Positions 1 through 64,000 of a stretch of 64,000 bases of DNA are shown here, in pieces. The position numbers and the translations under genes were made by a program. Within the stretch, counting starts at the first letter, position 1. Each line of letters starts with the position of its first letter. The DNA comes from Nitrosococcus watsonii C-113 (GTDB taxonomy: Bacteria; Pseudomonadota; Gammaproteobacteria; Nitrosococcales; Nitrosococcaceae): NCBI RefSeq assembly GCF_000143085.1, contig NC_014315.1, forward strand, positions 1,766,001-1,830,000, in the 5' to 3' direction. Below the pieces are notes generated by a model. It was not told where the DNA came from, did not search any database, and saw only the letters and a program-made list of their open reading frames with translations.

Positions 1-2644
1 TCAACAGGGTCAACGGCACCACAATCTGCAACCGCTCGGCCGCCCGGGCCATGTACTCATACTGGCCCGACCAAGTCAAAGTATATCCTGGCGGAATCTC
101 CACTTCCCGTTGCACCACCTCCTTGGCCTTGGCCACATAGCCCCCCACATCCGAGGATTTGATATCCACATACACCCAGGCATTGGGCCGGGAGTTCTCG
201 CTCTTGATCACAGGCGGACCTCGATGTAACCGGAGATCAGCCACTTGAGACAAAGGGATTTGGGTGCCGGTGGGGGTGGGAATCAAAGTCCGTTTCAGTT
301 GGGTCAGATTGTCGCGCAGCTCCCGGGGATAGCGCAGATTCACGGGATAGCGCTCTAGCCCTTCCACAGTTTCAGTCACCTTCATCCCACCAATGGCGGT
401 CTGGATGACATCTTGTACATCTCCCACCGTTAGCCCATAGCGGGCCGCCTCCTCGCGAGAAATCTCGAAATCCAAGTAGTAGCCCCCGGCGGCCTTATCC
501 CCGAAAGCTGATAAAGTCTCTGGAAGCGCCTTCAGCGTCCGTTCAATGTCGCCGGCCACCTGTTCCAACACCGCCAGATCCGGTCCGTTCACCTTGATCC
601 CAATCGGCGTCTTGATACCGGTAGAGAGCATATCTATCCGTGTCTTGATGGGCATGGTCCAGGCGTTGGTAATCCCTGGAAACCGGATGGCGGCATCCAT
701 TTCATCCATCAATTCTTTGGTCGTTTTGCTAGGATCCGGCCATTCCTCCTTGGGCTTGAGCTGCACTGTGGTCTCAAACATGGACAGGGGCGCCGGATCG
801 GTGGCGGTCTCCGCCCGCCCCGCTTTACCAAAAACATGGTGGACCTCAGGAAAAGTGCGCAAGATCTTGTCGGTCTGCTGCAGCACCTCCTTGGCTTTGG
901 TGATGGAGATGCCCGGATAGGCGCTAGGCATGTAAAGAATATCCCCTTCATCCAGGGGCGGCATAAACTCGCTGCCGGTTTTAGCTACTGGATAAAGGGT
1001 CGCTCCCAGCAAAGTAAAAGCGATAACCAATGTGGTTTTGCGAAAACGCAAAGCCTGACGGACCGCCGGCGCAAACAGGAAATGCAGGAGACGATTGGCG
1101 GGGTTCTTTTTCTCCGGCAGGATCTTGCCTCGGATAAAATACCCCATCAGCAAGGGAACCAGGGTAATGGCAAGCACCGCCCCGGCCGCCATGGTATAAG
1201 TTGCGGTGAAAGCCAGAGGCTTGAATAGCCTGCCTTCCTGGGCTTCCAGGGTGAAGATGGCCAAATAGGACACGGTCATGATGGCCAGGGAGAAAAATAG
1301 CGCCGGTCCCACCTCTTTGGCAGCGACTCCCACCGTCGCCCAGCGCTCATGGTGGGTCAGGGGACTGCCTTTCTCCCGGGCGGCGCGCTCCAGATGCTTG
1401 TGGGCATTCTCAATCATCACCACGGCGGCATCCACCATGGCCCCGATGGTAATGGCAATGCCCCCCAAGGACATGATGTTAGCGTTGAGTCCCTGCCCTT
1501 TCATGATGATAAAGGCGATGAGGACCGCCATGGGCAAAGCCAAAATGGCCACCAAGGAGGAACGGAGATGGAATAGAAAGAGCCCAAGGACGAGGCTGAC
1601 GATGATCATCTCTTGAAGAAGGGTTTCCTGGAGACTGTCCACCGCCCGCTCGATGAGCGCACCCCGGTCGTAGACCGGCACGATTTCCACCCCTTCCGGC
1701 AAGGACTGCTTTAGTTCCTCCAGCTTGGCCCGCACCCGCTGAATGGTGGCCAGGGCGTTCTCGTCATAGCGCATAACCACCACGCCGCCAGCCACTTCTC
1801 CTTCCCCATTGAGTTCGGCTAGGCCGCGGCGCAACTCAGGCCCCAAATGGACATGGGCCACATCCGCGATACGGATGGGCGTGCCTTGCCTATCCACCCC
1901 CACCGGGATATTGTTGATATCTTCAATGGACTGGATATAGCCGAGACCGCGAACCATATATTCGGTCTCGGCCATTTCCACCAGACGCCCGCCCACATCC
2001 TTATTGGAACGCTGGATGGCCTGCTTGACCTTGGAGAGGGGAATATGGTAAGCCAGCAAGGCGTTAGGGTCCACTTCCACCTGATATTGCTTGACAAATC
2101 CCCCGATGGAGGCCACTTCAGCCACGCCAGGGACCGTCTGCAGCGGATAGCGCAGGTACCAATCCTGGATGGTGCGCAATTGGGCTAGATCGTGTTTTCC
2201 GCTCCGATCCACCAAGGCATACTCGTAGACCCAGCCCACCCCCGTGGCATCGGGCCCTAACGAAGGATTGATTCCCGCCGGGAGCCTGCCGCCGACATAG
2301 TTGAGGTATTCCAGCACCCGGGAACGGGCCCAGTACATGTCGGTGCCGTCTTCGAAGATGATGTAGACGAAAGAGAAACCAAAGAAGGAATAACCCCGTA
2401 CCACCTTGGCATAGGGCACCGCCAGCATGGCCGTGGTCAGGGGATACGTGACCTGATCTTCCACCACCTGGGGCGCCTGGCCCGGATATTCGGTAAAGAC
2501 GATGACTTGAACATCTGAAAGGTCTGGAATCGCATCCAGGGGGGTATGTTTGAGGGTCCAGAGACCCACGGCCACCAGCAGCAGCGTAGCCGTCAGCACC
2601 AGAAACTTATTCCGGAGGGAAGCGTCGACAATGAACTTAATCAC
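1..2644 (-). CDS. cusA: CusA-type heavy-metal efflux RND permease (partial, 3' end off window)
   Basis: Inner-membrane proton-driven pump of a CusCBA tripartite exporter, expected to move Cu(I)/Ag(I) out through CusB and CusC. 881 codons are open from a GTG at 2644 to the left edge; the family is about 1030-1050 residues, so roughly 160 C-terminal residues lie outside. The N-terminus is one TM segment followed by the periplasmic porter domain; TPIGIKV and GQYEYM are recognisable. The TM4 signature reads GAMVDAAVVMIENAHK, the form typical of the monovalent (Cu/Ag) HME class and different from the DFGxxVDGA form of the pump at the right end of the window. The GTG overlaps the end of cusB by 8 bases (reading GGGTGATTAA), indicating translational coupling. 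Substrate is inferred from the signature only. Confidence 0.93.
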   Translation of the reverse strand, partial: MIKFIVDASLRNKFLVLTATLLLVAVGLWTLKHTPLDAIPDLSDVQVIVFTEYPGQAPQVVEDQVTYPLTTAMLAVPYAKVVRGYSFFGFSFVYIIFEDGTDMYWARSRVLEYLNYVGGRLPAGINPSLGPDATGVGWVYEYALVDRSGKHDLAQLRTIQDWYLRYPLQTVPGVAEVASIGGFVKQYQVEVDPNALLAYHIPLSKVKQAIQRSNKDVGGRLVEMAETEYMVRGLGYIQSIEDINNIPVGVDRQGTPIRIADVAHVHLGPELRRGLAELNGEGEVAGGVVVMRYDENALATIQRVRAKLEELKQSLPEGVEIVPVYDRGALIERAVDSLQETLLQEMIIVSLVLGLFLFHLRSSLVAILALPMAVLIAFIIMKGQGLNANIMSLGGIAITIGAMVDAAVVMIENAHKHLERAAREKGSPLTHHERWATVGVAAKEVGPALFFSLAIMTVSYLAIFTLEAQEGRLFKPLAFTATYTMAAGAVLAITLVPLLMGYFIRGKILPEKKNPANRLLHFLFAPAVRQALRFRKTTLVIAFTLLGATLYPVAKTGSEFMPPLDEGDILYMPSAYPGISITKAKEVLQQTDKILRTFPEVHHVFGKAGRAETATDPAPLSMFETTVQLKPKEEWPDPSKTTKELMDEMDAAIRFPGITNAWTMPIKTRIDMLSTGIKTPIGIKVNGPDLAVLEQVAGDIERTLKALPETLSAFGDKAAGGYYLDFEISREEAARYGLTVGDVQDVIQTAIGGMKVTETVEGLERYPVNLRYPRELRDNLTQLKRTLIPTPTGTQIPLSQVADLRLHRGPPVIKSENSRPNAWVYVDIKSSDVGGYVAKAKEVVQREVEIPPGYTLTWSGQYEYMARAAERLQIVVPLTLL

Positions 2645-4067
2645 CCTTTACCCCCTCTTGCTCAGAATTCACTGACGAGCTGTGCCCGTGCCGAGCAGAA
2701 GGCGGATTTTCCGCTTCAGTCTCTTTATCCTCCACCTGCTTACCCAATCCCTTCCCGTGCTTTTGGTGATCGGTAGGAGCGGTCGATGCTTCCTCTTGGG
2801 GCTCTCTCATCTTGGCGGTGGCCTCCCGCAGCTTGGACTCGGAATCGATGAGAAATTGGCTGGAGGTCACTACCTTCTCGCCGGGTTTTACTCCCTCCAA
2901 AATTTCGGTGAAACCCTCGGCAGAGACTCCAACCTTCACCTCCCGGGGTTCAAATTTGCCGGGCCCACGGACGACAAACACCTGTTCGCGGGCGCCGGAG
3001 CGGACAATGGCCGCCTCCGGCACCACCACCGCATCCACCTGCTTGCTGGCATGAATGGTCACATTGGCGAACATCTCCGGCTTCAGCAAGAGATCAGAAT
3101 TATCAAATTCCAGACGCAATTGGACAGTGCGGGTTTGTTTCTCTAGGTAGGGATAAATATAAGTAACCGTACCGTGAAAAATTCGACCAGGAACGGCAGC
3201 GACGCGCATCTCGGCTTCATCGCCGACCTTGACCCAAGGCAATTCATATTCATAGACATCCACATAAACCCACACCTGGCAAAGATCGGCCAGTACATAG
3301 ATCTCCGTTTGAGGCGTCACATATTGACCTTCACGGACGCCAATGTTGAGAACGACTCCATGGAAAGGGGAATGGATGTGCAGATTCTTTTGGATCTTTT
3401 CCGTCTGCTCCAGCTCACGGATCTGATGTTCCGGCACATCCAATAATTGGAGCCGTTCCCGAGTGCTCTGGACCAGTTCCTCCGCCCCTTGACGGATATC
3501 CGGGTAAGGGCTGGTTTTAAGGGTCTCCAGATTACGCAGGGCGAGAAGATATTCTTGCTGGGTGGCTACCAGTTGCGGCGAATAGAGGCTGAGCAACCGC
3601 TCATCTTTTTGCACCTTTGCGCCCGTTTCGTCGACAAACAGTTTCTCGATCCAGCCCTCGGTTTTGGGATGGGGCCGTGCCAACAGTTCTTCATCGTAAT
3701 CGACCCGGCCCACCGCCCGTATCGTACGGGTTAGGGTGCGGCGCTCCGCCGCGGCGGTCCGCACTCCGATATCTTGTACTATGACCGGATCGATCTTTAC
3801 CGTACCCGCAGGCCCTTTGCCGCTCTTTTCCTCGTCTGCGTAAACGGGAACGTAATCCATCCCCATGGCATCCTTGGCGGGAACCGGTGAGGTAATTTCC
3901 GGATTCATGGGAGAACGGTAAAAAAGGGGCTTTTTAGCAGGAGTTTCAGGTATCGACGCCGCCTCCTTCGGCGCCCAATAGGTCGCATACCAATAGCCGC
4001 CGCCCGCCCCCATCGCCAGGGCGATTAAGAAGGCCAGAACAATAACCATAGTCGTTTGTTTACTCAT
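2637..4067 (-). CDS. cusB: CusB-type periplasmic adaptor (membrane fusion protein)
   Basis: Periplasmic adaptor linking CusA to CusC, 476 aa. Residues about 6-28 form an N-terminal membrane anchor. Residues about 49-77 are a heavy-metal-binding domain of the YRSPMNP...DAMGMDYVPVY type, which carries the Met residues used for Cu(I)/Ag(I). A long helical hairpin (about 165-225), a lipoyl/barrel region and a membrane-proximal domain follow. The C-terminal 55 residues are charged and contain DHQKHGKG and RHGHSSS, a His-rich tail that may bind metal (inference). The start overlaps the end of cusC by 8 bases and the stop overlaps cusA, so the three genes form one tightly packed operon read leftward. 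Confidence 0.93.
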   Translation of the reverse strand: MSKQTTMVIVLAFLIALAMGAGGGYWYATYWAPKEAASIPETPAKKPLFYRSPMNPEITSPVPAKDAMGMDYVPVYADEEKSGKGPAGTVKIDPVIVQDIGVRTAAAERRTLTRTIRAVGRVDYDEELLARPHPKTEGWIEKLFVDETGAKVQKDERLLSLYSPQLVATQQEYLLALRNLETLKTSPYPDIRQGAEELVQSTRERLQLLDVPEHQIRELEQTEKIQKNLHIHSPFHGVVLNIGVREGQYVTPQTEIYVLADLCQVWVYVDVYEYELPWVKVGDEAEMRVAAVPGRIFHGTVTYIYPYLEKQTRTVQLRLEFDNSDLLLKPEMFANVTIHASKQVDAVVVPEAAIVRSGAREQVFVVRGPGKFEPREVKVGVSAEGFTEILEGVKPGEKVVTSSQFLIDSESKLREATAKMREPQEEASTAPTDHQKHGKGLGKQVEDKETEAENPPSARHGHSSSVNSEQEGVKGD

Positions 4068-5601
4068 CTATCTGTTCCTCACCAATGGCGGCGCTCAAAG
4101 CCGCCCGGGCCTGGTAGGCTTCAGCGAGCACCTTCCAATACTCGGTTTCGAAGTTGTAAAGGGTGATCTGGGCATTGACCAAATTCAAAAAATCCACCTT
4201 GTTCACTTGGTAGCCGGCCACCATGGAAGCCACCGTTTGCCGGGCCTGGGGGATGATCCCCGTTTTGAACAGGAGAAATTGCTCCCGGGACTCCCGGTAG
4301 TCGGCCAGGGCGGTAGAGATTTCCCGCCGCACCTGCTGTCGCCTATCCTGAAAGGTAAAGATTTGTTGGAGCACCTCGCTAGAACGCTGGTCCACCGCCT
4401 TGGCTTGCTTGCGGCCGGCATAAAGGGGCACCCTCATACTGAGCATGAAGGTGGCAAAATCGGCGCGGGATCCCCCGCGCAAGGGATCATCGCCGCTGCG
4501 AAAGCCATAGGCTGCCCCTAGCTTAAAGTCGGGGAAATACTCCTTTTTGGCCAAATCCAAACGTTCACGGGCGGCTTCAATCCGACGTTCCTCAGCCGCG
4601 AGCAAAGGCCGATTTTTCTCCGCCTGCTGCTGCCAGCTTTCCTCTGGCGCTAGGGGTTGAAGATCGATTTCTACTTCACGAGGAAGACGCAATGTGCGCT
4701 CTGTGGGCCAGTTCAAGAGGGCATTCAGACGAGCCTCTCCAGTGCGGCGCAAGGCCGTGATCTGAACCTCCAGATCCAAGAGTTTGGACAACTCCACCTG
4801 GGCCAGCAGGACATCCTGTTGCAGACCCTGCCCGACCCGATACTTGGTTTGAGCGATTTCCACGAACTGGCGCATCAATGCTTGATTACGCTTCACCGTT
4901 TCCAAGGCTTGGTCCAAATAGAACAAATTCCACCAGGTCTGCTTCACATCACGCGTAAGCAGCAACCGCATCTCATGGACATCATGGCGGGCCGCCGCAG
5001 CCTCATATTCCGCCGCGCTCTGCCGCAACCCGAGCTTACCGGGGAAGGGAAATTCCTGGCTGATCCCCACTTGCAACTGGGTCATAGCCTCCTGACTGCG
5101 GTCGAAGGTATCGACCGGGAGATTCAAGGCATTGAAACTGATGACCGGATCAGGCAGCGTGCCCACCTGGGAGGGAATGGCGGCCATGGCTTTGGCGCGG
5201 GCCCCCATCTCTGCAAGGCCTGGATTATCCTGGAGCGCCGTCTCTATGGCGACTTGCAAACTCAACCGCTTCTCTAGCGATTCCTCCCCAGGGCTGGCAG
5301 CATATTCTTTACCACTTTGCTGGGAGGGAGTCGAAACAGCCGGGGAATAACCTTGGGATGCGCCTCCATCCATCCCCCTCTTATCTAGGCGGCTTTCCGA
5401 AAACCGAGCCTCTGGCGCCTCTAGAAAAGGCGGTTTGACTTCCGCCAAAGCTGCTATTGAAAAGATAAATAATCCACCGGTCACTACACCCTGAAAAAAA
5501 AACCGCGGACTATTTCTCTTCTTTCTCGCTCCAATTAAAAGAGCCAAAAAGATAAGTTTAAACATCTCCTTAATTCCTTGAAGGTAATCGTTTCTAGGCA
5601 A
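4060..5601 (-). CDS. cusC: CusC-type TolC-family outer-membrane channel
   Basis: Outer-membrane exit duct of the Cus complex, 513 aa, with two outer-membrane-efflux (OEP) repeats; the second is around residues 310-500. The annotated start is a TTG at 5601. An in-frame ATG at 5565 gives MFKLIFLALLIG, but the AAGGAG sequence abuts that ATG with no spacer, so the start is uncertain. A hydrophobic stretch around residue 35-50 followed by LAEV is a plausible signal-peptide end. No lipobox Cys is visible, so this copy may not be lipidated like E. coli CusC. It is the first gene of the cusCBA operon; 140 bp separate it from the small Cys-rich gene upstream. Confidence 0.9.
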   Translation of the reverse strand: MPRNDYLQGIKEMFKLIFLALLIGARKKRNSPRFFFQGVVTGGLFIFSIAALAEVKPPFLEAPEARFSESRLDKRGMDGGASQGYSPAVSTPSQQSGKEYAASPGEESLEKRLSLQVAIETALQDNPGLAEMGARAKAMAAIPSQVGTLPDPVISFNALNLPVDTFDRSQEAMTQLQVGISQEFPFPGKLGLRQSAAEYEAAAARHDVHEMRLLLTRDVKQTWWNLFYLDQALETVKRNQALMRQFVEIAQTKYRVGQGLQQDVLLAQVELSKLLDLEVQITALRRTGEARLNALLNWPTERTLRLPREVEIDLQPLAPEESWQQQAEKNRPLLAAEERRIEAARERLDLAKKEYFPDFKLGAAYGFRSGDDPLRGGSRADFATFMLSMRVPLYAGRKQAKAVDQRSSEVLQQIFTFQDRRQQVRREISTALADYRESREQFLLFKTGIIPQARQTVASMVAGYQVNKVDFLNLVNAQITLYNFETEYWKVLAEAYQARAALSAAIGEEQIDE

Positions 5602-5741
5602 ACCACGGAGCTAAAGCACATCCGGCTTAGTCCTATGGCTATAACGCCCAGCGATCTAACAGGCACGACTAACGAGCTGTAAGGACAGTATAAAAATTCC
5701 GGCCTTACGCACAAACCCGGGTCGCGATACTGCTTAGCTTT

Positions 5742-6197
5742 TCAAGCAGAAATAGGAGGTTTAAAAAGAGAAAGGGGTTGAAATTCGGGTGGCCCTGCCC
5801 CCGGCAGGAAAACCCACTGAATGGCGGCTACATAGAGGGGTGAAATTAAGCACTCGGGCAAAAAGCACAGGTGGGAATTACACTGGAGGTGGTAACCGGC
5901 ACATCCAGATTTTTTATTGCAGTTCCCATTCCCGAAAGAAAATCCATCCTGGAAGGACGACGCAACGCAGGTAGGCGCCCCTATCTGAACCTCTGCCATG
6001 GGGTAATGGATTTCCGTCTGGAAGGGGGGGGTGTCAGGGCCAGCAGCAACTAATATTGCTAACAGACTAAAAGTCCCCCAAAAGGCAGCCAAAATAAAAA
6101 ATTTGATGATACTATATTGCACTCCGTGGATTTTATCACAATTCCTAGATTTAAGGAAATTATTCTCCATCCCCTGGAGCGAGGAATATCCTCCCAA
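5742..6197 (-). CDS. small Cys-rich secreted protein upstream of cusCBA
   Basis: I do not recognise a named family. The frame encodes up to 151 aa from a TTG at 6197; an ATG at 6167 (MENNFLKS) is the more conventional start. After about 15 residues there is one hydrophobic helix (FFILAAFWGTFSLLAILVAA), likely a signal peptide or anchor. The rest is rich in Cys (seven) and Pro and ends in LFKPPISA. Short Cys- or His-bearing secreted proteins ending in a PP motif are common beside HME-RND operons, and the right-hand czc operon has one in the equivalent place. A role in periplasmic metal binding is inference. No close gene follows for 140 bp, where cusC begins on the same strand. Confidence 0.5.
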   Translation of the reverse strand: MGGYSSLQGMENNFLKSRNCDKIHGVQYSIIKFFILAAFWGTFSLLAILVAAGPDTPPFQTEIHYPMAEVQIGAPTCVASSFQDGFSFGNGNCNKKSGCAGYHLQCNSHLCFLPECLISPLYVAAIQWVFLPGAGPPEFQPLSLFKPPISA

Positions 6198-6310
6198 GCT
6201 GTGAGCAGCGCAGAAGTTTTTAACTAAGATACGGCTCTAATAAAAATTATTTTTAGGAAAAAAACAGATATACTTCGATTGATGTCCCGTAGCAATAAAA
6301 AATTGTCTCT

Positions 6311-6807
6311 TTAGAAAAATATAAACGGGTTCGCAAAAAAGCGGATATAATTAGAAAGTTCGTCGAAAAACACCTTAGTGCCCGACTCCTCGACCACGAT
6401 GATATCATCCGCGTAAATTTTCGGGTCCGGCACGACCCCTTCTCGAATAGCCTCGATATTGTAATATAAAATTTGTTTAGTGTTATTGCCCGTAGGACGG
6501 AACAGCTTTACCCCGTCCAGATCGGCCACCTTGTTGACTCCCTGAGCGGAGGCAAGCGCTTGCAATAAGGACCAATGCGATAACCACTATTTTCCTCCAC
6601 CGCCTGTGACGATAAACTGGCATGCGTGCTCATCGTGGATTCCGGGAGCGGACTTGCTGCTTCCCGGGAAGGAGTGCTAGCACCGCAAGCCGCTAAAAGT
6701 CCGATCATCAAAAAGCAAAGAATACGCCCCCATCCTTTGCTTAATCTCTCCCGACTGGAGATTCTTAAACCGGTATCCACAAAACGGTTCCTGTTAGTTG
6801 TCATCAT
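6311..6807 (-). pseudogene. polysaccharide export lipoprotein (Wza/Poly_export family), internal deletion
   Basis: Two pieces of an outer-membrane polysaccharide export protein lie in different frames. The 5' piece starts at the ATG at 6807 (MMTTNRNRF), has a lipoprotein signal ending LLAACG, and reaches the start of the Poly_export domain, SGYRIGP. It then runs into an unrelated frame that stops at 6508. The 3' piece begins in the next frame with LLQALASAQGVNKVADLDG, an SLBB-type segment, and ends at 6311 with the usual C-terminus (ADDIIVVEESG...). Nothing of the expected middle of the export domain is present, so a deletion of perhaps 80-100 codons is inferred near 6570. The protein would have worked with the glycosyltransferase and gmd upstream on the same strand. 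Confidence 0.75.
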
Positions 6808-6898
6808 GGCACTCTCTTGAATTGATGATAAACTGACCCCTCCCCTCACCCAGCAGGAAGGAGGATAGGAAGTTGTCTTCCCATCCACCCCTTCCCCT

Positions 6899-8140
6899 TT
6901 AGGGGGAAGGCAATAAACTTCCCAGGTTTTTTTCAAAATCCAACATCACGCGCTCATAATCACAGTGCTCCACGGCATAACGCCGTGCCTGTTGCCCGAG
7001 CTTAAGCCGCCGACCGGGGTTCCGCGCCAGTTGATAAATGGCTTCCGCCAATCCATCCACATCCCCCGGCGCCACTAACTGTCCACAGCCCGCGACCACT
7101 TGCCCGATTTGAGTCTCCAGCCGCGCCGTGGCCACCACAGGCCGGCCACTGGCCAGCATCCCCGTCAATTTGGAAGGCATCACCAGATCAGCCGCATCGG
7201 CGCGCTGGGGCAATAAGTGAATATTCGCTAAATTGAGCCATTCGTTCAACCGCTCGGCGGGTTGCAATGGCCACCATCGAAGATTGGGTAAGTCCTTTCC
7301 CTGGGCTTCCAGCCGGGCGCGGGCAACCCCCGTACCGGCCAGCACAAATACGATTTCTGGCCGGCTCCGCAACCGCCGGGCCGCCTCCACCAAAAGCTCC
7401 AGCCCTTGCTTCTCCCCCATATTGCCCGAGTAAAGGGCCACGACCGTCTCCGGGACGATTCCCAGCTCAGCCCGGTAGGCACTCACTCCCGGTAGAGGAT
7501 AAAGCGCTTGAGTATCCACCCAATTAGGAAAAAGCACGCATCGCGTTTCAACCACCCCTTTGTCCCCCAGATGGGACAGCATCCGAGGGGAAATACTGGA
7601 AACCCGATCAAAAGCCAACAGCCACTGCCACTCAAAAATCCTGGCGGCGCCACGCAACCAGCCATGACGCAATAGATTAAGCCCCACCGCAGCGTCCAAT
7701 TCAAAATCCTGCAGATGCAACCAGACCGCCCCTCCCCCAAGCCGCGCCACGATCCAGGCCACGGGAGCGCAAAAAAGCGTGGGCGCAACCAGCAAAACCA
7801 CATGGGGACGCCATAGGAGATAGCGCAACATAATGGGCGTACTGGTTAACATGAAAGTGGCTAGATGCAATAACCGGGTTAAGCCGGAAGGAGCATGGGG
7901 CACCCAAAGGGGGCAACGCCAGCCGCTAAAACCCTCGCCTACTGGAAGGGCGAAGCTTTCACGGCGATAACGCCAACTGGAGTAACCCTCCTTAACGCGC
8001 CATTCCGGATAATAGGGAGGAGCCGTCACTACCCGGACTTCATGCCCGCGACCTGCCAGCCACGCCGCCATCTCCCCACTATACTTGCCGGTACCAGTCA
8101 ATTCCGGGGTAAAGTTAATACCGTAAATTAAGATACGCAT
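6899..8140 (-). CDS. WcaI-like glycosyltransferase (GT4)
   Basis: 413 aa GT-B-fold glycosyltransferase of the colanic-acid WcaI type, expected to add a sugar to a lipid-linked exopolysaccharide intermediate at the cytoplasmic membrane. The N-terminus (MRILIYGINFTPELTG) and GTGKYSGEMAAWL are the family hallmark. The N-terminal acceptor domain covers about 1-190 and includes a hydrophobic patch around 95-135. The donor domain (about 210-400) shows ALYSGNMGEKQGLELL and the nucleotide-sugar contact region LVMPSKLTGMLASGRPVV. It lies 26 bp downstream of gmd on the same strand, suggesting a GDP-fucose or related sugar as donor (inference). The export gene next to it is broken, so the pathway may be incomplete here. 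Confidence 0.85.
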   Translation of the reverse strand: MRILIYGINFTPELTGTGKYSGEMAAWLAGRGHEVRVVTAPPYYPEWRVKEGYSSWRYRRESFALPVGEGFSGWRCPLWVPHAPSGLTRLLHLATFMLTSTPIMLRYLLWRPHVVLLVAPTLFCAPVAWIVARLGGGAVWLHLQDFELDAAVGLNLLRHGWLRGAARIFEWQWLLAFDRVSSISPRMLSHLGDKGVVETRCVLFPNWVDTQALYPLPGVSAYRAELGIVPETVVALYSGNMGEKQGLELLVEAARRLRSRPEIVFVLAGTGVARARLEAQGKDLPNLRWWPLQPAERLNEWLNLANIHLLPQRADAADLVMPSKLTGMLASGRPVVATARLETQIGQVVAGCGQLVAPGDVDGLAEAIYQLARNPGRRLKLGQQARRYAVEHCDYERVMLDFEKNLGSLLPSP

Positions 8141-8166
8141 CTTATTCCGCTATGGCATAGAAGCGC

Positions 8167-9288
8167 TCACTCATAATAATCAAAGGTCCGGTATCCCTCC
8201 TGGCGGCAAAGCACATCTCGCTTGGCGTATTTCAAGTCCTCCATGACCATCTCCCGCACCAGCCCATCAAAGGCGATTTGCGGCGCCCACCCCAACTCCC
8301 GGCGGGCCTTGCTGGCATCGCCTAGCAGCGTTTCCACCTCGGTAGGACGGAAATAACGGCCATCAATACGAATGATCACATCGCCAGATTGGATATGGCC
8401 GTATTCCATGGCCTGCCCGGCAACCGCCCTCACCACGGCGATTTCTTCTTCCCCTTGGCCTTGCCAATCCAAGGAAAGCCCGAGCACCTGGGCCGCCTGT
8501 TCGATAAATTCCCGCACTGAGTGTTGCTCGCCAGTGGCAATCACATAATCATCCGGCCATGATTGTTGCAGCATCAGCCACTGGGCTTTCACATAGTCCC
8601 GGGCATGGCCCCAGTCCCGCCGCGCTTCCAGATTCCCCACATGCAAGCAGCTCTGTAAGCCCAAAGCGATCCGCACCAACCCCCGGGTAATCTTGCGGGT
8701 GATAAAAGTCTCGCCCCGAACCGGCGATTCATGATTAAAGAGGATTCCATTGCAGGCATACATGCCATAGGCTTCCCGGTAATTCACCGTGATCCAATAA
8801 GCATAGAGCTTGGCCGCGGCATAAGGGGAACGGGGATAAAAAGGCGTCTGTTCATTCTGCGGCACGGACTGCACCTTGCCATAGAGTTCGGAAGTAGACG
8901 CTTGATAAAAACGCACCTTCTCCTCCAACCCTAAAATGCGAATCGCCTCCAGCAACCGCAGCGTCCCCAGAGCATCGGCATTCGCCGTGTATTCAGGCGT
9001 TTCAAAGGAAACCGCCACGTGGCTTTGAGCCGCCAAATTATAAATTTCATCCGGCTGCACTTCCTGGATGACCCGGATAAGATTGGTGGCGTCCGTTAAA
9101 TCCCCATAGTGCAAAATAAAACGCCGCTCGGATTCATGGGGATCTTGATAGAGATGATCAATCCGGTCGGTATTAAACAGGGAAGCCCGACGCTTAATGC
9201 CATGAACTTCATAGCCTTTTTTCAGTAAAAACTCAACCAGATACACCCCATCCTGGCCGGTGACGCCGGTAATCAATGCTTTTTTCAT
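8167..9288 (-). CDS. gmd: GDP-mannose 4,6-dehydratase
   Basis: Converts GDP-D-mannose to GDP-4-keto-6-deoxy-D-mannose, the first step to GDP-L-fucose, GDP-rhamnose or GDP-perosamine. It is an NADP-dependent SDR enzyme: the Rossmann motif is [11 protein letters not shown] right at the N-terminus, the catalytic Ser/Thr is within QASTSELYG, and YxxxK appears in [13 protein letters not shown] prefer the ATG at 9288 (MKKALITG, 373 aa, standard length); an upstream in-frame start at 9318 adds ten residues not seen in the family. No fucose synthetase (fcl) gene is adjacent, so the final sugar is unknown. Confidence 0.95.
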
Positions 9289-9354
9289 GATCCCCCAAAA
9301 CTCTTCCGGTTTATGCACTCCATTACCTAACCCCTACCTTTCCTGTCCCTGGAA

Positions 9355-9764
9355 TTAATTATTCGACCATTCCCGTAATTCAGGGATGCAGCCTTTCATC
9401 AATTGAAAATCCCGATCGCTATGCAACAGAAATAAATTATGCTCCAGGGCAATTTGCGCGATCAGGCAATTAACCGTACTACGTATCGTCACTCCATGGC
9501 GCCGACAGTGCCTATACATCTCTGCGGCACACCTATTACGTATCAATGCTTGTCCAATGGATAATAAAACCGCTGCGTTGCGAAATAATTCACCAACACA
9601 CGCAAGCTTTTCGGCGAATCCGCCCCCTGGAATATCCCCCTGGCAAATAATGCCCGTGATGCCGAAGGAATAATCGTGATCCAGAATCCTATTTAGGACC
9701 TAGACCCCAGGCTGTCGCGGTCACGCAGAAAATCGATCCAGACCGACGTATCCACCAATATCAC
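9355..9764 (-). pseudogene. vapC: PIN-domain toxin VapC, broken
   Basis: The reading begins with a GTG at 9764 overlapping the vapB stop as GTGA, the classic vapBC arrangement. It encodes VILVDTSVWIDFLRD, the PIN-domain N-terminus with the first catalytic Asp, then stops after about 22 codons. The C-terminal end of a PIN protein is intact in another frame at 9546-9355 (QIALEHNLFLLHSDRDFQLM). The stretch between is scrambled by at least two frame changes. The ribonuclease toxin is therefore almost certainly inactive. Assignment rests on the two terminal motifs and the partner gene. Confidence 0.75.
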
Positions 9765-9960
9765 GTGTTATGCCTGTATTCACGCAACGCCTTGTGGTCA
9801 TAATCCGATCGGATACCAGCCCGCCCTGGCAACTCCCGCAGGTCTTTGCGCTGGTGATGATCGACAAATTCCTTCAACGCCAGATGCACCAGTTCTTTCT
9901 TGCTCTTTACAGAGGTACAACGAAAGGCCGCTTCCAGATTTGACTTGAGCCAGTCCCAAC
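9761..9960 (-). pseudogene. vapB: VapB-type antitoxin, N-terminal part missing
   Basis: A 60-odd codon frame ends at TGA (9763-9761) and reads EAAFRCTSVKSKKELVHLAL, then RKDLRELPGRAGI, the C-terminal half of a DUF2191-type VapB antitoxin. The usual N-terminal MRTNIDID DNA-binding strand and a start codon are absent: upstream, the frame meets a TAA about 12 bases before the recognisable part. The break coincides with an 11-bp tandem duplication at 9964-9985 that also contains the stop codon of the neighbouring M61 peptidase gene, suggesting a slippage or deletion scar. Confidence 0.65.
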
Positions 9961-9963
9961 GAC

Positions 9964-9985
9964 ACCTACTTTACACCTACTTTAC
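9964..9985. repeat. 11-bp perfect tandem duplication
   Basis: ACCTACTTTAC occurs twice head to tail. On the minus strand each copy reads GTAAAGTAGGT; one copy holds the Val-Lys-stop end of the M61 peptidase gene. The repeat sits where the start of vapB should be. Confidence 0.85.
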
Positions 9986-11782
9986 CGCTAACCAAGCCTC
10001 CCGGGCGGCCACAGCGGGCGGATGAGCGTTTTCATCCATAGTCAGCACGCAGGTATCCTTGGGAGGCAGTTGCAAAGTGACCTCAAACTCCCGCAATTCA
10101 TCCCGCCGAAAAGCATGGATAAGAACTCTCGCTCCTCCTGGATAAGAGCCAATGACTTTCTCCAGATTGCTGGCGGTCACCCTAATGCCATCCACGGCAA
10201 TGAGGCTATCCCCAGCTGAGAGTCCGGCCCATTGAGCCGCACTCTCATCGAAGACTTGGCTGATCCTAGCCTCTTTTTCATTCGGAACCAGGCGAATACC
10301 TAGCCTAGCGCGAGGCTCGCCCCCGTTGCTAGGTTTACCGCCTTTATCATCATTGGATTCTGAGGTACGCAGCTCATAGCGAATCCCAACCTGGGCCAAC
10401 AACGCTTGCAGGGGAAGATCCTCCGCCCGCCGCAGCGCTACTTCAAAGAAATCCGTTAGCTCCACGCCTGAAACTTCAGCAACCTGCCGTTCTACCCCAT
10501 CCTCAGGTACGCCTGCCCCCGTTTTGCCATAAGCCTCCCACAACGCCCGCATCACCTCATCCAAGGAACACTTGCCGTGGGTTTCGCGCCGCAGAGTTAG
10601 ATCCAGCGTCAGGGCTACCCATGCACCCTTGGTATAGTAACTCACGATAGCATTGGGAGCGTTTTCATCCTGCTGGTAAAACTTCGTCCAGGCATCAAAG
10701 CTGGATTCGGCTAGATTTTGCTTAAGCCGGCCCGAGCCTCGCAACACCCGGGTGATGGTCTGTCCCAGCAACTCTAAATAACTCTCTTGGCTAATCAGCC
10801 CCGAACGCACCAGCCCCAGATCGTCATAATAGGAGGTAATGCCTTCAAAAGCCCAAAGCAGGTGGGTGTAATTCTCTTGCTGAAGATCGTAGGGAACAAA
10901 AGCGGCAGGCTTGATACGCTTGATATTCCAGGTATGGAAATATTCATGGCTGCATAAGCCAAGAAAATTCCGATATCCTTCCCGCACCTCGGTTTCTCCT
11001 ACTTGAGGCAAATCGTTTCGACTGCATAGCAAAGCACTCGAAGCCCGATGTTCCAACCCCCCATACCCTTCGCCCACGGCAGTCACTAAAAAGACATAAC
11101 GGTCCATGGGTGCGGGTTCGCCAAAGAAACGGATATGATGTTCGCATAAAACTGTCAGATCCCGACTCAGACGCTCCATATCAGCCCGATGGCGGCCCGT
11201 AATAACGATATCGTGGGGAACACCACAAGCCTCGAAGGTGGCCAGGCTAAACTCGCCCATTTCCACCGGATGATCAATCAGTTCCTCATAATCCCCCGCC
11301 TGATAGTCACCAAAGCCATAGGGTTCGGCACCAGCCCGAGGCAAAGCGGTAGCTACTCGCCAGCGGCGGTACACCTCCCCTTCTGGCGGCACAAGGGTAA
11401 CGGTGCAGGGCTGATCCGCTTGCCCCTCCACCCTAAGAAACATGCTGGTGCCATTAAAGAAGCCATGGAAAGTATCAAGATGCGCTGCCCGTACCGAACT
11501 ATCCCAAGCATAAATCTCGTAACTAAGCGTTAGCGGCTCCGTGCTTGGCGCGCATTGCCAGACAGATTTGCTTATTTTTTCAACGGTAAGCGGTTGCCCC
11601 TGGGATTCGGCGCTAAGCCGTACTATGTGCTTGGCAAAATCGCGAATCAAATAACTCCCTGGAATCCAGGCCGGTAGCGACAAACGCTGGCCTTTAGGAG
11701 CAGGTTCTAAAATAGTAAGTGTCACCTGGAACAGGTGGGCCTGGGGATTTTTAGGAATAATGCGATAATGAATAAACGACAT
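9977..11782 (-). CDS. M61-family (glycyl aminopeptidase-like) metallopeptidase with PDZ domain
   Basis: 601 aa. The M61 family are zinc aminopeptidases with preference for small N-terminal residues, often with a C-terminal PDZ domain. The N-terminal beta domain includes PAWIPGSYLIRDFAKHI (residues about 37-53), highly typical of the family. The zinc motif HEYFH starts at residue 279, followed by TWNIKRIKPAAF. The catalytic domain runs to about 480 and a PDZ domain covers about 490-580 (LGIRLVPNEKEARISQV, GLSAGDSLIAVDGI). No signal peptide is visible, so the enzyme is probably cytoplasmic. It stands alone, divergent from nhaD. Confidence 0.9.
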   Translation of the reverse strand: MSFIHYRIIPKNPQAHLFQVTLTILEPAPKGQRLSLPAWIPGSYLIRDFAKHIVRLSAESQGQPLTVEKISKSVWQCAPSTEPLTLSYEIYAWDSSVRAAHLDTFHGFFNGTSMFLRVEGQADQPCTVTLVPPEGEVYRRWRVATALPRAGAEPYGFGDYQAGDYEELIDHPVEMGEFSLATFEACGVPHDIVITGRHRADMERLSRDLTVLCEHHIRFFGEPAPMDRYVFLVTAVGEGYGGLEHRASSALLCSRNDLPQVGETEVREGYRNFLGLCSHEYFHTWNIKRIKPAAFVPYDLQQENYTHLLWAFEGITSYYDDLGLVRSGLISQESYLELLGQTITRVLRGSGRLKQNLAESSFDAWTKFYQQDENAPNAIVSYYTKGAWVALTLDLTLRRETHGKCSLDEVMRALWEAYGKTGAGVPEDGVERQVAEVSGVELTDFFEVALRRAEDLPLQALLAQVGIRYELRTSESNDDKGGKPSNGGEPRARLGIRLVPNEKEARISQVFDESAAQWAGLSAGDSLIAVDGIRVTASNLEKVIGSYPGGARVLIHAFRRDELREFEVTLQLPPKDTCVLTMDENAHPPAVAAREAWLAVK

Positions 11783-11920
11783 CGCTAAACTAGCTTGCTC
11801 AAAAACAAGATATATAAATAACTTATCACCATCATACTCTTTAAAGAAACCGGCAATTTACCGAATCTCCTTTAGGAAGTCACCCTTCGTGCCGATTTTT
11901 AAACGGCGCGTACCACTGTT

Positions 11921-11950
11921 TTGACTTAAGGTATCATTGGCCACTATTTT
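11921..11950 (+). promoter_or_regulatory. candidate sigma70 promoter for nhaD
   Basis: TTGACT (11921-11926) and TATTTT (11945-11950) are separated by 18 bp, 21 bp ahead of the nhaD ATG. The -35 matches consensus at five of six positions, the -10 at four of six. Prediction by eye only. Confidence 0.45.
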
Positions 11951-11970
11951 TTATTAATCAAGGATAAGTA

Positions 11971-13431
11971 ATGCACCGAGATTTTTCTCAAATTGCCTTG
12001 CCGGGGAGAATCCAAGCACTTTGGATGCTGTTGGCCTTCTCTATCGCGCCGGAATTGAGCTTCGCTGCCGAAACCTCTGAATCCCTCGATCTCACCCAGC
12101 ATTGGGCGGGCTATAGTGCCCTGTTCATTTTTGTGCTGGCCTATACATTAGTGATCCTGGAGGAGCGGCTACACTTACGAAAATCCAAACCGGTGATTGT
12201 CGCTGCGGGCATTATCTGGGCGCTCGTTGCGGCCGCGGAGGTCCAGATCGGAACGCCTGGGATAGCTGGAGAAGCCCTCCGTCATAACTTACTAGAGTTT
12301 GCGGAACTCTTTCTATTTTTGCTAGCGGCCATGACCTATATTAATACCATGGGCGAGCGAAAGGTATTCGAGGTTCTGCGCGCCTGGCTGGTTTCACAAG
12401 GCTTCTCCCTGCGTACTATCTTCTGGCTGACAGGCTTGCTTGCTTTTTTTATCTCCCCCATCGCCGATAACCTTACCACGGCCCTATTGATGGCGACGGT
12501 AGTCATGGCGGTTGGAGGAAGCAATCGCCAGTTTGTGGTAGTCGCCTGCATTAACGTGGTAGTGGCCGCCAATGCGGGAGGCGCTTTTAGTCCTTTCGGC
12601 GATATCACAACCCTTATGGTGTGGCAAAAAGGCATGGTGGAATTTCAAGAATTTTTTGTCTTGTTTTTTCCATCCTTGATCAATTGGCTGGTACCCGCAG
12701 TGTTTATGGCGTTTGCCATTCCCAAAGCCCACCCGCCAGCTTTGGATGAATATGTAGCACTGAAAAATGGTGCCTGGATCGTCATCGGCCTGTTTATCGT
12801 CACGATTACCATGGCAGTTAGCTTCCATAATTTCCTCCACTTGCCGCCCGTGTTGGGCATGATGACCGGGCTGGGATTACTCAAATTCTTTGGCTACTAT
12901 CTCAAGCGCCGCGATGAAGCCGTGCTCAGCTTTCTCAACCAGCAAAGTAGTGAAAAAAGTGGCGGACATCCCCAACCCCTTGCCAGGCCATTTAACATAT
13001 TTGAGCAATTAGAACGGGCGGAATGGGATACTCTGATGTTCTTTTATGGCATTATTCTTTGTGTCGGTGGATTGGGCGCCATTGGCTATCTGGCGCTAGG
13101 CTCCCAATTCATGTACGTGGATCTAGGACCGACTACTGCCAATATTCTAGTAGGCATACTTTCTGCTATCGTAGATAATATCCCGGTCATGTTTGCGGTA
13201 CTCTCCATGGAACCGGACATGGGACACGGCCAATGGCTGTTAGTGACCCTGACCGCTGGGGTTGGGGGCTCACTGCTTTCCATCGGTTCAGCAGCGGGAG
13301 TAGCAGTAATGGGCCAGGCCCGGGGAGTTTATACTTTTTTTGCCCATTTGAAATGGATTTGGGCCATTGCCTTAGGCTATGGCGCTAGCATCTGGGCCCA
13401 TCTTATCCTCAACGCTGAGCTGTTTCAGTAG
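11971..13431 (+). CDS. nhaD: NhaD-type Na+/H+ antiporter
   Basis: 486 aa inner-membrane antiporter of the arsenite-permease/NhaD superfamily, expected to expel Na+ (or Li+) against H+ under alkaline or saline conditions. The first about 30 residues end in SFAAE and look like a cleaved leader, as in other NhaD proteins. A dozen hydrophobic segments follow. Conserved stretches include ISPIADNLTTALLMATV (about 160-176), ANAGGAFSPFGDITTLMVWQ (about 200-219) and SAIVDNIPVMFAVLSM (about 400-415); the paired DN residues are the family hallmark. Sodium export suits a marine or haloalkaliphilic host. Confidence 0.93.
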   Translation: MHRDFSQIALPGRIQALWMLLAFSIAPELSFAAETSESLDLTQHWAGYSALFIFVLAYTLVILEERLHLRKSKPVIVAAGIIWALVAAAEVQIGTPGIAGEALRHNLLEFAELFLFLLAAMTYINTMGERKVFEVLRAWLVSQGFSLRTIFWLTGLLAFFISPIADNLTTALLMATVVMAVGGSNRQFVVVACINVVVAANAGGAFSPFGDITTLMVWQKGMVEFQEFFVLFFPSLINWLVPAVFMAFAIPKAHPPALDEYVALKNGAWIVIGLFIVTITMAVSFHNFLHLPPVLGMMTGLGLLKFFGYYLKRRDEAVLSFLNQQSSEKSGGHPQPLARPFNIFEQLERAEWDTLMFFYGIILCVGGLGAIGYLALGSQFMYVDLGPTTANILVGILSAIVDNIPVMFAVLSMEPDMGHGQWLLVTLTAGVGGSLLSIGSAAGVAVMGQARGVYTFFAHLKWIWAIALGYGASIWAHLILNAELFQ

Positions 13432-13514
13432 CACTTCGTATATTTATATAATGATCGTGTCCGAATTAAACACCCAGTAAAATAGAGCGTTAGTGTAACG
13501 GAAATAATTAACCT

Positions 13515-14618
13515 ATGAGCTTTCCTACTGAAGATCTTCGCATTAAGAACATTCAAGAAGTTATTCCTCCGGCCCAACTCCATGAGGGTTTGCCCATTAC
13601 CGGTGAAGCTTCGGAAACAGTCTATCGAGCCCGGCAAGCCATTCAGGAAGTGCTCGGCGGGAAAGATGACCGCCTGCTGGTGATCGCCGGCCCCTGCTCC
13701 ATCCATGATCCCCAGGCTGCGCGGGATTATGGAAAAAGACTCAAGCTACTGATTGACGAGCTTGCCGATGAATTGCTCATCGTCATGCGGGTATATTTTG
13801 AGAAACCTCGCTCTACGGTAGGCTGGAAAGGGCTTATTAACGATCCCCATTTGGACGGTAGTTTTCAGATTAATGAAGGCTTGCGCCTGGCCCGTAAACT
13901 GCTGTTGGATCTGGCCGAAACAGGCGTGCCGGCAGGTACTGAATACCTGGATCTCATCAGCCCGCAATATGTCGCTGATCTCATTGCCTGGGGCGCAATC
14001 GGCGCTCGTACAACCGAAAGTCAGGTGCATCGGGAACTCGCTTCGGGACTCTCATGTCCGGTTGGCTTTAAGAATGCGACCAACGGCAGTCTAGGTGCCG
14101 CCATGTCCGCTATCGTCTCGGCCTCAAAGCCCCATCATTTTCTCTCCCTCACCCTGGCTGGCCGTTCAGCTATTTTTTCAACGGCCGGAAATCCATATTG
14201 CCATCTCATTTTACGGGGTGGACAGAAACCTAATTACGATGCGGAAAGCGTTAACAAAACAGCCCAGAATCTTATTCAAACGGGCCTTCGGCCTCAAGTC
14301 ATGATTGATTGCAGCCATGGCAACAGTAGCAAGAGCCCCAAAAAGCAAGCGCTAGTGGCTAGGGATATTGCGGGGCAAATTGCTGCGGGCGATGAGCGGA
14401 TCATGGGGGTTATGCTGGAAAGCCATCTCATAGCAGGACGCCAGGATGTTATTCCAAACACTCCTCTTACTTATGGTCAAAGCATCACCGATGCCTGTAT
14501 GGGCTGGGAAGAAAGCGAGCAGTTGCTTCGTGAACTTGCCCGCGCTATCCAGAAGCGGCGGCAGCAAACATCAGCAAAACACATTATCTCTGAGAAAAAG
14601 CAGGCCAACAGAGGTTAG
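13515..14618 (+). CDS. aroG: 3-deoxy-7-phosphoheptulonate synthase (DAHP synthase, class I)
   Basis: Condenses phosphoenolpyruvate and erythrose-4-phosphate to DAHP, the entry to the shikimate pathway. 367 aa, the usual class I-alpha length. Motifs: LVIAGPCSIHDPQAA (about 57-71), VYFEKPRSTVGWKGLINDP (about 95-113), GARTTESQVHRELASGLS (about 163-180), and CSHGNSSK (about 264-271). The N-terminal extension (about 1-45) is the regulatory segment of AroF/G/H. Which aromatic amino acid inhibits it cannot be told with confidence. Its 3' end overlaps the end of the convergent znuD-like gene by four bases. Confidence 0.95.
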   Translation: MSFPTEDLRIKNIQEVIPPAQLHEGLPITGEASETVYRARQAIQEVLGGKDDRLLVIAGPCSIHDPQAARDYGKRLKLLIDELADELLIVMRVYFEKPRSTVGWKGLINDPHLDGSFQINEGLRLARKLLLDLAETGVPAGTEYLDLISPQYVADLIAWGAIGARTTESQVHRELASGLSCPVGFKNATNGSLGAAMSAIVSASKPHHFLSLTLAGRSAIFSTAGNPYCHLILRGGQKPNYDAESVNKTAQNLIQTGLRPQVMIDCSHGNSSKSPKKQALVARDIAGQIAAGDERIMGVMLESHLIAGRQDVIPNTPLTYGQSITDACMGWEESEQLLRELARAIQKRRQQTSAKHIISEKKQANRG

Positions 14619-16684
14619 AAAGTCGCGTTTACGCCGACCATGGCTGAACGGCCTGGTAAAGGAGCCTGGTTTTTTAAAAAGGAAGTATGGCGCCGGGCTT
14701 CCTCATCTAAGAGATTTGTCCCCCGCAGGAAAACAGCATACTGCACCGGCCCCAGCGCAAAGCGATATCCCATATAAGCCTTTAATAGGGTATAGCCTCC
14801 AGTCTCTGTCTCTAGTGCTGCCGTCTCCCCTTGGGCTTGAACCCGCATTAGATTAATACCCGCATACCCCGGTCCTCGCTCATAGTCCAATTCACTCCCA
14901 AAACGCAAAGGCGTTATTCGAGGTAAATTAGCGCCATTTTTCAATTTACCCCTGACATAGTCGGTCCATAAACGAAGATCTAGCTTACCGCGATGATCCT
15001 CAAATAGACCTATTACCGTTTCAAATTCTACGCCAAAAAACTCAGCATCCGCTTGTTTTTCGTTTACCAATAAAAGCGCATCCGGGTCCATGGCTAATTC
15101 CCCTTCCAAATTAACCCGATCAGCCATCCCATCACCATTTTTATCCTGCTCTTGTAAGAAAATGAAATCGCTGATGAAATTAGCAAAAAGATTCAACTTC
15201 CAATGCCAATGTGAACGAGTCTTACGCAAGGATAGATCCAAATTATTGGAGATTTCCTTGTTCAGGAAAGGATTGCCAATTTCAAACGTATTGGTAGCCA
15301 GGTGGGGACCTTCTGAAAATAGCTCTTCCAACGCGGGGGCCCGCTCGGAATGGGAAACATTGAAGCCGACAGCATAGTCTTTCCAGAAATCCCACATGGC
15401 TCCGCCAGAGATACTGAATAGATCATGGCTCGCGTGCGGGCCACCCTCTGATTTCTTAGCTACCTGATGCTCAAATCGCCCCCCCATCTCGAAATGCCAG
15501 CGCCGCCAAGCACGCCCTTCTAAAATAAAGACGCTCATAGAATCCATCCGCGAGGAGGGAGGCATGAAAGCCTCCTCCCCTCTAGCGGAAAGGTCCCGGT
15601 TGCGGTATTGCAATCCAGCGACCCCCTCCCACTCTCCAAAAGGAGTATGAAGAAATTCAACCCGACCCTCCCACTCTTTGTTATTTAAAATCGTGCTAGC
15701 CAGCCCAGAGGGCTCAAATTCCTGATGGGTATGATCATTATGGCCCCATCGGGTTTTAATGGTTTGGATTCCCGCTAAAGGTAAGTATAAGGCCCCTTTA
15801 ATATCAAGACGGGTCTGGGCTTGATCAATACGGACTCCGCCCTCTTCGTGCGCCTGCCCTGCTTCATCTTCATGCCCATGCTCACCAGGGACACCATATT
15901 CATTGGTGAGGCGACTCACGGCAAGCCCTAAAAATCCCTCATCACGAACGAGAGATAAACCACCGGTAAAATTCTTGGTGTGGACATCGCTGTTTGCAAG
16001 TGTTCCACTTTTCGCGGCCGGCTCAGGATTAACCTGGGCAAATCCCGGAATACCATAATCCTCCGTATCCCGCAAAAGGCCAGCCAGGTGAAATGCAAAA
16101 TCACCTGCACCGGCATTAAAGCGAAAAACGCCGGTAGCGTCATCAGCAACCGAATCATAATGGCCGTACACATCCCCCTCAATGGCTTCGGGGACATAAT
16201 CGAGAATTCGGTGGTCGACAATATTAACCACTCCCCCAATAGCACCACTGCCGTATAGTAAAGTAGCCGGCCCCTTGAAAATTTCAATCTGATCCGCAAA
16301 GAAAGGTTGGACAGCCACCGCATGGTCCGGACTGATAGCGGAAACATCCATGGCCCCAATGCCGTCTTCTAATACGCGAACGCGGGTTCCGCCCAAACCC
16401 CGGATAATTGGACGGCCTACCGCAGGGCCAAAGTCGCTGGAAGTCACCCCGAGTTCCCCAGCCACAGCCTCCCCAATATTGCGTTTATCCTTAATCGATA
16501 ACGCCTTACCCATCAGTACCGAAGTAGGCTGCAATATATCCTCCTCGCTTCTGCCCAAGGGATCAGCCGTCACCACTAACGCTTCCAATGCTACGGCGTC
16601 GTCCATTGCTTGTGCCTTAAAAAAAGGCAACAAAAACAGCATCCCCCAGCAGAGGCTTGCCCATCTCAATATAACCACTTGCAT
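14615..16684 (-). CDS. znuD: ZnuD-like TonB-dependent zinc receptor
   Basis: 689 aa outer-membrane receptor expected to import zinc with TonB/ExbBD energy. A signal peptide ends at about residue 26 (FFKAQAMDD). The plug domain (about 35-155) includes VGRPIIRGLGGTRVRVLEDG and FFADQIEIFKGPATLLYGSG, the ZnuD type. The 22-strand barrel ends in a terminal Phe (MVGVNATF), as expected for BAM recognition. An extracellular loop around residues 262-275 reads EHGHEDEAGQAHEE, an acidic His-rich metal-binding segment. A near-perfect Zur palindrome lies 18 bp upstream of the ATG, strongly supporting the zinc assignment. Confidence 0.88.
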   Translation of the reverse strand: MQVVILRWASLCWGMLFLLPFFKAQAMDDAVALEALVVTADPLGRSEEDILQPTSVLMGKALSIKDKRNIGEAVAGELGVTSSDFGPAVGRPIIRGLGGTRVRVLEDGIGAMDVSAISPDHAVAVQPFFADQIEIFKGPATLLYGSGAIGGVVNIVDHRILDYVPEAIEGDVYGHYDSVADDATGVFRFNAGAGDFAFHLAGLLRDTEDYGIPGFAQVNPEPAAKSGTLANSDVHTKNFTGGLSLVRDEGFLGLAVSRLTNEYGVPGEHGHEDEAGQAHEEGGVRIDQAQTRLDIKGALYLPLAGIQTIKTRWGHNDHTHQEFEPSGLASTILNNKEWEGRVEFLHTPFGEWEGVAGLQYRNRDLSARGEEAFMPPSSRMDSMSVFILEGRAWRRWHFEMGGRFEHQVAKKSEGGPHASHDLFSISGGAMWDFWKDYAVGFNVSHSERAPALEELFSEGPHLATNTFEIGNPFLNKEISNNLDLSLRKTRSHWHWKLNLFANFISDFIFLQEQDKNGDGMADRVNLEGELAMDPDALLLVNEKQADAEFFGVEFETVIGLFEDHRGKLDLRLWTDYVRGKLKNGANLPRITPLRFGSELDYERGPGYAGINLMRVQAQGETAALETETGGYTLLKAYMGYRFALGPVQYAVFLRGTNLLDEEARRHTSFLKNQAPLPGRSAMVGVNATF

Positions 16685-16701
16685 TCACTCTCTAAATTTA
16701 T

Positions 16702-16730
16702 ACATAAATGTTATAACATAACATTTATGT
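16702..16730 (-). promoter_or_regulatory. Zur operator upstream of the TonB receptor
   Basis: ACATAAATGTTAT and ATAACATTTATGT form perfect 13-bp inverted arms around a 3-bp spacer (AAC). The core (AAATGTTATA-A-CATAACATTT) differs from the gammaproteobacterial Zur box by one base. It ends 18 bp before the start codon of the receptor, a position that would block transcription when zinc is plentiful. The roadblock gene on the other side begins 135 bp away and could share the control. Confidence 0.8.
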
Positions 16731-16864
16731 CAATAATAATTAGGACATTAGGTTGAGCGAAAGAACCCCGTTCTGTGAACCCCGTCTAGATCTCCAATCC
16801 CTATTTCACTACATACTTACTGCAATAATCTTTCTCTTAAATGGCTTGGTAATAGGAGCATGAA

Positions 16865-17227
16865 ATGCGCGCAGATATGCTGACTGCAGTCCTCAATGAT
16901 CTCAATAGCACCTCCGCTGATATCGAGGCATCTGGAGTCATTTCAATCGATGGACTAATGATAGCCTCGGTTTTGCCTACTACTCTCGATAAAGACAGGA
17001 TAGGCGCCATGAGCGCCGCCATGTTGGCTTTGGGTGATAGAAGCGCCAAAGAATTAGAGCGTGGGGCCTTGGAGCAAGTTCTGATAAAAGGGGATCACGG
17101 CTATGTGCTAATGACCTATGCGGGCGATGAAGCGGTGCTCACAGTCATGGCAAAACCCCGCGCAAAACTTGGGTTGATTTTTCTTGATGTCAAAAGAGCG
17201 GCTGAAAGTATCGCTTCAATGATATGA
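16865..17227 (+). CDS. roadblock/LC7-domain protein
   Basis: 120 aa single-domain roadblock/LC7 protein, the fold of MglB and related regulators of small Ras-like GTPases. Characteristic pieces are SGVISIDGLMIASVLP near residue 25-40, the Met/Ala-rich helix IGAMSAAMLALGDRSA, and GYVLMTYAGDEAVLTVMA toward the C-terminus. No MglA-like GTPase is next to it, so the partner is unknown. A stand-alone monocistronic gene ends at 17227 with an AT-rich, apparently empty 70 bp after it. Confidence 0.85.
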   Translation: MRADMLTAVLNDLNSTSADIEASGVISIDGLMIASVLPTTLDKDRIGAMSAAMLALGDRSAKELERGALEQVLIKGDHGYVLMTYAGDEAVLTVMAKPRAKLGLIFLDVKRAAESIASMI

Positions 17228-17299
17228 AAGAGTATGTGAACTCCTTGCTAAAAAATATTTTTGAAAATTTATTACAAATTCAGACAAGTATTTTTTTAA

Positions 17300-17581
17300 T
17301 ACGCAATTCTATCTAATGATTTTCAAACCCAGCGTGATGCCATTGATGCCGGAAAAGTGGATTTAATTTATGCTAATCCCTACGATACTTCAATGCTGGT
17401 CAGGGAAAAGGGGTTCACCGCTTTAGTTAAACCAAAAGATGAAGCGGACGAGGCCACCGTCGCTGTTCATAGCCGTAGTCCCGCAAAAACCGTGGAAGAT
17501 TTGGAAGCCGGAGTGAAAGTCGCTCTTACTCTTAATATTCCCGTCTTTTTCTTGCTCCTTCCGGCCCTTTGCGATGAATAA
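17300..17581 (+). pseudogene. fragment of a PhnD-like phosphonate/phosphite-type ABC substrate-binding protein
   Basis: The frame opens just after a TAA at 17297 and reads YAILSNDFQTQRDAIDAG, then KVDLIYANPYDTSMLVREKG and AKTVEDLEAG, an internal segment of the PhnD-type periplasmic binding family (PF12974). There is no start codon with a leader and the C-terminal half is gone: after ALTL the frame runs into the 3' end of the opposite-strand nnrS gene. About 80 of an expected 280-300 residues survive. No permease or ATPase gene is present nearby. A dead remnant. Confidence 0.7.
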
Positions 17582-18704
17582 GAATTAAACGGCGCAACAG
17601 CAAGCTAAAGGCAACCGACCAAGCGATGGCAGAACCCCATAAAAGCAAGAACATATACTCTCCATCCGCCAACGGTGCACCTAAGCGTAGTATGGCAGCG
17701 AGGCTCACCCCTAATGCCGCGGCACCTATATCCCTAAAATCCTCAAGCCCTTGACGGCTCCGTTGCAAGCGGGTACGGGCCATCACAACAAGGGTCAGTG
17801 TTCCAAGAGCGCCAACGGTAACGCCGTGGAGCGCCCAGTCTAAACTAAGACTCCCCGTAAGCTGTGCCCACCCCTTGAGACCGAGACCTGGAACAAGCCA
17901 AAGATAGCCCAAGCCTAAAGCCCACAGATGGGGGGTATCCAATACCCGCCACAACCGCCAGCGCCAGGCCCGGATCGCGGTCACAGCACTGGCGCCTAGA
18001 GCGAATATTCCCCCAGCCGGGGCCGCGCCTGGAATCATATCCAGGATAATCATGCCCAGCATACATAAAATGGCCATCCGCTCCAAGCGAGGCTGGACTC
18101 GGGCGGCTAGAACCTCCCCACGCCGATGAAAATGACCTGCTACCGCCGGCGCAATCACGCGCCCTCCCATGAGCAATAAGAGCAACGCAAATAAATCCAC
18201 AGCCACCAGCAAGGCAAATGGTTCCGCGCCAGGCACTACCTTGCTCGCCCCTAACTGGTAAATAAGCTCGCAAATGCCAATCCCGATAAACAAGGGTCCA
18301 AAAACCCGGTTTTCAAATTTCTTTGCTGCCCGCAGGAAAGGGGATGCGGTGAAATAGGCCACCAGCCCAGCAAAAATCAGACCCGGTAAAGCTGCTGGCA
18401 AACCTTCCCCCATAAAACCAAAAGCTGCCAGGCGCGCAACAAGCCAACTGAAGAAAAGGAGCCCTACTGTCACCGCCGATACTCGGGTAATAAGATACCC
18501 AGAGACCACGGCAAAAGCATAACCCAGCAACATCTCATGCCCGTGCCAATAAGGCCCAGGGGGAGATATCCAACCCTGTAACATTGCCATCCAAACCGGC
18601 ATGGCAACCACCGCCAAAGCAGCTGCAACGGGAAAGAAGAAAAGATCAACCGATAAGGGCTTACTCTTTCCCTGGCTCAAACAACTGCCGCCTTTGCTTG
18701 CCAA
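17532..18704 (-). CDS. nnrS: NnrS-family haem-copper membrane protein
   Basis: 390 aa polytopic inner-membrane protein with about 12 hydrophobic helices. NnrS proteins bind haem and copper and protect against nitric oxide and nitrosative stress. Recognisable are PYWHGHEMLLGYAFAVVSGY (about 52-71), with the conserved HxHEM-type His residues, and the later LDWALHGVTVGALGTLTLVVMART (given here as two parts: LDWALHGVTVGA and LGTLTLVVMART). The listed start is a TTG overlapping the preceding 77-aa gene by 28 bases; a second TTG inside TTGA at the stop of that gene is an alternative. Neighbours (MIP18-family protein, DUF2249 scrap, FmdE-like, CopD-like) are those often seen with nnrS in denitrifiers. 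Confidence 0.9.
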   Translation of the reverse strand: MASKGGSCLSQGKSKPLSVDLFFFPVAAALAVVAMPVWMAMLQGWISPPGPYWHGHEMLLGYAFAVVSGYLITRVSAVTVGLLFFSWLVARLAAFGFMGEGLPAALPGLIFAGLVAYFTASPFLRAAKKFENRVFGPLFIGIGICELIYQLGASKVVPGAEPFALLVAVDLFALLLLLMGGRVIAPAVAGHFHRRGEVLAARVQPRLERMAILCMLGMIILDMIPGAAPAGGIFALGASAVTAIRAWRWRLWRVLDTPHLWALGLGYLWLVPGLGLKGWAQLTGSLSLDWALHGVTVGALGTLTLVVMARTRLQRSRQGLEDFRDIGAAALGVSLAAILRLGAPLADGEYMFLLLWGSAIAWSVAFSLLLRRLILIHRKGPEGARKRREY

Positions 18705-18910
18705 TGCTGCCCACGAGTGAGGAATACGCCTCTTAATGCCTTATAGATCAGACATTCATAAGCCCGCCGGCGGAGGCCCAGGGCAACACTCCGCTCAAGG
18801 CTGATGAGCGCGCCAAACAAGCTTGGTACCATGGGCAGGCCATACAGCGCTAAAAAAGCAACAGGTAGACATAAAAACCCTAGCACGAATAAAAGCACGC
18901 GATAGATCAT
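18677..18910 (-). CDS. small membrane protein upstream of nnrS
   Basis: 77 aa from an ATG at 18910. Residues 3-40 are strongly hydrophobic (VLLFVLGFLCLPVAFLALYG, then MVPSLFGALISL), suggesting two TM helices, followed by a basic cytoplasmic tail. I do not recognise the family. The 28-base overlap with nnrS implies co-translation, so a role with NnrS is plausible but unproven. Confidence 0.6.
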   Translation of the reverse strand: MIYRVLLFVLGFLCLPVAFLALYGLPMVPSLFGALISLERSVALGLRRRAYECLIYKALRGVFLTRGQHWQAKAAVV

Positions 18911-18950
18911 CTAAGCACCGTCAATTCCCCGCCAAAAATAATATTTTTTC

Positions 18951-19271
18951 CTACCGGCCAAACCAACCTAGCTGACGTTTAGCCCTTTCAGACATCCTAT
19001 CCGGGTGCCAGGGAGGATCCCATACCAATTCCACGGACACTTCACTAATCTCCGGCAAACAACGCCCAATCGCCGCTTTAATCTCAGCGCGAATGGACTC
19101 GTGCAAAGGACAGGCCGGAGTGGTCATCGTCATCCGGATATCAATGCGGCGCTCATACAGCTGAATATGATAGATAAGACCCAGGTCGACTATGCTGACG
19201 CCGGCCTCGGGATCAATCACTTCATGCAGGGCGAAAATGATTTTGTCTTGGTTTAAAGTTGATTGGCTCAT
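18951..19271 (-). CDS. MIP18-family (DUF59) metal-sulfur cluster assembly factor
   Basis: 106 aa, the full length of a single MIP18/DUF59 domain, the family of PaaD, SufT and yeast Cia2. The key pieces are VIDPEAGVSIVDLGLIY (about 18-34) and the active Cys motif MTTPACPLHE (about 50-59), with WDPPWHPDRMSERAKRQLGW at the end, as in the copies found near denitrification genes. Expected role: delivery or repair of Fe-S clusters, perhaps those damaged by nitric oxide (inference from context). It lies 40 bp upstream of the small membrane gene and nnrS on the same strand, likely one operon. Confidence 0.88.
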   Translation of the reverse strand: MSQSTLNQDKIIFALHEVIDPEAGVSIVDLGLIYHIQLYERRIDIRMTMTTPACPLHESIRAEIKAAIGRCLPEISEVSVELVWDPPWHPDRMSERAKRQLGWFGR

Positions 19272-19410
19272 AGAAAAAGCGCATTTGTTATACTTTTTTT
19301 AGCACAGCATGGAAAGATAATCAATAATTACCGAAAGAAGGTAAGCACCTGCCATAATATTCACGACTACTTTCTGACCAATCACTTTTATCTTACCGCT
19401 GGCAGTTCTT

Positions 19411-19647
19411 ATGAAGGTTTGTATAACATTCATTTACTATATATGTATTAACGATTACGATACGGAGCTTGGCGCAATACCTCACAACGGCATACCTATG
19501 GGTGAGCAGCAGACCAGCTACCTTTTCGACGTTCTGAATGCACTTACTCCCGGCGAGCGCACCTGCATCAGCAATGATTATGGCCCACTGCCACTACTTA
19601 TTAGATTAAACGTTTTTTCGGCAGGGGGATCAACGTTACACCGCTGA
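19411..19647 (+). pseudogene. DUF2249-like fragment
   Basis: A 78-codon frame contains YLFDVLNALTPGERTCISND followed by YGPLPLL, which fits the DUF2249 core (aLapGe...NDHdPlPLyy). The segment after this motif does not match the rest of the domain and no proper C-terminus is seen, so the gene is probably truncated or frameshifted near 19610. DUF2249 proteins accompany nnrS and hemerythrin genes in many denitrifiers, agreeing with the neighbourhood. Moderate confidence because the match is short. Confidence 0.45.
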
Positions 19648-19697
19648 CGTGAGCCGTCCGAACTCGAAAAAAGTGACTAATCCCAGGGAGCAATGAC

Positions 19698-20335
19698 ATG
19701 AGTTTTCCAGATTTCTTCGATGAAGCGCCAGTGGTGCGCGTACGCGACCCGCTGGCTCAACTGCTTGGCGCAAGCGCTGACGGTATCATAGATTATCGTT
19801 ATGCGGACGCAGTGCGCTTGGCGGGCCACTCCTGCCCCACGGTAGTAGGAGCGTTTCTCATCGGTCGTGCTGCGTTGGCTGCGCTTTACCCAGACACGCT
19901 ACCCGAACGCGGCGGCGTCACGGTGCAAATGCCGACGCCGGAGTATGATGGCACCAGCGGTGTGATCGCCCAGGTTCTAACGTTACTTACCGGTGCGGCC
20001 GGAGGCGGCGGATTCAAGGGTCTCGGCGGACAGTTTGCCCGCAACAGTCTGCTCGACTTTGCCTCAGACCCCGGGACTAATGGCGATGAGTACATTTCGA
20101 GCGGCTGGATACGGGAGCTGCTGTTGCCGTGAGCTTCAATGCGGGTACTGTGCCGATGAATGGCGCGCAACAAAAACGTATCATGGCGGTCCTGCAAGGG
20201 TATGCCGATACCGAGATGCTCGCTGCTTTTGCCGAAGCGTGGCAGGAGCGTGTCCGCCGCCTTCTGCTAGAGCACGCCGATGATCCAGAGACTATTCATG
20301 TCACTCAGCTTGCTGCAGGCGGTAACACGGCGTAG
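19698..20335 (+). pseudogene. FmdE-family protein, single-base frameshift
   Basis: The first frame (19698-20132) reads YADAVRLAGHSCPTVVGAFL and GGGFKGLGGQFARNSLL, the FmdE-like family with its conserved HSCP Cys. The frame then turns into SSGWIRELLLP-stop. If one base is added within the TTT at about 20096-20098, the frame becomes FERLDTGAAVAVSFNAGTVP and continues to 20335 through RVRRLLLEHADDPETIHV. A one-base deletion is therefore the simplest account. This could be a real inactivation or a sequencing error. A GTG at 20129 could in principle re-initiate the second half. RBS-like GGGAG lies before the ATG at 19698. Confidence 0.78.
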
Positions 20336-20511
20336 CGAACCACAACGGTGATCCGTTGCTGACGATCAGAGCATGGGTAGAATCTCTCGCTCCATAAATT
20401 AGTCATCAGCATTGAGCACCGGCGCACCTCACTATTCGCGAGTTGGCGGGCGTGGAGCGAGGAAAACGAAGCGGTAATAATGCAACGGCACTTGTGAGTT
20501 ATGTAGCAGCC

Positions 20512-20973
20512 TCAGCCATGATTGCCAGCCACAGCACCTGCAATGATAACGAGCGCCGCAATCAGCAGCACAGCATGCAGCAAGTGCATGCGCGCCAACC
20601 GGCGTGCCAGGTCGGCATTTAGCGGACCTGACATAATGCGGCGCAGCACGCCGGTTGGCCCGAGAATGAATAACATGAGAAAGAACAGTGTCCACAGCGC
20701 CATCATTGCTGGCAACCACCAAAAAGCCAGCTCGCCGAGAACATGGTAGAGTTGTAGCCGATAAAGTAGCCAACCACCAGAAGCGCCTACAATCAGTACC
20801 GCTATACGGACCTGCGGCGCAAACCGGCGTTCAATGGTGTGAAAGCGCTCCAACGCGTTGACCGGATCGCTGCGCAGTTGCGGCAGCACGACCGTCGTTA
20901 CCAGTGCCAAGCCGCCGATCCACCAGACGACTCCTAATACATGTAATGCGATGGCTACCGAGATATCAGTCAC
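20512..20973 (-). CDS. CopD-like four-helix membrane protein
   Basis: 153 aa with four hydrophobic helices. The first carries ALHVLGVVWWIGGLALVTTV, where the H...W.GG pattern is that of the CopD family. Near the third helix is LFILGPTGVLRRIM. Conserved His residues (positions about 11, 43, 127 and 132) could bind haem or copper. It occurs convergent to the FmdE-like gene in an nnrS neighbourhood. A function in copper uptake is not implied by the family alone. Confidence 0.75.
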   Translation of the reverse strand: MTDISVAIALHVLGVVWWIGGLALVTTVVLPQLRSDPVNALERFHTIERRFAPQVRIAVLIVGASGGWLLYRLQLYHVLGELAFWWLPAMMALWTLFFLMLFILGPTGVLRRIMSGPLNADLARRLARMHLLHAVLLIAALVIIAGAVAGNHG

Positions 20974-21675
20974 GGATAATGTTTTCCGTCAGAAGAATAT
21001 ATTTGAAAGAGTATACTAAATATTAGTTTTCAATGAGTATCTACTCAACTTCTACTGGAAACCTGTTCTATGGACTAGAGCTTATTGCCTGATAACTGCT
21101 GGAGGAGCGCCGCTCGAAGTATTGAGGGAATACATCAAAAAACAGGAAAGACCGAAAGATTAGCGAGCAATGCTCGCTTCGCTATTTATCTCCACCCAAA
21201 CACCAAAGCTACGCAATGGTGCTATGGATGGAGAATGCCGCTGGCACTGTAATTCTCGTGAAAATTTATGGAACAACCTTAATAAATTGGAGTTTCGCCA
21301 TGACTGATGTCAGCTTTGTTCCTACCTGTCTGCGTGCGGACACGCGCAGGCAGACAAAACCTCATCAGCCTGGAGAATTCGCGCTTCAACGAGTGCCTCG
21401 GGCTGGCCACGACTTAGCGCGCAAGGCCCTCGGTGGGGTATCACCCTCCACGCGCATCACTTCTCCTCCTCCCGAGGATAGGTTGCGCTTGTGGCAACGG
21501 GAAAATCATAGCGCGAATTCATAGCAAAACGCAAGTAACCTGGCCCCCTATCTACTGCAGGCAGGTCGCGCTCGCAGCAAAGTTTCACTTCGCACTCTCG
21601 CTAGGGGGTCGTTCACCATCCATGGAGAATTTCAAGGTATAAAAAATCGGATACAATGAGTAAACTAAGTCAATT
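20974..21675. other. 702-bp gene-free stretch with hairpins
   Basis: No convincing coding region. At 21165-21181 AGCGAGCA/TGCTCGCT forms a small hairpin. At 21330-21357 TGTCTGC and GCAGACA bracket GTG-CGGA-CAC, an imperfect stem-loop followed by an ordinary mixed sequence. Weak frames crossing 21216-21642 have no RBS and no family resemblance. The stretch may be the graveyard of further genes of the nitric-oxide cluster. Confidence 0.5.
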
Positions 21676-21879
21676 ATGAATAATACTAAAGTCGCGGAAA
21701 CGATTCGGCTCGCCTGTTTAGAGGCCGCGCTTGAAGCTTACGAAAATGCTGGAATAAGCGGACTATGCGCTGAAGGCCGGTGGGAATGCGCTGTACAGGC
21801 TATTCGGGATTTAAATTTGGAATCTATTTTATCTACCCCTGACTCAGCCCATAAAGACAAATCCGATATTTCAAACTAA
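21676..21879 (+). CDS. conserved small soluble protein
   Basis: 67 aa: an N-terminal helix, then RLACLEAALEAYENAGISGL and CAEGRWECAVQAIRDLN, a compact helical protein that I have seen as a conserved short reading frame in many proteobacteria, sometimes labelled acetyltransferase without any acetyltransferase fold. Two Cys residues (about 29-35 apart with the first in LACLEA) are conserved in that group as I recall it. Function unknown. It precedes the YncE-like propeller gene by 53 bp on the same strand. Confidence 0.65.
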   Translation: MNNTKVAETIRLACLEAALEAYENAGISGLCAEGRWECAVQAIRDLNLESILSTPDSAHKDKSDISN

Positions 21880-21932
21880 AAATGGGTTAAAAAGTAAAGC
21901 ACTTTACATACAGCCTAAGAAGGTTTGTTGCT

Positions 21933-23123
21933 ATGAAACAAAGATACCCTCTTCCCGTTTTTTACACTGTTGTCCTTACGCTTAGTTTAATAATTCCGAT
22001 GTTATTTTCTCCCCGTGCTCAGGGAGAAATTCTTGCCATGCTCAATTACGAGGCGAAGCCAGAGCAGATGATTCAGAAAGAAGGGCTCGCCATCATCGAT
22101 GTCGATCCCAATTCACCCCGTTTTGGCAAAATGCTAATGGATATTCCCCTGCCCCCCGGCTTAGTGGCCCATCATCTTTACTACAACCAGGACCATAGCA
22201 AAATCTACGTAACCGCTCTAGGAAAAAGCATTTTGCACGTCCTAGATGTAACCCGGTTTCCCTACCGGATAAAGGCGGTAGAGATTCCCCAATGCGAGGT
22301 TCTGGAGGACATGACCTTCTCCAAGGATAAACAAACATGGTATCTCACCTGCATGGGGTCCAGTAACATTATCGTGGGCAACGCCGCCACGGATAAGCCT
22401 ATCAAATCCATCAAGGCTGCGCTTTCAAACTCAGCTTTTATTCGTTATCCCCATGGAATCGCCCTCCACGACGGCCTTGACCGCTTATTGGTCACAAGCA
22501 CGGTTCGGCACTCGGATTTAGGCGATGCGGGAGAAACCATTACGGTCATTGAACCCAGCACGGGGAAGGTGCTGTCCACCCACAAGGTCTCTGAGAAACC
22601 CTCTCCTTCAGGGGCAGCCCCCGTGGAAGTTCGCTTTCTGCCCGATGCTGAACCTCCGCTGGTCTATATCAATAACATGTACGAAGGGAACCTCTGGACA
22701 GCAGTTTGGGATTCGGATAAAAAAGCGTTCGATTTCCAGCAAGTGGCGGACTTTGCGCCCCAGGGGCGGGGCGTTCCCCTTGTCATAGAGTTCAACCGCA
22801 AGGGTGATCGGCTTTTTGTTACCACAGCCAAACCGGGCCATTTGAATATTTTTGATATCAGCGATCCCCAATCCCCCGAGCTGCTGAAGGCTATTCCCAC
22901 GGCTCCTGGCGCTCACCATATGGTATTATCGCCTGATGAACGCTACGTTTTTGTCCAGAATAGCTTCCTCAATCTACCGGCAATGAGCGATGGCTCGATT
23001 ACCGTGGTTGATCTCGCGAAAGGCGAAGCGATAGCGCAAATCGACACCCTCAAAAACCAAGGATTCAATCCCAATTGCATCGTGCTTTTACCGGAGTGGG
23101 CGTCGGGCAGGCAGAACCACTGA
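21933..23123 (+). CDS. secreted YncE-like beta-propeller protein
   Basis: 396 aa with an N-terminal signal peptide (hydrophobic to about residue 30, ending PRAQGE). The rest is a seven-bladed propeller of the YncE/YVTN type: repeated blade strands such as KIYVTALGKSILHVLDVT (about 90-107), YLTCMGSSNIIVGNAATD and ERYVFVQNSFLNLPAMSDGS. Such proteins act in the periplasm as binding scaffolds; the ligand is not evident. GGTTT with AAGAAGG lies just upstream of the ATG. A second propeller of the same class is at 41.65-42.8 kb, but the two are not close copies. Confidence 0.8.
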   Translation: MKQRYPLPVFYTVVLTLSLIIPMLFSPRAQGEILAMLNYEAKPEQMIQKEGLAIIDVDPNSPRFGKMLMDIPLPPGLVAHHLYYNQDHSKIYVTALGKSILHVLDVTRFPYRIKAVEIPQCEVLEDMTFSKDKQTWYLTCMGSSNIIVGNAATDKPIKSIKAALSNSAFIRYPHGIALHDGLDRLLVTSTVRHSDLGDAGETITVIEPSTGKVLSTHKVSEKPSPSGAAPVEVRFLPDAEPPLVYINNMYEGNLWTAVWDSDKKAFDFQQVADFAPQGRGVPLVIEFNRKGDRLFVTTAKPGHLNIFDISDPQSPELLKAIPTAPGAHHMVLSPDERYVFVQNSFLNLPAMSDGSITVVDLAKGEAIAQIDTLKNQGFNPNCIVLLPEWASGRQNH

Positions 23124-23165
23124 CAAGTGCCTTTGCGGAAAAGCGCGTCATCGCAACTGGAACGG

Positions 23166-23855
23166 CTAGAAGGGATCAAGTTGGGAGGCGCGCTTTATCC
23201 ACTCGGTTTTTTGCCCATCGGTTAGCCGTGCATCTCGCCACACCACCATTAAAAAATCAGACTCCGTTCGGACAAAGCCCACCCGCAGGCAAACCTTTGC
23301 GGATTGCTTATCGCCGACAAGACCCCAGATAGCCGTTAAATCGTCTGGAAGCAAGTCAAAGCTAGCGCGCAGCAATATCTCCGCAACGCCGCCTGCCTTG
23401 CGGATCGCCTTGCGACTTGCCTCACCGATGCGCCGATAATGACGATCATCTATGACTAAACCGCCACACAATGCACACCCCTCCCACATCGTGTAGTGCA
23501 CGTATCCCAGCGTCAGCAAACTGCCGTCGCTTAGCTTCGAAAAGGCAACGAAATGGCGGGGCTCTCTTGGAAAAGTGGGGGTATTGAAGCGTCGGCGAAA
23601 TAAGTGTCCTACCAATGATTCCGCTTGATCAACCTCAATAACGAAGATGGCGTCCGAAACGGTTGCTAGCGCCGCATCTGCTTCAGCATGAAGGTTAACC
23701 AGGGTAGCACTGGTTACAGGTAGATCGATAGCACTACCCGTCTGAGCGTAAATCCGACCCATCATAGCGCGTAAGAAAATAGGTGGAAGCCAGTCGCGCA
23801 AAATCGCCCGTACACTAGGTGGAATGCTACTCGCCATGGTGGCTAGCAATTTCAT
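23166..23855 (-). CDS. GNAT-like protein coupled to a deacetylase gene
   Basis: 229 aa. The C-terminal half (AIWGLVGDKQSAKVCLRVGF, then RTESDFLMVVW) resembles the end of an acyl-CoA N-acyltransferase fold, and the middle strand LTLGYVHYTMWEGCALCGG could be its core beta-sheet, but the acetyl-CoA loop is not clear. I therefore call it GNAT-like with caution. Its ATG overlaps the end of the polysaccharide-deacetylase gene by four bases (ATGA), so it is the third gene of a leftward operon (25216 to 23166). A role in modifying a glycan or its precursor is inference from that partner. Confidence 0.5.
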   Translation of the reverse strand: MKLLATMASSIPPSVRAILRDWLPPIFLRAMMGRIYAQTGSAIDLPVTSATLVNLHAEADAALATVSDAIFVIEVDQAESLVGHLFRRRFNTPTFPREPRHFVAFSKLSDGSLLTLGYVHYTMWEGCALCGGLVIDDRHYRRIGEASRKAIRKAGGVAEILLRASFDLLPDDLTAIWGLVGDKQSAKVCLRVGFVRTESDFLMVVWRDARLTDGQKTEWIKRASQLDPF

Positions 23856-24760
23856 CGCTCGCCTCGTTCGACCGCATCAAGCAGGGCCGAGAATTCCTCG
23901 GGCGACTGCCAGTGCCAGCCACAAACAAAACGGGGAATATCCCAAACATTGGTATCGGATCGTACCGAGGCTCCTGCCGTGCTAAAAGCCGCTTCAATGC
24001 CGAGGCGGACGCCATGGTTAGGGAAATAATCGTCACGTAAGTAAGGTGAAACGTGCCCGTAAGGATAACAGAATAGCGGTAGCGCCTTCCCCTTCCTTTT
24101 ATCCGCGAGATACCGTTGCGCATCCGCGATCTGCCCTTCCGCATCGTCAAATGTGGCGATCTCGAAGAAGGAACCCTTTTTATTATGTCGCTGACGGACT
24201 AGGGGAAGCCTATCGTGTACGTGATCCCAACTATGGTTTGCAATACCCAAAACATTTTTTGCCGCGCTTTCAGCCCACCAAGAATCGCGCCATTCACCAC
24301 GTCCGTTGAAACAGGTGCGATCGAGAATGTCCCCTGCCTCCCGGGAAGCAATCACAAACGAAACAGCCCTGGGGCCATCGCCGAACCGAGGAAGCCATTG
24401 CTCGCTGCGCTCCAGTATGGAATGAAGGCTAGAGACTGTACCGTTCTCATCTTCCTTGTAATCATAATAGTCGAAATCCGTGCCATCATCACAGGTGAGT
24501 CCAACCAGCTTGCGATCAGCGAGAAATGCTAAGGGCTTTTTGCCGCGCAATACACCAACCAAGGTAGGCAGCGGGATCACGCGATACTGACGACGGCCCA
24601 GCTCCTTCAGATCGCTTTCGAGTGCAAGGTGGTCGTTCCCCTGATAGGCATCTCCCTTCGCACCCCAGCTGTGGTAGCACAAGATAGGTATAGAAAATGC
24701 CTGCGGGGTTTTGTCCCCGTGAAACCAGGGAATATTTTGCAACCGCTTAATCCAATTCAT
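23852..24760 (-). CDS. polysaccharide deacetylase (NodB-like, CE4)
   Basis: 302 aa. The CE4 motifs are present in order: ILCYHSWG near residue 28, LTCDDGTDFD (about 89-98) with the Asp pair, ANHSWDH (about 175) supplying the metal His residues, and LFCYPYGHVSPY (about 232). It should remove acetyl groups from N-acetylated sugars in a cell-surface polymer. No signal peptide is evident, so the protein may act in the cytoplasm or be exported otherwise. It is 6 bp downstream of the gene at 24767 and overlaps the GNAT-like gene. Confidence 0.8.
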   Translation of the reverse strand: MNWIKRLQNIPWFHGDKTPQAFSIPILCYHSWGAKGDAYQGNDHLALESDLKELGRRQYRVIPLPTLVGVLRGKKPLAFLADRKLVGLTCDDGTDFDYYDYKEDENGTVSSLHSILERSEQWLPRFGDGPRAVSFVIASREAGDILDRTCFNGRGEWRDSWWAESAAKNVLGIANHSWDHVHDRLPLVRQRHNKKGSFFEIATFDDAEGQIADAQRYLADKRKGKALPLFCYPYGHVSPYLRDDYFPNHGVRLGIEAAFSTAGASVRSDTNVWDIPRFVCGWHWQSPEEFSALLDAVERGER

Positions 24761-24766
24761 TGCGTT

Positions 24767-25216
24767 TTACGCCTGGTGCTGACGCCCAAGGGTAATGGAC
24801 CACGATGAGATCTTACCCCCCTTTGCCAGCACCGTCCCCCGCCCCAGATAACACCTATCATCCTGCTTAACCAATACCTCCATTCCCCTATGTTCTCCCT
24901 TTTTGCTTTCAAACAGAGACAGGATCATCTCCCCTACCAGCACAAACCGGCCAGAGAGTTTTCCCAACACCGGGTTCACTGATATCCATGAGGTAGTATC
25001 GCGCCCTGGGGCAAAGGGAATAATATCGTAGTGATTCTCAATGACTAATGGCGGCTCGCTTAGCACCCGCATGCGCCCCTCGCTATGCCAGCCTCGGGTC
25101 GCGTGGGTCACCTGCATTTCCCCCTCCAGCCGCAGAGCATGGCCCGCCGCATCAAAGAAGGTTCCCTCCGCTTTCCATACCGCGGGCTCGAATAAAAATG
25201 TATGGCGTATGCCCAT
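24767..25216 (-). CDS. uncharacterised soluble protein heading the deacetylase operon
   Basis: 149 aa from the ATG at 25216 (MGIRHTFLF). An upstream start at 25396 would add a Cys-cluster leader (CCLFCCCG) that looks non-genuine. The protein is beta-rich (WKAEGTFFDAAGHALRLEGE, SEPPLVIENHYDIIPF, TTSWISVNPVLGKLSG), suggesting a single antiparallel barrel, as in lipocalin-like or DUF1794-like proteins, but I cannot place it in a family. With 6 bp to the deacetylase it is likely co-translated with it. Confidence 0.6.
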   Translation of the reverse strand: MGIRHTFLFEPAVWKAEGTFFDAAGHALRLEGEMQVTHATRGWHSEGRMRVLSEPPLVIENHYDIIPFAPGRDTTSWISVNPVLGKLSGRFVLVGEMILSLFESKKGEHRGMEVLVKQDDRCYLGRGTVLAKGGKISSWSITLGRQHQA

Positions 25217-25400
25217 TGGAATCCTATCATTGGGTAAAAGGTAAAAGCCGCCTCTAATAGGGCAACAAAACGACACCCCACAACAGCAAAATAAGCAGCA
25301 ACGTTTCTGCGCTGGACCCAATATTGTATGACTGTTCCTAGCCCCGCTGTAAAGTCTCGCCTTGATTCTTAGAACCGCGCCAAGCAATTTCCTCAATGAG

Positions 25401-25446
25401 AAGGGCGGGCGACCGTCTCATTATCTGAGATGGCCACCCGCCCTTT
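25401..25446 (-). terminator. strong GC-rich stem-loop
   Basis: AAGGGCGGG and CCCGCCCTT are perfect arms, with a second inner stem TCTCA/TGAGA. It lies downstream of the leftward gene at 25486. A TTTT run follows on the + strand side rather than the minus side, so its direction is not certain; it may also separate the two leftward transcription units. Confidence 0.55.
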
Positions 25447-25485
25447 TCGTAGAATAGACGGAACTAGCATCTTTATTACTTTTGC

Positions 25486-26195
25486 CTACCGTAAAACCGG
25501 CGCTTGAAACTCAGCCCCATCCTTGGAATTCAATAGAATTTCCCTTTCCCCGTCGCCGCTATCCCATTGTCCGCCATACGGTTCGGGAAAAAGATTTAGA
25601 TCAGGCAGTTTCTTAAATTGCCCTACGCGGACCATGGGACCAAAGGCGGTAGTCTCCGTCTTGCATAACTCGCATACTGCGGTAATAACAAGCTGATAAA
25701 ATCCCGGGGCCAAACCTGGTGGGACCGGTACCGAGGCGGTCCAGCCCATTTCCGCTTGAATTTCAGAGAGGTGTTTAACCAAGATTTCCTTCATGATCCC
25801 CCCTTCAGGGTGCAGATAACCCACATAGAGATCAACCTCTCCAGAGAAAGTGCTGGAAACCACCAAGCTTCCAATCTTCCGAGTGGTGGTCAACCATGAG
25901 CTTTACTTCATAAGTGACATCCATTTTCGTTGAATGGAAGCGATAGGTACGAGTCTGACTCTGACCGGCTTTTGTCTCGAATACACGCTGGCCCAGCAGG
26001 AATTTATTATCTTTTTCGTGGGGCGTTACTTCAATAAATACCTAAGCTCCTTAGAAACGCAAGTCCTTCCGGAGCTTCTTGCGCCTCAAGGGTGGCCGTG
26101 GCCATACTGCCTATCAGCAGTAAGATGATAAGCATCGCGCAATACTTATCCCCAGATACCTTGAATAACCGATAGTGCTCAATGAATGTTGTCAT
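25486..26195 (-). pseudogene. secreted protein of unknown family, multiple frameshifts
   Basis: The gene starts with a good RBS (AAGGAGG, 7 bp spacing) and an ATG at 26195. This frame encodes a signal peptide (LIILLLIGSMATATLEAQEA) and stops at about 26025. The next frame continues with EVTPHEKDNKFLLGQRVFET and TYRFHSTKMDVTYEVKLM, and a third frame (25893-25486) with VVSSTFSGEVDLYVGYLHP to the stop. The three pieces read as one exported protein of about 230 residues broken by two frame changes. It carries a CELC motif near the C-terminal third (VCELCKTET). I do not recognise a family. Sequencing error is possible but two independent shifts argue for real decay. Confidence 0.6.
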
Positions 26196-26429
26196 GGGAT
26201 GTTCCTCCTTATCAGCTTCACGCTATTCACTCATGAATAGGTACGTGATAAGCGCGCCGTTCGGATCACAAAAATTTCCCATTTTTTCTCAGCCGTCCTA
26301 GCAACGTCTTTTCCCTGTGATAGCATTGGAATTTAATTGCTTAGCGGTCGATCAACCCATCAAAATTGGTTCTGCTAATCTTAAAGACATAACTTTTAGA
26401 TCCGTCACGGAAAAGGCCATGGCTGAGAT
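26196..26429. other. gap between two gene scraps
   Basis: 234 bp; only the RBS and leader of the leftward secreted-protein gene at its left end are recognisable. No coding region seen in the rest. Confidence 0.5.
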
Positions 26430-26600
26430 ATGGACGATACCGATCTCATCGACGGAGTAGCCCGAGCTAATTCTGAAGCCCTCGGCCAACTGTATGATCG
26501 CTATGCTCCAAGTTTCCAAGCGGTGTCCGAGCAGGCCGTCATCACCGCCGTGGTGTGTTTTGGAATTGCCTTTATTAAGCCGCCAGAGCGGGAACGGTAA
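26430..26600 (+). pseudogene. chimeric scrap: ECF sigma factor N-terminus joined to a transporter-like C-terminus
   Basis: A 56-codon frame. Residues 1-30 read MDDTDLIDGVARANSEALGQ then LYDRYAPS, the first helices of region 2 of an ECF sigma factor. From about residue 31 the sequence changes to a hydrophobic stretch, QAVITAVVCFGIAFIKPPER, resembling the last helix and basic tail of an MFS-type transporter. No intact copy of either lies nearby. It looks like a deletion that joined two unrelated genes, leaving a short hybrid. Confidence 0.5.
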
Positions 26601-26739
26601 ACCTATTAGGGCTAACCCAAAAGACAAAAACATCCTCTACCGGGCGGATTCCCCGGCGGGTGCCGCCTCCAACCATTCCCACGCGTCCTGCTCCTTGTCC
26701 TTCGAAAGCGCTATTTCTCTTTACTTACCGACTACGATT

Positions 26740-27696
26740 TTAAATAGGCCGTGGGATGAGAGGTTTACCGGTTGGGCACTCAAGGCTTGATCGGTCCCAA
26801 CCACCAAGCTCTGCCGCAGCTGTGTAAGTGCTTTCAAGAAAAGACAGGAGCGCTTTCTCGGGATCAGGCGCCGCTCTTACAGCCTCGTAAGGCAAAATGA
26901 ATTCACCTGCATTTTTGTCATAGTAGGCATCAGCGGGCATCACCGTGGCGGCATCAAACCCCGCCGGCGTCGGATACGCATAAGAGTAAAAAGCGGCCGC
27001 CTCTATCGGCCCGCCGCCGGGCCAGAAGCCTGCCGAAGACACTTCATGGCTGTAGGCCTCGCGGGTGATCTCATCCGGCATCGCGGGGAATCCACCTGGA
27101 TGTTCTGGCGCTGGACGCCCGGAAAAACGGGTAACGGCAAGGTCGAAACTACCCCAGAAGAGATGCACCGGGCTGACCTTGCCGATAAACCCGGTACGGA
27201 ATTGTTGAAACACCTGGCTGATAAACACCAAGGCTTGGTGAAATCTTTGCACTGCATCGGCATCGTAGGGGCGTGAGCGGGTGTCCTCTTCAAACGGCAT
27301 TGGGTTGGGAATTTCATTAGGCCGGCCGTGGAATTGTGGATTGCCGCCAACGGTATTAATCAGCTCCACAAATCGCTGATGAAACTCCGCCACGGACATC
27401 GGCTCAAGGGCGAAGCTTACCGACCCGTGGCCCGGCGTTTCGGCAACGACCCGATGGTCAAGGAAATCGAACAAGACCTCGACTCCGCCCGGCCCGTCTG
27501 GAATGAGCGCTGTGGTCAAACCACGCCCATTGGCATACAGGGTTGCGTGCCATGAATGGTTAACCCAGGGGGTATGGGCAAGCCGGTACTTGCCAACGAT
27601 TTGGGTGAACAAGTGTAAAGCGCCACAGGTTTCCGCCCAGGCGGCATAAGGTATTTCTGGCCAGCTAGCAGCTCTCTTGGATGTTGTAGGTGTCAT
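26740..27696 (-). CDS. DUF5996-family protein
   Basis: 318 aa, the normal length. Family pieces: YAAWAETCGALHLFTQIVGK (about 17-36), VNHSWHATLYANGRGLTTAL (about 44-63), and toward the C-terminus GGGPIEAAAFYSYAYPTPAG (about 228-247). Function unknown; members are found with oxidative or organic-toxin response genes, which fits the pirin and hydroquinone-reductase genes upstream on the same strand. 36 bp separate it from that reductase. No signal peptide. Confidence 0.85.
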   Translation of the reverse strand: MTPTTSKRAASWPEIPYAAWAETCGALHLFTQIVGKYRLAHTPWVNHSWHATLYANGRGLTTALIPDGPGGVEVLFDFLDHRVVAETPGHGSVSFALEPMSVAEFHQRFVELINTVGGNPQFHGRPNEIPNPMPFEEDTRSRPYDADAVQRFHQALVFISQVFQQFRTGFIGKVSPVHLFWGSFDLAVTRFSGRPAPEHPGGFPAMPDEITREAYSHEVSSAGFWPGGGPIEAAAFYSYAYPTPAGFDAATVMPADAYYDKNAGEFILPYEAVRAAPDPEKALLSFLESTYTAAAELGGWDRSSLECPTGKPLIPRPI

Positions 27697-27732
27697 CTTC
27701 CCGTTCCTCTTCTTCGTATTTTTCGTAAACGA

Positions 27733-28737
27733 TTAAGCACCGCGCACCATCCGCTCGCCCAGACGATCCCGGCCGTGGGGCGCGGACAAATCCAGTTCTG
27801 GGCCGATGGAGACAATGCCGTTGGGGTTCACCGTCGGATGGCTGCGGAAGTAATGATTGCGGATATGGTCCATGTGGACCGTCTCGGCCACGCCGGGTAG
27901 CTGATAAATCTCCCGCAGCAACCCGTCCAGATTGGGATAGTCCCGGATGCGCTTGCGATCGCACTTGAAGTGGGTTACGTAAACGGGATCGAAGCGCAGC
28001 AGGGTGGTCCACAGGCGCAGATCCGCTTCGGTCAGGGTGTTGCCCACCAGATAGCGGCTCTCGCCAAGGCGCTGCTCCAAGCTCTCCAGGGTGTCGAACA
28101 GCACTGTCACTGCTTCATCATAGGCTTCCTGGCTGGTGGCGAAACCGGCCTTGTACACCCCATTATTGATGTTGTCATAAACGGTCTCGTTGATCGCCTC
28201 GATGGATTCGCGCAGATCCTCGGGGTAGTAGTCCCCTGGCCTGGCGCCGCGATCATCGAAGGCGCGGTTGAGCATGCGAATAATATCCGCCGACTCATTG
28301 CTGACGATGGTCTCCCGCTGCTTGTCCCACAACACGGGCACGGTTACCCGGCCGCTGTAGCGATTGTCCGCCTTCAAATAGAGTTCATAGAGTTTATCCA
28401 GCCCGTAGAGCGTATCGCCGGTAGCGCCGTCAAAATCTTCCCGCAGCTCCCAACCGTTCTCCAGCATCAGCGGATGCACCACGGACAGGCCAATGTGCTT
28501 CTCTAGCCCTTTCCAGGCACGCATGACCAGGGTCCGGTGTACCCAAGGGCAGGCATACGATCCATACAAATGGTAGCGCCCGGATTGGGCTTCAAAACCA
28601 CCCGTACCGCTGGGTCCAGGCGCACCATCGGCGGTCACCCAGTTGCGGAATTGGCTCTCGGAACGTTGGAAGCGACCGCCAGTGCTTTTAGTGTCATACC
28701 ACTGATCCTGCCATTGCCCGTCTATCAATAATCCCAT
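27733..28737 (-). CDS. yqjG: glutathionyl-hydroquinone reductase (Xi-class GST)
   Basis: 334 aa. Enzymes of this class use a catalytic Cys and glutathione to reduce glutathionyl-hydroquinones to hydroquinones, recycling quinone adducts. The Cys is C63 in GSYACPWVHRTL, the same position as in E. coli YqjG. The long N-terminal segment with the GRF...SQFRNWVT motif and the all-alpha C-terminal domain (with LVGNTLTEADLRLWTTLLRF, about 238-257) are typical. The gene sits between pirin and DUF5996 genes, all leftward, and divergent from a LysR gene. Confidence 0.92.
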   Translation of the reverse strand: MGLLIDGQWQDQWYDTKSTGGRFQRSESQFRNWVTADGAPGPSGTGGFEAQSGRYHLYGSYACPWVHRTLVMRAWKGLEKHIGLSVVHPLMLENGWELREDFDGATGDTLYGLDKLYELYLKADNRYSGRVTVPVLWDKQRETIVSNESADIIRMLNRAFDDRGARPGDYYPEDLRESIEAINETVYDNINNGVYKAGFATSQEAYDEAVTVLFDTLESLEQRLGESRYLVGNTLTEADLRLWTTLLRFDPVYVTHFKCDRKRIRDYPNLDGLLREIYQLPGVAETVHMDHIRNHYFRSHPTVNPNGIVSIGPELDLSAPHGRDRLGERMVRGA

Positions 28738-28786
28738 GATGATCTCCTTTCAATTTATATAATAAGAGGATAGCGCAAGCACTCGC

Positions 28787-29665
28787 TCAAACAACCGCCA
28801 CCGACGCTAGACGGCCAAAACGACCACGCTTGAAATCTTCCATCGCCTGTTGAATTTCGGCCTCACTGTTCATCACGAAGGGCCCGTGGCCCACCAGCGG
28901 TTCGTTGATGGGCTCACCGCTCAGCAGCAGCAATGTGGCCTCGGTATCCGCCTCCAGAGAAACGGTACGATGTGCTCGCTCCAGCAATACCCACTGCGCC
29001 TCACGGACGGTCTCACTGGCGTTGACCCGCACATTGCCGTGCAAGACAACCAGCGCCAGGGTATGGCCTTCCGGCGCGGCGAAGTCAACGGAGCGGCCGG
29101 GATTCAGCCGCACGTCCCATACATTCATGGGCGTAAAGGTCGCCGCCGGACCCCGATGGCCGCCGTACTCGCCGGCAATCACTCGCACCTGGCCTCCCTG
29201 ATCCGGTAATTCCACCGCCGGAATGTCCTGGTCCAATAAAGTCTGGTATTTCGGTGGCGACATTTTGTCCTTGGCCGGCAAATTCACCCATAACTGGACC
29301 ATTTCCAAGGTGCCACCAGCGTGGGTGAACGCGGGCGAGTGGAATTCTTCGTGGAGTATGCCAGAGGCAGCGGTCATCCATTGCACATCGCCGGGTCCGA
29401 TCTTGCCGCCGGCTCCCGTGGAGTCACGGTGAGCAACCTCGCCCTGGTAGACAATGGTGACGGTCTCAAAGCCCCGGTGCGGATGCTCGCCCACGCCTCG
29501 CGGGCGCTCCGCCGGCTCGAATTCCATGGGGCCAGCGTAATCGAGAAGCAAAAACGGACTCAGTTGCTCCCCCTGATTGCGGTAGGAAAATAATGAACGG
29601 ACAGGGAATCCATCGCCTACCCAGTGCTGTTGCGGCGCGTTATAAACGCCTTGAATTTTTTTCAC
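28787..29665 (-). CDS. pirin-family bicupin
   Basis: 292 aa. The N-terminal cupin has RPRGVGEHPHRGFETVTIV (about 54-72), then HRDSTGAGGKIGPGDVQWMT and the ASGILHEE signature, giving the three His and one Glu that bind iron. The C-terminal cupin covers about 180-285. Bacterial pirins include quercetin 2,3-dioxygenase-like enzymes, and the pairing with a hydroquinone reductase suggests detoxification of quinones or phenols (inference). 49 bp upstream of yqjG, same strand; divergent from LysR with 117 bp between. Confidence 0.92.
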   Translation of the reverse strand: MKKIQGVYNAPQQHWVGDGFPVRSLFSYRNQGEQLSPFLLLDYAGPMEFEPAERPRGVGEHPHRGFETVTIVYQGEVAHRDSTGAGGKIGPGDVQWMTAASGILHEEFHSPAFTHAGGTLEMVQLWVNLPAKDKMSPPKYQTLLDQDIPAVELPDQGGQVRVIAGEYGGHRGPAATFTPMNVWDVRLNPGRSVDFAAPEGHTLALVVLHGNVRVNASETVREAQWVLLERAHRTVSLEADTEATLLLLSGEPINEPLVGHGPFVMNSEAEIQQAMEDFKRGRFGRLASVAVV

Positions 29666-29697
29666 GGCCAGCTCCTATCTTGCATATTCTAATATCT

Positions 29698-29729
29698 AGG
29701 ATTGATTATAATATCGGAACAATAATCCT
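29698..29729. promoter_or_regulatory. possible LysR-type operator
   Basis: AGGATT (29698-29703) and AATCCT (29724-29729) form an interrupted inverted repeat in the 117-bp pirin/LysR divergent gap, with a second weak dyad GATTATAATATC inside. The layout suits an autoregulating LysR protein, but the arms are short. Confidence 0.35.
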
Positions 29730-29782
29730 AGTAGGCTAGTAAATAGCTACTGTGTGTCTTATTTATAGAACGATGGCAGACT

Positions 29783-30688
29783 ATGCAAGATCTCAATGAT
29801 CTCTACTATTTCGTCCAGGTTGTAGATCACGGCGGCTTTGCGCCAGCCGGCCGCGCGCTTGGCGAGCCCAAATCAAAACTGAGCCGGCGGATTGGGAAAT
29901 TGGAGGAACGCCTGGGCGTGCAATTGTTGCAGCGCTCGACACGGCATTTTTCAGTGACCGAGATTGGCCAAACTTACTACGCCCATTGCAAAGCCATGCT
30001 GGTTGAAGCCGATGCCGCGCAAGAAGCTATTGAACTAACCCGTGCGGAGCCCTGTGGCATTGTGCGAATGAGCTGCCCGGTCGCCTTATTGGAAGCAAGG
30101 GTCGGCACCATGCTAGCGGCATTTATGGCCCAGCACCCCCGCGTTAATATCCATCTGGAGGCTACCAATCGCCGGGTCGATCTCATTAGCGAAGGCATAG
30201 ATCTGGCTATTCGGGTGCGTCCCCCGCCCTTCGAAGATAGCGATCTGGTGATGCGTATCCTGGGCAACCGCCGCCAATCTCTCATAGCCAGTCCTCGCTT
30301 ACTTCAGCAAGTTCCCACACCCAGGTTGCCCACCGATCTGGCCCACTTACCCAGCCTTGGTCTGGGGCAACCCCATCATGAGTTCCAATGGAATCTGCTC
30401 GGACCTAACAAGGCACAAGCCACCGTCAAGCACTGGCCTCGCTTTATCACTCGTGACATGACCGCCCTGCGTACCGCCGCGATAGCCGGCGTGGGCATCG
30501 TTCAACTGCCCAATATGATGATACGCGCTGAACTCGCGGGGGGAGAACTTCTACCACTGCTGCCGGACTGGGCACCGCGGCCCGAAACCATCCATGCGGT
30601 GTTTGTGTCGCGCCGTGGCCTGTTGCCCTCGGTGCGAACCTTGATCGACTTTCTCGTAGCCCAGTTCAAGGCGCTGGACGAAGACTGA
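29783..30688 (+). CDS. LysR-family transcriptional regulator
   Basis: 301 aa. Winged HTH at about 1-60 (DLNDLYYFVQVVDHGGFAPA, LSRRIGKLEERLGVQLLQRS), then the substrate-binding domain from about 90. The sequence is of the CrgA/YhjC type. Divergent from the pirin-yqjG-DUF5996 genes, so it probably controls them in answer to a quinone or redox signal (inference). The stop at 30688 is followed by 200 bp without a gene, with a CCACCCC-C-GGGGTGG palindrome at about 30738-30752. Confidence 0.9.
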   Translation: MQDLNDLYYFVQVVDHGGFAPAGRALGEPKSKLSRRIGKLEERLGVQLLQRSTRHFSVTEIGQTYYAHCKAMLVEADAAQEAIELTRAEPCGIVRMSCPVALLEARVGTMLAAFMAQHPRVNIHLEATNRRVDLISEGIDLAIRVRPPPFEDSDLVMRILGNRRQSLIASPRLLQQVPTPRLPTDLAHLPSLGLGQPHHEFQWNLLGPNKAQATVKHWPRFITRDMTALRTAAIAGVGIVQLPNMMIRAELAGGELLPLLPDWAPRPETIHAVFVSRRGLLPSVRTLIDFLVAQFKALDED

Positions 30689-30890
30689 TAAAACTTGCCT
30701 ATAGGGCAGGTGAGCTCTCTTGCGTTAAAAAGACCTCCACCCCCGGGGTGGCTCTAAACTGGCAGGCCCAGTACACTATTTCTTTATTGAAACTTGGACT
30801 TCTGGGCAAGAAGTCGATTCACAAGGAAAAAGGTGAAAGAGCACTCGTCGGCAATGCATACATAGGGAATTAAAGCGGTTGGGCTAAAAT

Positions 30891-33180
30891 ATGAGTGACG
30901 AATTTTTCAAAAAGCCGATACTCAATTCACCCTATGAATACCCTTCCTTTCATTGGGAGATAGTGGATGGGCTGCCGACCCACAATATCGTTAACTCCCG
31001 CCGAAGAGCGGAATTCATCACGCCCATTCCCAAGCCCAGGAAGCGCAAGGGTTCAAAGTCGCAAGACTTATTCGACGAAAGCCTGGGTCTAGGTGGCGGT
31101 AGCCAGAAGTACGACCCGATCTCCATTATCAACGAACTTCGCGGCCACGTGGATGCTTGGCGGAAATTGCCAAGCGAGCGGGACTGGCGGGTAACACCCG
31201 AGACCGCCCGGTTATTGCGGCACTGGCGCCATTATGAATTCAAGGGTATTCGCCCCTTCTTCTGCCAAGTGGAAGCCGTGGAAGTGGCTATTTGGCTCAC
31301 GGAGGTGGCCCCTAAATTTGGCCAAACAGGCAAGCAATTTCTCGATTACTTAAAGAATGCGAACGCCGACGCCAACCCCGGTTTGCTGCGGCTTGCGCTG
31401 AAACTGGCCACGGGCGCGGGCAAGACCACGGTCATGTCCATGCTGATTGCATGGCAAACGATTAACGCAGTGCGTCAGCCGGCAAGATCGTGATTACCAA
31501 CTACCACGCCTTCAAGCCGCGCGAACGCATGGCTATCTCCAAAGGCGGGCGGGCGCTTCTCAAGGGCAAACGAGGCGAAGAACTCAATACCCTGGAAACT
31601 GAAGGCCAGATGTTGCAACGGGTCATGCCGGAGCTAATGGGCATGAAGAACGTCATGGTATTGAACGATGAAGCTCACCACTGTTACCGGGAAAAGCCCG
31701 GCGAGGACGAAGAAGGGGCGCTGAAGGGGGATGACAAGAAAGAAGCCGAGAGCAACCGGGAAGCGGCGCGGCTTTGGATTTTCGGGCTGGAAATCGTCGC
31801 CAGGAAAATTGGCCTTAACCGGGTCATCGATCTATCGGCAACGCCTTTTTTTCTCAGCGGTTCCGGGTATGCCGAGGGGACCTTATTCCCCTGGACTATG
31901 AGCGATTTTTCCCTCATGGATGCCATTGAATGCGGCATCGTCAAATTGCCCCGGGTGCCGGTGGCGGACAACATCCCCGGCGCTGAGATGCCCAAATTCC
32001 GGGAATTGTGGAAACACATCGGCGCTAGGATGCCCAAAAAAGGCCGGAGCAAAGGGGCGAAACTCGACCCGCTTAGCCTTCCCGTCGAACTGCAAACGGC
32101 CCTGGAAGCATTGTACGGCCACTACGAAAAGACCTTTTCACGGCCAAGCCCGTGGTCGCGCCCCCTCAGCCGCCACGGGAAACCATCCATGTCAAAGCGG
32201 TGCGCCCGGAGCGGGACGCTCTAGAAATTCGTTTCCCCCGGGTCAGCGGCTATCGGGTCGAGCTGCCGGAAGAAAAACTGACGGCAGAATTCAACGAAGA
32301 CTCCGTGCTTGAGTTGACCCCGGATTTGGTGGGTCCATCCGTTACCCGCAATGCGGGCATTATTGGCGAGGCGGTTGATTTGAACTTGATCCATACGGGT
32401 AATGTGCGTCCTTCAACGCTGCTCTTCCATTTAACTCAACGGTTGCTCTATACGAAATGGCGTGACCCCGGCGAAGCGCCGAAACTCCACCTGTTCGGTC
32501 AGCTCAAGCGGATTACCAAACAATGGCTGGAGGGATATCTCGTCTGCAAGGGGGGGACTTATCCGGCGCAACTCCTGTACCAGGAACTGGCCGACATGGC
32601 CTGCTCCAGAATCACCGCCGCCATTACCCAGGCGGAACAAAGCAGGGACCGACCCATCAAGGTTTTGCTCGATCCCTACAATCCGACGGGTTCAACCCTC
32701 CATGTCAATTTCAATACCTCGAAAACCGAACGGTGGGAAACCCATCCGCTGAAATCCCATATTAATTGGGTCATTCTGGATAGCGACTGGGAAGCCGAGT
32801 TTTGCCGGGTGGCGGAAGCCCACGAACAGGTGATTGCTTACGTCAAGAATCACAGTCTGGGTTTGGAAGTGCCCTATCGCTATGGTTCCGAAACGCGGAA
32901 ATACCGCCCGGACTTCCTTGTCCAGATCGATGATGGCCAGGATGATCCCTTGAATCTGATTGTGGAAATCAAAGGTTATCGCCGGGAAGATGCCAAGGAA
33001 AAAAAGCTCACCATGGATACTTACTGGATTCCGGGCGTGAACAATCTAAAAAGCTACGGGCGATGGGCCTTCGCGGAATTCGGGGATGTCTTTGAAATGC
33101 AGCATGCCTTTGCAAGGAAAGTCGAACAAACGTTTAACGAGATGATCAAAACTGTGAGCGTACCCAAAAACACACTATGA
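30891..33180 (+). pseudogene. type III restriction endonuclease subunit (Res), two internal deletions
   Basis: Three frames spell parts of one Res protein. Part 1 (30891-31484) ends with Walker A, LKLATGAGKTTVMSMLIAW. Part 2 (31488-32137) begins IVITNYHAFKPRERM and carries motif II as VLNDEAHHCYREKP and motif III as IDLSATPFF. Part 3 (32137-33180) begins FTAKPVVAPPQPPRE and carries the nuclease motif YRPDFLVQI...LIVEIKGY. Between parts 1 and 2 the short segment after Walker A is missing. Between 2 and 3 the helicase C-terminal domain (motifs IV-VI, perhaps 200 residues) is missing. Both joins change the frame. Restriction activity must be lost. Comparison with intact homologues is from memory, so deletion sizes are estimates. 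Confidence 0.85.
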
Positions 33181-33210
33181 TGGTGTACACGAACAAAATG
33201 AGAGATGGCC

Positions 33211-33435
33211 ATGAAAAACATTACCCTAAGCGCCGATGAGCACCTGATTGAAGCTGCCCGTCAGCGAGCTGCCGCTGAGCACACGACCTTGAATGCCAAA
33301 TTTCGGGAATGGCTGGAAGACTATGTACAACGTCAGCGGCAGGCGGATGAAGCGATAGCCTTCATCAGGGAGTTGAGAAAACACGTGCGTACCGGTGGCC
33401 GTAAATTCACACGGGATGAGATGAATGAGCGTTAA
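33211..33435 (+). CDS. orphan ribbon-helix-helix type antitoxin
   Basis: 74 aa from the ATG at 33211 (MKNITLSADEHLIEAARQRA); an ATG two codons earlier is possible. The N-terminal strand and helix are those of RHH antitoxins paired with PIN toxins; the C-terminal tail is LRKHVRTGGRKFTRDEMNER. The overlapping frame at its end starts MSVNFF, the usual beginning of the partner PIN toxin, but stops after nine codons (MSVNFFESE). So only the toxin's first residues survive and the antitoxin is alone. Confidence 0.75.
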   Translation: MKNITLSADEHLIEAARQRAAAEHTTLNAKFREWLEDYVQRQRQADEAIAFIRELRKHVRTGGRKFTRDEMNER

Positions 33436-33462
33436 TTTTTTTGAAAGTGAATAAGATGAGCC

Positions 33463-33665
33463 ATGAAGAACATCACTTTGAGCGCCGATGAACACCTGAT
33501 TGAAGTCGCCCGTCAGCGGGCTGCCGCTGAACACACGACATTAAATGAACAATATACGCACGCAAACAACAGCAGCTACGTTTTTATGACGACGCCATTA
33601 AGGAACTGCAAGGCCAACTTAAGGTTGGGCGTAAATTAAGCCGGGAAGAAATGAATGAGCGTTGA
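33463..33665 (+). pseudogene. second, degraded copy of the same antitoxin
   Basis: The first 27 codons repeat the preceding gene almost exactly (MKNITLSADEHLIEVARQRA, then AAEHTTLN). The middle is lost with a change of frame, and the ending VGRKLSREEMNER appears in another frame. The overlapping frame again begins like the partner toxin, MSVERFF, then runs into unrelated sequence that leads to mod. So this locus is a tandem duplication of an antitoxin-toxin unit from which both toxins were removed. Confidence 0.75.
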
Positions 33666-33686
33666 ACGCTTTTTTAAAATAAAAAT

Positions 33687-36600
33687 ATGGCGCGCAAGAA
33701 AATAACAAAAAAACGGATAGAAACCCTAACCCATGACGATGCTGCTCGGGTAAATATCCCCACCGCGGAATATGAAGCCATGCTCCATCAAAAAGACAAA
33801 AGCCCGATTCCCGTGCCCTACAAGCGGCGCAACCGGGATCTTGATCCGCAATTAGTCTGGCGGGGCAAGGATGAGCAGGACTGGTCCGATCTCGTTGTCC
33901 ATGCGCCGCCCCTTTATATTCAGGAAAAAGTCCATCCCAAGGCGTTGATTGACGACTTGCGCCGGCAGTCAGTGGCGAGTGGCGAGCGGTCAGTGGATAG
34001 GGAGCAACAGCTTGATCTGTTCGCCGACTTTAATGGCCTGCCGGACGAAGCAGCAAAAACCGAGTTTTATCAGCATGAAGCTCACTGGTCCAACCGGATG
34101 ATTTTGGGCGACAGCCTTCAGGTGATGGCGTCGTTAGCGGAGCGGGAAGGCTTGCGGGGCAAAGTGCAATGTATTTATTTCGATCCCCCTTACGGCATCA
34201 AATTTAATTCCAATTTCCAATGGTCCACCACCAGTCGCGATGTCAAGGACGGCAATGTACAGCACATCACGCGAGAGCCGGAGCAGGTCAAGGCGTTTCG
34301 GGATACCTGGCGGGATGGAATTCATTCCTACCTAACTTACTTGCGGGATCGGTTAACGGTGGCACGGGATTTGTTGACAGATTCGGGTTCGATTTTCGTG
34401 CAGATTGGGGATGAGAATGTGCATCGGGTACGGGCTTTGATGGATGAAGTTTTTGGAGATGTGAATTTTGTTAGTGAAATAGTTTTCCAAAAAACGGGAA
34501 GTCAGCCCGGATCAATTATTGGTAATATTTCGGACTATATCCTTTGGTTCGCTAAAAGAAAGCAAAATGCAAAAGTAAGAAATATTTTTTTACCCAAAGA
34601 TGGAGGAGAAGGGGATTTTTCACCTGATCCGTTAACTTCAGATGGTGCATCTGAAAAAGGAACCGCTAATTTCTATTTCCAAGGACAAATTTTTCATCCA
34701 GGCAAAAAGGCGCATTGGAAGACTACTCTTGGTGGCATGGAAATATTAGCGCGTGCCGGCAGGATTATAAAACAAAGAAAGCAGATTCGTTTAAGAAAAT
34801 ATTGGGTTGATAATCCAGTCAAGACCTTAACAAATATATGGACTGATAGCGGAGGCGCATCAAATGTCATATATGTTGTTCAAACTAATGAAAAGATTCC
34901 TCAGCGCTGCCTTCTAATGTCCACCGACCCCGGCGATCTCGTCCTCGATCCCACCTGCGGCTCCGGCACTACCGCCTACGTCGCCGAGCAATGGGGACGG
35001 CGCTGGATAACCATTGATACCTCCCGCGTCGCGCTGGCGCTTGCCCGGTCCCGAATCATGGGCGCCCGCTATCCTTATTATCTCTTGGTGGATTCCAAGG
35101 AGGGCGTTCTTAAGGAAGCGGAAATTACCCGCACCGCGCCATCAACCAAGCCCACCACTGAAAATATCCGTTACGGGTTTGTTTATGAGCGCGTGCCCCA
35201 TATTACCCTGAAGTCCATCGCCAATAACGCCGAGATTGACGTGATTTGGGATAACTACCACGAAAAGCTGGAGCCATTGTTGCGCGACTTGTCACGCATG
35301 ATTGGTGAGAAGTGGATAGTAACCAGCAGGAAAGCTAGCCACGCATCACTTTCCACTGATCACTCCCTCGCCGAGTGGGAAGTGCCGCGCGAATTTCCCG
35401 CCGACTGGCCGGAAGAAGCCAAAACGCTGCACCAAGACTTCTGGCGGGCGAGGGTCGCGCGCCAGCGCGAAATCGACGCCTCCATTGCCGCCAAGGCGGA
35501 TTTTGAATATCTCTACGACAAACCCTACGAAGATAAAAATAAAGTTCGCGTTGCCGGTCCCTTCACCGTTGAAAGTATTTCTCCCCATCGGGCGCTGACG
35601 GTCGGCGCAGATGATGAACTGATCGACCCCGCGCACCAGAAGAAAGTCTTCGACGATGAACAGGACTTTGCCCAAATTATTTTGGAAAACCTGAAAACCG
35701 CGGGCGTCCAGCAAGCCCACAAGGACGACAAAATTAACTTTATCTCCCTGACTCCTTGGCCGGGCGAGCTGGTTTGCGCCGAAGGCGTGTTTGAAGCGGC
35801 CAACGGCCAACCCACGCTAGCCACTCATCACCAACCACCCACCACTCAACAGCGCGCGGCGATTTTCATCGGCCCGGAATTCGGCACGGTTTCCCGCCCG
35901 GATCTGGTCCGGGCGGCGAGAGAAGCCGCCGATGGGGGTTTTGATGTCCTGATTGCCTGCGCCTTTAACTATGACGCCCACTCCACCGAATTTGAAAAGC
36001 TTGGCCGGGTCCCGGTTTTGAAAGCCCGCATGAATGCCGATCTGCACATGGCCGATGATCTGAAAAATACCGGCAAAGGGAATCTATTTGTTATTTTCGG
36101 TGAGCCGGATGTGGAAGTGGTGAGTGGCCAGTGGCTAGTGGCAAGTGATGGCGGAATAGTGGTGAATTATGCGCAGTGTCAAAAACTATCGGGACTTGGA
36201 AGTTTGGAAAAAATCAATGAACTTGGCCGAACGGATTTACAATATTTCAAAGTCCTTTCCGCCGGTGATAGCAATGGAGGCGCTCAATCGAATAGAACAG
36301 CAAACAACGGAGATCAGCTGTATGCTCGCTGGCCTCAAGCGGTCGCTGCAATCGAGGCGCTGACCGAAGTTGATTTTCCGCTGTCACTTACCACGGATCA
36401 CTACGCACAAGTCACGCTCCATGGCGTGGATGTTTTTCATCCCAACACCGGAGAGGTCAGAAGCGATGACGCGGACGGGATAGCCTGCTGGTTTATCGAC
36501 ACCGACTATAACGAGGAAAGTTTTTTTGTTCGCCAGGCTTATTTTCTCAGCGCCAACGATCCCTACAAATCGCTGAAGACCACCCTCAAGGCGGAGATTA

Positions 36601-36728
36601 ATCAGGAAGCATGGGAAACGCTGAACAGCGATATCTCCCGCCCCTTTAAAAAGCCTAGGAGCGGCCGGATTGCCGTAAAAGTGATTAACCACTTGGGCGA
36701 TGAAGTGATGAAGGTCTACAAAATATAA
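33687..36728 (+). CDS. type III DNA methyltransferase (Mod) carrying in-frame repeat insertions
   Basis: 1013 aa. Beta-class amino-methyltransferase order: catalytic DPPY at residues 166-169 (IYFDPPYGIKFN), target-recognition region about 250-410, then the SAM-binding motif DPTCGSGTT starting at residue 421. The C-terminal third is the long Mod tail ending in GRIAVKVINHLGDEVMKV, so both ends are intact. Four segments look foreign: VASGERSVD (about 96-104), ASHASLSTDHSLAEW, TLATHHQPPTTQQ and VVSGQWLVASDGG. The last begins a roughly 300-bp insertion containing a remnant of another gene (see 36169). The target-recognition part is notably AT-rich. Res is broken, so if active this is a solitary methylase. 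Confidence 0.85.
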   Translation: MARKKITKKRIETLTHDDAARVNIPTAEYEAMLHQKDKSPIPVPYKRRNRDLDPQLVWRGKDEQDWSDLVVHAPPLYIQEKVHPKALIDDLRRQSVASGERSVDREQQLDLFADFNGLPDEAAKTEFYQHEAHWSNRMILGDSLQVMASLAEREGLRGKVQCIYFDPPYGIKFNSNFQWSTTSRDVKDGNVQHITREPEQVKAFRDTWRDGIHSYLTYLRDRLTVARDLLTDSGSIFVQIGDENVHRVRALMDEVFGDVNFVSEIVFQKTGSQPGSIIGNISDYILWFAKRKQNAKVRNIFLPKDGGEGDFSPDPLTSDGASEKGTANFYFQGQIFHPGKKAHWKTTLGGMEILARAGRIIKQRKQIRLRKYWVDNPVKTLTNIWTDSGGASNVIYVVQTNEKIPQRCLLMSTDPGDLVLDPTCGSGTTAYVAEQWGRRWITIDTSRVALALARSRIMGARYPYYLLVDSKEGVLKEAEITRTAPSTKPTTENIRYGFVYERVPHITLKSIANNAEIDVIWDNYHEKLEPLLRDLSRMIGEKWIVTSRKASHASLSTDHSLAEWEVPREFPADWPEEAKTLHQDFWRARVARQREIDASIAAKADFEYLYDKPYEDKNKVRVAGPFTVESISPHRALTVGADDELIDPAHQKKVFDDEQDFAQIILENLKTAGVQQAHKDDKINFISLTPWPGELVCAEGVFEAANGQPTLATHHQPPTTQQRAAIFIGPEFGTVSRPDLVRAAREAADGGFDVLIACAFNYDAHSTEFEKLGRVPVLKARMNADLHMADDLKNTGKGNLFVIFGEPDVEVVSGQWLVASDGGIVVNYAQCQKLSGLGSLEKINELGRTDLQYFKVLSAGDSNGGAQSNRTANNGDQLYARWPQAVAAIEALTEVDFPLSLTTDHYAQVTLHGVDVFHPNTGEVRSDDADGIACWFIDTDYNEESFFVRQAYFLSANDPYKSLKTTLKAEINQEAWETLNSDISRPFKKPRSGRIAVKVINHLGDEVMKVYKI
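36121..36154 (+). repeat. AGTG-rich mini-repeat, left copy at the S23 insertion
   Basis: Heptad-like units GAGTGGCC-AGTGGCT-AGTGGCA-AGTGATG, ending AAGTGATGGCGG (36143-36154). The same end is found inverted at 36378-36389 (CCGCTGTCACTT), matching 10 of 12 bases, so the two bound the inserted segment. Encodes VSGQWLVASDGG in the mod frame. Confidence 0.75.
36169..36363 (+). pseudogene. S23/IVS-type four-helix-bundle protein, internally deleted, inside mod
   Basis: A 64-codon frame, +1 relative to mod, starts with ATG and reads KNYRDLEVWKKSMNLAERIY then NISKSFP, the unmistakable N-terminus of the four-helix-bundle family (PF05635) known from 23S rRNA intervening sequences and as free-standing genes. 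It continues NRIEQQTTEISCMLAGLKRS-LQ, the family's C-terminal helix, and stops. Intact members are about 115-125 residues, so the two central helices are gone. The reading frame of mod stays open across the whole insertion. Flanked by inverted AGTG-rich repeats. Confidence 0.78.
36378..36404 (-). repeat. AGTG-rich mini-repeat, right inverted copy
   Basis: On the minus strand reads AGTGATCC-GTGGTAAGTGACAGCGG, the inverse of the left copy. Encodes LSLTTDHY in the mod frame. Directly after it the conserved mod sequence resumes with VTLHGVDVFHPNTGEV. Confidence 0.72.
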
Positions 36729-36824
36729 AAAATGAAATTCCGGATATCGGATTCATTCCCAGCAGGCTTATTTTTAACTAGATAATTATTTATACCTTCA
36801 AAAATCCATAAAAACCCTAACCCT

Positions 36825-39800
36825 ATGTACCGGCAAAAAATAAGACTACCTTTTCTCATTGTTGGGCTGATGGTGCTGGCCTCCGGGACGGTGAGCGCCC
36901 AAATCCACCATCAACTGCATATTAACTTGGACCCGGATAGCCATCGTCTCACGGCGGTAGATACCCTGACCCTGCCGAAGGAAATATCCTCTCCGGTAAC
37001 TTTCCGCCTTCATTCGGGCCTCCAGCCTCAAGCCAACAACCCAGAGGTACGGCTTCGGCGAGTGAGAAAAACCCAATTTACCGAAGACTATGCAGTCGAT
37101 CTTCCCCCGGGAGTCCGCCAGTTCACCTTGGAATATAGCGGTGAAATCTTTCATCCCATTGCCCCCATCAGCGAGGAATATGCCCGCAGCTTTAGCGCCT
37201 CGCCGGGACTGATTGCTCCAGAAGGAGTTTTCCTGGCCGGTCCCAGTTACTGGTATCCCCACTTTGGCGACGGCATGGTGACTTTTTCCTTAACTACCCA
37301 GCTTCCGGCAGAATGGCGCTCGGTCAGTCAGGGGAAGCGCTCCTCCCTCTCTGAACAGGCGGGAAGCACCGAGGAAACCTGGACCATGGATCACCCCCAG
37401 GAAGAAATCTATCTGATAGCGGCCCCCTTTACCGAATACCAGGAGCAGGCCGGTCAGGTGGAAACCCTGGCGTTTTTGCGTCAACCCGATCCCGCCCTGG
37501 CCCGCAAGTATCTCGACGCCACGGCCCAATATATTGAGATGTACCGGCAACTGATCGGCCCTTATCCTTACCAGAAATTTGCCCTGGTGGAGAACTTCTG
37601 GGAGACCGGCTACGGGATGCCCTCCTTTACCCTGCTGGGGCCCCAGGTCATCCGCTTTCCCTTTATTCTCCGCTCCTCCTATCCCCATGAAATTCTCCAT
37701 AACTGGTGGGGTAACGGAGTTTATGTGGATTACGCTTCCGGCAACTGGGCCGAAGGGCTAACCAGCTATCTGGCGGACCACCTGCTCAAGGAACAGCAAG
37801 GCCAGGGAGCGCAATACCGGCGGGAAACGCTGCAAAAATACGCCGATTATGTGCGGGAAGGACAGGATTTTCCCCTGACCGAATTCCGCAGCCGCCATAG
37901 CGCCGCCACCCAGGCCGTGGGCTACGGTAAAACCCTGATGCTGTTTCATATGCTGCGCCAGCAGCTAGGCGATTCGGATTTTATCCAAGCCCTGCAACGC
38001 CTGTACCGCCAGCACCGGTTCCAGGTCACCGATTTCCAGGAAGTCGCGGAAACTTTCAGCCAGGTCAGCGAGCAACCCTTGCAAGCCTTCTTTAAACAAT
38101 GGGTCGAGGGTACGGGCGCGCCCTCTCTGGGCATCCGGGAAGCACACGTCAAATCCCTCGACAAAGGCTATCTGCTGACCGCTACTATTGAGCAGCTTCA
38201 GCCCGGCAAGCCGTATCAACTAGACGTGCCGGTAGCCATTTACCTGGAAGATACCAAGGAAGTTTACCAAACCCACCTTTCCATGGTGGAAAAAACCTAT
38301 TCCCTAAAGCTCCAGCTACCGGCCCGTCCCCTGCGGCTGGAGATAGATCCCCAATTTGATGTCTTCCGGCGGCTCCACCACAATGAAATCCCCCCGGCCC
38401 TTAGCCAAGCCTTTGGCGCTGATCGGGCTCTGGCCGTCCTGCCCTCCCAGGCCCCCCAAGCGCTACGGGAAGGCTACGCCGCCATAGCCCGAGACTGGCA
38501 GCGGGGGCGGGAGAATTTGGCAATCACCACCGATGCAGAGCTGGATGCGCTACCCACGGATCGGGCTGTCTGGCTGTTCGGGTGGGAAAACCGCTTCCGT
38601 TCCCAATTTAATGAGGCGCTGAGCGATTACGCTTACCAGGCAGGCAAAAACAGTCTTACCCTAGATGAGAACAAACTCCAGCGGCAACAACACTCGGTTG
38701 TGGTAGTAACCCGCCCGCGGGATAATCCCGATCAGGCTCTGGCCTGGATAGCCACTGATAACGTGGCTGCCATGCCGGGGCTGGCCCGCAAGCTCCCCCA
38801 CTACGGCAAATACAGCTATTTGGGTTTCACTGGCGCCGAGCCCGAGAATAGTCTAAAAGGCCAATGGCCGGTAGTGAACTCCCCCATGTCGGTGTCGCTA
38901 ACTGAAAATCCCTCTCCCCTCCAGGCGAAACTGCCCCCGCGCAAGCCCCTGGCGGAACTTCCTCCCCTCTTTAAAGCCCAGCGGATGATGCAGGATATCG
39001 CTTATCTGGCTGATCCCAATCTGGCAGGCCGGGGGCTGGGCACCCCAGAGTTGGACCAAGCCGCCCAGTATATTGCGGATAAGTTCCAGGCGGCGGGACT
39101 CAAGCCCGACGGCGACGAGGGAAACTACTATCAGACCTGGGCCGCAACGGCCGGCGAACCGGAACGAACCATCACCCTCCGCAACGTGGTGGGTTTAACC
39201 CCCGGCGCCCAGCCGGAACTCCCCCCGGTAGTCGTGGGCGCCCACTATGACCATTTGGGACGGGGCTGGCCCGATGTGCATCGGGGGGATGAAGGCAAAA
39301 TTCATCCGGGAGCCGATGACAACGCCAGCGGCATTGCTGTCATGCTGGAGCTAGCCCGGGTTTTGGGTCCCCAATGGCAACCCGAGCGCACGGTAGCGTG
39401 GGTCGCCTTTACTGGGGAAGAAGCTGGCAAGCTGGGCTCGGCCCACTATGTCCAGCATTTGGGCAACTCGCCTGCAAAAACCACCATGGCCATGATCAAC
39501 CTGGATGCGGTGGGCCGCCTTCATGACGGCGAACTCATGGTGCTTGCCGCTGATTCAGCGCGGGAGTGGGCGCATATTTTTCGGGGAGCGGGCTTTGTCA
39601 CCGGCGTCCCTATTCAAACCGTGGCCCAGGATATCGGCTCCAGTGATCAAACCTCTTTCCTCAACGCCGGTATTCCCGCCGTGCAGCTTTTCACGGGACC
39701 CCATGGTGATTTCCATCGCCCCACGGACACCCCTGATAAGATTGATTCTGCGGGCTTGACCAAAATCGCTGCCGTGCTAAAAGAGGCGGTAGCGTATCTA

Positions 39801-40139
39801 ACCTCCCGCCCTGACCCTTTACACGGCCAATCAGTAGCCCCAGGAGAAGAGGCTCAGGATTCATCCCGTCAGGGCCGTCGCGTCGGCTTGGGCACGATAC
39901 CGGATTTCGGCTGGACCGGCACGGGCGTGCGGATCTCCGGCGTTACGCCGAATACACCAGCAGAGGCAGCGGGTCTGCAAAAAGATGATATTATTATACG
40001 GCTCAATGATACAGCTACTGACACGCTAGCGGACTTCGCTGGCGTCCTGCGCGCCCTCAAGCCGGGCGATTCCTTAACCATCGAATTTCTGCGCGATCAG
40101 CAGTCCCGGACGGTGACGACTCAGGTGGTCGCGCGATGA
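36825..40139 (+). CDS. exported M1-M28 double metallopeptidase with PDZ domain
   Basis: 1104 aa with a signal peptide (cleaved near VSAQ, residue 27). The first half is a gluzincin of the M1 aminopeptidase class: HEILHNWWG with the first zinc His at residue 288 and the downstream Glu in NWAEGLTSYL. The second half is an M28 aminopeptidase: GAHYDHLG (His 807), GADDNASG (Asp 831), TGEEAGKLGS (Glu 865-866), and IGSSDQTSF plus the final His in GPHGDFHRP, giving the dinuclear zinc site. A PDZ domain occupies about 1020-1100. Two unrelated peptidase domains plus PDZ in one periplasmic chain is unusual. Followed 18 bp later by a TolB-like gene. Confidence 0.88.
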   Translation: MYRQKIRLPFLIVGLMVLASGTVSAQIHHQLHINLDPDSHRLTAVDTLTLPKEISSPVTFRLHSGLQPQANNPEVRLRRVRKTQFTEDYAVDLPPGVRQFTLEYSGEIFHPIAPISEEYARSFSASPGLIAPEGVFLAGPSYWYPHFGDGMVTFSLTTQLPAEWRSVSQGKRSSLSEQAGSTEETWTMDHPQEEIYLIAAPFTEYQEQAGQVETLAFLRQPDPALARKYLDATAQYIEMYRQLIGPYPYQKFALVENFWETGYGMPSFTLLGPQVIRFPFILRSSYPHEILHNWWGNGVYVDYASGNWAEGLTSYLADHLLKEQQGQGAQYRRETLQKYADYVREGQDFPLTEFRSRHSAATQAVGYGKTLMLFHMLRQQLGDSDFIQALQRLYRQHRFQVTDFQEVAETFSQVSEQPLQAFFKQWVEGTGAPSLGIREAHVKSLDKGYLLTATIEQLQPGKPYQLDVPVAIYLEDTKEVYQTHLSMVEKTYSLKLQLPARPLRLEIDPQFDVFRRLHHNEIPPALSQAFGADRALAVLPSQAPQALREGYAAIARDWQRGRENLAITTDAELDALPTDRAVWLFGWENRFRSQFNEALSDYAYQAGKNSLTLDENKLQRQQHSVVVVTRPRDNPDQALAWIATDNVAAMPGLARKLPHYGKYSYLGFTGAEPENSLKGQWPVVNSPMSVSLTENPSPLQAKLPPRKPLAELPPLFKAQRMMQDIAYLADPNLAGRGLGTPELDQAAQYIADKFQAAGLKPDGDEGNYYQTWAATAGEPERTITLRNVVGLTPGAQPELPPVVVGAHYDHLGRGWPDVHRGDEGKIHPGADDNASGIAVMLELARVLGPQWQPERTVAWVAFTGEEAGKLGSAHYVQHLGNSPAKTTMAMINLDAVGRLHDGELMVLAADSAREWAHIFRGAGFVTGVPIQTVAQDIGSSDQTSFLNAGIPAVQLFTGPHGDFHRPTDTPDKIDSAGLTKIAAVLKEAVAYLTSRPDPLHGQSVAPGEEAQDSSRQGRRVGLGTIPDFGWTGTGVRISGVTPNTPAEAAGLQKDDIIIRLNDTATDTLADFAGVLRALKPGDSLTIEFLRDQQSRTVTTQVVAR

Positions 40140-40156
40140 CTCTTGGAGGTAAATAC

Positions 40157-41236
40157 ATGCGAGCAATCAATACTGTCGCTTCCTGTTGGCTCTTAGCGAC
40201 GGCGCTCGGCGCGGGCACTGGAGCTATCGCGGCGGAACCCACTAACAGCCCCGCTTCCCAGACGGAGGAGCTTCGCTATCCCGGCGAACAACATCTGACT
40301 CATCTGCGCCAGCTTACCTTTGGCGGTCAGAATGCCGAAGCTTATTTTTCTTTCGACGGCAAGGAGCTGATCTTTCAATCTACCCGTGACGATTTGAAAT
40401 GCGACGCTATCTTCCGCATGGATGCGGATGGCAAGAACGTCCGCCAGGTTTCCTCCGGCAAAGGGGTAACCACCTGCTCATTTATTGCCCCGGATGACCA
40501 AGCCATTATCTATGCCTCCACCCATCTGGCCGGCGATCAGTGCCCCCCCAAACCCGACTACTCCCAAGGCTATGTCTGGCCCTTGTACGAAGGCTATGAC
40601 ATTTTCCGAGCCGATCCGGAAGGCGGGAATCGGGTGCGCCTGACCGACACCCCTGGCTATGATGCCGAGGGAGTTTACTCTCCCCAGGGGGACAAAATCA
40701 TATTTACGTCAGCCCGCACGGGAGATCTGGAACTGTTTATGATGAGCCCGGACGGCAGCGAGATGGAACAGCTCACAGACCAACCCGGCTATGATGGCGG
40801 GGCCTTTTTCTCCCGCGATGGTCAGTGGATTGTCTGGCGCGCCTCCCGTCCCGAAGGTAAAGCCCTGGCCGATTATCAAAGCTTGCTTAAACAAGGACTC
40901 ATCCGTCCTGGCCGGCTGGAAATTTTCATCATGAACCTGGAGGAACGCAAACCTATCCAGCTGACCGACAATGGCGCCGCCAACTTCGGCCCCTATTGGC
41001 ATCCGGATGGCAAGCACATCATCTTCTCCTCCAACATGCACAATCCCAAGGGCCGCAACTTTGATCTGTTCCTGATTAATGTGGATACCCGGAAAATCGA
41101 ACAAATCACCTACCACCCTGATTTCGATGGCTTTCCCATGTTCTCCCACGACGGCAAAAAACTGGTGTTTGCCTCCAACCGCAACGGCAAGGTGGAAGGG
41201 GAAACCAATGTCTTCATGGCGGATTGGCGCTGGTAA
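40157..41236 (+). CDS. TolB-like PD40-repeat protein
   Basis: 359 aa from the ATG at 40157, 6-7 bp after GGAGG. A signal peptide ends at about AIAAE (residue 24). Repeats of the PD40 type follow, e.g. EAYFSFDGKELIFQSTRDD (about 58-76), GVYSPQGDKIIFTSARTGDL and FPMFSHDGKKLVFASNRNG, forming a beta-propeller. It may bind peptides or partners for the M1-M28 peptidase just upstream; the 18-bp gap suggests a single operon. It is not the true tolB of the Tol-Pal system, whose neighbours are absent. Confidence 0.85.
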   Translation: MRAINTVASCWLLATALGAGTGAIAAEPTNSPASQTEELRYPGEQHLTHLRQLTFGGQNAEAYFSFDGKELIFQSTRDDLKCDAIFRMDADGKNVRQVSSGKGVTTCSFIAPDDQAIIYASTHLAGDQCPPKPDYSQGYVWPLYEGYDIFRADPEGGNRVRLTDTPGYDAEGVYSPQGDKIIFTSARTGDLELFMMSPDGSEMEQLTDQPGYDGGAFFSRDGQWIVWRASRPEGKALADYQSLLKQGLIRPGRLEIFIMNLEERKPIQLTDNGAANFGPYWHPDGKHIIFSSNMHNPKGRNFDLFLINVDTRKIEQITYHPDFDGFPMFSHDGKKLVFASNRNGKVEGETNVFMADWRW

Positions 41237-41269
41237 CTACTTTTAGCAGGGTTTGGGATAGCTACTAGC

Positions 41270-41298
41270 AAAAAAAACCCCGGGGTAAAACCCCGGGG
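41270..41298 (-). terminator. rho-independent terminator of the leftward propeller gene
   Basis: CCCCGGGGT (41278-41286) pairs with ACCCCGGGG (41290-41298), loop AAA, and on the minus strand is followed by a run of eight T. It therefore ends leftward transcription of the YncE-like gene; it may also hinder the rightward TolB-like transcript. Confidence 0.75.
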
Positions 41299-41650
41299 GT
41301 AAAGGAGAGGCATATAGGTACAATAATGAAGCTGTAACACGAACATGGGATGCCCTTGAAAAAGCTGGCATCCCATGTTTACTGCTGTGTTGGGCATAAG
41401 ATACTATTGTTTGTTGGACTCAATAAAGTGCCACGATAAGTGTTTTTGATAGTACCAAAAAAATCCATAGGCATATTTTCCATGGAACCAGCCGTCAGAG
41501 GCCACTATTAGCCTGCTGACCACCTGCTCAGTGCCTGAAAAATACCCACAAGCGAGTTGCACAAGTTCAATCCTCGAATCTGCTGGCAAGGAGATTATCT
41601 TGCCAGCGTACCGCTCCACCCGATTCTAGCGTGCGTAGAGATCAACCACC

Positions 41651-42805
41651 TTACTGGGCCAAATTACACCACGCCAGACCATCCGAGGTGGGCAGATCCG
41701 CGATGGTGTGCTTGCGGGCCCCTTCCGTCCCATCGGTGAGTTCCTTCATGGAAAAAAAGGCAAGGCTGTCCGTGCCGTTGGTGGAGATATAAGCTGTCTG
41801 TCCATCCGGCGAAATCAACGCTCCCCAGGGCGCGCTACCTTCACCCGTGCTGACCGTCTCGATGATTTTATGGGTTTTCAGATTAATTACCGTTATGGAG
41901 TCAAGGTCATGGTTAACGGCAATGAGCGTATTACCGTCGGGGCTGATGCCCAGATCCGTGGGAAAGCCGGGGTTAAGAGGCGTTCCGTCAGGGTTAGGAT
42001 CAGGGATTTTGACTAGCCGTTTTGCCTGGTTGCCGTCCACATTGATTTTCCATACTTCATGGCTTGCCTCGGCGGCAACATACACCGCCGATCCATCTGG
42101 CGCCGATACAATCCCATGGGGGCCATTGGCCGTGTCCGCCGCCAGGGTCACATATTTCACGGTAGGTACAGCCGCCGTTGGATCAAACACAGCAATATCT
42201 TCACTGCGGGCCGCATTCGCCGTACCCTTGGTAATGCTCCCATTGAGCGTGACGTAAACGACATCGTTGCTTGGAGCGGCCACCGCCCAAGGTCCGTTTT
42301 TAGGGGCAGCCACTGCCCAGGGACCGCTTGTCACCGAAACTTTGGTCGCTAAATGATTATCAGCGGTAGCAATAATCGCCACCGCTGATTGATCCTGGAG
42401 GGCGGCAAAGACTTGCGAACCATCCGGGGAAATTTCCACATGCCAGGGGGTCGTTCCCTGACCAAATTCCACGGTTTTTTTGACCTTATCCGTGACTGTA
42501 TCCACAACGCTCAGGTTGTGAGTTTCTGGATTGGTGACATAGGCCGTCGCTCCATCCGGGGCGCAAGTCACATCATGGGGCTTCCCACCGACAGTAATTT
42601 CCCCGAGCCGTTTCTGGGACTTTGGATCGACCGCCCCCAGCGCATCCGGCTCCTCCAGGGTGACATACAGTTTCGCCTTAAGCTCTTGGCCATCCTGCCC
42701 CGAACCGCCGCTTTCCGCGGCTAAAACATTGTCCATGGTGCTTAGTATCAGCCCTACTCCCCCCAGGGATAAAGCAGCGATCAGAAAACCATAGTTTTTT
42801 TTCAT
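41651..42805 (-). CDS. exported YncE/YVTN-type beta-propeller protein
   Basis: 384 aa. A signal peptide ends near DNVLAAE (residue 31). YVTN-type blade motifs recur: KLYVTLEEPDALGAVDPKSQ, GATAYVTNPETHNLSVVD, GNTLIAVNHDLDSITVINLK, GQTAYISTNGTDSLAFFSM, giving about seven blades. A ten-residue duplication, GPWAVAAPKN-GPWAVAAPSN, is found at residues 161-180. AGGAGGGG precedes the ATG. Periplasmic function unknown. It ends about 350 bp before a strong minus-strand terminator; the space between holds no convincing gene. Confidence 0.82.
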   Translation of the reverse strand: MKKNYGFLIAALSLGGVGLILSTMDNVLAAESGGSGQDGQELKAKLYVTLEEPDALGAVDPKSQKRLGEITVGGKPHDVTCAPDGATAYVTNPETHNLSVVDTVTDKVKKTVEFGQGTTPWHVEISPDGSQVFAALQDQSAVAIIATADNHLATKVSVTSGPWAVAAPKNGPWAVAAPSNDVVYVTLNGSITKGTANAARSEDIAVFDPTAAVPTVKYVTLAADTANGPHGIVSAPDGSAVYVAAEASHEVWKINVDGNQAKRLVKIPDPNPDGTPLNPGFPTDLGISPDGNTLIAVNHDLDSITVINLKTHKIIETVSTGEGSAPWGALISPDGQTAYISTNGTDSLAFFSMKELTDGTEGARKHTIADLPTSDGLAWCNLAQ

Positions 42806-43277
42806 TACTCCCCTCCTCGTAGTGAATTTCTGCCCCGTTGCGGGGTTGCGATCAAAGCCATTATCAATAAGTGTGGTCTAAGATGGAGCTGAATTAAAGT
42901 TATTCTCTAGCTCTAAAAGGTTAGATTTTTCCTATCAGATTTCCAACTCAGCGTAAATCTTCAACAGCCAGAGGGAAATCTCGGCCGTCTGATTGAAGTT
43001 TGGTGAGAAAGCTCACGGGATAAGCCCACGAAGAAGTAAGGCTAGTTCAGGGCGGCAGCCTCGGTCAGGTGGAAGACCACACTCTCCAGCGGAAAATACG
43101 TGCTCAGGTTGCCCTTGCCGTTCTAGCGCAAGTAGAATCAGTGAGATTACTTCCCCGCCGATATAGCCCCCTGGTAGAGAGTAAAACCGTCCCTGCTCCT
43201 GATGGTAGTAGCTTCGGATATGGCCATAGGCAATTCCCTGATAGAAAAATTATTCTGAGGTTAAAAAATCAAACCAG
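42806..43277. other. 472-bp gene-free stretch before the CynX-like gene
   Basis: No convincing coding region; a frame at 43069-43299 lacks an RBS and any family likeness. Small hairpins include CCCCGTTGCGGGG near 42836 and GTGAG-AAAG-CTCAC at about 43001. I checked for a cobalamin-type or other known riboswitch core and found none. Confidence 0.45.
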
Positions 43278-44507
43278 ATGTTTCCTTTTCGATCATTGAA
43301 AAAAACGCCAAAACCGTGGGTAAACACCTACTCCGCACCTTGGCTTATTAGCGCGATTTTCCTGGTTGGCATTAACCTGCGTCCAGCCCTGACTAGTCTT
43401 GGCCCGGTACTGCCGGAAGTGCGTTCCGAAACGGGCCTGAATGCCTGGGGCGCCAGCCTGCTCACGACCCTGCCCGTCCTTTGCCTCGGATTATTGGCGC
43501 CTCCCGCATCCCGGTGGGGACAACACTGGGGCGTTGAGCGCCTGCTGGTAGGAGCTTTGCTCCTCCTGGCTGTCGGCACCGCGCTGAGGGGAATGGGCGG
43601 ACTTTATGGCCTGTTTGTGGGCACGCTAATGGCTGGGTGCGCCATCGGTATTGCCGGAACCCTGCTCCCAGGAATCGTAAAACGGGATTTTCCTCGCCAT
43701 GCTGGCCCTATGACGGGCCTTTACACCATGGCCCTGTGCCTCGGGGGGGCGCTGGCTGCGGGCCTGACCGTCCCCCTCGCCCAAGGGTCGGGGCAAAGCT
43801 GGGAAAGGGCATTAAGCGCTTGGGGATTGCCAGCCTTAGCCGCAGCATTGCTATGGCTGCCCCTGTCCCGCAGGACCGACAGACAACAAACAGGCACCGC
43901 GCGGCATCGCGGACTCTGGCGTCATCCCTTGGCATGGCAAGTCACGCTCTATATGGGACTCCAGTCTTCGGTCGCCTATATGATCTTTGGCTGGCTGCCG
44001 ACTATTTTACAAAGCAGGGGAATTCCACCGTTGCATGCTGGTTTTCTGCTCTCGGCTTCCGTCATGATCCAGACTCTCACCGCCCTGGCTGGACCCTCCC
44101 TCGCTATCAGGGGCCGGGATCAGCGGGCCACGATTATGATAATGCTCGCCCTCACCACCATGGGGCTGGCAGGCGTACTTTATGGGTCCATGATGTGGGC
44201 CTGGCTCTGGATAACCCTGCTTGGTCTGGGAATGGGCGGGGCATTCAGTATTGCCTTGGTACTCATCGTATTACGCGCACCCAATGCCGAGGTTGCCGGT
44301 GATCTCTCCGGCATGGTCCAGGGAATAGGCTATGTGCTGGCAGCCCTGGGTCCGCTGATATTGGGACTCATTCCCGCATACTTCGGAAGCTGGCAATGGG
44401 CTGGCGTGCCCTTCGGGGCGGCCTTGATGGGGGCCGCCTGGGCAGCACTAGGAGCAGGACGCAACCGCCACATTCACCTTGACGGGCCACCAGCGACCAA
44501 CTCCTAA
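43278..44507 (+). CDS. CynX/NimT-family MFS transporter
   Basis: 409 aa, twelve hydrophobic helices. The N-terminus FLVGINLRPALTSLGPVLPE (about 30-49) is the family signature; APPASRWGQHWGVERLL is the first cytoplasmic loop. The family includes the E. coli CynX cyanate permease-like protein and nitroimidazole-resistance NimT, but substrates are mostly unknown. No cyanase gene is in the window. Convergent with the lipid-kinase gene, 42 bp apart. Confidence 0.88.
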   Translation: MFPFRSLKKTPKPWVNTYSAPWLISAIFLVGINLRPALTSLGPVLPEVRSETGLNAWGASLLTTLPVLCLGLLAPPASRWGQHWGVERLLVGALLLLAVGTALRGMGGLYGLFVGTLMAGCAIGIAGTLLPGIVKRDFPRHAGPMTGLYTMALCLGGALAAGLTVPLAQGSGQSWERALSAWGLPALAAALLWLPLSRRTDRQQTGTARHRGLWRHPLAWQVTLYMGLQSSVAYMIFGWLPTILQSRGIPPLHAGFLLSASVMIQTLTALAGPSLAIRGRDQRATIMIMLALTTMGLAGVLYGSMMWAWLWITLLGLGMGGAFSIALVLIVLRAPNAEVAGDLSGMVQGIGYVLAALGPLILGLIPAYFGSWQWAGVPFGAALMGAAWAALGAGRNRHIHLDGPPATNS

Positions 44508-44549
44508 GCCTTCGGAATGCTCCATGCTTTCCGGCAGTTTCATGTGGAC

Positions 44550-45545
44550 TCAGGAGGCTATTTCTTCAGGCATGGGAGCGGGAACGATGATCGGAACGGC
44601 CCTTGGGATAATCTCTATTTCCACGCTAGAGCGGCCAATAATTTCCCCATCACCCCGCACCGGCAAATTCTTTTTTGCCCTTACCTTTATATTTTTTTCG
44701 GCCCATAAATAGTCCGTATGGGGAGATTCCTTATGCCGTCCCCTCAAGGCATGCCACAAAAAAGACGAATAATGGAGAAGGCCCCGGGTCCGGACAATAC
44801 AAATATCCACTTTCCCGTCATCAGGCTTGACCTCTTCGCCCCAACGCAGGGTAGCCGCTCCCATGGCGCCTACATTAGCAATCATAATAAAAGCGGCTTT
44901 AATGCGCTGCCGCTGACCGTCCACAACGAGGTCAAAACGCCATACCCGAGTGCCGATAAATTCAGCAATCCCATTCCAGATATAGGCGAGTTGGCGAAAA
45001 CGCCGTTTAGCCTCCACGCTGGTTCTCTCCGCAATGCGCGAATAAGAACCCAGGCTAATATGGGAAATCAAAACCTGACGGCCCACCCGCATGGCATCAA
45101 TCTTTCTTATCGCACCCCCGGTAACCACGAGTTGACAGGCGGACTCCAGATCTAACGGGATAGCCAACTCACGGGCTAGTAAATTGGCCGTACCCACCGG
45201 AATAATACCCAGGGGAATCGGGCTGTGAATTAACTCACCAGCCACCATCGAAGCGGTGCCGTCACCGCCTGCCGCGACGATAACGCTATAGTCTTTCTCC
45301 CGCGCCTCACGCACAATACTGGGCAAGTGCTCTTTGCCAGTGGTCTCATAAATTTCGTAGCCTACATCATGCTGCTCGCAGTATTGCTTCAGAGTAAACC
45401 TGACCTGCTCGGCGCTGCAGCTGCCCGCGACTGGATTAAGAATGAGAAATAGGCGCGAATTGGCCGTGTCTGGTTCAAGCGTCTCTGCGGTTGATGTAAA
45501 TTTTACATCATCATTATGTAAAGATTTCATACTCATTATCCTCAA
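44550..45545 (-). CDS. diacylglycerol/sphingosine-kinase-like lipid kinase
   Basis: 331 aa of the DagK/YegS/LCB5 type. ILNPVAGSCSAEQV (about 34-47) is the N-terminal NPxxG motif, VAAGGDGTASMVAGEL (about 90-105) the nucleotide loop with GGDGT, and GIIPVGTANLLARELAIP (about 112-129) the next conserved piece. It should phosphorylate a lipid with ATP or act as a related kinase; the substrate is not known. An ATG at 45530 (MKSLHN) is an alternative start. Confidence 0.88.
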   Translation of the reverse strand: MRIMSMKSLHNDDVKFTSTAETLEPDTANSRLFLILNPVAGSCSAEQVRFTLKQYCEQHDVGYEIYETTGKEHLPSIVREAREKDYSVIVAAGGDGTASMVAGELIHSPIPLGIIPVGTANLLARELAIPLDLESACQLVVTGGAIRKIDAMRVGRQVLISHISLGSYSRIAERTSVEAKRRFRQLAYIWNGIAEFIGTRVWRFDLVVDGQRQRIKAAFIMIANVGAMGAATLRWGEEVKPDDGKVDICIVRTRGLLHYSSFLWHALRGRHKESPHTDYLWAEKNIKVRAKKNLPVRGDGEIIGRSSVEIEIIPRAVPIIVPAPMPEEIAS

Positions 45546-45735
45546 ACAATCACCTCACGGATACGTTGCATGGCAATTCCAGAATAAACATAGTGAAGTG
45601 TCCTCAAAAGGCAAGTTTTATTCCAATAAATTAAACTGGCAAACAGCGCGCCAGTAATTAGATTTGACTCTGGCGAGTACCTTCGTTTGCAGGGCAATAA
45701 AAAAGTGGTGATTTTTTATTTATATGCTATTCTTC

Positions 45736-45758
45736 CAATAGTAAACGTTTTACTATTG
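45736..45758. promoter_or_regulatory. perfect 10-bp palindrome upstream of the DUF883 operon
   Basis: CAATAGTAAA-CGT-TTTACTATTG, 56 bp before the DUF883 ATG in an AT-rich region. It has the form of an operator for a dimeric repressor or activator; I cannot name the protein. Confidence 0.5.
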
Positions 45759-45813
45759 TGGTATTGAATATTATTTTTCTAACTTTCATATAGAGTATAG
45801 AGGCAATTCTCAA

Positions 45814-46128
45814 ATGGCGGATAACTCTCCAAAAAAAGAAGTGGATGAATTAAAGGACGAACTTAGCCAACTACGTAAAGATATGGGAAGCGTAGTTTCA
45901 GCGGTAAAAAACTTGGGTCAGAGCACGGCCCGGACTACCAAAACCAAGGCCGAGCAGGAACTAGACGAAATGCTTGAGAAATTAAACCGAGCCTATTTGT
46001 CGGCCCGCGAAGGGGGTGAACGGGCGGTCATATCCACCTATAGCGAAATTGAACGGCACCCATTGGCTAGCTTGGGTGTTGCCTTTGTAGCTGGATTAAT
46101 TGCAGGTAAACTGTTCTCTCAAAAATAA
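45814..46128 (+). CDS. DUF883 (ElaB/YqjD-type) membrane-anchored protein
   Basis: 104 aa. A charged coiled coil (DELKDELSQLRKDMGSVVS, LDEMLEKLNRAYLSAREGGE) is followed by a C-terminal TM segment with glycine-zipper spacing (ASLGVAFVAGLIAGKLF). E. coli YqjD and ElaB of this family bind ribosomes at the membrane in stationary phase. First gene of a three-gene unit with YqjE-like and YqjK-like proteins, 3 bp before the next start. Confidence 0.85.
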   Translation: MADNSPKKEVDELKDELSQLRKDMGSVVSAVKNLGQSTARTTKTKAEQELDEMLEKLNRAYLSAREGGERAVISTYSEIERHPLASLGVAFVAGLIAGKLFSQK

Positions 46129-46131
46129 ATC

Positions 46132-46410
46132 GTGACTGCCTTTGTCGAAGTTTTTCTAGCTGCGATCGAACTGATCAAAGCAGAACTGCAGCAATCGAAA
46201 ATAAATCTTTTTTCTTTCCTCGCCGCGCTGGGTTTTTATCTGGCAGGGGTATTTTTTCTTATCATAGCATTGGTTCTGATATTGGTATCCATCGGTTTGG
46301 CATTAGATACCGTATTTTCAATGCCTATTGCTGTACTCATTACCGGGGCGGTAGCTATTTTATTCGGCCTGCTGTTAATTTACTTTGGAAATTTAAAACT
46401 CCGGCGATAA
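46132..46410 (+). CDS. YqjE-like (holin superfamily III) membrane protein
   Basis: 92 aa from a GTG at 46132. Amphipathic N-terminal helix (VEVFLAAIELIKAELQQSK), then two TM helices (FLAALGFYLAGVFFLIIALV and MPIAVLITGAVAILFGLLLI) and a basic tail. The family is the usual middle gene of yqjDEK clusters. Function unknown. Confidence 0.8.
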   Translation: MTAFVEVFLAAIELIKAELQQSKINLFSFLAALGFYLAGVFFLIIALVLILVSIGLALDTVFSMPIAVLITGAVAILFGLLLIYFGNLKLRR

Positions 46411-46425
46411 TTTTGGATTTTAATC

Positions 46426-46695
46426 ATGGCGGCTATAAAAAATTCTAATATCACTCCTGAAGAAAGAATAAGTCAGGCACGCCTGCGTTTACTAGCCGCA
46501 GCACAAATGGGATCTGCACGCTTACCTTCGAAACCCTATAAAAAAACGACTCCTATCCCCGCTATTGCTTTCGCTTTTGCTGCTGGCTTCGTTGCCGGTT
46601 TCTTTCCATCCATATCAAAAACTCTCTCCCAAGAAACCAGCCCCCTTTTACGCCTTTGGCTGACAAACCGAATGGTGCCTCCCCCAAAAAAATAA
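46426..46695 (+). CDS. YqjK-like small membrane protein
   Basis: 89 aa: an N-terminal soluble helix (TPEERISQARLRLLAAAQMG), then one TM segment (AIAFAFAAGFVAGFF) and a Pro/Lys tail. Position after DUF883 and YqjE-like genes matches the enterobacterial yqjK. 15 bp after the preceding stop. Confidence 0.65.
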   Translation: MAAIKNSNITPEERISQARLRLLAAAQMGSARLPSKPYKKTTPIPAIAFAFAAGFVAGFFPSISKTLSQETSPLLRLWLTNRMVPPPKK

Positions 46696-46734
46696 CTGTT
46701 TTTTTACCCGCCTTAGTCTTTGTAAGCACGGAAC

Positions 46735-46762
46735 TTGCGAGACCTTATAATTTTACTATACT
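46735..46762 (+). promoter_or_regulatory. candidate promoter for ppsA
   Basis: TTGCGA (46735-46740) and TATACT (46757-46762), spacer 16 bp, AT-rich. The leader to the ATG is about 75 bp and includes AGGAGAAAAC, a good RBS. Confidence 0.45.
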
Positions 46763-46841
46763 GCAACTGATTAGCTGCGAAAAGCGCCTAAAATCCGCTG
46801 TTATTTTTGGAGTGTCTCCATAAATCCGTCAGGAGAAAACA

Positions 46842-49226
46842 ATGGCTGAACAGTACGTCAGGTGGCTGGAAAACCTGGTTTCCCATGATGTCCCCTTGGT
46901 AGGGGGTAAAAATGCTTCGTTGGGAGAAATGATCCAACAACTACAGGAAACAGGCATCCAGGTTCCCGAGGGTTTCGCCACCACGGCTCAGGCTTATTGG
47001 GACTTCCTAGAGGCCAATCATCTTAAAGAGAAAATCGCGCAACAGCTAGAAGAACTAAGGAAAGATCAGCAATTATTAGCAAAAGTCGGCGAAACCATAC
47101 GAGAGTGGTTCTATGAGGCTGATTTCCCTGCTCCCCTCGCGCAAGCTATTACACAAGCCTATAAGCAGCTAGCCGAACAAATAGGACGTCAGAACCCGGA
47201 TGTAGCGGTGCGCAGCAGCGCCACGGCCGAGGATCTTCCGGAAGCAAGTTTCGCTGGTCAGCAGGCAAGTTTTCTCAATATCAGCGGAGAAGAAAATCTG
47301 CTGGATGCTTGCCGATGTTGTTTTGCCTCCCTATTTACTGACCGAGCCATTATTTATCGCGAAAATCACGGCTTCGATCACCTGAAGGTAGCGCTTTCAG
47401 TCGGCATCCAGAGGATGGTCCGCTCGGATCGGGCCGGCGCCGGGGTGATGTTTTCCATCGACACGGAGAGCGGATTTCCTGATGCAGTGCTCATCAATGC
47501 CGCCTGGGGACTGGGCGAGAGTGTGGTCCAGGGAAGCGTGGACCCGGATGAATATATGGTTTTTAAACCCTTGCTCAAAAACTCCGCCTATTGCCCCATT
47601 ATCAAGAAAAAAATTGGCAAGAAAGCTCAAAAAATTGTTTATACCACGGAAGGGGAAAAACCCATACAAACCCTCGATACCGCTACCAAAGAGCGTCTTT
47701 ATCCAGTATTAAACGATGACGAAATTCTCACCCTGGCCCGATGGGCAGCCACTATCGAAGATCATTACGGCTTCCCCATGGATATTGAGTGGGCTAAAGA
47801 TGGAATAACCCATGAACTTTTTATTGTCCAGGCCCGCCCAGAAACTGTTCACTCTCGCAAAGAAGATTCCTTGCTCAAGACTTATACCCTAAAACAAAAG
47901 GGGAAACATTTGCTCAGCGGGCTTAGCATTGGCAGCGCCATTGCGGCGGGTAAAGTCTGCAAATTACATAGCACTGCTGATATCGATCGCTTTGAAGATA
48001 ATAGTGTACTGGTCACCGACATGACCGATCCGGATTGGGTCCCCATTATGAAACGAGCCGCGGCCATCGTCACCGATCAGGGTGGGCGTACTTCCCATGC
48101 CGCCATTGTTAGCCGAGAATTAGGACTCCCTGCCATTGTAGGTACCGGCAAGGGTACCGAAATTTTACAGAGCGGCCAAGCCATCACCGTCTCCTGCGCT
48201 GAAGGGGATGAAGGTTTTATCTACGAAGGCATTGCCGATTTTGAAACCCAAGATCTTTCCCTAGAAGATATTCCTAGCACTAAAACTCAGGTCATGCTTA
48301 ATCTGGCGCATCCGGCAGGCGCCCTGCGCTGGTGGCCATTGCCTAGCGATGGGGTAGGCTTGGCCCGAATGGAATTTATTATCAATAATCTCATCAAAAT
48401 CCACCCCATGGCTCTCATCCGATGGAATAAGCTAGAAGATTCGGAAGCCCGCCAAAAAATTGATGAATTAACGGCCACCTGGGAGGATAAACCTCAATAT
48501 TTCGTCGATACCTTGGCCCAGGGTATTGCGCGCATTGCCGCATCCCAATATCCAAAGCCCGTTATTGTGCGTATGAGTGATTTTAAAACGAACGAATACG
48601 CCGACTTGATTGGCGGCCGTGCCTTTGAACCTAAGGAACCCAACCCCATGCTCGGGTGGCGCGGCGCAAGCCGTTACTATAGCGAGGATTACCGGGAGGG
48701 TTTTGCTCTGGAATGTCGGGCCATTCGAAAAGCCCGGGAGAAAATCGGGCTTGATAATATCATTATCATGATTCCCTTTTGCCGTACTCCCGCGGAAGCG
48801 GATAAGGTGCTGGAGGTCCTGGCCGAGAACGGATTAACCCGAGGCGAGCATGGGCTTCAGGTGTACGTCATGTGTGAGATTCCTTCTAATGTCATTCTGG
48901 CCCGGCAATTCGCGGATCGTTTCGATGGATTTTCCATTGGCAGCAACGATCTAACCCAATTAGTTTTAGGCGTGGATCGGGATTCCAATAGACTCGCACC
49001 GCTCTTTGACGAACAAGATGATGCTGTCAAGGAAATGATCGCCACCGTCATTCGCTACGCCCATGAGAAACAGCGCAAAATAGGTCTCTGTGGCCAAGCC
49101 CCCAGTGATTATCCAGAATTCGCTCATTTTCTAGTACAAGCCAATATCGATTCTATTTCTGTTAATCCGGATAGTTTTGTTAAGGTCAAGAAACAAATCG
49201 CTACGGCTGAAAAAAAAGAAGGATAA
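46842..49226 (+). CDS. ppsA: phosphoenolpyruvate synthase
   Basis: 794 aa, normal length. Makes PEP from pyruvate and ATP (giving AMP and phosphate), the gluconeogenic step. N-terminal ATP/pyruvate-binding domain (VPLVGGKNASLGEMIQQL, about 15-32; AVRSSATAEDLPEASFAGQQ, about 121-140). The phospho-His domain has GGRTSHAAIVSRELGLPAIV with catalytic His 419. The C-terminal PEP-binding barrel has EIPSNVILARQF and GSNDLTQLVLGVDRDS. The typical activator-kinase gene ppsR is not adjacent. Confidence 0.97.
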   Translation: MAEQYVRWLENLVSHDVPLVGGKNASLGEMIQQLQETGIQVPEGFATTAQAYWDFLEANHLKEKIAQQLEELRKDQQLLAKVGETIREWFYEADFPAPLAQAITQAYKQLAEQIGRQNPDVAVRSSATAEDLPEASFAGQQASFLNISGEENLLDACRCCFASLFTDRAIIYRENHGFDHLKVALSVGIQRMVRSDRAGAGVMFSIDTESGFPDAVLINAAWGLGESVVQGSVDPDEYMVFKPLLKNSAYCPIIKKKIGKKAQKIVYTTEGEKPIQTLDTATKERLYPVLNDDEILTLARWAATIEDHYGFPMDIEWAKDGITHELFIVQARPETVHSRKEDSLLKTYTLKQKGKHLLSGLSIGSAIAAGKVCKLHSTADIDRFEDNSVLVTDMTDPDWVPIMKRAAAIVTDQGGRTSHAAIVSRELGLPAIVGTGKGTEILQSGQAITVSCAEGDEGFIYEGIADFETQDLSLEDIPSTKTQVMLNLAHPAGALRWWPLPSDGVGLARMEFIINNLIKIHPMALIRWNKLEDSEARQKIDELTATWEDKPQYFVDTLAQGIARIAASQYPKPVIVRMSDFKTNEYADLIGGRAFEPKEPNPMLGWRGASRYYSEDYREGFALECRAIRKAREKIGLDNIIIMIPFCRTPAEADKVLEVLAENGLTRGEHGLQVYVMCEIPSNVILARQFADRFDGFSIGSNDLTQLVLGVDRDSNRLAPLFDEQDDAVKEMIATVIRYAHEKQRKIGLCGQAPSDYPEFAHFLVQANIDSISVNPDSFVKVKKQIATAEKKEG

Positions 49227-49507
49227 TCACGACAAGGAGGAGATATATTTGGGGGTTAGATTATTTCTAACTCATGAAAATACTCCTTCAGAAATTTTTC
49301 TAACCCACTTTACTACACTCTTGCCTTCAGCTTGGAAGCAGGGTTTATTTTCCTTAGTCTCTTCCCTAGCCAAAATAGCAATCCATACGATCAGATTTTA
49401 ATAAAGAGAACCATTATTATGGTGGCAAAAAAAATAGGAGCGGCTATGCTTATTTAAAGCGTAGAGAACCCTTGTTGTTAAACCGATCATTAAGAGGTTA
49501 TTAAATT

Positions 49508-49666
49508 ATGGATTTGGTACGTATTCTATTTGCAATTTTGCTGCCTCCTCTAGGGGTATTTTTGCAGGTCGGCCTCGGTGGTCAATTCTGGTTGAATATC
49601 CTGCTGACCTTGCTTGGCTACATCCCCGGCATCATTCATGCCGTATGGATCATTGCAAGACGCTAA
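49508..49666 (+). CDS. Pmp3/YqaE-family stress membrane peptide
   Basis: 52 aa from the ATG at 49508. Two TM helices, FAILLPPLGVFLQVGLGGQF and LNILLTLLGYIPGIIHAVWI, the complete UPF0057/Pmp3 pattern, with the LPP and GYIPGI(I/L)HA motifs. Members are induced by salt and cold and affect membrane potential in yeast and plants. 18 bp before the DUF4112 gene, same strand, so probably co-transcribed. Confidence 0.88.
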   Translation: MDLVRILFAILLPPLGVFLQVGLGGQFWLNILLTLLGYIPGIIHAVWIIARR

Positions 49667-49684
49667 AGATTTAGGACTAAACCC

Positions 49685-50101
49685 ATGGCTTTACCATCGC
49701 AGCCACCACCCCATGATCCTCAGTTACGTACCCACCAGGAGCGCGAACGACTCGCTAAGCTGGCTTATTGGCTGGATGATCGGTTCCGCATTCCAGGCAC
49801 CAATTGGCGGATCGGAGCGGATGGCCTGGTCGGTCTCATCCCAGGGGTGGGGGATGGGATCACCACTGCCGTGTCCGCCTACCTGGTACTCGAGGCACAG
49901 CGCCTAGGCATACCCAAGGCAGTGCTACTGCGCATGATCTGGAACGTGGCTATTGACGGCCTCGTGGGCACAGTGCCCGTGGTAGGCGATTTGTTCGATA
50001 TCCGCTGGAAAGCTAACCGCAAAAATATACGATTGCTTAACGAACACCTTGCCAAAGTTTCTGAGCCAGAACAGTCCCCCACACTACCAAAAACCCTATA
50101 A
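49685..50101 (+). CDS. DUF4112-family membrane protein
   Basis: 138 aa. The domain (about 28-118) shows LAYWLDDRFRIPGTNWRIGA, DGLVGLIPGVGDGITTAVSA and VGTVPVVGDLFDIRWKANRK, the standard DUF4112 blocks with two GLIPG/GTVPV-V/VGD hairpins forming helical membrane re-entrants. Function unknown. Confidence 0.85.
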   Translation: MALPSQPPPHDPQLRTHQERERLAKLAYWLDDRFRIPGTNWRIGADGLVGLIPGVGDGITTAVSAYLVLEAQRLGIPKAVLLRMIWNVAIDGLVGTVPVVGDLFDIRWKANRKNIRLLNEHLAKVSEPEQSPTLPKTL

Positions 50102-50374
50102 TAAAGTCCCGCTTTCATGCTTATGCAACAACCACCCTATATTCCAAAGTAGTGCTGAAGGGTGAGTGGCATACCACCTAAAGAAATAATACCAGGCGTA
50201 TGGAGAGATTTATATTTTCTCCTTATTTTTACAGGTCCTATGGTTTACTAACTAACAACCTTCCTAGATTAATCTGGAAAAAGCCATCAGCCCCAAAAAA
50301 TACCTCCTGCGATTTTATCAAACTAATTATAAATTTAAATGCCATAAAAAAACTCGATAAAGCAATTAAGCCTA

Positions 50375-50731
50375 ATGAAAAATTACAGGAATATGCTCCA
50401 TAAGGCGAAAATAAATATATTACAAATTTATCGAGGAAAGCGTGGTGAACGCTTTGCCCAACATTATAAATTTCAGCAACGACGAAAAAGCAAAAAAAAA
50501 TCCTGGGAAACTCCTTTTTATATAATCATGGGCCTTCTATTGGTGGTCGCCGGTATCCTTATTTCCATCCCTCCTATCGGAGTACCCGGTTTTATATTAA
50601 CCCTATTAGGACTTAGTCTACTGGTTAGCCGCTTGAGAATAGTTGCTGTCTTACTGGATAAAGGGGAAGTTACTTTTCACCATGCTATCAAATATTGTAA
50701 AGGAAAGCTTAATCACTACCTCAGGAAATAA
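50375..50731 (+). CDS. small PGPGW-like transmembrane protein
   Basis: 118 aa (a second start at 50393 gives 112 aa). Basic N-terminal third (RGKRGERFAQHYKFQQRRKS), then two TM helices joined by IGVPGFILTLLGLSLLVSRL, close to the PGPG-turn of TIGR02611-type proteins. C-terminal helix LLDKGEVTFHHAIKYCKGKL. Function unknown. Confidence 0.55.
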   Translation: MKNYRNMLHKAKINILQIYRGKRGERFAQHYKFQQRRKSKKKSWETPFYIIMGLLLVVAGILISIPPIGVPGFILTLLGLSLLVSRLRIVAVLLDKGEVTFHHAIKYCKGKLNHYLRK

Positions 50732-50764
50732 AAAGTATACGATATACACAAAGGAGCCGAATTC

Positions 50765-50980
50765 ATGAAACCAGATAGAGACCTAGAAAAGACTTACCCC
50801 ACCAAAGATTTTATTGCAAAGCTACGCCGCCTAGCTGATTGCCTGGAAACTGGAAAGCAATTCGAGATCCAGATTGCAGGCGAGAGAATCTATGTACCGG
50901 TGGACGCTATCTATAATATCGAACATGAACGTGAGGGTGGCGACGAAGAGATTGAATTCCAAATCAAGTGGAAAGCCTAA
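50765..50980 (+). CDS. amphi-Trp domain protein
   Basis: 71 aa. FIAKLRRLADCLETGKQFEI and QIAGERIYVPVDA, then EHEREGGDEEIEFQIKWKA, are the complete amphi-Trp domain with its final W. Soluble, function unknown. Preceded by AAGGAGC. Last small gene of this stress block. Confidence 0.82.
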   Translation: MKPDRDLEKTYPTKDFIAKLRRLADCLETGKQFEIQIAGERIYVPVDAIYNIEHEREGGDEEIEFQIKWKA

Positions 50981-51259
50981 TAGGGGCGTTGTAGCCCGAC
51001 GCTTAATCGCTTCGGTCCAGTCCATCGCCAGATCACCATCGGATTGCTTAACTGACGAAGTTTCCTACAGCGCCGGAAGGATCGAAGCGAATGAGTGCGA
51101 ATTTCATTCAATAGGATGCGCTTGCCCCTGTGGGGGAATAAAAAAGAGAAAAACCGCACATAACTTCTGAAAACTGGAACACTAAACCAAGCCCTGCAGG
51201 CGGATGGCTTCCACGCTACGCGCTCCGACAACCGCTGAGGGCCGCCGCTAAGTTTTTCA
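50981..51259. other. 279 bp without a gene
   Basis: Between convergent amphi-Trp and AI-2E genes. No coding region, no clear terminator. Nothing else recognised. Confidence 0.4.
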
Positions 51260-52903
51260 TCACTCCATGCCAAGAAAACGGGCATTAAGATGACGGGCTA
51301 AACCTTCGCCACCTTGTTGCATGACCACGCTATGATTCCATTTAAAAACGGGCTTTAGCAACGAAGTTAGCCAATTCATCCAAAACTTGGTGACACGCAC
51401 ATGCCAATCATAGCGCACTTCTGTGATACTGCCTTCGCTAGCAAGACGCCATCGCCCCCACCCTTCTACATCACCACTCACTATTGCTTCAACAAGAACA
51501 GGCGCTTCAATACGGGTTACTTTGGACTCCAGTGAAATTCTATAGGGCAAACGAGTTCGCCATAGGAGGCAATAACGGGAACCCAAACCATTTTTATCGC
51601 CTGACTCCAATTGAACTACCCGCTCCACATAATTCCACCATGCTGGCCAGTTCTCGGTATTGGAAATAGCATTCCAGACGGCTTCGATCGGTGCTTCTAT
51701 ACGCCAGGTTGTGAGCAACGAATATTGGGCTACCCCTATCGGGGGACTTTGTTGTAATACCTTATGTTCTCGCCGATCCCCGCCTTCTGTTAATGCCTTC
51801 CCTTCCGAAACATCGTCATGGGTTAATTGGGCTGGTGAATCTGCCGCCGGGCTGAGATCCAGATAATAATGGCTCGTGACATACTGTTTAATTGCAAACC
51901 GGGTTAACACCCCCACCACCGCAGCTACCGGAACGGCCAGCAAGATACCCAAAAAACCAAACAATGCTCCCCCAGCTAAAAGGGCAAAAATGACCATGAC
52001 TGGATGCAATCCTACGCGAGTCCCTACCAAACGGGGCGTTAGCACATTACCTTCGATAACCTGTCCTATGATAAAAACTCCCGCCACTAAAAAGATGGGG
52101 GTCCATTCGGAGAACTGCACAAAGGCTAACCCAAGCCCCACAATAAAACCTACGATAGTGCCCACATAAGGGATAAAGGAGAGCAGCCCTGCAAGCATGC
52201 CCACCATCAATCCGAAATCCAGCCCGATCAGAGCCAACCCTACAGCATAGAAAGCGCCAAGCAACAGACATACGCTGAATTGGCCGCGTATAAAACCCGA
52301 TAAAACCGTATCAATCAGCTTGACTTGCTCCCGAATGACAGGGGCATGTTTTCGCGGCAACAGACTATCGATTTGGGCTATCAGTTTGTCCCAATCCCGC
52401 AGCAGATAGAAGGTTACCACCGGCATAATAAAAACGAGCGACAAAAGATTAGCTAACGCTAAACCGCTACTTAGAATCGTCCCTACGGTCTTGCCTACCC
52501 ACTTAACCAGCATGCCCGCCTGCTCCCTGGCGGCATCCTGAATCTGGGACATATCAATAGACCAACGCTCTTGAAGCAACTGCAACCAAGGCCAGGTTGA
52601 ATCCTGTGCCCGAGCAATCAAGGAGGGCAGTGTTTCTATCAAATGCACGATTTCACTTCGCAATAGTGGAACTAGCAGCAGCAAGACCATACTGACAACC
52701 AGAATAAATCCTGCGGTTACCAGGCTCGTCGCCGCCGTGCGCGAACATCCCTTTCGCTCAAGCCAATCACACAGGGGATCAATTAAATAAGCTACCACCA
52801 TGCCTGCCACAAATGGCAACAAAATTTCCCGCAGCAGATAAACCGAAATAAGAAAGAACAGAAACCCAATTAACCAAAATCTAAGCTGACGCCTCGCATT
52901 CAT
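51260..52903 (-). CDS. AI-2E-family transporter fused to an SRPBCC domain
   Basis: 547 aa. The first about 345 residues are a complete AI-2E/PerM exporter family membrane domain, with N-terminal paired helices, the periplasmic loop, and the signature GMLAGLLSFIPYVGTIVGF and GNVLTPRLVGTRVGLHPVMV. A linker of about 45 residues leads to residues 395-547, an SRPBCC (polyketide cyclase/START-like) domain: RIEAPIEAVWNAISNTENWP, then SITEVRYDWHVRVTKFWMNW. AI-2E family proteins alone are about 350-370 aa. This arrangement suggests a cytoplasmic lipid- or hydrophobe-binding domain tethered to the transporter (inference). No frameshift seen in the long frame. Confidence 0.85.
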   Translation of the reverse strand: MNARRQLRFWLIGFLFFLISVYLLREILLPFVAGMVVAYLIDPLCDWLERKGCSRTAATSLVTAGFILVVSMVLLLLVPLLRSEIVHLIETLPSLIARAQDSTWPWLQLLQERWSIDMSQIQDAAREQAGMLVKWVGKTVGTILSSGLALANLLSLVFIMPVVTFYLLRDWDKLIAQIDSLLPRKHAPVIREQVKLIDTVLSGFIRGQFSVCLLLGAFYAVGLALIGLDFGLMVGMLAGLLSFIPYVGTIVGFIVGLGLAFVQFSEWTPIFLVAGVFIIGQVIEGNVLTPRLVGTRVGLHPVMVIFALLAGGALFGFLGILLAVPVAAVVGVLTRFAIKQYVTSHYYLDLSPAADSPAQLTHDDVSEGKALTEGGDRREHKVLQQSPPIGVAQYSLLTTWRIEAPIEAVWNAISNTENWPAWWNYVERVVQLESGDKNGLGSRYCLLWRTRLPYRISLESKVTRIEAPVLVEAIVSGDVEGWGRWRLASEGSITEVRYDWHVRVTKFWMNWLTSLLKPVFKWNHSVVMQQGGEGLARHLNARFLGME

Positions 52904-53169
52904 AATATACTCTCCGAAATGGCTCTTAATACCTTAATAAAGCTATGGGGAATAGCCTTGGAGCCTAGCAACTGGAAAAGTCTTCTCTCTCAGAGTATAC
53001 CCCTAGAGGATAAGCTTGCTAAAAGGTTGGAATTCTTCCAAAATTGCCAAAAAAAAGATAACTGAAGGTTTGAAGATACTCATGGATCAATCAATTCCTG
53101 CTATTTTCATGAGAATCCTGCCATGATCGAATACAGAAACTAATAACACCACGCAAGAGATTTTTATCT

Positions 53170-53826
53170 ATGTGTTTTTCAGCTACCGCTAATTTTGTGG
53201 GAGGCGCGGTCATTGCCAGCGTCGGCATAGCAACCTTGGCACGTGTAAAGCATGCTAACGAAGTGCTTTTTGCCGCCTTGCCACTGCTGTTTGCCCTCCA
53301 TCAGATTATCGAAGGTTTTGTTTGGCTAGGTCTGGATGGTAAATTGTCGCCGGCGGTTCTCAACGGCATGGGTGCCGCTTTTATGCTCTACGCGCAAGGA
53401 TTGCTGCCGATCCTGATGCCATTGTCAGTATGGCTCATCGAGCCTGGCCAGAGACAACGCAGGCAGATTGTACCATTTATGGTGATCGGCATAACGCTGG
53501 CGCTCTACATTCTATGGGCCTTAACGGCATTCGATACGCGTATTTTTCAGGCTGAAAATAGTATCGTTTATCTGAATGAGGGCACCAACTATACGACAGT
53601 GGCGGTGGTCTATGTCATCGCCACCTGCGGCCCGTTATTTCTTTCCGGCTACAATTACTTGATTGGCCTGGGGGTCGCTAACCTGCTGGGCATATTTGAA
53701 GTCATGTATTTCAAAGCAGAGGCATTTACTTCGTTGTGGTGTCTCTATGCCGCCATTGTGAGCGTATTAATTTATGGCCACTTTCATATCCGCCGGACGA
53801 TGGATATGACCTCTAAACGGATATAA
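53170..53826 (+). CDS. DUF6629-family seven-helix membrane protein
   Basis: 218 aa, about seven hydrophobic helices. Begins MCFSATANFVGGAVIASVGI, the family's usual start with the early Cys, then LLFALHQIIEGFVWLGLDG (about 37-55). Function unknown; monocistronic. The C-terminus carries HFHIRRTMDM in the cytoplasmic tail. Confidence 0.8.
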   Translation: MCFSATANFVGGAVIASVGIATLARVKHANEVLFAALPLLFALHQIIEGFVWLGLDGKLSPAVLNGMGAAFMLYAQGLLPILMPLSVWLIEPGQRQRRQIVPFMVIGITLALYILWALTAFDTRIFQAENSIVYLNEGTNYTTVAVVYVIATCGPLFLSGYNYLIGLGVANLLGIFEVMYFKAEAFTSLWCLYAAIVSVLIYGHFHIRRTMDMTSKRI

Positions 53827-53896
53827 AGCTGGATTTCATCGGCTTATAAGTTATACCTCCAACCCTGCTAGGCAATCCCCTCTAGAACATGCTGCC

Positions 53897-54538
53897 TTAT
53901 TCTGGCGGAGGAGGCGCTAGATTGGTTGATTCAAAAGTAAACCCAAACAAGAAGGTTTTTACCGCATAGTAGGCTTTACCTTCATAAGCAGGCGTCGCAG
54001 AAACAAATTGACCGTCTTCTTTCTTGATAATGCTTATGGATAAGCGCGTCCTTGCATCTTGTTCAACCGCCTTATAAAAGCTGAGTTCTGGAGTCGAGAA
54101 GGGAATAAGCGTGCTGTTAATAGGAGGAAACCCAAAGAAAAATTCGTTATGACCAGTGCCAATTCCATGCCAAACTACTCGTATTACATAGTCCGCGTTA
54201 TCCTCAATCACCTTATATCCTTGCTGGCCAAGCCATGCTTCAAACACTTTTATAGCGAAATATTGATCCTCTGTTAAACCCGAAGTCCTCACCTGGACAG
54301 AAGCGCCGTCCGGAAGCGGTATTTTTGCATGGTTTAAACTGCTTTTTACCGACTGCGTAATCAGAACTTGTTCCAGGAAGGTTCGTTCTGTCTCGGTAAT
54401 CGAGCGCGTTGCTGAGCACCCCATAAAAGATAAGATAAAAAGCCCATAAATAAAAATTATCGCTATTTTTGCTAAGGTAAAAAATAGTTTTTTTTGCACA
54501 TAGTACATTTTCAAATTAGGGAAATTTTGAGATATCAT
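53897..54538 (-). CDS. putative lipoprotein (DUF6655-like)
   Basis: 213 aa. The N-terminal hydrophobic segment ends with LSFMGCS, a near-lipobox (usual L-A-G-C), so lipidation is plausible. The body begins ITETERTFLEQVLITQSVKS, like the TxxRTAxEQLL start of DUF6655 proteins, and continues with YKVIEDNADYVIRVVWHGIG. Function unknown. Upstream start ambiguity (54538 or 54508). Confidence 0.6.
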   Translation of the reverse strand: MISQNFPNLKMYYVQKKLFFTLAKIAIIFIYGLFILSFMGCSATRSITETERTFLEQVLITQSVKSSLNHAKIPLPDGASVQVRTSGLTEDQYFAIKVFEAWLGQQGYKVIEDNADYVIRVVWHGIGTGHNEFFFGFPPINSTLIPFSTPELSFYKAVEQDARTRLSISIIKKEDGQFVSATPAYEGKAYYAVKTFLFGFTFESTNLAPPPPE

Positions 54539-54591
54539 TTTATCGCCTATTTTTAAATCCTAGTGCGCGGTCTAGGTTTCTGATTATCATT

Positions 54592-55143
54592 CTATTTAGA
54601 ATCCATTAAACATATATCTCCTGATGTCCGGAACCAACTCTTCCCTCTCTCCCGCAATCCCCAGGCGGTGGCAAGTGCCTGACACGTCAAGTCAACCAGA
54701 GCATGATTTAATGGTACGCTAATATATTGGTCATAATGGGCGCTTCCTTCCCACAGGACTCGGTTAGAATCTACATTAAACCCTCGAACGGAAACCATGG
54801 GTGCTCGAATTTCTTGATCTAAATCCCCAAAAACAACCAGATCGACGTGCATTTTTTTTGCCGATTCAATGACAATCACTTGATCATCATCAGAGTTAGA
54901 TAAAATCACGTCCTGATCCTTTAAAGTCTGTTCAAGCCAATTTCGCTCGATGGGAACGAGTCCCTGTTTATGTAACCAAATACTCATCGTATCAGTCACT
55001 ACAGGATGACTACCCCATACAATAACGACGGAACCTGCTTTTGGAAGAGAAGAATGCGCTCCATCCGTGATAGGTATAGCCCCGCAGGCAGACACTATGA
55101 ATCCTATCCATATAAGCACAATATTCCTCTGTATCTTCACCAT
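54592..55143 (-). CDS. lipoprotein with CsgG-like core
   Basis: 183 aa. IWIGFIVSACGAIP is a lipoprotein signal with Cys at about residue 20. The rest (SVVIVWGSHPVVTDTMSIWL, VPIERNWLEQTLKDQDVILS, AKKMHVDLVVFGDLDQEI) follows the pattern of the CsgG/TolB-N alpha/beta fold: variable sensor loop, VERxxLxxxLxEQ, then the GADxxVxGxV strand. Two adjacent lipoprotein genes (this and the previous) could act together at the outer membrane. AGGAGAATG precedes the ATG. Confidence 0.6.
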   Translation of the reverse strand: MVKIQRNIVLIWIGFIVSACGAIPITDGAHSSLPKAGSVVIVWGSHPVVTDTMSIWLHKQGLVPIERNWLEQTLKDQDVILSNSDDDQVIVIESAKKMHVDLVVFGDLDQEIRAPMVSVRGFNVDSNRVLWEGSAHYDQYISVPLNHALVDLTCQALATAWGLRERGKSWFRTSGDICLMDSK

Positions 55144-55375
55144 AGCATTCTCCTTACTAACTATTCTTCTGTGTTATCTTTTCTTTAACCGTTAGGCAAA
55201 CCATAATAGAATTAATATTCCTCTAGAAATGCGAGCGGCAACGACTTCAAAATTTATTATTTGTATAAAACACGATACTGCCATTTTCTAAATAGTTATA
55301 TAATTTGTAGTTATTTTTGGTATTTAGAAGTGCTTATAATGTTAGTCATTATCAGGCAACAGCAAAGAGAATTTC

Positions 55376-55966
55376 ATGGGTCTGTTACCGTCTGCCAACC
55401 CCGTTGGCTTTACACCTAACCGGGAAAAATTTATGGTGCTGATGATCAGTGCTTGGGTCATGGTTGGGGCGATTGGCATCGTTCTCAGTTGGGCCTTTGG
55501 CGATGACATCATCGGCGATGCTATGGGATGGGTCATTGGCGGAGCCACTGGCGGTCTAGCGACCGGGTATGCCTTAACCATAGTCAACCCTTCCATTCAA
55601 AGCAAGCAAGTAGTTGTGCTGACCTTGGGCTGGGCTATTAATTTGGCCTTTTTCGAGGCCATTGTAGGCGCTATCGGTGATGCCTTGAGTATTGCTCTGA
55701 GTTGGCCCTTAGGATGGGCGACGGTTGGCGCTATAGGTGGATGGGTAACCGGCTATGCGCTAACATTGGAGCCACTTCACCTTCAGAAGAAACAAATAGC
55801 CGTGACGGCCCTCGGCATTGCGCTTGGCTGGGCCATGGGTGGAACTATTGCAGGAGCCATGGGCGATCCACTAAGTTGGGCTATTGGCTGGAGTATTGTT
55901 GGTGCAGCCCAGGGCGGCATCCTGCTGTGGTGTCTCAACCCTTCTAAATTCATCTTTAATGCCTAA
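55376..55966 (+). CDS. triple-repeat Gly/Trp-rich membrane protein
   Basis: 196 aa, three tandem repeats of about 55-60 residues (19-77, 79-139, 141-187). Each holds an AxxxxxGAIGxxLSWxxG / GxxxGxxTGYALTx pattern: VGAIGIVLSWAFGDD, VGAIGDALSIALSWPLGW, and AGAMGDPLSWAIGW. Glycine-zipper hydrophobic helices pair up in each repeat. I know no named family. Related repeat proteins occur in cyanobacteria and proteobacteria as I recall it. Function unknown. Confidence 0.7.
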   Translation: MGLLPSANPVGFTPNREKFMVLMISAWVMVGAIGIVLSWAFGDDIIGDAMGWVIGGATGGLATGYALTIVNPSIQSKQVVVLTLGWAINLAFFEAIVGAIGDALSIALSWPLGWATVGAIGGWVTGYALTLEPLHLQKKQIAVTALGIALGWAMGGTIAGAMGDPLSWAIGWSIVGAAQGGILLWCLNPSKFIFNA

Positions 55967-56002
55967 CCTCCCCCTGCTGGTATTCTCAGAATCGGTACTC
56001 TC

Positions 56003-56749
56003 TTACCGATAATCCGGGTTAGGATAGTCGAAACGGCAGCTCGCTTCCCATTCAGACCGTTGGTTGCCATGGGCGGGGATACCACCCGCTTCTTTTAACA
56101 GACGCGCCATATGCATCAAGTTCCAGCTCATGAAAGTCGTGTTGCGCTGGGTAAAATCATTTTCCGGCCCGCCTGAGCTTTTGTCCCGGTAGGAAGGGCC
56201 AGGGCCAGCCTCACCTATCCAGCCCGCATCGGCCTGGGGGGGAATAGTATAGCCCAGGTGTTGTAAAGCATAGAGCACTGTCATAGCGCAATGCTTGACG
56301 CCATCTTCATTACCGGTAACGATACAGCCGCCTACCCGGCCATAGTAGAAATATTGGCCTTTCTCATTCAGCTTGCCCGACTCCCCATAAAGCCGCTCGA
56401 TCACGCGACGGCAAACCGAACTTTCCTCACCGAGCCAAATGGGAGTACCGAGCACCAGAATATTAGCAGCCTTTACCTTCTCCCAAAGTTGGGGCCATTC
56501 ATCCCGAGCAAAACCATGCTCGGTCATGTCAGGGTAAACACCGGGCGCCAGATCGTAATCCACTGGACGTAAAATCTCCACAGTAATACCATTGGCTGCC
56601 ATGATGGCCTTGGAAACCTCTAGCAACCCCTCCGTATGGGACAGAGTTCCAGTAGGTTTGAGGGTACAATTAAGAAACAAAGCTCTCAGACCGGAAAAAT
56701 CGAAGCGATGCCCCCTGCAAAGGGACTTTTGCTTTTCATTCAGAACCAT
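56003..56749 (-). CDS. flavodoxin-fold NAD(P)H-dependent FMN reductase-like protein
   Basis: 248 aa. RALFLNCTLKPTGTLSHTEG (about 24-43) is the FMN phosphate loop of the NADPH-dependent FMN reductase/flavodoxin-like family; VLGTPIWLGEESSVCRRVIE (about 98-117) the second flavin-binding block. FMN reduction in stress defence or iron release is the usual role, specific substrate unknown. Monocistronic, long N-terminal leader of about 18 residues. Confidence 0.85.
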   Translation of the reverse strand: MVLNEKQKSLCRGHRFDFSGLRALFLNCTLKPTGTLSHTEGLLEVSKAIMAANGITVEILRPVDYDLAPGVYPDMTEHGFARDEWPQLWEKVKAANILVLGTPIWLGEESSVCRRVIERLYGESGKLNEKGQYFYYGRVGGCIVTGNEDGVKHCAMTVLYALQHLGYTIPPQADAGWIGEAGPGPSYRDKSSGGPENDFTQRNTTFMSWNLMHMARLLKEAGGIPAHGNQRSEWEASCRFDYPNPDYR

Positions 56750-57151
56750 ATCGACTCTCCTTTCCTCTCTCCTATAGATACCCCGACTGCCCCTATTTTA
56801 ATGGTCAAATAATTACAGCACCTGGCGGTGCTGCTTCCATCCTGATGTCCTTCAAATTTCATATATCTCTTGACTTACACATTCTGCATGACAATTAGCT
56901 TTTCAAACGGCTCATAATGTCGGATATAGCATACTTTGGAGGAATAATCATACCCTATGCGCATCTGATTACGCTCAAAGCCAGGCACACTTCGTTGCGG
57001 CCTCAAAAGCACCTTATACTTGTATATAATATTCGAGGGATTCCCCATTGTCGCGGGTATGCTATATCCTTTCTCTAATCTATTGCTATCGCCTATGATT
57101 GCTGCTCAGCCATAAAATAATCATTTAGATACTGAGGAGAGATTAATAACA
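56750..57151. other. 402-bp intergenic region bounded inside by long inverted repeats
   Basis: Contains the element listed at 56922-57069. The remainder (56750-56921 and 57070-57151) shows no coding region. AGGAGAG appears 10 bp before the next gene's ATG. Confidence 0.5.
56922..57069. repeat. 148-bp element bounded by perfect 13-bp inverted repeats
   Basis: GGATATAGCATAC (56922-56934) and GTATGCTATATCC (57057-57069) are perfect inverted copies. The 122 bp between them code for nothing obvious. No target-site duplication is visible in the flanking bases. Could be a small non-autonomous (MITE-like) element, a long-range hairpin or a pair of binding sites. Confidence 0.6.
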
Positions 57152-57661
57152 ATGAACTTATCACTTAAAAGAAAAATTCAATGGTTATCACCGCTCTTAA
57201 TGCTGGGGCTCATAGGGCCGTATTCATCCTCTTATGCCGCTAATAAAATATACTGTTCTATGTACACTGAAACCGCGGTTGCTCAAAATGAGCAAAATAT
57301 TAAAAATAACTGTGGCTATGATGTTATGCCTCGATGGAGTTCTGATGCTGCCCACCATACTGAATGGTGCCTAAATGCCTCAAATAAAGCGGCTAAAAAC
57401 GAAAATACCGCCCGCATAGGCCAATTGGCCAAATGCCCTGGAGTCCAATTTCCCGCCGGCGCCGATAAAGGATGCCATATATATAGCATCGTAGCTATTG
57501 GGCAGAACAAGGCCAATCTTTCTGCCGAGTGTAGCCTATCAGGACCTACCTGGAGTGCCAGCTACACCCATCATTACAGGTGGTGTACCACAGCCTCAAA
57601 AGATCACACTAATGCCCAAATAACAGCGCGGCAGAAAGCATTAGATAAGTGCGCTCAGTGA
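57152..57661 (+). CDS. secreted protein with two copies of a four-Cys domain
   Basis: 169 aa. Signal peptide ends SSYAANK (about residue 31). Cys at 35, 54, 73, 95 and again at 108, 127, 145, 167: spacing 19/19/22 and 19/18/22. Each copy follows C-x2-Y, A-x2-QN-x2-N-x4-C, W-S-x4-HH-x2-WC, AR-x3-L-x-KC. So it is a tandem duplication of an about 60-residue, probably disulfide-bonded domain. I do not recognise it. Function unknown. Confidence 0.75.
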   Translation: MNLSLKRKIQWLSPLLMLGLIGPYSSSYAANKIYCSMYTETAVAQNEQNIKNNCGYDVMPRWSSDAAHHTEWCLNASNKAAKNENTARIGQLAKCPGVQFPAGADKGCHIYSIVAIGQNKANLSAECSLSGPTWSASYTHHYRWCTTASKDHTNAQITARQKALDKCAQ

Positions 57662-57791
57662 TCTGCCCAGAAACAATACGTAGGGATTCCTCGATGCCAG
57701 GCACTAAGCTGCTTCGGGGGGTTCCTGCCTACTTGATTGGCGGATTAAAATAAGTTGCCATGGCTATTATCTTAAGCTACCCTACCCAAGC

Positions 57792-58295
57792 ATGAATAAA
57801 CGGCGGTTTATCGGCTGGTTTTGTCTACTAGCTTATTTTCTGGCTTGGGTAGGAAGCGCTCAGGCCATGCCCCTACTGCTGGCAAGCGTGGGTCATGCCC
57901 ATAAAATATTCTTGACCTACCACGGCGATAAAATCCAGATCGCGCTCCATCATCCAGGTTATATAGACGAACACGAACCTGCCGCCAAGTCCCCTTTGTC
58001 AGCCTACCAGCATGACTTCCTTGATAAGACGCTATTGGCTTTATCCAACCAGGCGGGCCATGACTATTCCGACCATATAATTCACCTGCCATTAGAGCAG
58101 CAGGCAACCATCACAGCCTCTAAAAAATCAGAAAACAACAAAATTACATCGTCTCCTACCTTCCTCTTTCTGGCAACTGCCCCCCCCTTTCCCGCTTTGG
58201 CGGAACTCATGCATCCGCTCTATTTAAGTCAGCCGCCACCGGATAATATCCTCTTAATACCCTTACATATCCGCACCACTGTCCTGCTGAATTAA
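57792..58295 (+). CDS. small His-containing secreted protein heading the czc operon
   Basis: 167 aa. Signal peptide ends GSAQAMP (about residue 25). The body has H-rich patches (SVGHAHKIF, HHPGYIDEHEP, HDYSDHIIH) that could bind divalent metal. It occupies the place of the small Cys-rich protein in the cus operon at the other end. 125 bp before czcC. Family unknown; leader-type protein of HME-RND operons is inferred. Confidence 0.6.
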   Translation: MNKRRFIGWFCLLAYFLAWVGSAQAMPLLLASVGHAHKIFLTYHGDKIQIALHHPGYIDEHEPAAKSPLSAYQHDFLDKTLLALSNQAGHDYSDHIIHLPLEQQATITASKKSENNKITSSPTFLFLATAPPFPALAELMHPLYLSQPPPDNILLIPLHIRTTVLLN

Positions 58296-58419
58296 GTTCC
58301 AAGAGGGTTGCATCCAGTCCTCAACCCTCTTGCAGGGAAACTTTCAATTTCCCTTCCCCTAATCATTATTATTTTGGCGACCTGCCGTATCCTTCATGGG
58401 AAAGGATGGAAAACCGGAT

Positions 58420-59814
58420 ATGCTTTACAAATACTTTTCAATTCTGCTGTTAGTAAGCCTGCTCACATCAGTAGTGGGGTGCCGTGCTTATTCCCCTCCG
58501 GCCGAGAGTTCAAATTCTCTCTCATCAAAGCCGGCGCCGATAACCCACTCCCCACCACAAACCCCATTGATTCGCAAGTTTCAAGAAGCCTCCCTTTCCA
58601 CGCCGGCCAAAAAGGACGAGCCGAAAGGAAACCTTACACTGCGACAAGCGGCGGCTTTGGCCTTGCTCAAAAACCCAACTCTAGCTGCTTTCTCCCAGGA
58701 AATCCGGGTGCAAGAAGCAAGGGTGCTCCAAGCAGGCTTGTTACCTAACCCCCGGCTAAGTGTGCAAGGTTCAAACCTAGGCAATGCCACACTCAAAGGT
58801 CCCGATGGCGCCTCGACTACGGTCCAGCTTAGTCAGCTTATTCTTCTGGGGGGAAAAATCGCGAAACGAATCAAGGCTGCTCAGCTGACCCAAGACTTGG
58901 CTGGCTGGGATTATGAAACCAAACGGGTTAATGTGCTGACCCAAGTGGCTCAATCCTTCATTGCCGTATTAAGCGCACAGAGAAGGCTGGCCCTAGTACA
59001 GCAGCTTGTAAGCCTCGCCCAGCAGGTTGCAACTACAGTTTCCAAGCGGGTCCAGGCCGGTAAAATCTCACCTGTGGAAGAAACCAAGGCTCAGGTAGCG
59101 CTGTCTTCGGTTCACATTCAACTTACCCGTGCCGAGCGGAATCTTACGACCGCCAGGAAACAACTCGCGGCCACCTGGGGAAGTACCACACCCCACTTTC
59201 AGCAAGCGGCTGGCCAGATGGGCGATGTTGCCTCCCTCCCCTCCTTGGAACAATTGACCCAACTGATCAGCCAAAATCCTGATCTTGCCCGCTGGACAAC
59301 CGAAATCGCCCAGCGCCAAGCTTTCATCCATTTAGAAAAAAGCAAAGCCATACCCGATATCACAGTGAACTTCGGCGGAACTGAATATGCCAACACTGGA
59401 GATTATGCCCTCCTAGCCGGCATTTCCATTCCCTTGATGCTGTTTGATCGGAACCAAGGCAGCATCCTGGCGGCAGAGCGCCAACTTACCAAAGCGGAGG
59501 AAGCGCGCCGGGCCGCCCAAGTGCAGGTGGCCACGGCCTTGAGTACTGCCTATCAGCGCCTGGCTGCTGCCCATGCTGAAGCCACGATTCTCAAAACCCA
59601 GATTCTGCCAGGGGCGCAAAACGCCTTCGATGCGGTCAACAAAGGCTTTCGTCTGGGCAAATTCGCTTTTCTGAGCGTTTTGGACGCACAACGCACTCTT
59701 TTTGACTCCAAGTCCCAATATCTACGCGCCCTCACCGATTACCACCAGGCCGCCGCCGAGGTCGAACGGCTCATTGGGGAACCGCTTGAAACAGCCCGCG
59801 CTAAGGGGGAATGA
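58420..59814 (+). CDS. czcC: CzcC-type outer-membrane channel
   Basis: 464 aa from the ATG at 58420 (MLYKYFS); an upstream start at 58396 adds eight residues. Lipobox-like VVGCRAY near residue 21. Two OEP repeats: LTLRQAAALALLKNPTLAAF (about 78-97) and the second from about 280. Forms the outer-membrane exit of a divalent-cation efflux pump. Three bp separate its stop from czcB. Confidence 0.88.
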   Translation: MLYKYFSILLLVSLLTSVVGCRAYSPPAESSNSLSSKPAPITHSPPQTPLIRKFQEASLSTPAKKDEPKGNLTLRQAAALALLKNPTLAAFSQEIRVQEARVLQAGLLPNPRLSVQGSNLGNATLKGPDGASTTVQLSQLILLGGKIAKRIKAAQLTQDLAGWDYETKRVNVLTQVAQSFIAVLSAQRRLALVQQLVSLAQQVATTVSKRVQAGKISPVEETKAQVALSSVHIQLTRAERNLTTARKQLAATWGSTTPHFQQAAGQMGDVASLPSLEQLTQLISQNPDLARWTTEIAQRQAFIHLEKSKAIPDITVNFGGTEYANTGDYALLAGISIPLMLFDRNQGSILAAERQLTKAEEARRAAQVQVATALSTAYQRLAAAHAEATILKTQILPGAQNAFDAVNKGFRLGKFAFLSVLDAQRTLFDSKSQYLRALTDYHQAAAEVERLIGEPLETARAKGE

Positions 59815-59817
59815 AGG

Positions 59818-61026
59818 ATGAAAAACAAAACCCTGCTCACCGTCCTGAGCATCATTGGGATGGGGCTCCTGCTGGGCTGGTTCATTTTGCAAATGAAGCC
59901 CCCCCACGTGAATGAGAAAAGCACCCCTTCCGCTAACCAACAAGCCCAAACTAAGACAAATTCTCCTGAAGAAAAATATATTGCCCTCACGCCCGAGGCT
60001 CAACAAAAGGCGGGCATTCGGGTCAAAGTGGCGGGACCGGTACAAATCAAAACAGTTCTGGAGCTCCCTGGCGAGATACAATTCAATGAAAACCGCGTAG
60101 CCCATGTAGTCCCCCGGGTGGAAGGCGTTATCACCGCGGCTTACAAGCATCTAGGTGCGCCTGTTGAAAAGGGGGAACTCATAGCCGTTTTGGAAAGCCG
60201 GGAATTGGCGGATTTAAAAAGCCAGTACTATACCGCTATTAAGCGACGGGAACTGGCGCAAATCACTTTTGACCGGGAAGCGCGTTTATGGCGGGAGAAG
60301 GTCTCCGCCGAGCAAGACTACTTGGCGGCGAAAACAGCCCTGGCGGAAGCCAATATCGTCGTCACCGCCGCCGCCCAACGTCTCCTTGCTTTAGGACTCA
60401 CCCAGGATGCCTTGGACACCATTCCCCAAGAAAGCCAGTCAAAACTGAGCCGCTATCCCATCCGAGCCCCTTTTGATGGCCGGGTCGTGCGCAAGCACGT
60501 GGTCCGGGGCGAAGCCGTCAAGGCGGACGCCGAACTTTTTATGATTGCCGATTTATCCACGGTCTGGGGAACCATTACCGTCTACACAGAGGATCTCAAC
60601 CAAGTTCATCTGGGCCAGAAAGTCACGGTGAGGTCCGAAGAACTGGGGCTGGAGGCGACCGGCACTATTTCTTATTTGGGGTATCTGATTGACGCCCAAA
60701 CCCGTTCCACCCAGGCTCATGTGGATATTCCCAATCCCGAGGAACGCTGGCGTCCTGGTCTTTTCGTGACAGTGGAAGTGGCGGAAAAGAAAATCCCCGT
60801 CCCGGTAGCGGTCGCCGCCGAAGCCATTCAAACCTACCGGAACCAACCGGTGGTATTCGTCCAACACGGAAATGGTTTTGAAGTACGACCCATTACCCTC
60901 GGGCGCCGCAGCGGAAACGGGCAGTGGATAGAGATGGTAAACGGCCTCTCCGCCGGGGAACGCTATGCCGCCGACAACAGCTTTGTGCTCAAATCCGAGC
61001 TCGGCGAAGCCATGGCCCCCCAGTAA
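59818..61026 (+). CDS. czcB: CzcB-type periplasmic adaptor
   Basis: 402 aa. N-terminal anchor (LLTVLSIIGMGLLLGWFILQ), then the adaptor barrel: LPGEIQFNENRVAHVVPRV (about 83-101), coiled-coil hairpin (about 135-185), lipoyl piece IRAPFDGRVVRKHVVRGEAV (about 218-237). It lacks the HMBD motif of the left-hand CusB, in line with a divalent rather than copper pump. Confidence 0.9.
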   Translation: MKNKTLLTVLSIIGMGLLLGWFILQMKPPHVNEKSTPSANQQAQTKTNSPEEKYIALTPEAQQKAGIRVKVAGPVQIKTVLELPGEIQFNENRVAHVVPRVEGVITAAYKHLGAPVEKGELIAVLESRELADLKSQYYTAIKRRELAQITFDREARLWREKVSAEQDYLAAKTALAEANIVVTAAAQRLLALGLTQDALDTIPQESQSKLSRYPIRAPFDGRVVRKHVVRGEAVKADAELFMIADLSTVWGTITVYTEDLNQVHLGQKVTVRSEELGLEATGTISYLGYLIDAQTRSTQAHVDIPNPEERWRPGLFVTVEVAEKKIPVPVAVAAEAIQTYRNQPVVFVQHGNGFEVRPITLGRRSGNGQWIEMVNGLSAGERYAADNSFVLKSELGEAMAPQ

Positions 61027-61053
61027 TTTCGATTCCTTCATCACTAGAAAATC

Positions 61054-64000
61054 ATGTTTACCCATATTCTGAAATTTGCCGTTCAGCAGCGTTGGTTAGT
61101 GCTATTAGCCACCTTTGGGGTAGCCGTACTAGGGATTTATAATTACCAACGCCTACCCATCGACGCTGTCCCCGATATCACCAATGTGCAAGTTCAGATC
61201 AACACCGAAGCGCCAGGCTACTCGCCCCTCGAGACGGAGCAGCGCATTACTTTTCCCCTTGAGATTACCCTGCAAGGGCTTCCCCGGCTAGAGGAGACCC
61301 GCTCCCTCTCCCGTTATGGACTCTCCCAAGTGACCGTTATTTTTGAGGACGGCACGGATATCTACTTTGCCCGTCAGTTGGTGAATCAACGCATCCAGGA
61401 AGCTAAAGGCAACCTTCCGCCAGGCATCGAGCCTACAATGGGCCCCATCGCCACGGGACTGGGTGAAATTTTTCTCTGGACGGTGGAATCGGAGCCCAGC
61501 GCCCGTAAGCTAGATGGCGCCCCTTATACTCTCACCAACTTAAGGACTATCCAGGATTGGGTGATCAAACCCCAATTGATCACCGTCCCGGGGGTGACCG
61601 AGATCAACAGCCTGGGAGGGTATATTAAGCAATATCATGTCACCCCTTACCCGAAAAAACTTATCGCCTATGGCCTCTCCTTCCAGGATTTACTCACCGC
61701 CCTAGCCCGCAATAATGCCAATGTAGGCGCAGGTTATATTGAGCACTACGGCGAGCAATATCTGATTCGGGCCCCGGGGCAAGTGCAAAATTTGGAGGAA
61801 ATAAGCCATATCATCGTGGGCACCTATCAGGGCGTTCCGGTATATGTCAAGGACGTGGCCGATGTACTGCTTGGAAAAGAATTGCGTACCGGCGCAGCCA
61901 CCCGGGAAGGGGAAGAAACCGTGCTAGGGACCGCCTTCCTGCTCATGGGGGAAAATAGCCGGACGGTGGCCCGTGCAGTCGCGGAGCGGTTAGCGGAAAT
62001 TAACCACACTCTTCCCGAGGGCGTGGAAGCGAAAACCGCCTATGATCGCACCGCTTTGGTCGATAAAACCATTGCCACGGTAAGAAATAACTTGCTGGAG
62101 GGAGCAGCGCTAGTGATGGTCGTGCTTTTTCTCCTTTTGGGAAATTTCCGCGCCGCTTTAATCACCGCCATGGTGATCCCCCTGTCCATGCTGTTCACCA
62201 TCACCGGCATGGACACCGAAAAGGTCAGCGCCAATCTCATGAGCCTGGGGGCGCTGGATTTTGGCATTATTGTGGACGGGGCCGTGGTCATCGTCGAGAA
62301 TAGCATTCGGCATTTGGCGGAAGCACAACAGCGCCGAGGTCATACCCTATCGCTATCAGAACGGTTGGAGGTGGTATTCCATTCCTCCGAGGAAGCCCGC
62401 CGGGCGATTCTCTATGGACAAACCATTATCATGGTTGTATATCTCCCCCTCTTTACCTTAACCGGGGTGGAGGGGAAGATGTTCCATCCCATGGCCTTCA
62501 CGGTTGTGGCCGCCCTGTTCGGGGCTATGGTCCTCTCGGTCACCTTTGTCCCCGCGGCGGTGGCCATTTTCGTCAAGGGGCCTATCGCCGAAAAAGAAAA
62601 TCCCGCCCTGGTGCTAGCCAAAAAAGCTTATCGGCCAGCACTGTATTTTACCCTCAACAACAAAATAGTAGTCATCACCCTCGCGGCGGTAATAGTGATG
62701 CTCAGTGGGCTGCTGACAACCCGCATGGGCGCTGAATTTGTGCCTACCCTAGATGAAGGGGACATGGCGGTACAAGCCATTCGGACTACCGGAACCAGCC
62801 TCTCCCAGTCGGTGGAAATGCAACGTGCGCTGGAGGAAAAGATCATGGCATTTCCCGAGGTAAAAACCGTCGTTGCCCGGATTGGAACCGCGGAAATTGC
62901 CAATGATCCCATGCCTCCCAATGTCGCCGATACCCTGATCATGCTCAAACCGAGGGCGGAATGGCCGGAACCGGAACGCCCAAAAACCGACTTACTCCAG
63001 GCGATGGAAGCCAGCATCACTCAACTTCCCGGTAACAAATACGAGTTTACTCAGCCCATTGAGCTGCGTTTCAATGAGCTTATTTCTGGCGTGCGGGCGG
63101 ATATTGCAGTCAAAGTTTTTGGCGATGATATGGCTACCTTGCTCAACACGGGTGAGCGCATTGCAGCAGTGCTGAAAACCGTCCCTGGAGCGGCGGATGT
63201 TCGGGTGGAACCGATAACGGGTTTGCCCGTGGTTACCGTGCGGATGAAACGGGAAAAGATGGCCCGCTATGGGCTCAATGTGGCTGACGTCCAAGCAGTC
63301 ATTACCGTCGCGCTGGGAGGAAAAACCGCTGCCGGAGGGGACAGTACGGGGATGATCTATGAAGGGGATCGCCATTTTCCCCTGGTGGTTCGCCTTCCCG
63401 AGGACTTGCGTAGTAATCTTGAGACCTTAAAGCGTCTCCCGCTCCCCCTTCCCTCCAAGGGATCGGCATCGCAGCAATTCCCCTTGCAGGGCGCGGCAGG
63501 GGTACCTCTTCGCCCTAGCTATATTCCCCTCAGTACCGTGGCGACTTTGGAAATCACTCCCGGACCCAATCAAATTAGCCGGGAGAATGGCAAACGCCGG
63601 CTGGCTGTCACCACTAATGTCCGCGGCCGCGACCTAGGCTCCTTTGTGGCGGAAGCCCGGAGCAAAATCCAGGCGCAAGTTCAGATCCCCCCAGGCTACT
63701 GGGCCACCTGGGGCGGCCAGTTTGAACAAATGATCACCGCCGCTAAGCGCCTCGAGATTGTCGTCCCCATCGCCCTTCTCCTTATTTTTATCCTCCTCTA
63801 TGGCACCTTTGGCACCCTTAAGGATGGCCTGCTGGTGTTTACCGGCGTCCCCTTCGCCTTGACCGGCGGGATAGTATTGCTTTGGCTGCGGGATATTCCC
63901 CTTTCCATCTCCGCAGGCGTAGGCTTTATCGCTCTTTCCGGCGTGGCGGTGCTCAATGGCTTGGTCATGATCGCCTTTATTAAAAAACTGCGCGAGGAGG
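61054..64000 (+). CDS. czcA: CzcA-type divalent-cation efflux RND permease (partial, 3' end off window)
   Basis: 982 codons are visible from the ATG at 61054; the family is about 1030-1060 residues. The class signature is [16 protein letters not shown] (about 405-420), typical of Zn/Co/Cd/Ni exporters and different from the GAMVDA form of CusA. Also present: [20 protein letters not shown] near the N-terminus and [20 protein letters not shown] toward the end. Exact cation not deducible. 27 bp after czcB. Confidence 0.93.

Follow-up and report, generated by a model that had tools for sequence, protein, structure and literature searches.

The insert at positions 36113-36404 in the DNA methyltransferase gene mod of Nitrosococcus watsonii C-113 is probably a copy of a mobile element, a small hairpin of the intervening sequence (IVS)/S23 type, which has suffered an internal deletion and is decaying. 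Both ends of an S23 gene (PF05635) are present in this insert, and at most of the S23 loci compared here the gene stands between two flanks that match as inverted repeats, in many cases arrays of tandem 7- or 8-nt units. Positions refer to the window, i.e., the whole stretch of 64,000 nucleotides that was analysed (NC_014315.1, positions 1,766,001 to 1,830,000), unless another source is given.

33687-36728, plus strand: mod, DNA methyltransferase gene (PF01555) and host of the inserts; open frame of 1013 aa, N6_N4_Mtase 123.6 bits
33966-33999, plus strand: AGTGGCG array in a part of mod that varies in length; from pattern and alignment
35316-35369, minus strand: heptad-only insert in mod, 18 aa (54 nt); missing in six homologues, pattern matches
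35808-35846, minus strand: heptad-like insert in mod, 13 aa (39 nt), with degenerate units; missing in six homologues, letters read
36113-36150, plus strand: left arm, tandem 7-nt array AGTGGTG AGTGGCC AGTGGCT AGTGGCA AGTG; from the lag-7 scan and the genome-wide pattern
36169-36264, plus strand: 5' end of the S23 gene, with 32 codons in frame +1 relative to mod; PF05635 profile positions 1-24, shuffle test
36265-36363, plus strand: 3' end of the S23 gene with stop codon, about 58-60 codons being lost before it; S23 residues about 90-119
36382-36404, minus strand: right arm, inverted heptads (TGTCACTTACCACGGATCACTAC); one-mismatch pattern match at genome positions 1802385-1802402, letters read

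The insert in mod

The mod protein was searched against 150 genomes of the phylum, which gave matches in 76, mostly distant. In all five homologues that span the site (L053-L057), 16 residues separate GEPD from GVDVF, where the protein of the window has 104, which corresponds to a net gain of 88 residues, or 264 nt. It is clear that the insert is lacking in these other mod proteins, as the preliminary description had expected, and that the mod frame is open across the whole of 36113-36404, the gain being close to the approximately 90 residues given there. The further inserts of 18 and 13 residues also preserve the frame and have no counterpart in any of the six aligned homologues. The units at 35808-35846 are degenerate and gave no match in the genome-wide pattern search. 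The array at 33966-33999 was not scored as an insert, because the homologues are equally long or longer there.

The heptads are concentrated in mod. A genome-wide search for AGTGRNNAGTGRNNAGTG with at most one mismatch gave 9 matches, and 8 of them lie within mod, overlapping in four clusters; the reversed pattern, used as control, gave 3. A scan at lag 7 covered 464 kb, consisting of the window and twenty stretches of 20 kb, one of them picked for holding the other S23 gene; it found six strong arrays, five of them next to the only full S23 gene of the genome and the sixth in mod, and other lags at the same threshold gave 0 to 3 arrays in the same 464 kb.

The +1 frame at 36169-36363 encodes 64 aa. 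It matches PF05635 at profile positions 1-24 of 106 only, with 28.8 bits for a cut-off of 33.8 (22.7 bits in the whole-genome search). Given that this score is under the curated cut-off, the remnant derives from a PF05635 gene without itself belonging to the family. Its two halves were compared separately with 136 S23 proteins, with 200 shuffles as control. The first 32 residues correspond to S23 residues about 2-30, with a best score of 102 versus 48 for the best shuffle, and the last 32 to residues about 90-119, passing narrowly with 52 versus 48. Since both ends beat all 200 shuffles, the unit is an S23 gene that lacks about 58-60 codons in its centre, which agrees with the earlier reading of two ends without their middle. 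That the C-terminal half barely exceeds the shuffles counts against the hairpin-element reading. The arms in the window are short and degenerate, and the copy lies in mod and not in 23S rRNA, the location typical of an IVS.

The other S23 gene of this genome (L001) scores 132.6 bits with PF05635, above the cut-off, and lies between GTTCTGG heptads and inverse copies of them; its left arm is about 400 nt distant, within the adjacent gene. The preliminary description had proposed to look for inverted AGTG repeats at other S23 genes of the genome; the flanks found here are inverted heptads, but of a different heptamer. These GTTCTGG flanks and the two other heptad inserts of mod had been overlooked. 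Given that GTTCTGG is found at L001 and AGTG heptads in mod, each S23 of this genome stands among arrays of its own unit. The neighbour of L001, a gene of 1326 aa (L003 6215-10195, genome 44215-48195), has four inserts with heptads, of 10, 15, 3 and 6 residues, all of them in frame and without counterpart in five homologues, and together with the next gene, which is methyltransferase-like, it looks like a defence island.

Upstream of mod, at 30891-33180, a type III-like restriction gene apparently falls into three ORFs that overlap and have lengths of 200, 244 and 342 aa, with a ResIII-like match of 15.2 bits that is under its cut-off and an RE_endonuc match above its own. Because of this apparent split, the restriction partner may be broken and selection on the restriction/mod pair may be relaxed. 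Two small adjacent ORFs (33205-33435 and 33463-33639) have near-identical first 28 residues (MKNITLSADEHLIEAARQRAAAEHTTLN) and appear, by eye, to be an antitoxin-like tandem duplication.

Inverted arms around S23 genes across phyla

S23 loci were sampled from the phylum (27), from viral contigs (34, including near duplicates) and from named genomes of many phyla (80). The last set holds the best 80 of 585 confirmed loci, and given that the query was an alignment of three S23 proteins, it leans to that S23 subfamily. Arrays of period 7, defined by at least 16/21 matches within 175 nt to the left or 210 nt to the right of S23, were found on the left at 8/26 loci of the phylum, 24/34 viral loci and 26/77 named loci, and on the right at 15/26, 20/34 and 39/77, respectively. 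Windows about 1 kb away gave 0/51, 1/61 and 2/145. Period 8 comes second, with 10 arrays on the left and 12 on the right of 77 loci in the named set; periods 4, 5, 6, 9, 10 and 11 gave 0 to 3, and period 14 is a harmonic.

When the left flank was aligned with the reverse complement of the right flank, inverted terminal repeats around the S23 ORF, by which an IVS is recognised, were found with a score of at least 14 at 86 of the 136 loci, compared with 12/136 for the direct orientation. As controls, shuffled flanks gave 0/680 and foreign partners 14/680, the latter because loci can share a unit. The other 50/136 loci miss this threshold, some of them apparently by degeneration (L040-L042), and they count against the element reading. 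Homologous mod proteins without the approximately 90 residues, and other S23 genes that do have flanking repeats, are therefore what is found on the two points at which the preliminary description was open to refutation. Its inverted ends proved to be generally associated with S23 genes; the fixed AGTG sequence did not, given that the unit varies by locus (GGCTTAA, GGCAGTA, AGTAGTG, GGCAATA, AGTTGACG and others).

The 5' arm has more G than C at 74 of the 86 inverted-repeat loci, and as much at 4. Median gaps are 25 nt from the 5' arm to the start codon and 12 nt from the stop codon to the 3' arm. The most recurrent dinucleotide of the arms is AG, found in 60 of 83 distinct loci and the top word in about 25; speculatively, this recurrence hints that a ring protein may read spaced motifs.

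Plasmids also carry S23, with 23 records matched and arms in three of the four loci examined, the one without arms being that of a Calothrix plasmid (L358). On the Nostoc edaphicum plasmid pNe_5 (L356 1480-1848), the S23 gene has arms of the GTAGGGA type and separates the genes for the two subunits of ribonucleotide reductase, running opposite to both. On the Azospirillum lipoferum plasmid AZO_p2 (L357 1501-1764), an S23 match with inverted arms corresponds to no gene in the plasmid table. No arms are visible at two PF05635 hits below the cut-off (L047, L048), and phage records searched with one S23 query gave no match. An exact 17-mer of 23S rRNA was found in none of the 355 loci searched, and for this reason the tie to rRNA IVSs rests on the published IVS of Coxiella.

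Occupied and empty sites in two genera

In genus g57, the complete stretch of L024 with its flanks was found in 18 of 61 genomes, the last 22 of the 61 being known from alignment pieces only. The element has the form (GGCAGTA)n-S23-(TACTGCC)n and lies between two genes, with about 430-580 nt between the anchors, S23 as the sole long frame and no transposase. Among 21 other sites that were examined closely, 19 are empty, with 32-42 nt between the anchors, and the site in G214 still has the last part of S23 together with about two right-arm units; the row of L227 (G197) was left out of this comparison. One of the 21 (L248, in G158) holds an unrelated insert, a short palindrome without heptads, and the junction may therefore attract small hairpins. 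Perfect heptad runs at this site comprise 0 to 15 units, and array length differs between species. On our reading, the L024 array supplies the stop codon of the preceding gene, and a GGGAG stretch resembling a ribosome site is retained before the next gene. Inspection by eye of the g57 junctions, which are in divergent intergenic DNA, revealed no target-site duplication. Repeated loss of an old element, instead of repeated gain, may account for the pattern at this site; no new copy was seen to arise, which counts against the mobile-element reading.

A second case is found in genus g38, where an element (L035) lies between genes that we read as ftsB-like and gltX-like. It is whole in 4 of 23 genomes and interrupted in one (G124). 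Fourteen of the 23 genomes have both flanks and nothing like the element between them, 12 with a gap of 40-49 nt and the remaining two with flanks 117 and 161 nt apart.

Arrays without S23 in genus g57

The unit (GGCAGTA)3 occurs in 45 of the 61 g57 genomes, with up to 118 overlapping matches, and its reversed control gave 0 in all; S23 is present in 48. Nineteen further GGCAGTA arrays, taken from the top of the match listing for g57, were inspected, and none has S23 within 2.6 kb. A converging inverted partner stands within about 60 nt of 18 of these 19 arrays, and diverging partners were not found (0). At all 40 other g57 S23 loci examined, the flanks are inverted with a score of at least 11.5 (35.0 for L279 and 17.5 for L280), with units that include GCGARTA, GTGAATG, AGTAGTG and the 8-mers GGGCAGTA and GGGGAGTA.

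Solo arrays, counted after subtraction of S23's own arrays, are more numerous in genomes where S23 carries the same unit, in a test that ignores the kinship of the genomes and for which 31 more S23 loci (L316-L346) were used solely for typing units. Genomes where S23 has the unit versus those where it does not gave means of 23.9 versus 8.2 for GGCAGTA (17 versus 44 genomes, p 0.0065), 12.7 versus 4.3 for GCGARTA (14 versus 47, p 0.0004) and 18.0 versus 7.8 for GGGCAGTA (14 versus 47, p 0.005). With the three units pooled, the median is 34 in genomes with S23 and 14 in those without (p 0.0004). Solo arrays are present in 11 of the 13 genomes without S23, which counts against the element reading.

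Constraint, orientation and predicted fold

At the g57 site, S23 has a median dN/dS of 0.074 and dS of 0.76 (153 pairs of 18 sequences), and is under strong purifying selection while the arrays vary freely. Orientation was counted at 97 loci with the longest open frames as proxy for the neighbouring genes, 10 loci that were too short and the viral loci being left out: S23 runs with both neighbours at 78, against both at 3 and is mixed at 16. The transcript of L024 is predicted to fold with an outer stem of 48 bp and the ORF in the loop (z -10.9). The constraint, the sense bias and the stem fit an element that lives in host transcripts as rRNA IVSs do, with a protein that is really used. Sequence relatives of S23 with structures are 2gsc (XCC0516) and 2rld; judging by its name, XCC0516 presumably comes from the Xanthomonas campestris genome that Rehm et al. 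used for their GGGAATC array counts.

Discussion

These observations are best described by an IVS-type hairpin element with a master copy that carries S23 and satellites that do not, in a layout like that of RAYT/REPIN, a reading that we consider likely. In an intact element, an S23 gene of about 360 nt would stand between two arms of tandem 7- or 8-mers, of which the 5' one is usually G-rich and the 3' one is made up of the inverted units. The transcript of such an element would close, like that of rRNA IVSs, into a long stem whose loop contains the S23 ORF. The evenly spaced units of one arm may be bound by the S23 protein, and S23 copies could act in trans on S23-less satellites. In the window, such an element would have entered mod and then lost the middle of S23; the copy may have been tolerated because the mod frame stayed open. 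For mobilisation, most weight is given to a process of host enzymes with S23 as a putative binding protein. The mobile unit able to enter coding genes that had been suggested earlier is thus retained in part: mod holds an insert with inverted repetitive ends that its homologues do not have, but the copy in the window is an internally deleted relic. TRAP, which binds spaced triplets, is a model for the way in which S23 might read its units. Tentatively, and with slightly less than even confidence, we propose the broader possibility that S23 genes are the master genes of bacteria-wide, transposase-free mobile hairpins with lineage-specific units of 7 or 8 nt, repeated in tandem in both arms, that pentameric S23 binds the spaced units of one strand and drives copying of elements and satellites, and that the heptamer excess and rRNA IVSs are one class of element.

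RAYT is an enzyme of the transposase type, and the Rickettsia palindromic elements are small palindromes inserted in protein genes without loss of the reading frame; to our knowledge the latter contain neither an S23 gene nor tandem heptads. The inserts described here resemble the Rickettsia elements as frame-keeping palindromic inserts and are set apart from them by the S23 gene and the tandem heptads. RAYT/REPIN of Pseudomonas, as outlined in PMC3116915, joins a conserved gene in single or few copies to a dispersed family of short hairpins. S23 elements have this layout of conserved gene and scattered hairpins in common with it, but the gene between the arms is S23, with no known catalytic domain, and the arms are tandem heptads. 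The closest counterpart is the 23S rRNA IVS of Coxiella, which according to PMC4990558 has GACAGAT heptads of strain-variable number before its S23 ORF, a terminal stem of 28 bp and RNase III cleavage in vitro; it is thus alike in having an S23 ORF between stem-forming terminal inverted repeats, with heptads before the ORF. It differs from the elements found here, which lie in protein genes and operons, have tandem 7- or 8-mers on both sides and come with S23-less satellites. The same paper suspects the Coxiella S23 ORF of decaying, cites a pentameric ring for Xanthomonas S23 and gives no known function for S23/IVP proteins (PMC4990558).

Arrays of this kind have been described for themselves. 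Rehm et al. (PMC4692102) report 7-nt tandem arrays that form 70 converging pairs in one Xanthomonas genome and 75 in another, 186 GGGAATC arrays with 70 converging pairs in X. campestris, and heptameric repeats over-represented, without detailed study, in many bacterial genomes. The repeats of Xanthomonas and Nostoc in that paper resemble S23 arms in being 7-nt tandem arrays with converging pairs, and the term S23 has 0 occurrences in it (PMC4692102). A general link between S23 and flanking heptad arrays was not found in open-licence PubMed Central, preprints excluded, the exception being the Coxiella heptads. IVS elements with S23 are already known; none of the open papers found describes the general architecture, in which S23 stands between inverted heptad arms and is accompanied by satellites.

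An explanation without mobility, in which polymerase slippage produces the arrays, S23 is an ordinary gene under its own hairpin and the other arrays are unrelated simple-sequence repeats, is unlikely. It agrees with the free variation of array length among species, and Rehm et al. cite slippage as a hypothesis for heptamers and find Xanthomonas arrays generally not tied to known mobile elements (PMC4692102). Nonetheless, slippage yields no converging inverted pairs such as those seen at 18 of 19 arrays, it places no arrays at sites where relatives have none, and solo units track the unit of the genome's S23. Even less probable is a retroelement, in which a reverse transcriptase copies the hairpin RNA and S23 acts like Avd, the protein of diversity-generating retroelements. 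Avd is a pentameric four-helix bundle that works with a reverse transcriptase and with template and variable repeats. S23 shares this fold, its pentameric ring being cited in PMC4990558, and the sense bias of S23 suits an RNA step. Reverse transcriptases (PF00078) do not track the arrays: 34 of the 61 g57 genomes, including the element carriers G055 and G071, have no PF00078 match that could work with an Avd-like protein as in diversity-generating retroelements, and the median array number is 32.0 with a match and 25.5 without (p 0.43; no association).

For the window itself, mod may have been acquired horizontally from an array-rich genome, so that the clustering would be that of the donor and the insert would never have moved here; we regard this as an open contender whose chances fall just short of even. 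AGTG heptads are confined to mod in this genome (8 of 9 matches), and the neighbourhood of the other S23, also beside a methyltransferase gene, has another unit. Such a transfer concerns the place of insertion and not the thing inserted, and is compatible with the hairpin element. Highly improbable is the removal of the insert from mod RNA or protein by splicing or otherwise, to which the preserved frame and the excision of IVSs from rRNA by RNase III, reported in PMC4990558, would lend themselves. RNase III cleavage would break an mRNA, and given that the mod frame is open, removal is not needed. At 54 and 39 nt, moreover, the two other inserts of mod are far below the known sizes of introns and inteins.

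For the hairpin-element reading, the link between S23 and heptads gives S23 a testable ligand, the repeat arm. It would explain the converging pairs of heptad arrays, may help to explain the excess of 7-nt repeats in bacterial genomes, and extends rRNA intervening sequences to operons and protein-coding genes. Inserts encoded by heptads can be part of annotated proteins, and S23 elements point to a class of mobile elements without a recognisable transposase.
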